In this document: in pieces, positions 1-34,765 of the stretch | How the letters are laid out: each line of letters opens with the position of its first letter | How positions within the stretch are numbered: the first letter of the stretch is position 1 | Assembly (NCBI GenBank): GCA_013697365.1 | Contig: JACCXA010000036.1 | Span: 1 to 34,765 of the forward strand | DNA length: 34,765 nt | Direction: 5' to 3' | Source: Chthoniobacterales bacterium | Lineage (GTDB): Bacteria > Verrucomicrobiota > Verrucomicrobiia > Chthoniobacterales > UBA10450 | Made by a program: the position numbers and the translations under genes | The notes under the pieces: model-generated | Databases searched by the model: none | What the model saw: the letters and a program-made list of their open reading frames with translations, nothing else | Told to the model about the DNA's origin: nothing

Positions 1-97
1 GGGCCGACTCCGTGAGCACGGGCGGCATACTCATGGCTGAGGGTAGCCGGGGGGCTTTGCTTGGTCAACCGGAGCACAGCCGGGACGCCCGACCCCG

Positions 98-2026
98 CTA
101 CACGATTCCTGTCCGCAGCATCTCGTGCTTGCCGCCCAACAACTCCTGCACGAGTGCGTAGCCGCGCGCGTCTGCGTTTTTCGAAGTTCCCGCGAAGTGA
201 TGAGCGATGCGCGCTTTCGCGGATTGGCAAAAGTAATTCGCCACGGACAGAATTTCTTCGGCGGGCTTGCCGGTATTAATCAAATGCTGCGCGTACGAAC
301 AGGTCGCATTCATTGCAAAAATTTCCGTGGCGACGCCTACATAACGCGAGAGCAAGAGCTGTTCGCGATCGAGCTTCGGTCCGAAGCGCATCATGGAATG
401 GAACAGACCGCGCGCCAATTTCTTGCTCGTGGCCGCACCGTACTTCACATGTGGTCGAAGTTGCTCATGCAGCTTGCTTAAATCACCTGGCTTTGCCCGG
501 GCGTATTGCCGCGGATACCAGCGTGAGTAGAACGAGCCCGAGCCGAAGATCGATCTGATGCGCGTGCGCATCGGCAGCGTCGTATTGAAAATCGCGCCGC
601 CAACTTTCAGATGCGGGTCGAGCGCTTCGCGCGCAATAAAGAGCCGCATGATCTCACTTGAGCCTTCGAAAATGGTGTTGATCCGGCAATCCCGCAGGAA
701 GCGCTCCACTGCGGTCGGCTCATCGCCACGGTCGCGCAGAGATTTCTCGGTTTCGTAACCACGTCCACCGCGCACCTGCATCGCGTCATCGGCGATCTTC
801 CAGGTCATCTCGGTCGACCACATTTTGCACATCGCGGTCTCGATCCGAAGATCGCCCGCCTTTCTGTCGACCATGGCTGAGGTCAAAAACGTAATTGCCT
901 CCATCGCAAAAGTGTTCCCCGCCATTTCGGCGATCTTCCCGGCGATGGCGTAATGCTGTCCGATCGGCACGCCCCATTGCACACGCTCGCTCGCCCACTT
1001 GCGCGAGACCTCGAGGAGGCGTTTGCATAAGCCAACACAGGCTGCTGGAATGGTGAGCCGCCCAGTGTTTAACGTCGTCAAGGCTACCTTCAACCCCTTC
1101 CCCTCGCCCGCGATGATGTTTTCGCGCGGGACGCGAACGTCTTTAAATGTGACGACTCCATTATAGAGGGCGCGCAGGCCCATAAAGCGGCAGCGATGCG
1201 GCATGTCCAGCCCCGGCGTGTTCACTTCCACGATGAACGCCGTGATCTGTTTCCGTTCTTTCCCGTTCACCATCTTGGGCGGCGTTTGCGCCATCACCAC
1301 GAGCACGCCCGCCTTGAGCCCGTTTGTGCACCAGAGCTTCTCGCCGTTCATGATAAACGCGGAGCCATCCGGCGTTGGATCAGCACGGAGGCTCATCGTC
1401 GCGGGGTCGGAACCGGCGTGGGCCTCAGTCAACGCAAAAGCCGAAATCTCATGCCGAGCCACACGGGGCAGATATTTCGCCTTCTGCTCCTCCGTCCCGA
1501 ACAAGAGCAACGGCTGCGGAACTCCAATCGATTGATGCGCGGAAACAAGCGCGGTTAGATTCGCGTCCCAGCTTCCCAGCAGCATCGCAGCGCGTCCATA
1601 ATTTACCTGCGACAAACCAAGCCCGCCATACTGCTTCGGCACCTTGATCGCGAATGCACCCATCGCGAAAAGGTCGTCGATGTTCTTTTGCGGAATCTCG
1701 CCCGAGCGATCGATCTCATCGGCATTTACGTTCGCGTGCAGATACTCCTTCAGCTGCGCCAGGAACGGTTCGCCTGCGGAGCGATCCTCGGGGCTTTGTT
1801 CCGGCCACGGGAAAATGCGGTCGAAGGCAAACTTCCCGACGAACAAGTTGCTCGCGAAACTACCACGTTCATCGAGCGGATCGCGGGAGCTCTCCGCCAG
1901 ATCCAGCGCGGCCGCCTTTCCCGCCGACATCTTCGAAGTGTCGATAACCGATGCCTGCGTCTTCTCAGGTGTCGCGCTGGTTTCTTCGCTGATCTGTTTC
2001 TCAGGAGCTTCGAGGGAGGATTTCAT
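98..2026 (-). CDS. acyl-CoA dehydrogenase family protein
   Basis: 642-aa ORF with acyl-CoA DH motifs (FALTEAHAGSDPATMSLRA, GEKLWCTNG, QVRGGRGYETEKSLRDRGDEPTAVERFLRDCRINTIFEGSSEIMRLFIARE). Confidence 0.95.
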   Translation of the reverse strand: MKSSLEAPEKQISEETSATPEKTQASVIDTSKMSAGKAAALDLAESSRDPLDERGSFASNLFVGKFAFDRIFPWPEQSPEDRSAGEPFLAQLKEYLHANVNADEIDRSGEIPQKNIDDLFAMGAFAIKVPKQYGGLGLSQVNYGRAAMLLGSWDANLTALVSAHQSIGVPQPLLLFGTEEQKAKYLPRVARHEISAFALTEAHAGSDPATMSLRADPTPDGSAFIMNGEKLWCTNGLKAGVLVVMAQTPPKMVNGKERKQITAFIVEVNTPGLDMPHRCRFMGLRALYNGVVTFKDVRVPRENIIAGEGKGLKVALTTLNTGRLTIPAACVGLCKRLLEVSRKWASERVQWGVPIGQHYAIAGKIAEMAGNTFAMEAITFLTSAMVDRKAGDLRIETAMCKMWSTEMTWKIADDAMQVRGGRGYETEKSLRDRGDEPTAVERFLRDCRINTIFEGSSEIMRLFIAREALDPHLKVGGAIFNTTLPMRTRIRSIFGSGSFYSRWYPRQYARAKPGDLSKLHEQLRPHVKYGAATSKKLARGLFHSMMRFGPKLDREQLLLSRYVGVATEIFAMNATCSYAQHLINTGKPAEEILSVANYFCQSAKARIAHHFAGTSKNADARGYALVQELLGGKHEMLRTGIV

Positions 2027-2029
2027 AAA

Positions 2030-4099
2030 TTAGTTGCCGTTGTAAAAGGTCTTGTCGGCTTGCGCATGTGCGCGCAGCAAATCGCAGGGCACGAACTTAT
2101 CCCCTGCGCGCGCGTGCAGTCCGTCCATTTCTGTAACGACCTTCTTCAATCCAACATAATCCGCGTAGCGCAATGGCCCGCCGCGGAAAGGCGCAAAACC
2201 TGTGCCCATCATCATGCCGAAGTCGGCGTCTTCCGCGGTCGCCACCACCTTCTCTTCCAGGCAGCGCGCAGCTTCGTTTACCATTAGAAAAACAAGACGA
2301 TCGGAGAGATTCTCCGCCAGGCCATTCTCACCCGGCGATTGGCGCCACTCCTGGAGCGCTTCGTTATCCGTCTGTGACTTGCCTTCGTACTGGTAAAAGC
2401 CTCTGCCGGATTTGCGACCCAGCAGCTTCCCCGCAAGCATCTTTCGCAGAATTTCCGGGGCGCGATTGCGACGGCCAAAAGGTTTCTCGAGCGTCTCGGC
2501 GATGTCGACCGTGATGTCGACACCGATCTCATCGATCAAACGCAGCGGTCCCATCGGCATGCCCCACGCGGTCAGCGCGTCGTCGATTTCTTTCGCGCTC
2601 AGGCCCCGTTCATAAAGCTCGGCCGCGTCGAGCAAGTATGGGAACAAGACGCGATTCACGAGGAATCCCGGGCTGTCCTGCACCACGACGGGGAGCTTTG
2701 CGATCTGCCGGGTAAAGGCGAGCGCTCGATCGATCGTCGCCTGAGACGTCTGCTGGCCAACGACAACCTCGACCAACTTCATCCGGCTGACGGGATTGAA
2801 AAAGTGAAGGCCGATGACCCGCTCCGGCTGGCCCGTCACGGCGCCGAGTTCGGTGATCGAAAGCGCGGAAGTATTCGTGGCGAGAATTGCTTCGGCCGGA
2901 GTCTTAGCCGCGAGATCGGTGAAAATTTGCTTCTTGATCTCCATTTTCTCCGAGGCTGCTTCGATCGCAATTCCAAGATCGCGCATCTCGCCAGGATTAG
3001 TGGAAGCGACGATGCGGGCGCGGCCTTGCGTCGCCTTTTCCTCGCTCATCAAGCCGCGCTTCACAGCGTCTCCGTACGTTTTCTCGATCGACGCCAGGCC
3101 GCGGTCGAGTTGCTGCGGACTCACGTCGCGCAGGATGACGGAAACGCCGCGCGAACTAAGCCAGTGCGCGATGCCCGAACCCATCACGCCCGCGCCCACC
3201 ACGGCCGCGTGTGTCACTTTCTCCGCGGAAGCTTTCGTCGACCCTTTTCGGAATTTGTCGCCCAGGAAGAAATTGCGAATCAGGTTTTGCGTTGCCTCGG
3301 TTTCGCCCAGATCCACGATCGCGTCCAACTCCATCCGGAGGGATTCTTCGATCGTTCCTGCAGCACCCTTGCTGATGATTTCGAGCGCCCGCGCCGGTGC
3401 AGCACTATGACCTCGCGGCGCCGAAATCACCTTTCCCGAGGCAGCCGGCGGGACTGTTTTCCGTTTGCCCTTGGCGAGCATATTCCGAGCGGCCTCGAGA
3501 AGCCGTTCGCGAGTCACCACTTCGTCCACCAGCCCGAGCCGGGAGGCTTCCTCCGCTGGATAGAGTTTCCCGTGTAGAATCACTTCCGCCGCCGTTTCCG
3601 TCCCGATAAGCCGCGGCAAACGCGTCGCGCCGCCCCAGGCAGGGACCAGCCCAAGAGTCGTCTCGGGGAGCCCGATCCGCGTGGCGGGATCGCCTGAGCA
3701 GACTCGGTAATCACAAGTCAGGGTGATCTCATATCCTCCACCCGCGCAGGCGCCGTGGATGGCCGCGACTGTCGGCACCGGCAACGCCGCCAGCCGGTTA
3801 AACTGGCGTTGTCCGCTCGCAATGAAAGCGCGCAGCTCGCCAGTTTGCGCCTGGCGCAGGAGCGTCTGCAAGTCGGCGCCCGCGACAAAGATCGACTTCT
3901 TGGCCGATGTCACGATCACCCCTTTAATCGAAGCGTCCTTCCCGATCCCATCCAGGTGCTCGCGCAGATTTTCCATCGTAGCGGCATCGAAGATATTCGC
4001 GCCTGATTCGGGCCGGTCGAAGGTCAGAATGCAGATCCCGTCTTCCCCTGTTTCGCGTTTGATCGGTGCCCCAGTCAGAGTCGCTGTCATCGGATTCAT
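2030..4099 (-). CDS. fadJ: 3-hydroxyacyl-CoA dehydrogenase / enoyl-CoA hydratase fusion (FadB/FadJ-like)
   Basis: N-terminal crotonase domain (GACAGGGYEITLTCDYRV) plus HAD domain (AAVVGAGVMGSGIAHWLSSRGVSVILRD, LHFFNPVSRMKLVEVV); 3 bp from the acyl-CoA DH, same strand. Confidence 0.93.
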   Translation of the reverse strand: MNPMTATLTGAPIKRETGEDGICILTFDRPESGANIFDAATMENLREHLDGIGKDASIKGVIVTSAKKSIFVAGADLQTLLRQAQTGELRAFIASGQRQFNRLAALPVPTVAAIHGACAGGGYEITLTCDYRVCSGDPATRIGLPETTLGLVPAWGGATRLPRLIGTETAAEVILHGKLYPAEEASRLGLVDEVVTRERLLEAARNMLAKGKRKTVPPAASGKVISAPRGHSAAPARALEIISKGAAGTIEESLRMELDAIVDLGETEATQNLIRNFFLGDKFRKGSTKASAEKVTHAAVVGAGVMGSGIAHWLSSRGVSVILRDVSPQQLDRGLASIEKTYGDAVKRGLMSEEKATQGRARIVASTNPGEMRDLGIAIEAASEKMEIKKQIFTDLAAKTPAEAILATNTSALSITELGAVTGQPERVIGLHFFNPVSRMKLVEVVVGQQTSQATIDRALAFTRQIAKLPVVVQDSPGFLVNRVLFPYLLDAAELYERGLSAKEIDDALTAWGMPMGPLRLIDEIGVDITVDIAETLEKPFGRRNRAPEILRKMLAGKLLGRKSGRGFYQYEGKSQTDNEALQEWRQSPGENGLAENLSDRLVFLMVNEAARCLEEKVVATAEDADFGMMMGTGFAPFRGGPLRYADYVGLKKVVTEMDGLHARAGDKFVPCDLLRAHAQADKTFYNGN

Positions 4100-4138
4100 A
4101 TTGGCGAGAATGCTGGAGATTCCAAGTGGAGAGCGTGT

Positions 4139-4245
4139 GGAACACAGCTGGCCGAGGCTGTGCCGCCTGGGGGCACTGTGCCCGATGAATTCAAGGGCGA
4201 CCGGCTGAAAACCCGGGCTCCGCCGAGCCTAAAAGCCTGTGTTCC
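4139..4245. repeat. nested inverted-repeat element between fadJ and mgtE
   Basis: ggaacacag (4139-4147)/ctgtgttcc (4237-4245); cacagc/gctgtg (4143-4162); gggcactgtgccc (4171-4183); ggctc-cgcc-gagcc (4216-4229). Confidence 0.65.
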
Positions 4246-4317
4246 GTTGCACGGCTGGGCGGCGAGTGATAGAAGACGAGGGCTCGTCGGCCGGACTGCC
4301 TTCTTCTTCTTGCCCAA

Positions 4318-5715
4318 ATGGTCGGCAGAATCCTTCAACCGGAAATCAAAAGCCTGATCGAGGCGCGCGATTTCGCGGCGCTGCGCGAGCTGTTCGAAGA
4401 TTGGCCTCCGGCCGATGTCGCAGAGGTCATTCTCGACATGGAAGAAAATGACCAGGTCATTATCTTCCGCGTCCTGCCGCACGTCCTGGCCGCGGACGTG
4501 TTTGAATATCTCGGGATCGAAGCCCAGCAACAGCTTCTGCGCGGCATGGCGCACGAACAGGTGGTGGGAATTCTGAACGAAATGTCACCCGACGATCGGA
4601 CGGCATTGCTGGAGGAACTCCCGAGTGCGGCAGCGCGGCAATTAATCCAGTTACTCACGCCGGAGGAGCGGCGCGTCGCGCAGGCTCTCCTTGGTTATCC
4701 AGAGGGAAGCGTCGGTCGATTGATGACGCCGGACTTCATCGCGGTGCACGCGGATTGGACGATCAAGGAAGTCCTTGAATACGTGCGCGAACATGGCCAG
4801 GACTCGGAGACGCTCAACGTCATCTACGTGGTAGATGAACGCGGCAAGCTGCTCGACGACCTGCGGATCCGGGAGATCCTGCTCCAGCCGCTTCATTCGA
4901 AAGTGAGCGAGCTGATGAATGAAAATTTCGTCAGCTTGCGCGTGGCAGAACCGGAACAGGACGCGGTCCATGTGTTTCGGAAATATGATCGCACTGTCCT
5001 GCCGGTGACCGACTCAAACGCCGTCCTCGTCGGGATGGTGACGATCGATGACATGCTGGACGTCGCGGAAGAGGAGGCGACGGAGGACATCCACAAATTC
5101 GGCGGCATGGAAGCACTGGAGGAGCCATACATGCGCATCCCGCTGATGACGATGGTGGGGAAGCGAGCGCCCTGGCTCGTCGTTCTTCTCATCGGCGAAA
5201 TGTTGACCGCGACGGCGATGGCATTCTACGAGCACGAGATCGCAAAAGCCGTCGTGCTGGCCGTCTTCCTGCCCATGATTATTTCGAGCGGTGGCAACTC
5301 GGGCTCGCAAGCGTCCACCTTGATCATCCGCGCAATGGCGCTGGGTGAAGTGACCTTGCGCGATTGGTGGCGCGTGATGAAACGCGAGCTCATGGCGGGT
5401 GCGCTGCTCGGAGTTTTTCTTGGCGTGATCGGAGCGGCCCGCGTCGCTATCTGGTCGGTGGTCTTGGAAAAATATCGCGGCGAGAAAATTTACGGGGAAT
5501 ACTGGCCGCAGGTCGCCGCGACGATCGGCATCACGCTGACCTGCGTTGTGCTGTGGGGATCTCTTTCCGGCTCGATGTTGCCCTTCGCGCTGCGGCGGTT
5601 CGGGTTGGACCCGGCGACGTCTTCAGCCCCCTTTGTGGCGACTCTCGTGGACGTTACGGGCGTGATTATTTACTTCAGCATCGCGCTCTTCATCATGCGC
5701 GGGACGCTCCTGTAG
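4318..5715 (+). CDS. mgtE: magnesium transporter MgtE
   Basis: MgtE N-domain, CBS pair, and membrane domain with FLPMIISSGGNSGSQASTLIIRAMALGE; divergent from fadJ. Confidence 0.95.
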   Translation: MVGRILQPEIKSLIEARDFAALRELFEDWPPADVAEVILDMEENDQVIIFRVLPHVLAADVFEYLGIEAQQQLLRGMAHEQVVGILNEMSPDDRTALLEELPSAAARQLIQLLTPEERRVAQALLGYPEGSVGRLMTPDFIAVHADWTIKEVLEYVREHGQDSETLNVIYVVDERGKLLDDLRIREILLQPLHSKVSELMNENFVSLRVAEPEQDAVHVFRKYDRTVLPVTDSNAVLVGMVTIDDMLDVAEEEATEDIHKFGGMEALEEPYMRIPLMTMVGKRAPWLVVLLIGEMLTATAMAFYEHEIAKAVVLAVFLPMIISSGGNSGSQASTLIIRAMALGEVTLRDWWRVMKRELMAGALLGVFLGVIGAARVAIWSVVLEKYRGEKIYGEYWPQVAATIGITLTCVVLWGSLSGSMLPFALRRFGLDPATSSAPFVATLVDVTGVIIYFSIALFIMRGTLL

Positions 5716-5804
5716 GCCACGTTTTCTGACTGGTCCCACGCCGGCCGCCCCTAGCATACAGCGCGATCGGTCTTAAGGCCGAAACACCCTCCGCCGGGAC
5801 AGCA

Positions 5805-6842
5805 TCAAATCTTGATGTCGACCCACTCGTTCCGGGCGCGCGAGTCCGCGACTGCCTGGACAACGCGCATGTAGGCGACGCCGTCCTCGAAATCAGGATG
5901 GGGCCGGCTCTTCCCGCCTGATTTCACTGCGGCGAGAAAGTCATCTTCCACGCGCCAACCGCTTTCGAGGTCTGGCGTGAGCTTCACTTCATGCAAAGCC
6001 CGGTCGCCGTTCTTTCCGATTTGGATGAGGTCGGTGCCGAAGTCATACGTCATCGTGCCAGCATCGCCATAAATCTCGAGGCGGTCGCCGGGCGGCAACG
6101 CATTGATCCCGCTGAACTCCAGGGCTCCTTGAGCGCCATTTGCAAAAGTGCACAGCACGTTCAGCAAATCGGGGACGATCACTTCGTAACCCTGACGCAT
6201 CGGATAGAGGATCTTGCCTCGCGCATAGACACCCGTGATTTCGCCCAGCCAGCGCTGCAGCACTTCCACGTAAATTCCGAGCGCCAGCACATTCAATCCG
6301 CTGATCTCGATTCGTTGCCGCCAGTGCGGAGCTGCATCCGGGTTTAGGTAAGCGCCGGTAAAACTCTGCAGCCGGATATGATGCGGACGCCCAAGATAAT
6401 TCTCCGCCAGCAGCTTCTTCACCAGAAGATCGCCCCGTAAGCCGAACGGCGGTGGGCAAAGCATGGTGACCTGGTTAGGAAAACGCCGAGCTGTCGCGAG
6501 CATCTCTTCGGCTTCCGCGAGGTCCATCGCCATGCGCGCTTGACAGAAGACGTGTTTCCCGGCTTCGAGGGCGGAGACGGTTACCGCGGAATGCATGTAG
6601 GGCGGAGTGCCGATCCAGATGATATCGAGGTCTGGCAAAGCGAGGAGATCGGCCCAGTTCTCGATCGGAACCGCATGAGGCACATTGTCATCGCAGAACT
6701 TCTGCGAGCTTTCGTAGGTGGAATTCGAGACAGCGACAATTTCGACTTCGTGATGCCGTTTCAGAGCAGGCAGATGCCGGTTGCGGACGATTTCGCCGGC
6801 ACCAATGATGCCGATTCGGAGCTTTTGATTGGAGCGAGACAT
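5805..6842 (-). CDS. Gfo/Idh/MocA family oxidoreductase
   Basis: Rossmann N-terminus RIGIIGAGEIVRNRHLPALKRH and GTPPYMHSAVTVSALEAGKHVFCQ motif. Confidence 0.9.
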   Translation of the reverse strand: MSRSNQKLRIGIIGAGEIVRNRHLPALKRHHEVEIVAVSNSTYESSQKFCDDNVPHAVPIENWADLLALPDLDIIWIGTPPYMHSAVTVSALEAGKHVFCQARMAMDLAEAEEMLATARRFPNQVTMLCPPPFGLRGDLLVKKLLAENYLGRPHHIRLQSFTGAYLNPDAAPHWRQRIEISGLNVLALGIYVEVLQRWLGEITGVYARGKILYPMRQGYEVIVPDLLNVLCTFANGAQGALEFSGINALPPGDRLEIYGDAGTMTYDFGTDLIQIGKNGDRALHEVKLTPDLESGWRVEDDFLAAVKSGGKSRPHPDFEDGVAYMRVVQAVADSRARNEWVDIKI

Positions 6843-6990
6843 TTGTTAGGGCGCCGGAAAAGGGTGCGAGGACGGGGCCTCTTTCCCGGCGGAAGTTAGC
6901 TTTGACCTTGTCAGGCGAGACGTGTTCAAGATTCGCTTGACCGAGAATGGCAGGGACGCCACGTTGCGCGACTCTTTTTCCTGAGCCGTT

Positions 6991-7260
6991 ATGTCAAAAG
7001 TTTGCAGTATCACAGGAGCCAAGGTCACGCGCGGCAGTATTATTCATCGCCGCGGTATGGCCAAGAAAAAGGGCGGTGTGGGCCGGCATGTGACGAAGAA
7101 TGTTCCCCGCACCTTTAGCCCGAACTTGCATGAGCATCGTGTCTGGATTCCGGAGCTGCGAAAATACGTGCGGATCAAGGTGACGACGCGCGCGATGAAG
7201 ACGCTGAACAAAAACGGCGCCTACGCGACGTTGAAAAAAGCGGGCTTGATCGGAGCCTAA
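6991..7260 (+). CDS. rpmB: 50S ribosomal protein L28
   Basis: MSKVCSITGAKVTRGSIIHRRGMAKKKGGVGRH...FSPNLHEHRVW; full-length L28. Confidence 0.95.
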   Translation: MSKVCSITGAKVTRGSIIHRRGMAKKKGGVGRHVTKNVPRTFSPNLHEHRVWIPELRKYVRIKVTTRAMKTLNKNGAYATLKKAGLIGA

Positions 7261-8900
7261 GCGCCTTCGATCGCGCGTTGTGAATTCGGCGTTTCCGTTG
7301 CTTCGCGTGCTACGCTCTCCTCCGAGATCGCTGGAGCACATTCGGACGTCTCAGCCGAGCCTGCAGCGATGGTTTCAGCGGTCGGCTCCGCTCGACTTCC
7401 TTCCGGGCGATCTTCCTCGCTCAAACGGTCTGTCAACGGCCCACGTGTAGCCTGCAGCGCCGGCTCAGTCATATCCTGGGTCGCAGAAGGTGCGTCGGTA
7501 GCTGCTTCACTAGGAGCAGAAATAGGTGGTGCGGCCGCGCCTTGTGAAAGGCCAACATGCTTCTCCTGGGAGGCAGGCTTGGCGCGCGGTAGATCCAACG
7601 AACCATCATTAAACTCGATCAGGTAACCTTCCGTGATCAGCCACCGCAGATCAGATGCGAGCGAGAGCTTCACCTTGTCGGACTCGGCCGGCTCCACGAC
7701 TCCGGAGACTAATTTCTCCGCCAGTTGCTTCCGGTTCATTCCCGGCGCTGCGGATACCGTCGTCAGGATGGAATTGATCGAAGCGGAAACACCGGTGCTT
7801 TCGTGATTAAAGCTCCGAATGCGGATGGGCGAAACGAAGAGCATGCCTTTGCGATGCCGGAAGATATTCAAACCCGCGGGGCGCAATCCGCTGGCCAGTT
7901 CCTGCATCATTTTTGAAGGAGATCGTATCTCCGCCGCCCAGGCGTCCTCGATCACCCGGCCCAATCCGCGATCCGGCAATCGACGGCTCAAAACGCCGCT
8001 GATAGTCAACTCCGGCGCCGTCCGAATCAAGGTTGTTAAATGGGTTTGCCGGAAATGGCGTTCCGCCTCCGACAGGCTCGTGAATGTAACAGGCGGCTCG
8101 ACACTTTTCGTTGTGTAAACCGTGACACTGCGAGCTTGCTCTTTCCAAGCCTCCACAACCGTCGGATCGCTCACGATCTCAATCTGCCGCTGAAAATCGG
8201 CGAAGCTCATTCTCCGGCTGTAACGCTGCTCATAAAGAGCGCGCAGCTGCGGCTGGTAGCTGTGATGGTTCGTCGGGCCCAGTAACGTCCCGCTCGAGCG
8301 GTCGCGCGCCACGTTGCTGAAGTTACCTTTGATCTGCTCCGACTGCGTGACTTCCACGTTGTAGAAGTCATCTTTAACAGTCGCAAAAGCACTGCCTTCA
8401 AGGATGCGCGCATCAGCCGCGACAGCTCCATTTTCACCGAGCTGGAAGAGTGGCATTTCCGCCGGAGCGCTCAAGTGCACATCATAGCGCTCCGGCTTAT
8501 CCAAAAACATGCGGGCAAGCGCGAAGACCGAATAGGTGATTGTCCCCGATTTTATCTGCGCGATCACACTCTCAAACGCTGCCGCATGCGGAATAAATCT
8601 TACCGCGACCTGCGGCAGTGGCACTTCAGCTTCGCGCGGGCGCTCCGCCTCGAAAGACCGTTCCGGCTGCTCCGGCCTGCGCTGCTGTTCGGGGCGTTTC
8701 CCACGATCGCGCTGTTCCCGGCTTTTGGGCGGGCGAGGCCGGGAATCGCGTTCCTGCTGCCGCCCACGACCCCCGCGATCGTAAGACCGTTCGTCTTCAC
8801 CTTTGTAGTCAGCGTAGTCGTTCGTGCGCGCCGGTTCATTGACCCAGGCGGGCATCAATTTCAGGTCGAGCAAATCGGCGGGAGTGGTCGGCGCAGACAT
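7257..8900 (-). CDS. conserved-looking hypothetical protein with R/G/P/Q-rich N-terminal disordered segment and C-terminal winged-helix-like region
   Basis: 547-aa [42 protein letters not shown] low-complexity tract followed by an ordered core; terminal 4 bp overlap convergently with rpmB. Confidence 0.75.
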
Positions 8901-9067
8901 CTTGTTCTCTTACGCTAACACCCCGCGAAGTAAACCGTTGCGCATGCATTCGCGCCTTGTTTTCCACCGGGAAATTTATTGACAAGGCCCCGGATTCATT
9001 TACTTCCCATCCTTCATCGGGACTGCTTCAACCTGCCCGGCCACTGATCAAATACTTAGGAAATTTT

Positions 9068-9316
9068 ATGAGCGACAAACCAATTGAAGAGAAGGTCAAA
9101 GACATCATCGTCGAGCAACTCGGGGTGAACCCGGAGCAAGTCACGCCGACGGCCTCTTTTATTGAAGATTTGGGTGCGGATTCGCTCGATATCGTCGAGC
9201 TCGTGATGGCTTTCGAAGAAGAATTTTCGGTCGAGGTGCCCGACGAAGACGCGGAGAAGCTTCAGACGGTCGGCGATGTGATCAAGTACATCGAAGAGAA
9301 AGCGGCGAAGCAGTAA
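9068..9316 (+). CDS. acpP: acyl carrier protein
   Basis: [53 protein letters not shown]; phosphopantetheine DSL site; the ATG at 9068 is preferred over the track start at 8957. Confidence 0.96.
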
Positions 9317-9358
9317 AAAACTTTCACGAAGCGAGCTGCAGCTCGGCTCTTTTCCAGG

Positions 9359-9386
9359 AAAACACGACTTAGGTCGTGTTTTTTTG
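9359..9386 (+). terminator. Rho-independent terminator of acpP
   Basis: AACACGAC-TTAG-GTCGTGTT followed by TTTTT. Confidence 0.85.
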
Positions 9387-9501
9387 TTTGCGGGGGTACC
9401 GGCAGAGAACGAATCGAGACGGAATCGCCGTCGCCTCCTTTCGAAAGCAAACATTGCGCTGGCAGACTCCCGTTCCTGAATTGCGCTCAAGCCCGCTCTC
9501 C

Positions 9502-10662
9502 ATGCATGCCTTTCGCTCAATTCCTTTCCAGGGCGGCGTGGCCAAAGCTGTTTCAGCTGCGGGACTGCGAGAAAGCGAGAGCTGGCGGCGGGCGTTTCAA
9601 GCCGAGGCTAAAGACTCGCGCTTCTACGAAATTGTCGAGCAGACGCTCGATGGTTCGTTTGAGCATTACTACCTTGTTCTGGAGGATTCGAGTGGGCGGA
9701 CGCGCGCGATTCAGCCGGTCTTTTTCGTCCGGCAGAATCTAGTCGAAGGAATCCCGGCTCTGCATTCGTTAGTCAAGGCTTTGCGAAGCGCTTCGCCGCG
9801 TCTTCTCACCATGCGCGTTCTGATGGTGGGCTGCGCGGCAGGCGAAGGTCGTCTCGGGGTGTGCCAGGCGGGGGACGAAGCGTGGGCCGCGGCCGCATTG
9901 CATGCGGCGCTGCCGGTCTACGCGCGGTCTCACAAGGCGTCGCTCGTCGTCTTCAAAGATTTTCGGTCCGAATACCGGACGGCTTTCCACTTCCTCGTGC
10001 AGAACGGCTACACGCGCGTTCCGAGTATGCCTATGACACGTCTTCCTCTGCCGTATTCGGACTTCGACGACTATCTCGCGACCTTGAGCAAGGCGACGCG
10101 GAAAGATCTTCGGCGCAAATTCCGCAAAGCAGAAAACACGTCGCCGCTGGAGCTCTCGGTCGTAATCGACGCCTCCTCAGTCGTGGATGAGATCTACCCG
10201 CTCTATCTCCAAGTGCAGGCACGCTCGACGATGAAGTTTGAGACTCTCACGAAGGATTACTTCCGAGCGCTCGGCCGGCACATGCCAGACCGCGTCCGCT
10301 TTTTCCTCTGGCGATGGAAGGGGCGAATCGTTGCCTTCAGTCTGTGCCTCGTGCACGACGGCGCAATCTACGATGATTGCCTGGGACTGGACTACGGCGT
10401 GGCGCTCGACCTGCATCTTTATTTTCTCACCTTTCGCGACATCATCCGCTGGTCGATTGCACAGGGCCTTGACCGCCACCTGAGCAGTCCGCTGAATTAC
10501 GGGCCCAAGTTGCATCTTGGTTGCGACCTTCTGCCGCTCGACCTCTACGTCATGCACACTTCGCCTTGGCTGAACCGAATCTTTCCGTTCATCCTCAAAC
10601 TTCTCGAGCCGACGCGTCACGATCCGACACTGCGCCGCTTTGCAAATGCGCATGAACTCTGA
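9502..10662 (+). CDS. GNAT / BioF2-like (FemAB-type fold) acetyltransferase
   Basis: ATLSKATRKDLRRKFRKAE ... FFLWRWKGRIVAFSLCLVHDGAIYDDCLGLDY pattern; ATG 9502 preferred because the track start (9376) lies in the terminator. Confidence 0.7.
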   Translation: MHAFRSIPFQGGVAKAVSAAGLRESESWRRAFQAEAKDSRFYEIVEQTLDGSFEHYYLVLEDSSGRTRAIQPVFFVRQNLVEGIPALHSLVKALRSASPRLLTMRVLMVGCAAGEGRLGVCQAGDEAWAAAALHAALPVYARSHKASLVVFKDFRSEYRTAFHFLVQNGYTRVPSMPMTRLPLPYSDFDDYLATLSKATRKDLRRKFRKAENTSPLELSVVIDASSVVDEIYPLYLQVQARSTMKFETLTKDYFRALGRHMPDRVRFFLWRWKGRIVAFSLCLVHDGAIYDDCLGLDYGVALDLHLYFLTFRDIIRWSIAQGLDRHLSSPLNYGPKLHLGCDLLPLDLYVMHTSPWLNRIFPFILKLLEPTRHDPTLRRFANAHEL

Positions 10663-11089
10663 GCCGCCGCCAGATTCGGCGGTCGTAGACCGCCGTTACA
10701 GGGGACTCCGTAGCCCGTGGCTGCAGGTTGCCATCAGCACTCTTTCGGTCGCGATCGCGGAGCTCTTCATGAAGCGCGGAGCTGACGCTACCGCCCACGT
10801 TGCGGAAGAATGGGGCTGGACTGGCCTAACGACTCTGGCTTCACCGCTAGTCTGGGTCGGGATGCTCCTTACATTTATTAGCTTCATTACCTGGCTCTAC
10901 GCGATCAAGCATCTGCCGCTTTCCGTCGCCTTCCCCGCTTCCCAAGCCGTCCATGTCCTGGTCCCGATCAGCAGTTGGCTTGTCCTGGGCGAACTGATCA
11001 GTCCACTCCGCTGGTGCGGCATCGCGCTGGTCCTCGCCGGGCTCGCGCTCGTGGCACGACCAGTCGCTCAGCTCGAGGAAAAATTATGA
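10640..11089 (+). CDS. EamA/DMT-type half-size transporter subunit 1
   Basis: 4-TM small protein with EamA-like LPLSVAFPASQAVHVLVPISSWLVLGELISPLRWCGIALVLAGLALVA; start TTG 10640 or ATG 10646/10652. Confidence 0.75.
   Translation: MQMRMNSEPPPDSAVVDRRYRGLRSPWLQVAISTLSVAIAELFMKRGADATAHVAEEWGWTGLTTLASPLVWVGMLLTFISFITWLYAIKHLPLSVAFPASQAVHVLVPISSWLVLGELISPLRWCGIALVLAGLALVARPVAQLEEKL
10677..10695. repeat. perfect hairpin cggcggtc-gta-gaccgccg
   Basis: 8-bp perfect stem just downstream of the GNAT stop and inside the start of the DMT ORF. Confidence 0.7.
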
Positions 11090-11430
11090 GCCCGCTTGTG
11101 CTCATGCTCATTCTGGTCTCGCTCGCGACCTTCGTCGCCGGTCAACTCCTCCTCAAGCGAGCCATGGACTCCACCGTCCGCCGAGGCTTTCGACAACGAA
11201 CGTTCGCTTTCTTCATTCTCACTGGAACAGGAGCGATGGCCGTCTCCTATTTTCTCAATCTCGGGCTGCTGCAACAGCTCGACTTGAGCTACCTCTATCC
11301 CTTCCAGGGCCTCACCCTCATTTTCATTAGTGCTGCCGCGGCCCTGCTGCTGCGCGAGAAGTTGACGCCACCACTAATCGTCGGCTCGCTCCTGATCACG
11401 GTAGGCGTCGTGCTCGTCTCCCTCAGTTAA
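11086..11430 (+). CDS. EamA/DMT (SMR-like) half-size transporter subunit 2
   Basis: ATGA overlap with the preceding gene; LLQQLDLSYLYPFQGLTLIFISAAAALLLREKLTPPLIVGSLLITVGVVLVSL; internal ATG of track ORF 10975..11430. Confidence 0.75.
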   Translation: MSPLVLMLILVSLATFVAGQLLLKRAMDSTVRRGFRQRTFAFFILTGTGAMAVSYFLNLGLLQQLDLSYLYPFQGLTLIFISAAAALLLREKLTPPLIVGSLLITVGVVLVSLS

Positions 11431-12327
11431 GACCGGCCATAATTTCTCGAGCGCGGTGTGATTGATGGCCCGCGCATGTTGCAGTTCCCACGGAGGCGAT
11501 TTCGGATGATCCATCCAAGCCACAAAGCGCTGTTTGCGGCGGGCGTAAGCCGGTGGAGAAAACGCGCCGCACAAATCTCCCGCCACGACCCGCGACCCGC
11601 GACGCAGTTCACCGAGCGCCCAAGCCACATCCTCAACTGTAAACCGTCCGCTCTCCCAATTGGTAATTGCATCACTCAGCTGCAAACAATCCAGGTCGAC
11701 GGTTACGTAGACGTTGGCGCCGGCTAATTCCGCCACGAAGCGTCCGAACTCGTCCCGCCATGTCGCGCAAAAGATCGCACCCCGCCGCCCTTGTTGTGCT
11801 GCCGGTCGTTGGTCGGCCCACGGGTACAATTCGAGCCGGCCTTCCCTTTCCGCGCGTCGATTGCCAAAGATCTGGCTCGGCCACCAGCATTCGAAGTTTC
11901 CGCAACCCCAGACGCTGACCTTGCGCACATGAGCGAGCTCAAGCGCGCGGTTGACCCATCCGCCACAAGCCCACTTCGGCGGACGCACGTCCCAATCCGG
12001 ATGATTATCAAAAGAGACAACAACGACTGGCCGCGCCATTCTGCGGATCCACAAAGCGGTCAAATGATGAAAGTCGCCCGAGCCATAAAGAACGAAAGGC
12101 GGGAGCCCGGAAATGCGTTCCGCTTGGAACTGTTCGATCAATCGCGCGGGCGCAGAAAACCGGAGCTGCGGCCCCCACTCCCGCAAATCGATCGTGTCCA
12201 TTCCTACCAAATCGTTTTGCCATGCATCATCGAAGTTCAGGTGCAGCGAATGAGCCAAAGCGGGTGACTCTCGCGACAAATTCACTTCCGGACAACCGGA
12301 CCTGCATACGCGCATTGTTCGTCGCAA
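11374..12327 (-). CDS. arginase/ureohydrolase-fold-like hypothetical protein
   Basis: YGSGDFHHLT, VVVVSFDNHPDWD and VYVTVDLDCLQ resemble the metal-ligand motifs GGxH, DxHxD and DxDxxD of the arginase superfamily; exact start uncertain. Confidence 0.6.
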   Translation of the reverse strand: MRRTMRVCRSGCPEVNLSRESPALAHSLHLNFDDAWQNDLVGMDTIDLREWGPQLRFSAPARLIEQFQAERISGLPPFVLYGSGDFHHLTALWIRRMARPVVVVSFDNHPDWDVRPPKWACGGWVNRALELAHVRKVSVWGCGNFECWWPSQIFGNRRAEREGRLELYPWADQRPAAQQGRRGAIFCATWRDEFGRFVAELAGANVYVTVDLDCLQLSDAITNWESGRFTVEDVAWALGELRRGSRVVAGDLCGAFSPPAYARRKQRFVAWMDHPKSPPWELQHARAINHTALEKLWPVLTEGDEHDAYRDQERADD

Positions 12328-12351
12328 CAGCGATCTATCGAGGATTGACAG

Positions 12352-12824
12352 ATGCCAGCCAATACGCCTAACGAGAAGTCTTCAGGGGAACCTGACGAGC
12401 GAGATGTCTTCTGCAAGGTGCAGGACGCGTTTCGCCTTTTCGCGCGCAACACATCAGCCGTCCTCGGCACGGCCTGGTCCTTCGTCATCGCGCTCCTGAC
12501 CATCATCATTTGGGCGGGAACGGGTCACATATTTGGTTACTCGGATACCTGGCAGCTCATCATCAATACGGGAACGACCATCGTAACCTTCCTGATGGTG
12601 TTTCTGATTCAGAATACGCAAAACCGCGATTCCAAGGCGGTCCACATCAAACTCGACGAGTTGATCGCTCCATTGGTGGAGCAAGCAATCAACTGGTGGA
12701 TCTGGAGAGGCTTTCCGATAATGAATTGCAACAATTCCAAAAGGAATTTAAGCGCATCGGCAAAAAGGCTGACGCCGCCAACGCCAAGGCGACGGAAGTT
12801 GAGGAGGAGATAGAATTACGCTGA
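12352..12824 (+). pseudogene. low-affinity iron permease family protein, apparently frameshifted near 12666
   Basis: Frame 1 gives ...TGTTIVTFLMVFLIQNTQNRDSKAVHIKLDELI; the family-like continuation RSIGGASNQLVDLERLSDNELQQFQKEFKRI is in the neighbouring frame. Confidence 0.75.
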
Positions 12825-13499
12825 AACCGCGCCGGCCTCTTCGGGCCGCGCTTCCCCTGTGCGGATAAAAATCTTGCCGCGGGGGCAGAGCCGGAAAATT
12901 TCGCAGTGACGACAATCTGGCCGGCGTGCGAAGCAGCGCCGCCTTCCGTGCCAGATCAGCCAGTGGCTCCAGATCGTCCAACGTTCCCGAGGGACCACTT
13001 TCATCAGGTCGCCCTCGATTTTTTCGGCTACGGTTTGTTTCGTTAGGCGCAGCCGTTGCGACAAGCGCGCGACGTGCGTATCGACAACCACGCCTTCCTC
13101 TTTCCCGAATGCGTTTCCCAGGACGACGTTCGCGGTCTTGCGTCCCACGCCGGGGAGTTCGTGCAGCGCTTCCATCGTCTCGGGCACCTTCCCACCGTGA
13201 CCCTCCGCGATGGCCGCGGCCGTGGCGCGGATGCTTTTAGCTTTGCTTCGGAAGAATCCAGTCGAGCGAATTTCATTTTCCAGAGTCTCCTGCGGCGCCT
13301 CGGCGAAATCCGCCGCGGTGCGATAGCGCGCAAACAGCTTTGGCGTTACCAGGTTGACACGCTTGTCGGTGCATTGGGCTGACAGGATTGTCGCCACGAG
13401 CAGCTGCAAGGGCGTCTTGAAATCCAGCTCACAATGCGCTCCCGGATAAACTTCCGGTAGCACTTCGATTAATTGTTCAACCCGCTGGCGGATCGTCAT
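12816..13499 (-). CDS. nth: endonuclease III
   Basis: HhH LHELPGVGRKTANVVLGNAFG, catalytic VVDTHVARLSQRL, Fe-S cysteines CFARRPDCRHCEIFRLC. Confidence 0.95.
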   Translation of the reverse strand: MTIRQRVEQLIEVLPEVYPGAHCELDFKTPLQLLVATILSAQCTDKRVNLVTPKLFARYRTAADFAEAPQETLENEIRSTGFFRSKAKSIRATAAAIAEGHGGKVPETMEALHELPGVGRKTANVVLGNAFGKEEGVVVDTHVARLSQRLRLTKQTVAEKIEGDLMKVVPRERWTIWSHWLIWHGRRRCFARRPDCRHCEIFRLCPRGKIFIRTGEARPEEAGAVSA

Positions 13500-13807
13500 A
13501 TCCGCTGCCGCCGCGATTTCCGGCCGCGCGCCTTGGCGACGAACACCCTGCCGCGCCGGATGATCCTCCGCGCCCAGGCGTATTCGCTGGCCAGAATTGC
13601 GAGTCCGATTGGGATGACGATGACCGCGGGTCCAGGCAGAACCACCATCGCGAACCCGATCAGCAGGATCGTCAGGCCGAGAACGGTGTAGATCAGCTTT
13701 CGGATCGCTGGCATCTTATCGAGACCGAGCTTCCGATTGAGTCGCTGTTGCCACGCAATTTTCCGGACCTCAAAGGAGTGCGGACGATGCTCAGTTTGTA
13801 CAGGCAT
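13496..13807 (-). CDS. PGPGW-type small transmembrane protein
   Basis: GFAMVVLPGPAVIVIPIGLAILASEYAWARR; 4-bp overlap with nth. Confidence 0.65.
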   Translation of the reverse strand: MPVQTEHRPHSFEVRKIAWQQRLNRKLGLDKMPAIRKLIYTVLGLTILLIGFAMVVLPGPAVIVIPIGLAILASEYAWARRIIRRGRVFVAKARGRKSRRQRI

Positions 13808-13834
13808 GATGAAGACGGGGGAGACAGTTTTTGG

Positions 13835-15106
13835 CTAGCGCTCCGCGAAAGCCGCCAGCTTCTGCTCCAGCTGCGGAGGCACATTCGCGGTGATCACGGC
13901 CCAGTCCTCTTCGTAACGCAGATCAAGGACGTGTCCCACCCGGTGCACTTCCGCGATCAACCCTGCTTCCGCCAACGGAACGCGAAAGCGCGAGTTCAAG
14001 CGCCACGAACTGATGGCCGCTTCCAGCGCATGCACCAAGGTGGCGACGCCTTCGCCAGTGCGCGCCGAGATGGCCACGCTGCCGGGGAACCGGTTTTGAT
14101 AAGCCGCAGCCAGCTCCTGGTTCGGCAGCGCATCCACTTTGTTGAAGACAAGCAACGTCTGCTTCCCAAAAGCGCCTAGCTCCTTTGTTACTTCGTTGAC
14201 CGCTTCGATGTGCTCGTCGACTCGCGGATGACTCAGGTCGACGACATGGATGAGAAGATCGGCTTCACTCACCTCCTCGAGCGTCGCTTTGAAGGACTCG
14301 ATTAACATGTGCGGCAGCTTGCGCAAAAACCCGACCGTATCCGTTAAGAGCATGCGCCGTTTGTTTGGGAGCGTGAAGCTTCGCGTGGTGGGATCGAGCG
14401 TGGCAAATAAGCGATCTACCGCAAGCACATCAGCGCCGGTTAGGAGATTAAGCAGGGTGGATTTGCCCGCGTTTGTGTAGCCCACGACGGCAGCGACCGG
14501 CCACTGGTGACGGCGGCGGCCCTCGCGCTGCACGCCCCGTACTTTGCGTACCCCTTCCAACTCGCGTTCCAGCCGCGCGATCCGTTCCTGCACACGGCGC
14601 CGATCTACTTCCAGCTGTGTTTCACCCGGTCCGCGGGTGCCGATGCCGCCAGTCTGACGGGAAAGATGAGTCCACATCCGCGTCAGGCGCGGCAGCAAAT
14701 ACTGGAGCTGAGCGAGTTCGATCTGGAGGCGACCTTCCCGGCTGCGCGCGCGTTGCGCGAAGATATCGAGGATGAGCTGGGTTCGATCGAGCACTTTGCG
14801 CGAGAAAAGGTTTTCCAGGTTCCGGCCCTGAGCAGGCGAAAGTTCATTGTCGAAAATGACCGAGGTGACCTGCTGCTCCTGGAACGACTTCTTGATCAAC
14901 TCCGCTTTGCCTTTGCCGATGTAGTACGGCGCGGTCGGCTTCTCGAGCCTTTGCGTGACTAAACTAACCACCTGAGCTCCGGCGGAATTGGCCAGCTCCC
15001 GAAGTTCCTCCATTGAATCAGCGAGGTCCCACTTCGAAACCCCGTCTTTCTCGAGTCCAACTAGAAGCGCTCGCTCCTGTTTCTTCTTCGGCTGAATTTC
15101 AATCAT
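13835..15106 (-). CDS. hflX: GTPase HflX
   Basis: GTRGPGETQLEVDRRRVQERI, VAAVVGYTNAGKSTLLNLLTGADVLAVDRLFATLDPTTR, DTVGFLRKLPH, FNKVD. Confidence 0.96.
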   Translation of the reverse strand: MIEIQPKKKQERALLVGLEKDGVSKWDLADSMEELRELANSAGAQVVSLVTQRLEKPTAPYYIGKGKAELIKKSFQEQQVTSVIFDNELSPAQGRNLENLFSRKVLDRTQLILDIFAQRARSREGRLQIELAQLQYLLPRLTRMWTHLSRQTGGIGTRGPGETQLEVDRRRVQERIARLERELEGVRKVRGVQREGRRRHQWPVAAVVGYTNAGKSTLLNLLTGADVLAVDRLFATLDPTTRSFTLPNKRRMLLTDTVGFLRKLPHMLIESFKATLEEVSEADLLIHVVDLSHPRVDEHIEAVNEVTKELGAFGKQTLLVFNKVDALPNQELAAAYQNRFPGSVAISARTGEGVATLVHALEAAISSWRLNSRFRVPLAEAGLIAEVHRVGHVLDLRYEEDWAVITANVPPQLEQKLAAFAER

Positions 15107-16007
15107 CCTGTGGCGTGAAGGAGAGACGGGCCTTCCGCGAGATCCATTCGATTGCCGCTGACAAATCGTGGAGTGAGAGATTCAGTAGCTCGAAATTACT
15201 TTGCCGCTGAAACCAGGTCAATTGCCTTTTGGCGTATCGCCGCGTCGCTTGCTGGATCGAGCCAATGCACTCCGCTTCTGTCACGCGGCCATCGAGGAGG
15301 TCGTGAATTTGGCGCAGGCCAAGCGTCTTGGCAGCCGTCGAGCCAACTGCGCCAGCCGCTCGCACTTCGTCGACGACCCCACGCTCAAACATCGTGAGGA
15401 CTCGAGAATTGATTCGCTCGTAGAGCTCCTCGCGATCGCGGAAAACGAAGACGCCGGAGAAGTCTCTGTCGCGGCTCCAGGTGACGCGTTGCGCCGACAC
15501 CGGCCGTCCCGTGAGAAGGCAAATCTCTACCGCACGTGTGAGGCGGCGCTTGTTCCTGGAGTCAATCCTCCCAGCGGTCGACCGATCCAACTGCCCGAGC
15601 CTAACGAGCAATTCGCCTGGCGTGAGCTGGTCGAGCTGGTCTCGCAATAGCGAAGTTCCCCGCGGCAACGGCGAGAGACCATGCGTGAGCGCCTTCACGT
15701 ACATGCCACTTCCGCCCACGATGAAAGCAGGCTTGCCACGCCCCCGGACGTTTGCGATTGCCGCAAGGGCTTCGACCCGAAATCGCTCCGCGCTCATCTC
15801 CTGATCCAGTGGCATGGTCCCCATGAGATGGTGCGGCACAGCGGCCAGGACCTCCGGCACGGGTTTTGCCGTCAGGAGATCGAGACCGGCATAAATTTGA
15901 AACGCGTCGGCGCTGATTATCTCACCGCCACACGTAGCCGCGACCCGCGCGGCTAATTCGGATTTCCCGGTCGCCGTGGGCCCGACGATATAGAAGGCGC
16001 CACGCAC
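15099..16007 (-). CDS. miaA: tRNA dimethylallyltransferase
   Basis: YIVGPTATGKSELAARVA, ISADAFQIYAGLDLLTAKP, YAKRQLTWFQRQ; 8-bp overlap with hflX. Confidence 0.95.
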   Translation of the reverse strand: MRGAFYIVGPTATGKSELAARVAATCGGEIISADAFQIYAGLDLLTAKPVPEVLAAVPHHLMGTMPLDQEMSAERFRVEALAAIANVRGRGKPAFIVGGSGMYVKALTHGLSPLPRGTSLLRDQLDQLTPGELLVRLGQLDRSTAGRIDSRNKRRLTRAVEICLLTGRPVSAQRVTWSRDRDFSGVFVFRDREELYERINSRVLTMFERGVVDEVRAAGAVGSTAAKTLGLRQIHDLLDGRVTEAECIGSIQQATRRYAKRQLTWFQRQSNFELLNLSLHDLSAAIEWISRKARLSFTPQDD

Positions 16008-16012
16008 ACGAA

Positions 16013-16090
16013 CCCTTAATCCTGCACTTTCACCTGCACATGCGTTTTCCCCCAGGAGTGCAGGTGCAAAGGAAAGAGCAGAATTAAGGG
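16013..16090. repeat. long imperfect inverted repeat between RRM gene and miaA
   Basis: cccttaat/attaaggg outer arms, cacctgcac/gtgcaggtg inner arms, partly paired middle segment. Confidence 0.75.
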
Positions 16091-16157
16091 AGGGAACAAA
16101 AACGGGAGACTCTGGCAGCGCTTGCCACCACGTCTTCCGCTTGTAACCGGTTGCTCC

Positions 16158-16694
16158 TTAGCTGGCCGAATGTTCGCTCGATTTCGCGCCGCTCACGAGA
16201 AGCTTGCGGCCAAGGAAATCCTTATCATGCAGCTCCGCGACCGCCCGTTGCGCTTCTTCCACCGTGTTCATCTGCACAAAGGCGAAGCCCTTCGAGCGCT
16301 GGTTGTGTTTGTAGGTCACGACCTCGGCGTTCTGCACCTGACCAACGCCGTTGAAGAGCTCGAAGAGGTCACTCTCCGTGGCCTCGAACGACAGATTGCC
16401 GACGTAGAGACGCGGCGTGGTGACTGCGACTGATTCCGGTGGCTTCCGCGCGGACCGGGTCGTTTCGCTCTGGCTGCGCGAGCCATTGCTGCGCGGTTGT
16501 TCCACGCGCGCGATCGGCGGATTCCCGTTGCCGAAAAATGCCATAATCTTGTCCCAGAGCGATTTCTTCGCCGGGGTTTTGGGAGTCGTCGACCGTTCGC
16601 GATACGGGCGATCGTCGCCCCTTCGGCGTGAACCGCCGCCGCTGCTGCCGCCGCGTGGGCGCCGTGAATTTCTCCCGGATGAATGAGTTGCCAT
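16158..16694 (-). CDS. RRM-domain RNA-binding protein with basic/disordered N-terminal extension
   Basis: RNP2 LYVGNL and RNP1 KGFAFVQM; start MATHSSGRNSRR at 16694 with upstream AAGGA-like RBS. Confidence 0.88.
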   Translation of the reverse strand: MATHSSGRNSRRPRGGSSGGGSRRRGDDRPYRERSTTPKTPAKKSLWDKIMAFFGNGNPPIARVEQPRSNGSRSQSETTRSARKPPESVAVTTPRLYVGNLSFEATESDLFELFNGVGQVQNAEVVTYKHNQRSKGFAFVQMNTVEEAQRAVAELHDKDFLGRKLLVSGAKSSEHSAS

Positions 16695-17037
16695 AATAAT
16701 CCTTCGTGTTGACCGAATTACGATTCGGGCAGAGCGCATCGGTTGATGCCCTGTCCGCGGCACGCAAACCCCGCAGGGTCCAATTCAGTCGCTCGAAAGC
16801 AATTTGCGTGGCCGCTGGAAACTCCGCCGCCTTGAGTCGGGAGCTGTGTCGAAACGAATGGCGAGCCGCGTAACGCAATTGACGAGACCGCAGAGACGCG
16901 ACCGCTCGCATGATCTCCCAGAGCCTGAATCGTCGTGAAAAGCGGCCACCCGAATATTCGAAAAACACTCCTGACATCTGTGAATAAGTATGGCGGATGA
17001 GAGGCGATTGCAAGGCGGGCGGAGGTGGCAGCAGAAA

Positions 17038-17115
17038 ACATTGAACATCGAACTTGGAACGCCGAAGTTTCCCTGTTCGATGTTCAGTGTTCGATGCTGG
17101 ATGTTCGATATTCTG
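17038..17115. repeat. palindromic/tandem TTCGATGTTC repeat element
   Basis: acattgaacatcgaac (17038-17053) vs gttcgatgttcagtgt (17075-17090) inverted; three 14-nt units TGTTCGAT(G/A)... at 17074, 17088, 17102. Confidence 0.8.
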
Positions 17116-18064
17116 CCGGGGCTCTTTCTTCCAGGAACCAATCGACAAAGAGCGGCAACCCCACGCTAAGCGGAGTGGCCGGTTGGTAACCGAGGAGCCT
17201 CCGCGCCTTTGAGATATCCGCGCACGTCATCGGCACATCGCCGGGTTGTTCGGGTAAAAGATTGATCTCCGCCTTGCGCCCGAGCGCGTCTTCGATCGCT
17301 TCGATCAGCGCCCGCAGCTCGATCGTCTCGCTTTCACCGAGATTGAAGATGTCGAAAAGGGGACCGTCGTATCGCAGAGCGGCCATTACGCCCTGCACAA
17401 TGTCGTCCACATGAGTGTAGTCTCGGCGGGTCGTGCCATCGCCATATTGATCGATGGGGACGCCGGTCAGGATTCGCTTCGTGAATTGGTGGATCGCAAG
17501 ATCAGGCCGCTGCCGCGCGCCGTATACTGTGAAAAAACGCAGCGCCACCACTCTCATTTTGTAGAGATGCGAGAACGTAGAACAGAGAAACTCCCCGGCG
17601 ATCTTGCTTGCGGCGTAAGGGCTGATCGTCTGCGTGAGGTGAAGATCTTCGGAGAACGGCGCCGTCTTTGCGAGGCCGTAAACCGAGGAACTGGAGGCGA
17701 AGATGAATCGCTCGATCCCGGCGAAGTGCGCTGCTTCCAGCAGGTGCAATGTTCCGCCGACATTGGTGTCGTAATAAAGCTGCGGTTGCTGGATGGACGG
17801 CCGCACCCCGGCTCGCGCCGCCATGTGTGCGATCACATCAAACCGCTCGCGCTGGAACAACGCGCGAACCGCTTCCCCATTTCGCAGGTCAATCTCATGA
17901 ACCTGCACGTCCCGCGCGACGCCTGCCAGATTGGCGCGCTTGATCTCGGGGTCGTAAAAGTCATTGAAGTCATCGAGAATTGCGACTTCGTGACCGGCAG
18001 CGAGCAGTTCCTCCACAAGATGCGAACCGATAAACCCCGCGCCGCCCGTGACCAGAGTTCGCAT
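17084..18064 (-). CDS. NAD-dependent nucleotide-sugar epimerase (UDP-glucuronate 4-epimerase-like)
   Basis: MRTLVTGGAGFIGSHLVEELLAAGHEVAILDDFNDFYDP, YxxxK site SPYAASKIAGE, RRDYTHVDDIV. Confidence 0.92.
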   Translation of the reverse strand: MRTLVTGGAGFIGSHLVEELLAAGHEVAILDDFNDFYDPEIKRANLAGVARDVQVHEIDLRNGEAVRALFQRERFDVIAHMAARAGVRPSIQQPQLYYDTNVGGTLHLLEAAHFAGIERFIFASSSSVYGLAKTAPFSEDLHLTQTISPYAASKIAGEFLCSTFSHLYKMRVVALRFFTVYGARQRPDLAIHQFTKRILTGVPIDQYGDGTTRRDYTHVDDIVQGVMAALRYDGPLFDIFNLGESETIELRALIEAIEDALGRKAEINLLPEQPGDVPMTCADISKARRLLGYQPATPLSVGLPLFVDWFLEERAPAEYRTSSIEH

Positions 18065-18136
18065 CGCGCGAGCGTAAAGATAAACCTGAAACGGAGCAAG
18101 GGTAGAACCAGCGCAGGCACTTCCTTCGCCTTATTA

Positions 18137-18775
18137 ATGATCTTCGTGCTGGCGATAGGGGCCGGATTATATTTTCGGTTCGGTCGTGAGACATCGCGCC
18201 TTGGCAGCTTGGAACCGGCCTTCCGCCTCCCGTCGCCATTCGACTTGGCTTCTTTACCAGCTGCGCAACGCTTCGACTTCCCGATCGGAAGCCAACAAGG
18301 CGCGCTCGCCTACAATGCGCAACCCTTCACCGAAAATCGCCACCTGGGCGATGACCTCAACGGTATCGGAGGGGAAAATAGTGATCTCGGCGATCCGGTC
18401 TTTGCTGTCGCCGACGGTCGCGTCATATGGGCGGGGGAAGGGGGACCCGGCTGGGGCAACGTTGTCATCATCCTCCACGCCTACGAGGAGAATGGGGTGC
18501 GGAGATATGTGCAGTCCTACTACGCGCACCTCGAAACGGTCATGACGGAATTGCACACGGATACTCGACGCGGCGAACAAATCGGGACGATCGGAAGCGC
18601 GGGCGGACGTTACCTGGCGCACCTGCATTTCGAGATGCGGGAATTCATCACGCCATTCATCGGACCTGGCTACCGCGAAGAGACGAGCGGCTGGATCAAC
18701 CCGAGTGAGTTCATTCAGCAACACCGCGGCGCCCCGGAAGATGATGTAGGCCGAGACGCCGCCCAGCCGTTGTAG
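18137..18775 (+). CDS. M23 family metallopeptidase, membrane-anchored
   Basis: NRHLGDDLNG ... GDPVFAVADGRVIWAG ... HLHFEMRE (LytM/M23 motifs); N-terminal TM. The start may be a non-ATG codon upstream because ATG 18137 falls inside the hydrophobic segment. Confidence 0.82.
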   Translation: MIFVLAIGAGLYFRFGRETSRLGSLEPAFRLPSPFDLASLPAAQRFDFPIGSQQGALAYNAQPFTENRHLGDDLNGIGGENSDLGDPVFAVADGRVIWAGEGGPGWGNVVIILHAYEENGVRRYVQSYYAHLETVMTELHTDTRRGEQIGTIGSAGGRYLAHLHFEMREFITPFIGPGYREETSGWINPSEFIQQHRGAPEDDVGRDAAQPL

Positions 18776-18789
18776 GGGGAGCCCCTACA
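18771..18789. terminator. bidirectional hairpin between convergent genes
   Basis: tgtagggg-gag-cccctaca perfect 8-bp stem; no clear U tract. Confidence 0.5.
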
Positions 18790-19429
18790 GCTTCGTCAGC
18801 GAGCGCCCGGCGCCTACCACGTTCGGCAGATCAAGCGCGCGCCAAAAGTACCAGGCCGCCACCGAACGATACGGCCGCCACTTGTCACCGATCCGCTCAA
18901 ACTCCTTCGGCTTCGGCAATTTTCTTTTTCCGAAGGTTTTCGCGTAACCTTTCTGCACGCCGAGATCGGTGACCGGCCAGACATCCAGTCGCCCCAATTC
19001 GAAGAGCAGCAGCATCTCCACCGTCCAGCGCCCGATCCCGCGCACGGCCGTCAGGCGCTCGGTGATTTCCTCCTCGTTCATGCGCGCGAGCGCCGGACCG
19101 GAGGGCACTGTGCCGTCCACTGTTTTCGCGGCGAGATCTTTCAGCGCGGCTGTCTTGCCGCCGGAAAGGCCGCAGGCCCGAAGCGTTTCGTCTGGTGTAG
19201 CGAAGACCTGCCTGGGGTCGAGCCATTTGCGTTTCGGATAAAGAGCGCGCACCCGGCCCCAGATGGTGGCGGCGGCCTTCCCGCTCAGCTGCTGGTAGGC
19301 AATCGATTCCGCCAGCGAATCAAACGGCCTGACGAGCACTGCCTGCCGGGGTGCAAAGGGCTTGGCGCGCGCGATCAGTGCCGCGAAACGCGGATCGCTC
19401 GCTGCCAGATGTTTCGCGGCTGCATCCAT
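18785..19429 (-). CDS. DNA-3-methyladenine glycosylase (AlkA-type HhH-GPD)
   Basis: LTAVRGIGRWTVEMLLLFELGRLDVWPVTDLGVQKG (HhH plus catalytic Asp). Confidence 0.92.
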   Translation of the reverse strand: MDAAAKHLAASDPRFAALIARAKPFAPRQAVLVRPFDSLAESIAYQQLSGKAAATIWGRVRALYPKRKWLDPRQVFATPDETLRACGLSGGKTAALKDLAAKTVDGTVPSGPALARMNEEEITERLTAVRGIGRWTVEMLLLFELGRLDVWPVTDLGVQKGYAKTFGKRKLPKPKEFERIGDKWRPYRSVAAWYFWRALDLPNVVGAGRSLTKL

Positions 19430-19568
19430 TTCACGAATCTCTTAGCTGGATCGGCGCGCGCTGGAAAATCTTTTCCCTTGCGACAGAACATCCCTTCGCG
19501 AACGCCCCCTTCCCGTCCCATAAAATCCGATTGGTCGAAGTGCGCCAGATGGCATACTCTCGCCCTGC

Positions 19569-20474
19569 ATGAAAAAACATCTGCTCTTTGCCGCGCTTTT
19601 CGCAGCGCTTTCCTCCACTGGTTCGGGCGGGTCTGTCGAGACGAACTTTGTCGCGGACACGGAAACGGAAAATCCGGCGCTGGATCTCTTTAGCGTCGAT
19701 GCTTCTTACGTTTTCGAGAGCAAACTTTCCTTCGATGACGATGACAACTTTGGCGACCAGGACGCGCTGCAAACCAGCATCGAATACTCCCATCGTTTCC
19801 GTCTGAGCGGCTCGTTATACCTCCGCGCCGGTCTGGCTTATAACCGCTTCGATTTCGGTCAGAGCTCCGCGCCGGTGCCGGACCAATTGCATAGCCTCGC
19901 GGCAATTGTCGGGATTGATTACATGGTGGGCAATGATGTCGGTGCCTTCCTGCAACTGCGCCCGGGCTTTTATGCGGAAGACGATTTTGACGGCGACAGT
20001 TTCGATGTCCCGATCACGCTGGCGCGCATCTGGGTCTTGCAACCGAAGCGGCTCTATCTGCTCACGGGGGTGAACGTTGCCTTCCTGCGCGGGCAGCTCC
20101 CTGTCCTGCCAATTCTTGGTTTGATCTGGTATCCGAGCGATAACTGGAAAGTCTTCGCCGTCGTTCCAGAGCCGCGGATCGTTTACTCGCCCAACAAAAA
20201 CATTGGTCTCTGGCTGGGCGGTCAGCTCACCGGAGGTTCATTCCGCACCGATCACAGCGACACCATTTTCCCGCGCAAACTCAGCGGGGCGCAGGTTGAT
20301 TACTCAGAGTATCGGGCTGGCCTTGGGGTCGATTTCCGCTGTGGCGACGCCGTCACTCTAACGGCGGCCGGCGGCTACGCCATTCAACGCCGCTTCAACT
20401 TCGAACGGGCCGGTGATGACTACGATACCGACCCGGCCCCGTATGCTCGTCTCTCGCTCAAAGCGGAGTTTTAG
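19569..20474 (+). CDS. DUF6268-like outer membrane beta-barrel protein
   Basis: Signal peptide MKKHLLFAALFAALSSTGSGGS; alternating beta-strand pattern ending LSLKAEF; paralogous to 23880..24782. Confidence 0.7.
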   Translation: MKKHLLFAALFAALSSTGSGGSVETNFVADTETENPALDLFSVDASYVFESKLSFDDDDNFGDQDALQTSIEYSHRFRLSGSLYLRAGLAYNRFDFGQSSAPVPDQLHSLAAIVGIDYMVGNDVGAFLQLRPGFYAEDDFDGDSFDVPITLARIWVLQPKRLYLLTGVNVAFLRGQLPVLPILGLIWYPSDNWKVFAVVPEPRIVYSPNKNIGLWLGGQLTGGSFRTDHSDTIFPRKLSGAQVDYSEYRAGLGVDFRCGDAVTLTAAGGYAIQRRFNFERAGDDYDTDPAPYARLSLKAEF

Positions 20475-20494
20475 AGCGGTCGCGTCCCCACTGC

Positions 20495-20538
20495 ACATGC
20501 CCTTCACTTACACTTTAACAGACGGGTGTAGTGCATGT
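20495..20538. repeat. imperfect hairpin between convergent genes
   Basis: acatg...cacttacac / gtgtagtg catgt pairing between DUF6268-like stop and ABC permease stop. Confidence 0.4.
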
Positions 20539-20545
20539 CGCCGGG

Positions 20546-21733
20546 TCATTGCTCGATGCGTCTTAGCAAGAACGCGGCGCCCACGAAAGTAACGACGGTT
20601 CCTAGGCAAAGTATCGCGAGGCTCGGGCCATAAAACGCCGGACCGGCGTGGTAAAGATTCACGAATCGAAAAGCACGGCAGAAATGCGTCAGCGGAAATA
20701 TCTCGGAGACGTAGCGAATCGCAGCCGGCAATTGCTCGAGCGGCGCGAAAGCTCCTGATAAGACAAAGACCGGGAGCAGAAAGAAGACGGAGAATTGAAT
20801 TGCTTGCGTTTGCGTGCGCGAGACGGCCGAGATCACCAGGCCGAGCCCGAGAGAGCAGAGCAGAAACACCACGCAGATGACCGCCAGCACACCCGGTTGA
20901 TGGAATTGCACGCCAAAGTGCCAGCCCGCAAGGAGCACGATCATAAGGATTAAGCCAAGCGAGATGGCGAGGTACGGCAGGATCTTTCCAATCACGATTT
21001 CGCGGCGGTGCAGAGAGGTAACCATCAACTGATAGAGAGTTCCCGACTCGCGCTCACGAGCAATCGTGCACGCCATCAAGGTGACGGTGATGAGCTGAAG
21101 AATCAGCCCGATCACTCCCGGGATCACATAGTCGATGAACCGGTCCCGCGGGTTGTAGAGCATCTTCTTCTCGACAGACCAAGGCTCCATCGCAGAGACA
21201 AATTGCTTCCGAATTTCGACGGGCAACTGTTTGGCCATCTCGAAAACTTCCTCCGGCAGCGCATCAATCATTACTTCCCGCTCGTTCATCTGAAAATCGC
21301 CCAGCGATTCTTGCAGACTCCCTTGGAGTTGCTCTGCCGTGCCGGTGTCGCTGCCGTCGAGATGGAATTGCAGCGGCAGCGGTTCCCCGTTCGTTAGGCT
21401 GGCGCTCCAGCCCTCCGGGATGACGAGCCCGCCGCGCACCCCCCGGCCAAGCAGATCCCCCTCGCTACCTGCGGCGGGAGACTGCTGTTCCCAGGCAAAA
21501 GTTTCATTTGCCTGGAGGAGTTCAACAAAACGCTGCGCTTGCGGCGTTCCATCCCTGTCGATCAGCAAGGCCGGAACTCCGGTTCGTTTTCCAGATTCGA
21601 AGGCGTGGCCAAAAATCAGCGTGAAGACCGGCGGCAAAATTAGGAGCAGGAAGAGCACGCGCGGGTCGCGGTAGATGTGCAGGAATTCTTTATAGGCCAC
21701 GCTGGCGATCGCGGCGAGGAAGCTTCGATTCAT
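20546..21733 (-). CDS. ABC-2 type transporter permease
   Basis: MNRSFLAAIASVAYKEFLHIYRDPRVLFLLLILPPVFTLIFGHAFE...; C-terminal TM cluster with GAFAPLEQLP; ATG 21733 overlaps the ATPase stop. Confidence 0.92.
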   Translation of the reverse strand: MNRSFLAAIASVAYKEFLHIYRDPRVLFLLLILPPVFTLIFGHAFESGKRTGVPALLIDRDGTPQAQRFVELLQANETFAWEQQSPAAGSEGDLLGRGVRGGLVIPEGWSASLTNGEPLPLQFHLDGSDTGTAEQLQGSLQESLGDFQMNEREVMIDALPEEVFEMAKQLPVEIRKQFVSAMEPWSVEKKMLYNPRDRFIDYVIPGVIGLILQLITVTLMACTIARERESGTLYQLMVTSLHRREIVIGKILPYLAISLGLILMIVLLAGWHFGVQFHQPGVLAVICVVFLLCSLGLGLVISAVSRTQTQAIQFSVFFLLPVFVLSGAFAPLEQLPAAIRYVSEIFPLTHFCRAFRFVNLYHAGPAFYGPSLAILCLGTVVTFVGAAFLLRRIEQ

Positions 21734-22680
21734 GGCTGCGTTGGTTTTAGCACGGCATCGTATCCCTGCGAGTAGGCTGTAAAAACGTCTTCCATATCCG
21801 GTTCGACCCAGCGGTCCCCGACCCAGCGCAAATCCGCAAACGGCCATTGCTCCTTCCAGCGCGCGACAAGCTTTTCGGGCTCGGCCGCGTAAAGCCGCAG
21901 ACTTCCGCTCCGCAAGGAAACGCCGAGGATCTCCGGAGAATCACGCAAACGCACCAGCGCAGGCATCACCGGCTCGACGTCGATCTCCAGCAGCTTCGCG
22001 TTGAAACTCGCTTTCAAGGCCCGCGGGGACGCTTTCGCCAGCAACCGACCGCTCTCGATGAAGCCGACCTCAGTGCACCGTTCCGCCTCATCCATGTAAT
22101 GCGTCGTGACAAAGATCGTGATCCCGGCGTTGCTCAAATCGTAAAGCAGATTCCACATCTGCTGGCGGTGCACCGGATCAAGCCCCGAGGTCGGTTCGTC
22201 GAGGAAAAGCAACGGCGGTTCGTGCACGAGCGCGCAGGCGAGCGCCAGTAATTGTCGCATCCCGCCCGAGAGGCTCCCCGCCGGGGCATGACGCTTCGCT
22301 TTCAAATCGGTTAATGAGAGCAAGCGCGTGAGGCGGGCGGGCAATTCATGTCCCGGCACACGGCAGGCGCCGGCAAAGAAACGGATGTTTTCTTCAACGG
22401 TAAGATCGCGATAAAGACTGAAGCGCTGCGCCACGTAGCCAAATTTCGCACGGACAGCTTCTCGCTCTTTCCAGACGTCGGCGCCCGTGATCGTCGCGCG
22501 GCCATTCGTCGGCCGGACCAAGCCGCAAAGCATGCGCATCGTAGTTGTCTTTCCAGCGCCGTTCGCCCCGAGGAAACCGAAAATCGCCCCGCGTTCGACC
22601 GTGAAAGAGAGGTTTCGCACAGCGTGCACGTCGCCATAGCTCTTGCTCAGCTCTTCGAGGGAAATTACGGGGTTGCTCAT
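21730..22680 (-). CDS. ABC transporter ATP-binding protein
   Basis: Walker A GANGAGKTT, signature LSGGMRQ, Walker B LLFLDEPTSGLDP. Confidence 0.96.
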   Translation of the reverse strand: MSNPVISLEELSKSYGDVHAVRNLSFTVERGAIFGFLGANGAGKTTTMRMLCGLVRPTNGRATITGADVWKEREAVRAKFGYVAQRFSLYRDLTVEENIRFFAGACRVPGHELPARLTRLLSLTDLKAKRHAPAGSLSGGMRQLLALACALVHEPPLLFLDEPTSGLDPVHRQQMWNLLYDLSNAGITIFVTTHYMDEAERCTEVGFIESGRLLAKASPRALKASFNAKLLEIDVEPVMPALVRLRDSPEILGVSLRSGSLRLYAAEPEKLVARWKEQWPFADLRWVGDRWVEPDMEDVFTAYSQGYDAVLKPTQP

Positions 22681-22819
22681 TAAAGATGCGGAGTCGGTCG
22701 ACGCACGTTACGCAACCGCCGCGGTAAGGAAACACCGACGCATCTTTGCCGCGCGTAGAGAGCGCGCGCTGGGTGAGATCGCGCTTGCAAAGGTGATCGA
22801 AGCCGCAAGAGTTCCCGCG

Positions 22820-23845
22820 ATGTCGCCCAGCGGGAAGCTCCTCCAAACCGTCAGGCTCGCGATTCTAGCGATGTCGATCCTCGCCGCGACATCCTCAGCG
22901 CGCGCGGACGCCGTGAGCGAACTAGCCGGTTTCTCGGTTTTTCCGAAAGTCGATCTGGCGCAGTTGAATAGAGGTGATGCCAAACCGTTGCGGAGCGGCT
23001 CCTCGGGAGGCGCCCGTTACCTCGCTGTGCAGACCGCCTATGTGGCCCCTGATCCACCGGCCGAGCTGCTCTCAAAAATGCGCAGCTGGAATCCCAGCCG
23101 GCATCCGGAGCTCAAGGTTTATCTGCACGGCGAAAGCGCGACCGATTATTCGCGGCTCCAGAATGCCCCGAGCAATTCCGCTGTTCGCTATCTTGCCAGC
23201 GCGACTGCCCAGCGTTCCTCCGATCTCCAACTCAGCGCCGCCGAAATGAAGCAACTCTCTGCTGAGGGCACCGATCAGGGCGGAATGTCCGGGGTCATCG
23301 GCAATACCTGGGCGAAAATTCTGAGCGAACGCGCGCGGGCTTTTGCTTCCGGCGGAAGCTCAGCGCAGCCGCCCTATGACAACTCAACTCCTCCCGTGCG
23401 CGTCGGCGAAGAACTGAGCGGACTCCTCCGCGGCCAGGATAAAATTCGCCGGCAATTCTCCGGTCTGCTCGAGGCGACTGGGATTGGACGGGGTGCGGGG
23501 TCGATCAAGCCGGACCTGTATTGGGAGTTGCTGAGTGCGGATGAGAAGGGTGTGCTCACCCTCGGCGCGCACTACAGCCGCGCTGGAGCGGGCGGGATGA
23601 TTCAAACTGCGAACGCGCTCTATTATGCGAGCGGGGGCTATTACGCCGGAATTACCCTCCATCAGCTCTGGCCGGTGGAAGTGGAAGGTCGGGCCTCGAC
23701 GCTCGTCTGGCGGGGCGACATGATTTCTTCTGCTTCGGTCGGGTCACTCCGCGGAATCGAGCGCATCGCGGCGGAGTCCACTATGATCAAAGATATCTCC
23801 CGGGTGGTGTCGTTCTTTCGACGTGACTCAGGCAGCACCCGCTAG
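22820..23845 (+). CDS. secreted hypothetical protein
   Basis: Signal peptide MSPSGKLLQTVRLAILAMSILAATSSARA; 341 aa, no recognised domain; upstream and co-directional with the second DUF6268-like gene. Confidence 0.65.
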   Translation: MSPSGKLLQTVRLAILAMSILAATSSARADAVSELAGFSVFPKVDLAQLNRGDAKPLRSGSSGGARYLAVQTAYVAPDPPAELLSKMRSWNPSRHPELKVYLHGESATDYSRLQNAPSNSAVRYLASATAQRSSDLQLSAAEMKQLSAEGTDQGGMSGVIGNTWAKILSERARAFASGGSSAQPPYDNSTPPVRVGEELSGLLRGQDKIRRQFSGLLEATGIGRGAGSIKPDLYWELLSADEKGVLTLGAHYSRAGAGGMIQTANALYYASGGYYAGITLHQLWPVEVEGRASTLVWRGDMISSASVGSLRGIERIAAESTMIKDISRVVSFFRRDSGSTR

Positions 23846-23879
23846 CTCGTTCTCCACCCAAACCTCCGCGCCTCATACT

Positions 23880-24782
23880 ATGGTAAAGTTTTTCCGCCTC
23901 CTCTATCTCGTCTCGCTTGCCACCACGCCAGCTTTCGCCGGGATGCTCGAAGCCCCCGTCGAGAATGGCGATGGCGATCCGCTTGCGATTGAATTCGATT
24001 TCCAAGGTGCCTACGTCGGTGAAGGGGATGTGGAACGCGGATCGCGCGCGATCAATAATTTCGAGGAATGGAATTTTCTCGGGCGATTGCTCATTCTGCC
24101 GCGCACAAAGATCGGGATTCTCCGGCTCGGTGCCGAATACGAAATCTACGATTTCGACATTTCTGAAGGCGCGCAGGTGCCGGATAAGTTGCAGTCGGCC
24201 GCGGTGATCGTCGGATTGGACACAAAGTTCTCCGATTCGTTTCTCATCCGATTGGAAGCCAAGCCGGGTTTCTATTTCGCGGACGATCTGGAAGGAGAGG
24301 ATTTCAACGTTCCATTCATCATTGGCGGGACTTATCTCTACAGCTCGACGTTGCAGTTTGTTTTCGGCGTCGGTGTCGATCTGGAAGGCCAGTATCCGAT
24401 CCTGCCCGGTGGTGGCGTGCGTTGGAAATTTGCCCCGCAATGGGTCTTGAACGCGACTCTCCCCACTCCGCGGCTGGAATATGAATTTAACCGCAACCTG
24501 ACGATCTATGCGGGAGCTGAGCTTCGTTCGAAAAGTTTCCGCGTGGACGATGACTTTGTCGGTGATGCCAGCGAGCCGGGCAACCTGAACAACGCCATCC
24601 TCAGCTACACGGAGGTTCGCACTGGCGCGGGTCTCGTTTGGAAATTGGGCGACGCTTGCAAGCTCTCAGTCGAAGGGGGTTATCTGCCTTACCGGCAGTT
24701 CGATTACCACCGCGCGGACATCCGCTACAAGTCCGAGGGCGGCGCGCCCTACGGCTCGATCTCGCTCCACGCGGCGTTCTAG
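23880..24782 (+). CDS. DUF6268-like outer membrane beta-barrel protein (paralog)
   Basis: Signal peptide MVKFFRLLYLVSLATTPAFA; PGFYFADDLEGEDFNVP aligns with PGFYAEDDFDGDSFDVP of the 19569 ORF. Confidence 0.7.
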   Translation: MVKFFRLLYLVSLATTPAFAGMLEAPVENGDGDPLAIEFDFQGAYVGEGDVERGSRAINNFEEWNFLGRLLILPRTKIGILRLGAEYEIYDFDISEGAQVPDKLQSAAVIVGLDTKFSDSFLIRLEAKPGFYFADDLEGEDFNVPFIIGGTYLYSSTLQFVFGVGVDLEGQYPILPGGGVRWKFAPQWVLNATLPTPRLEYEFNRNLTIYAGAELRSKSFRVDDDFVGDASEPGNLNNAILSYTEVRTGAGLVWKLGDACKLSVEGGYLPYRQFDYHRADIRYKSEGGAPYGSISLHAAF

Positions 24783-24783
24783 A

Positions 24784-25854
24784 TCAGGCAGCCGCGTCGC
24801 GTTTTTCGACCGTCGCACGCTCGCGCTCAAGCTGGAACCGCGGCGTGAGGCCGCGCGACGCGAAGTCGCTCACTGCGTCTCGGATCGCATCGTCGAGCGG
24901 GACCGTCTGGTAACCTAACTCCCGTTCGGCTTTCTCGTTGCTTGAGAAATGCGGCCCGCGGGACATCTGGACCGACTCGCGAGTTACAAACGGTTCCCAA
25001 TTTGGTGAAAGACCGGCCATTGTCTCGCTCACGCACGCCGTTGCATAGCTCAGCCAATGCGGCGCATGAAAACGGGGAGCGCGGTGCTTCCCGAACGGCT
25101 CCAGCCGTTGCAGGAATTCACCTAACCACAGGTTGGTCCCGCCAAGCAAATAGCGTTCGCCCTTCCCTCCGCGCACCATCGCCAGGAGATGGCCGAGCGC
25201 GCACTGCCGCACGTCGACGAAGTTTAATCCCGTCCGAGCAAGCATGGGGATTTTTCCCTTCAGAAACTGCACGATAATCATTCCGGTCGGCGTCGGCTTC
25301 AGATCGTGCGGCCCGATCGGCGCCGTTGGGAGCGCGGTCACAATCGGCCATCCGGCCTCCGCTCGCTTTTGCGCTTCCAGGAAAGCTTCAAACTTGGAGC
25401 GCTTGTAGGGCCCCTTGAACGACGACGGCAAAGCGAGCCGCGATTCTACGGCGAGGTGCCCTGACGTCCCGCGCGCCAGGATACCTGTCGTACTTGTGTA
25501 AAGAATGCCCTCAACTTCAGCCTGCCTCGCGGCTTCCAGCAGGTTGATCGTCCCCTGCACGTTGTTCGCGAAGATCTCCTGCTGATCTCGCGCCCAAAAT
25601 CGATAGTCGCCCGCGACATGAAAAACGTAGCGGATCCCCCGCATCGCCTCGTCGAGCGTTTCACGCCGCAGCAGATCACCTTCGAACCACTCGAAAGTTT
25701 CTTCCCTCCGCGCCGTCGTCGGGCGGACAAGAGCACGCACCTGCGCACCCGCCTTCGTTAGGATGTCGGCGACATGCCAGCCGATAAAACCGGATGCGCC
25801 GGTCACGAGAACTTGTTGGCCCCTGAAAAAGGCGGCGATGTCGGGCGGGATCAT
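24784..25854 (-). CDS. NAD-dependent epimerase, HpnA-like (hopanoid-associated sugar epimerase type)
   Basis: VLVTGASGFIGWHVADIL, YKRSKFEAF, PTAPIGPHDLKPTPTGMIIVQFLKG, GLNFVDVRQCALGHLLA, GERYLLGGTNL. Confidence 0.85.
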   Translation of the reverse strand: MIPPDIAAFFRGQQVLVTGASGFIGWHVADILTKAGAQVRALVRPTTARREETFEWFEGDLLRRETLDEAMRGIRYVFHVAGDYRFWARDQQEIFANNVQGTINLLEAARQAEVEGILYTSTTGILARGTSGHLAVESRLALPSSFKGPYKRSKFEAFLEAQKRAEAGWPIVTALPTAPIGPHDLKPTPTGMIIVQFLKGKIPMLARTGLNFVDVRQCALGHLLAMVRGGKGERYLLGGTNLWLGEFLQRLEPFGKHRAPRFHAPHWLSYATACVSETMAGLSPNWEPFVTRESVQMSRGPHFSSNEKAERELGYQTVPLDDAIRDAVSDFASRGLTPRFQLERERATVEKRDAAA

Positions 25855-26591
25855 GAGAGGCGTTGGATTGCAGGGAGCACCACGTCCCGCGCGTGGGGTA
25901 GGTCGTTCGGGAAATCAATCTCAGTCCAGGGGATGCCCGTCACATCTTCGTAGCCGAAACGATCCGCCAAAACGAGCGCCCGCAGCACGTCATCGTAGGA
26001 ATCGCTGATTTCCTTCCCGGCGCTGCGTCGAGTCGTTTCGTCGATCAACATAGGCAGATCCTCGGGAGCGATCTTGAAAAACCCGATCGACTCGCCCACC
26101 AAATCGGCTTGCCCGGTCCACTTCTTCCGAAACTCAAACGGGCGCCCCGCTTTCACGGGTACCAAGACCGGATCATCATCGTTCGTGGAGTATTCCCGAT
26201 CCAGCAGCAGCGCTGTCGGAGCGCGGCATCGGATGAGCTGCTCGAGCATCTGGCTGGGATAAAGCACGTCGGCATCCATCAACAAAATCGGCTCGCGGCC
26301 TCCTTCAATCTCCGGCAGCGCCGTCGCCAGAGTGAGCGCGCTGCCCTCCTGAAACCGCTGGTTAACCAGCTCGCGGATACCTAATTCGTGGCGTGCGCTG
26401 ATGGCGGGAAGAAAGCGCGCGATCTGCGCACGCAGATGACCCGTGACGAGAACCACATCCTGCACGCCGACTTCGCGCAGCCGCAGCGCGTGCCACTCAA
26501 GCAAAGTGCGTCCGCCGAATTCGAGCAGAATCTTCGGAAAATTTGCACCGAGGCGAACTCCCTTCCCGGCCGCGCAGATGATGGCCTTCAA
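25851..26591 (-). CDS. sugar-phosphate / phosphoalcohol nucleotidyltransferase
   Basis: LKAIICAAGKGVRLGANFPKILLEFGGRTLLEWHALRL and ILLMDADVLY; TTG start at 26591 overlaps the TGA of the upstream gene (TTGA). Confidence 0.85.
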   Translation of the reverse strand: MKAIICAAGKGVRLGANFPKILLEFGGRTLLEWHALRLREVGVQDVVLVTGHLRAQIARFLPAISARHELGIRELVNQRFQEGSALTLATALPEIEGGREPILLMDADVLYPSQMLEQLIRCRAPTALLLDREYSTNDDDPVLVPVKAGRPFEFRKKWTGQADLVGESIGFFKIAPEDLPMLIDETTRRSAGKEISDSYDDVLRALVLADRFGYEDVTGIPWTEIDFPNDLPHARDVVLPAIQRLS

Positions 26592-27583
26592 ACCGACGCT
26601 TCCCCGATTGGTGCCATCCGATCCCGGAAGGACAAACCGGCGGCGTAAAGGAACACTCCGCCGATTGCCGCATAAACAACATCGCGCCCGCGGCGGATGA
26701 TTGCGTACGAGACGCCAAGCGCGGGCGGCAAGCCAAACAAGTAGCATAGAAACACGATCCCGCTCTCCTGCACGCCGAGCGCTCCCGGCACGAAAATGCC
26801 CAGCGCTTTGGCGACGCCGATGAAGGCCTCCACCGCCAGTGCCTGACTGAAATCGATCGGCATTCCGAGGAGATGCGAGACGAGCAGGATTTCGATTGTA
26901 TCGGCCATCCAGCCACCGAAGTAGGTCGCGGTGCTGAGTAGGAAATGCCCACGGTCCTTGCGGTAAAACTCGAAGATGCGATCGTCAAGTTGCCGCAGGC
27001 TCTCGGCACGCTTCCTCAAAGCACGAAGGGGCAAGAGGGCGGCGAGGGTGCGGAACATCCCGCGCTGCTGAAGCCAGAAGAGAGAAGCCACGATGCACGT
27101 CGCCATTGCAGTGATGGCCAGCATCCCAACACGCGCCGGGGATTGCTCCGGGAGATTGGCTGCGCCTGCGACTGCTCCGATCGCGATGAACGCCACTTGC
27201 GCGAAAACCTGTGCCGTCTTGCCCGCGACGACGCTTGACGCACCCTGCACCCTCGGCACGCCGAGTTTGTGCAGCAGATGCACCTTCGTTGCCTCGCCCC
27301 CGATGTAAGCCGAAGGCAGAACCGCGCTGATCGCCTCGCCCGCCCAGCGAATGCGCACGAGCGTGCCAAAGCCAACGCCGGGCACGCCAATCTCGCCGAA
27401 CGCAAATCGCCAGCCCAGCGTGTCGAGCAGGTAAACGAGGGCGAACGGCAGCAAGACTACCGGCGCGAACCAGCCAAGATTCTGGAACGCACGCACGATT
27501 TCGCCGACTCCCGCGCGCTGGACGAACCAGACGAAAAGAGCCAGCCCGACCGCTGCGACGAAAAGCTTGAACGCTAATTTCAT
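26588..27583 (-). CDS. lysylphosphatidylglycerol synthase TM / UPF0104 (HpnL-like) membrane protein
   Basis: MKLAFKLFVAAVGLALFVWFVQRAGVGEI...; SAVLPSAYIGGEATKVHLLHKLGVPRVQGASSVVAGKTAQV; GIFVPGALGVQESGIVFL. Confidence 0.85.
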   Translation of the reverse strand: MKLAFKLFVAAVGLALFVWFVQRAGVGEIVRAFQNLGWFAPVVLLPFALVYLLDTLGWRFAFGEIGVPGVGFGTLVRIRWAGEAISAVLPSAYIGGEATKVHLLHKLGVPRVQGASSVVAGKTAQVFAQVAFIAIGAVAGAANLPEQSPARVGMLAITAMATCIVASLFWLQQRGMFRTLAALLPLRALRKRAESLRQLDDRIFEFYRKDRGHFLLSTATYFGGWMADTIEILLVSHLLGMPIDFSQALAVEAFIGVAKALGIFVPGALGVQESGIVFLCYLFGLPPALGVSYAIIRRGRDVVYAAIGGVFLYAAGLSFRDRMAPIGEASV

Positions 27584-27736
27584 GGGGCTGCACTCAGCGC
27601 GAGAGAAGCGGCAATGGAGCACAGACACCTTGCCTGTGAGGCCATCGAGCGTCTCGCCTGATGTCTCTTTTCAGTGACGCAGCCGATCGCATCCCCCTCA
27701 CCGAGCGAGACGCCCGGTCTCCGCGAGACCTACCAC

Positions 27737-28810
27737 TCATGTCGAATGATGCACGGTCGCCGAGATTGAGCGGTGCGCGGGTCCCCAGAGCAGCAGAAGC
27801 AGCGCAATCCAAAAAATGTGGATGCCGATCCCAGCCATCCAGAGAAACAGATCGATCCGGCCAAAGATCGCGAGTGCTAAGAGCAGAACCGAAAAATCGC
27901 GGTTCGCCGTCGCCTCGAGGAGCCTGTTAAGGAGGGGACTGCGGCGCGCCGCTGGCCGCCGCAAAGCGCGGATAATCACCGCAAAAGAAAGCAGGACGCC
28001 CAGTGCTGCACTCGCGCCGAGCGCCGTGGCGGGGACTGAAGAGTTCGTGCGAGCGACTCCGATTCCGAGGGCCGCAAAAACACAGAAGTGCACGACCTGA
28101 TCGCCAGCCAAGTCGAGCCATTTGCCCAGGCGCGACTGTTTGAAGAGCACACGGGCCAATTCGCCGTCCACGCAGTCGATCACGGCGGAAAACTGAAAGA
28201 CGAGTGCGCCGAGCACAAAATACCCGCGGGCGAAAAACCAGGCCGAAACCACGCCGATCACAATCGAGACAAAGGAGACCTGGTTCGGAGAAACCGACGT
28301 GTGGACGAGAAGTTTCGAGAGCAAACGCCCAAGCGGCCGGTTGAAAAAACGGTCGACCAAGCCGTCGGCTGGACTGCTGAGCGACGCCCAAAACTTGCGC
28401 TCGGCGACACGCGCAGAAACTTCGTTCACGATGGCAACCGCGAGACCATGAGCGACAATCACCGGTCCTGCTTTCGGCGTTGTCACCCTTACTGGCAGGA
28501 GAGAGCCATTGGCAGCGGCGAGCTGCCCGCCGTGTTCGATCACTCGCTCGAGATCGCTCGGCTCGACCAAAACGCCGCCGTCAATCAAGAGCACGGGATC
28601 GGGAAATGCAGGAAGGGCTGGAACGCTTGACGTTTCTATCTGCAACTCTTCCGCACGTGCGAGCCTCGGCGTCGCGTCGGAAACGATGGTGATCGGACCG
28701 CAGTAAGCGCGGTGCGCGCTGACGACGAGACGGTCGAGGACGGTGAGTCCCGCGATTTTCAGACTGCCGGTCTTGGCGTCGCACACCAGGACGGCGGGAA
28801 TTTTTTTCAC
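27737..28810 (-). CDS. CDP-alcohol phosphatidyltransferase family protein with N-terminal nucleotidyltransferase-like region
   Basis: DCVDGELARVLFKQSRLGKWLDLAGD matches D-x2-DG-x2-AR-x8-G-x3-D-x3-D; GTG start 28810 (GTGAAAAAAATTCCC) proposed instead of track start 28966. Confidence 0.88.
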   Translation of the reverse strand: MKKIPAVLVCDAKTGSLKIAGLTVLDRLVVSAHRAYCGPITIVSDATPRLARAEELQIETSSVPALPAFPDPVLLIDGGVLVEPSDLERVIEHGGQLAAANGSLLPVRVTTPKAGPVIVAHGLAVAIVNEVSARVAERKFWASLSSPADGLVDRFFNRPLGRLLSKLLVHTSVSPNQVSFVSIVIGVVSAWFFARGYFVLGALVFQFSAVIDCVDGELARVLFKQSRLGKWLDLAGDQVVHFCVFAALGIGVARTNSSVPATALGASAALGVLLSFAVIIRALRRPAARRSPLLNRLLEATANRDFSVLLLALAIFGRIDLFLWMAGIGIHIFWIALLLLLWGPAHRSISATVHHST

Positions 28811-28820
28811 CGCCCTGCGC

Positions 28821-29262
28821 TCAACGGGCGCGTCTAGTTTGTAACGGGTTGCGCCAGCGTAGTTCCGGGAAACGAGCAAAGTCCGTGTCAGCGGAATAGA
28901 GTTCGCAGTCATGTTCAATCGCGAGAGCCGCGAGGTGCGCGCCCATGACCAAGTTTCTCCCGGCATTCACTGCCCGCAGCGTGCGCTGCAGGATTGGCCA
29001 GTGCATTTCCCCAGCCCGGACGATCCGCACACTCGGTAGCGCCAGCCAATCATTAGTCGCAGCGATTGCCTGCTGGATCGAAACCGGCCACGCCATGATC
29101 CATCGGCTTACGCAGAGGCGAAGGAAGCCTGGGGGTAGCCCACGTAAGAGCGACGGGCTCAACGCTGGAAAAACGTTCTTGTAGCCACGCAGAGGCGGCT
29201 TCGTGTTGCGGCGCGTCCCGGTTGTAGGCATATACGAGCAGATTGGTGTCCGGCAAAACCAC
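28821..29262 (-). pseudogene. PIN-domain (VapC-like) protein, frameshifted around 29131-29140
   Basis: Frame A VVLPDTNLLVYAYNRDAPQHEAASAWLQERFSSVEPVALTW; frame B GFLRLCVSRW...NLVMGAHLAALAIEHDCELYSADTDFARFPELRWRNPL. Confidence 0.8.
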
Positions 29263-29376
29263 CGGCCTCGCGCGCTTTGATGTCAAGATGCGCGAGAAGT
29301 GATTTTTATGGGTCTCAGTCCGGGATGGAAAGGCCAATTTGCCTGATATCCTCCCCGTTGCCCTGGCGTTTGGATC

Positions 29377-30993
29377 GTGAATTACCGAACAAAATCAACC
29401 CGTTTCCGCGAGCTGTTGCGCTCCAGTCAGCTTGAATTCTTAATGGAAGCGCACAACGGCCTGAGTGCGCGCATCGTAGAAGAGGCGGGCTTCCGCGGGA
29501 TTTGGGCGAGCGGGCTTTCCATTTCGGCCGCGCTAGGGGTGCGAGATAACAACGAGGCGAGCTGGACGCAGGTGCTGGAGGTGGTCGAGTTCATGAGCGA
29601 CGCCACGAGCATTCCGATCCTGCTCGATGCCGACACCGGCTACGGAAACTTCAACAACATGCGGCGCCTCGTAAAGAAACTGGAGCAACGCGGCGTCGCG
29701 GCGGTTTGCATCGAGGACAAGCTTTTCCCGAAGACGAACTCGTTTATCAACAGTGAGCGCCAGCCGCTCGCCGATCTCGAAGAGTTCGCGGGCAAGATCA
29801 AGGCGGTGAAAGAAGCGCAGAGCGATCCGGATTTTTGCCTGGTCGCGCGCCTGGAAGGTTTCATTGCGGGCTGGGGACTGGACGAAATGCTGCGCCGCGC
29901 GGAAGCATGCCACGCCGCCGGGGCTGATGCTCTCTTGATTCACAGCAGAAAATCGACGCCGGACCAAGTCCTGGCTTTCGCGGAGGCGTGGAAGGGGCAC
30001 TGTCCGCTTGTCCTCGTCCCGACGACCTACTACAGCACGCCCGTGGAAGTGTTCGAGCAAGCCGGAATTGATCTCGTCATCTGGGCGAACCACAACGTGC
30101 GTAGCTCGATTGCGACCATGCAGGAGACGAGCCGTCGGATCTTTGAAGAGCGGTCGGTGCAAAGCGTGGAAGACGCGATCGCGCCGGTGAAGGAAGTCTT
30201 CCGGTTGCAGAACGCCGACGAGTTAATGGAAGCAGAGGAGCGCTACCTGCCGAAGGCTTCCGATTCTGCGCGGGCCATTATCCTCGCAGCCAGTCGCGGC
30301 AGCGAGATGGGTGATGTGACCGCGGGCATCCCGAAAACGATGGTGCCAATCGGCAACACTCCTCTGCTGCACAAACTGGTGGCGCAGTTCCGGGCCTCGG
30401 GTGTTCGCCGCATTGTAGTGATCCGCGGATACGCTGCCGGCAAAGTGCACGCGCCGGATGTTGAATTTGTCGAGAACGCCGAGTTCGAGGGCACCGGTGA
30501 ATTGCTTTCGTTGAGCAAAGCCGTCGAATATCTCGAGGGTGATGTCGTTCTTTCCTTCGGCGACATTCTTTTCCGCAAGCACATTCTGAACAATCTCCTC
30601 GCGGAGCCGCACGACATCGTGATCGCCGTGGATGCAGCCTGGCACCGCCGGCACCGTGCCGCGGGATATGTCGACTACGTCACCGCGACCCGGCCCTACT
30701 CTTTGCGATACGATGAAGACGAGGCATTTCTCACCGCCGCGAGTCCAGACTTGGAGGAGGACGTTATTCACGGCGAATGGATCGGGCTGATCAAAACCAA
30801 CGGGCGTGGCTCTGAGATCATCACAGCAGCGCTGGCCGAGCTTTCCAAGCGCGGCGACTTCAAAAAGTTACGGTTCGATGATTTGTTCAAGCACCTGATT
30901 GCAAAGCAACAACGCGTGCACGTCCTCTACATCACCGGCCATTGGCTGGATGTGGATGATCTCGACGACCTCGCGCGTGCGCAGGCTTTTTGA
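29377..30993 (+). CDS. aepX: phosphoenolpyruvate mutase fused to nucleotidyltransferase (PntC-like)
   Basis: PEP mutase motif [23 protein letters not shown]-terminal NTase [35 protein letters not shown]. Confidence 0.93.
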
Positions 30994-30994
30994 A

Positions 30995-32143
30995 GTGATC
31001 AGCGCCGCCTCGTTCGTCGAACACCTGCGGGGCCTTGGCTACTCGCAATACGCCGGCGTCCCCTGCTCCTTCTTCACGTCGTTTCTCAACTATGTGATCA
31101 ACGACCCGACGCTCGACTACGTTGGCGCGACGAGCGAAGGCGAAGCGATCGGGATTACGATGGGCGCCGCGTTAGCCGGCCGCAAAACCGTCACGATGTG
31201 CCAGAACTCCGGGCTTGGAAACATGGTCAACCCGCTCACCTCGCTCAATTATCCGTTTCGCATTCCCACCCTGCTCATCGTGACGTGGCGCGGTCAGCCC
31301 GGCGTGAAGGACGAACCGCAGCACGAGCAGATGGGCCGGATCACGCACCAGCTCCTCGACACCCTCGAGATCCCGTGGCTGCCTTTTCCGCAGGAGAAAG
31401 CGGAGATCGCCGGGGTTATGGCTCAAGCGGAAGCAAGCATGCTGGAACGGCAGCGGCCCTTCGCACTCGTGATGCCAAAGGATTCGATCGCCCTGCATTC
31501 GCTTTCCGGACGATCGAAACCGACCCGCGTTGCGGCCGATCGGCGCGAAAGTTCCCCTGCGGACGAAAAGCTCACGCGCACGGAGGCACTCGATGTGATT
31601 CTCGATTCCCTGCGCGGCGACGAAGCGATCATCGCCACGACCGGCAAGACAGGGCGGGAATTGTTTACTCTCTCGGATCGGCCGAACCATCTCTACGTTG
31701 TCGGCGGCATGGGCACGGCGTCCGCCATCGGTTTCGGTATTGCGCACGCCTTGCCGCGACAGCCCGTGGTCGTGCTTGACGGCGACGGCGCCGCGCTCAT
31801 GAAGATGGGTTCGCTCGCCACGATCGGGTTTTATCAGCCGGAGAATTTCCTCCACATCATCCTCGACAACGAAGCGCACGACTCCACTGGCGGACAACAA
31901 ACGGCCTCGCCCACCGTGCAATTCGCGGAAGTCGCGGCTGCGGCTAACTATCGCTCCGCGTTCGCAGTCGAGCGGCGTGACGACATTCGCGAAGCCGTCG
32001 AGACACTGCGCGAGCGTCAGGGACCGTCGCTCCTGCATGTGAAGATTCGCCCCGGCTCTCCGGAAAAGCTCGGCCGACCGACGGTGAAGCCACACGAGGT
32101 GAAGGAACGATTCGCCACGTTCCTGCGCGGCGACGCGCCATGA
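30995..32143 (+). CDS. aepY: phosphonopyruvate decarboxylase
   Basis: GVPCSFFTSFLNYV, ATSEGEAIGITMGAALAGRKTVTMCQNSGLGNMVNPLTSL, TPP motif GDGAALMKMGSLATIGFYQPENFLHIILDN; GTG 30995, 1 bp after aepX stop. Confidence 0.94.
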   Translation: MISAASFVEHLRGLGYSQYAGVPCSFFTSFLNYVINDPTLDYVGATSEGEAIGITMGAALAGRKTVTMCQNSGLGNMVNPLTSLNYPFRIPTLLIVTWRGQPGVKDEPQHEQMGRITHQLLDTLEIPWLPFPQEKAEIAGVMAQAEASMLERQRPFALVMPKDSIALHSLSGRSKPTRVAADRRESSPADEKLTRTEALDVILDSLRGDEAIIATTGKTGRELFTLSDRPNHLYVVGGMGTASAIGFGIAHALPRQPVVVLDGDGAALMKMGSLATIGFYQPENFLHIILDNEAHDSTGGQQTASPTVQFAEVAAAANYRSAFAVERRDDIREAVETLRERQGPSLLHVKIRPGSPEKLGRPTVKPHEVKERFATFLRGDAP

Positions 32144-33297
32144 CAGATCCACTTCTCTTCACGCCTGGCCCGCTGAGCACGAGCGCCACCGTCAAAGCGG
32201 CGATGCAGCGCGACCTCGGTTCGCGCGACACGGATTTCATTACCCTCGTCGCTGAGATTCGTCGTGAATTGCTGCAGATCGCGGGCGTGTCACAAGAGAG
32301 CGGGTATGAAGCGGTCCTGGTGCAGGGCAGCGGCACGTTTGCGGTTGAGGCGGTGCTCTCGTCAGTGCTTCCCCCAGATGGCCGCTTGTTGGTGCTCGCG
32401 AACGGCGCCTACGGCGAACGAATGCTGCAAATCGCGGAGCGTCTGAGAATCCCAGCCCGCGTGCAACGATGGCCGGAGAACGAGTCGCCCGACGCAGCGA
32501 CTGTCGCGCTGTTGTTATCCGAGATGCCACGGCCGACGCACGTGGCCATTGTCCATCTCGAAACGACGACCGGCATTCTCAACCCGATTGATGAGATCGG
32601 TCAGATCGTGCGAGAACGCGGTTGCCGTTTCATCGTCGACGCGATGAGCAGCTTTGGCGGTGTGCCGCTCGATCTTGGAATCTTGCAAGCCGACTACCTC
32701 GTCTCTTCCGCCAATAAATGTCTGGAAGGCGTGCCCGGTTTCTCGTTCGTGATCGCGAAGCGAGAAGCGCTCGAAGGGACGAGGGGATACGCGCGCAGCG
32801 TGAGTTTCGATTTGCTCGCGCAGTGGCAAGGCCTCGAGCGCAATGGGCAGTTCCGTTTCACACCGCCAACGCATGCGCTGCTCGGCTTTGCGCAGGCGCT
32901 GAAAGAACTGCGCGACGAAGGCGGGGTCGCGGGACGGGCTTTACGCTATTGCGCCAATCATGAGACTTTGGTGGCAGCAATGCGCGCACTTGGTTTCCGG
33001 GAGTATCTGCAACCGGAACAAGAGAGCGACATCATTACGTCTTTCCGATATCTGGCAGATCCCGACTTCGTATTTGAAGAGTTCTATCGACGCCTCGCGG
33101 CGAAAGGATTTGTGATTTATCCCGGCAAGGTCAGCCATGCCGAGTGTTTTCGCATCGGGACCATCGGCCACATTTCTGCCGGGGATGTGAAGCTTCTCGT
33201 CTCCGCCATCGCGAATGTCCTAAGTGAGTTGGGCGTGCGGGTTTCCCGGAGCGATTCGTGCCGAGCTGTCGCCGGAGACGCCGGCCGCTCCGCATAA
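32140..33297 (+). CDS. phnW: 2-aminoethylphosphonate--pyruvate transaminase
   Basis: LLFTPGPLSTSATVKAAMQRDLGSRDTDF, VDAMSSFGGVPLDL, SSANKCLEGVPGFSFVIAKRE; ATGA overlap with aepY. Confidence 0.94.
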   Translation: MTDPLLFTPGPLSTSATVKAAMQRDLGSRDTDFITLVAEIRRELLQIAGVSQESGYEAVLVQGSGTFAVEAVLSSVLPPDGRLLVLANGAYGERMLQIAERLRIPARVQRWPENESPDAATVALLLSEMPRPTHVAIVHLETTTGILNPIDEIGQIVRERGCRFIVDAMSSFGGVPLDLGILQADYLVSSANKCLEGVPGFSFVIAKREALEGTRGYARSVSFDLLAQWQGLERNGQFRFTPPTHALLGFAQALKELRDEGGVAGRALRYCANHETLVAAMRALGFREYLQPEQESDIITSFRYLADPDFVFEEFYRRLAAKGFVIYPGKVSHAECFRIGTIGHISAGDVKLLVSAIANVLSELGVRVSRSDSCRAVAGDAGRSA

Positions 33298-33367
33298 TCG
33301 CGCTGCTTTGCATCGTCTCGCGCCTGCCAGGATTATCACCCGGCTACAGCGCGCTTGATGCTGTTGT

Positions 33368-34765
33368 TTACCGAAGGTTTTTGTCGAGCGCGCCGATTTT
33401 GCGCGTTTCCGGCCAGATCCGCGATACGCCGAGCACGACGAGGATGGTTCCTATCCCTCCGCCCACGACCGAAAGCACTGGTCCGAAGTAAGCCGCCGTC
33501 AGGCCGGACTCGAGCGCGCCGAGCTCGTTCGAAGTCCCGATGAAAATATTGTTCACCGCCGAGATGCGCCCCCGCATCCCGTCCGGCGTGAGCAATTGCA
33601 CCAGCGTATGCCGGATGACCACGCTCACACTGTCGAAAACCCCGGTCAGGAAGAGCATCGCCAGGGAAAGCCAGAGGGAGCGCGACAAGCCAAAGACAAT
33701 CGTCGCCAAACCAAAGCCAGCCACCGTCCAGAGCAGGGTTCGTCCCGCTTGTTTGATCGGGGGAAGATAAGCGATCACGATCGCCATCACGAACGCGCCG
33801 ATTCCAGGCGCAGCCCTTAACCAGCCCAGACCGATCGGTCCACAGTGCAGGATTTTCGCAGCAAAGATCGGCAACAAAGCGGTCGCGCCCCCCAGCAGGA
33901 CAGCCACCATGTCGAGCGTGATCGTGGCGAGGATGACTTTTTTGCTGACAACAAAGCGAATCCCTTCGACCAGGCTCCGCCACGCGCCGCCTTCCACACG
34001 GCTGCCTTGTTTCGCATTCGGAATGGACGCCACGAGGAGGAGGAAAACGAGGGCGCAGCTCGCATCCAGCGCATAGATGGCCGGAAACCCCGCGCGCACG
34101 ATGAGCAGTCCGCCCAGCGCCGGCCCGACGACGGATCCAATTTGAAAGGTGCTGCTGTTCCAGGTGACCGCGTTCGCGAAAGTCTCACGCGGTACCAGCG
34201 TCGGAAAAAAGGCGCTGCGCGCGGCCCAGCCGAAGGTGCGGCCGGTGGCGGAGATCAGCAGAATGAGATAAATGAGTGGGAGCGAAAGATCGTCGAAGTG
34301 GTAATTCGCCTCGCGTTCAAAGATGCCCGCAATCGCGCTGAGGAGCCGATTGCCGCTCTGGAGAAACGGCCAGGCTGGAAGCTGGAGGTGATTCCACGAA
34401 ATCCAGGCCAGGGCGACCGAGCAAACAGCGCTGATCGCTTGCGACCACATGATAATTGTTTTGCGGCTATACCGGTCGGCGAAGTGGCCAGCGGGAAGCG
34501 ACAGAAGGACGACCGGCAGCGCGATCGCCAGACCAACGAGGCCCAGCGCAGTCGCTGAATTCGTGCGCTCGTAGATTTCCCATTCCACCGCGACGAAGAG
34601 CATGAGCCGCCCGATCACGGCAATGAAATTGCCTAACGAATAGAAGCTGAAGGCGCGAATCCGAAACGCGGCGTACGGGTCATGTTTCCCGTTCTTCCCC
34701 CCCTCGAGAGTTCCCTCCGCCGTGGCCGGACGCCGCGAGTCCGGGCGCTCATAACCAGGTGGAGG
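33368..34765 (-). CDS. MFS transporter (EntS/MFS_3-like), 5' end beyond window
   Basis: LPAGHFADRYSRKTIIMW; the frame stays open upstream of the track GTG (34618): ...HDPYAAFRIRAFSFYSLGNFIAVIGRLML, reaching the window edge. Confidence 0.88.
   Translation of the reverse strand, partial: PPPGYERPDSRRPATAEGTLEGGKNGKHDPYAAFRIRAFSFYSLGNFIAVIGRLMLFVAVEWEIYERTNSATALGLVGLAIALPVVLLSLPAGHFADRYSRKTIIMWSQAISAVCSVALAWISWNHLQLPAWPFLQSGNRLLSAIAGIFEREANYHFDDLSLPLIYLILLISATGRTFGWAARSAFFPTLVPRETFANAVTWNSSTFQIGSVVGPALGGLLIVRAGFPAIYALDASCALVFLLLVASIPNAKQGSRVEGGAWRSLVEGIRFVVSKKVILATITLDMVAVLLGGATALLPIFAAKILHCGPIGLGWLRAAPGIGAFVMAIVIAYLPPIKQAGRTLLWTVAGFGLATIVFGLSRSLWLSLAMLFLTGVFDSVSVVIRHTLVQLLTPDGMRGRISAVNNIFIGTSNELGALESGLTAAYFGPVLSVVGGGIGTILVVLGVSRIWPETRKIGALDKNLR

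Follow-up and report, generated by a model that had tools for sequence, protein, structure and literature searches.

Why does a membrane transferase encoded next to genes for the synthesis of 2-aminoethylphosphonate (AEP) carry what appears to be a dead nucleotidyltransferase (NTase) domain, and what group might it transfer? The question is raised by a gene for a CDP-alcohol phosphotransferase (CDP-AP) in a Chthoniobacterales (Verrucomicrobiota) MAG, situated in the window, i.e. the whole stretch of 34,765 nt that was analysed. The genes of the locus are the following.

24784..25854, (-): HpnA-like NAD-dependent epimerase, conserved in a locus from the same genus (L034/L062); TIGR03466 just below cut-off
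25851..26591, (-): free-standing NTase of the IPCT/LicC-like type in which GxGxR, PK, DxD and ExD are all intact; motifs and profile matches
26588..27583, (-): HpnL-like membrane protein (LPG_synthase_TM), which comes second in the conserved unit; PF03706, TIGR03476 below cut-off, conserved neighbour
27737..28810, (-): CDP-AP with a degenerate NTase-like N-terminal domain (N-domain), 357 aa, GTG start; ORF, PF01066, start of L034
28821-29231, (-): ORF resembling a PIN domain (borderline Pfam score), located between the CDP-AP gene and pepM and ending just upstream of the former
29377..30993, (+): PEP mutase (PepM) fused to an NTP_transf_3 domain, with S-R-G-S-E for G-x-G-x-R; TIGR02320 above cut-off, motif
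30995..32143, (+): phosphonopyruvate decarboxylase (Ppd), start approximate; TIGR03297 above cut-off
32140..33297, (+): AEP aminotransferase (AEPT/PhnW-like); TIGR02326 and TIGR03301 above cut-off

The reading frame of the CDP-AP gene stays open up to an ATG at 28966. The GTG at 28810, where an earlier note on this DNA had placed the start, is nevertheless taken as correct, because the closest homologue, from a Chthoniobacterales MAG (L034/L005, JACDCC010000373.1; 64-65% identity), has a GTG at the equivalent place and because the PIN-like ORF fills positions 28821-29231. A homologue with the same 64-65% identity is present in genome G001. PF01066 (CDP-OH_P_transf) matches residues 174-340 of the deduced product (E 2.7e-12, 47.8 bits vs a cut-off of 22), and every position of the signature D212-x2-D215-G216-x2-A219-R220-x8-G229-x3-D233-x3-D237 is present, as the earlier note had claimed for the C-terminal part. 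With about six hydrophobic segments, the protein has this signature in a multi-helix membrane domain, as in the members of PF01066. The parts of the product that are discussed below are these.

28376..28810, (-): degenerate NTase-like N-domain, residues 1-145; profile-profile match to the operon NTase
28751..28783, (-): shortened first loop, residues 10-20 (CDAKTGSLKIA), at the GxGxR...PK site of NTases; alignments, hhalign
28730..28732, (-): Arg27 (LDR motif), kept without exception in both families with the degenerate domain and found also in the archaeal protein AF2299
28574..28582, (-): D77-G78-G79, what is left of the D-x-D metal site of NTases, varying among homologues; alignment, hhalign
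28142..28144, (-): Phe223, located in the TM2-TM3 loop at the position of the docking residue of AF2299; alignment
28100..28177, (-): complete CDP-AP signature, residues 212-237; alignment

A search at E<1e-60 found the CDP-AP gene, with its N-domain kept, in 13 of 286 genomes of the class Verrucomicrobiia. Orthologues with the same N-domain are spread over at least nine families, which rules out a pseudogene or a frameshift. A scan of genome contigs added one more homologue, and a similar scan of viral contigs found no further one. In the orthologue of genome G175 (L056:8989-10110, (-)) three signature acids are lost (D212G, D233E, D237N), and this CDP-AP may itself be dead; the same genome is without pepM and without an orthologue of the NTase.

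A Pfam search of the N-domain in 15 homologues gave no family above threshold. Comparison by hhalign of a 14-sequence N-domain profile with the intact operon NTase, however, gave a score of 42.7 (E 5e-6, probability 86%), whereas none of 200 column-shuffled profiles exceeded 23.0. The similarity is above chance, as would be expected from a homologue with an NTase fold. The match begins at LKIAGLTVLDRL, opposite LEFGGRTLLEWH of the NTase, and holds PVLLIDGGVLVEPSDLERVI and PILLMDADVLYPSQMLEQLI in register. It is very improbable that the N-domain is an unrelated alpha/beta domain with no NTase relative: besides the lack of a Pfam match, this reading has in its favour that the AlphaFold models, from a single sequence and from two sequences, were too poor for a fold comparison (pLDDT 41.9 and 36.2) and that the N-domain profile by itself found no solved NTase in the PDB, its one hit being a chance match to a coat protein, but it does not account for the score against shuffles or for loop and metal segments that stay in register.

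The same alignments suggest what was lost. Between the first strand and the point of the match the N-domain is about eight residues shorter than the NTase, with AKTGS alone opposite GKGVRLGANFPK, and neither the R nor the PK of the GXG(T/S)RX4-8PK loop of active NTases appears in the window protein or its orthologues. The metal-binding Asp pair is lost in 14/14 homologues, with D-G-G in the window, T-G-G in the nearest homologue and variable residues elsewhere, and the second metal motif (E/D-x-D; WTEIDFP in the NTase) has no counterpart in the N-domain alignment. In Tde-PntC, alanine at the consensus Arg or Lys leaves <10% activity (PMC6697681). Because of this, and of the missing loop and metal motifs, cytidylyltransferase activity of the N-domain is very unlikely. 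The reading of this domain as NTase-like but degenerate, with a seemingly dead activation module, which the earlier note had proposed from the missing GxGxR, is thus well supported by these comparisons.

Further CDP-APs of the Chthoniobacterales carry a more diverged version of the domain (ADESAxWxVAGLRQLDR), whose profile matches the domain of the window family with a score of 42.5 (100 shuffles, <=17.0); its match to the NTase is no longer found. Some of these are encoded in sphingolipid-type clusters of the order (L065, 4644-12873; L066; L096), and bear the same degenerate domain. Such clusters, the surroundings of which were examined in L065 and L096 with functional names given by resemblance and Pfam class, comprise an SPT-like aminotransferase, a FA hydroxylase, a GNAT, an SDR, two CDP-APs and a LicC-like NTase. 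Could the domain, devoid of catalysis, still bind CTP, CMP or CMP-AEP and so act in sensing or allosteric control? Its retention in at least nine families and its conserved residues, R27 (invariant), L25 and D86, would agree with such a role, but the loop that binds CTP is missing, as are both metal sites, most of the conserved residues fall within the hydrophobic LxxLDR segment and not at the aligned substrate positions, and the paralogue domains have drifted until no NTase match is left; we consider a sensor unlikely.

The intact NTase lies two genes downstream of the CDP-AP gene. The earlier note had counted two intact NTase domains in the locus, which holds for the product of 25851-26591, with its canonical motifs, and not for the domain fused to PepM, which has Glu where Arg is expected. 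Among the seven PepM proteins with a fused domain in the class Verrucomicrobiia (window 30247-30993; L053, L055, L062, L067, L072 and L100), [SA]-x-G-x-E is found in six and PK is kept in six, the domain of G269 (L100) being more degraded than the others; a GHWLDVD-type acid motif is present in 4/4 aligned, and the PepM part of the fusion proteins is canonical. Judged from these motifs, activity of the PepM-fused domain is uncertain, and the locus is therefore credited with one canonical NTase and not two. Both fused NTase modules might even be pseudoenzymes, with the small NTase as the sole working cytidylyltransferase, recruited by the dead CDP-AP domain through pairing and handing the CMP-headgroup straight on to the active site in the membrane, an idea that we regard as decidedly doubtful.

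Throughout the class the CDP-AP gene is part of a conserved unit with the genes for the HpnL-like protein (PF03706) and an intact NTase, and many orthologue loci keep this gene order. Among the 286 genomes there are 13 with an orthologue of the CDP-AP, 11 with one of the NTase and nine with a PepM above cut-off. The NTase orthologue occurs in 9/13 CDP-AP genomes (expected 0.5; Fisher 1.2e-12, kinship ignored) and pepM in 5/13, from five different families (expected 0.41; Fisher 1e-5, kinship likewise ignored). The PepM-Ppd-AEPT operon adjoins the unit, in divergent orientation, in the window and in G001, G300 and G085, and PepM is encoded elsewhere in the genome in G236 and G166. The conserved partners of the CDP-AP are the HpnL-like protein and the separate NTase, PepM being present only sometimes. 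Since pepM is missing from 8/13 genomes with a CDP-AP orthologue, strict phosphonate specificity of the unit is ruled out and AEP is not its general headgroup.

Other neighbours fit a lipid role. A Pfam-confirmed gene for an MlaA lipoprotein adjoins the CDP-AP/HpnL pair in G175 (L056:5090-6991, (-)), and an MlaA-like gene, named by resemblance, adjoins the CDP-AP gene in G291 (L057:7146-9062, (+)). In G085 a TauD-family dioxygenase (PF02668; L055:6497-7525, (-)), possibly an AEP hydroxylase, is encoded between the HpnL-like gene and an NTase, beside pepM, and a gene for a 2OG oxygenase lies ahead of the CDP-AP gene in G236; we infer that these oxygenases could hydroxylate a headgroup.

The best solved match of the family profile is AF2299 of Archaeoglobus fulgidus (4o6m; E 9e-30), and a profile of the two families reaches E 7.5e-36 in an alignment that also extends over the linker into the last part of the N-domain. 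AF2299 and AfDIPPS, not the PIP synthases, are the closest solved relatives of the window protein. This bears on a reading in which the donor is CDP-diacylglycerol, the protein acts, as PIP synthase does, as a phosphatidyltransferase, and the genes around pepM belong to a separate phosphonoglycan pathway. Most genomes with the unit are without pepM, the six hydrophobic segments are as in PIP synthases, and AF2299 itself was suggested to act in PI-phosphate synthesis (PMC8633023). However, the sequence is much closer to AF2299/DIPPS, a dedicated NTase is conserved with the CDP-AP, and pepM co-occurs in five families, so that we regard this reading as rather unlikely. A small soluble donor is favoured instead, because of the closeness to AF2299/DIPPS and the dedicated NTase.

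We propose that the protein would belong to the AF2299/DIPPS type of CDP-alcohol phosphotransferases, with six helices and with an N-terminal cytidylyltransferase domain that has turned into a pseudoenzyme, its headgroup being activated in trans by the separate NTase; we give this model as a whole a probability of about 0.55. The intact NTase two genes downstream would convert CTP and a headgroup phosph(on)ate to a CMP-headgroup, the dead N-domain would dock on the membrane part, and the membrane domain would pass the headgroup on from its CMP ester, with release of CMP; the acceptor would most probably be a lipid alcohol. The HpnL-like protein may then carry the product across the membrane. 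In the window locus the headgroup would most likely be AEP, supplied by PepM-Ppd-AEPT, with CMP-AEP as donor, and genomes with the same unit and no pepM would use another CMP-headgroup. The occurrence of paralogues with the degenerate domain in sphingolipid-type clusters also speaks for this model. The CDP-AP thus probably attaches phosphonate-type headgroups to lipids, although the number of hydrophobic segments, about six, is a point against a lipid acceptor, because the known enzymes with lipid acceptors usually have extra transmembrane helices (PMC4634129).

A structural role for the dead domain is suggested by the position at which it would dock. The cytidylyltransferase-like domain has hydrophobic pockets that, both in AF2299 itself and in engineered chimeras, enclose two residues of the TM2-TM3 loop (PMC4634129); from aligned sequences, we placed these docking residues at the L-x-F that follows the AR of the signature. 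The docking position is aromatic in 31/31 automatically scored homologues that bear the domain (F in 18, Y in 10, H in three), and is also F in L060, whose domain was missed by the motif scan. In the five complete domain-less members of the sphingolipid-type subfamily (L010, L014, L018, L019 and L021) it is N, N, N, K and G, respectively. This aromatic pattern lends support, short of proof, to a docked, structural N-domain. The correlation may rest on one single loss event, since the five domain-less paralogues come from related genera. The idea that a separate nearby gene encodes the domain for these paralogues found no support, as no split N-domain was found as a separate gene near them.

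How bacteria attach cytidylyl-activated AEP to lipids or glycans is largely uncharacterised (PMC6697681). The locus offers a compact, testable candidate for this transfer step: next to the AEP genes it encodes a single NTase, a single membrane transferase and a possible flippase. CDP-APs with and without a cytidylyltransferase-like domain also make a natural comparison, which could explain why AF2299-type proteins retain an apparently non-catalytic domain.

Among known systems, AF0263 has an active NTase domain. This IPCT-DIPPS (PDB 4mnd, NF041135) has the same order of NTase followed by CDP-AP, and the halves of its profile match two genes of the operon, 221-400 the CDP-AP and 2-218 the separate NTase, which bears out the IPCT-DIPPS-like layout described in the earlier note. 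It differs in that the window has a degenerate NTase domain in the fused position and encodes its intact NTase separately: an active IPCT domain is absent from the CDP-AP chain, the loop and metal sites of which are degenerate and the NF041135 score of which, 76.9 bits, is far under the cut-off of 580. PntC/LicC cytidylyltransferases and their Ppm fusions are similar in that PF12804 NTases are tied to PepM, and some published clusters contain both a fused and a separate NTase (PMC6697681); the passages of that study that were consulted describe no CDP-AP with a dead NTase domain, and the PepM-fused domain of the window is without the Arg that Tde-PntC needs for more than 10% of its activity.

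The nearest system is AF2299 (PDB 4o6m, 4o6n, 4q7c), likewise a six-helix CDP-AP after a cytidylyltransferase-like domain, with a phenylalanine at the docking position (ARLKF). It is archaeal, its N-domain segment alone is sub-threshold by sequence (-3.2 bits), and we know of no phosphonate context for it. Its residues 37-62, HEIYGEKLLGLTLRERIEKTLQRAGF, align with DETAELKVAALTLLDRLVVALHRAGC, with the same short loop in register with the window family and no space for GxGxR/PK, the GLTL helix and the E/D-R pair; this position of the match is considered right because the N-terminal domain of AF2299 has been described as a cytidylyltransferase-like domain (PMC4634129), and the polar donor pocket of the same enzyme accommodates CDP-glycerol (PMC4634129). 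The first loop of AF2299 seems to be shortened in the same way as that of the window protein. Judged from this, CDP-APs that carry a non-canonical NTase-like domain are not new. Because AF2299 appears to share the layout as well, the CDP-AP of the window is an informative variant and not a new kind of enzyme.
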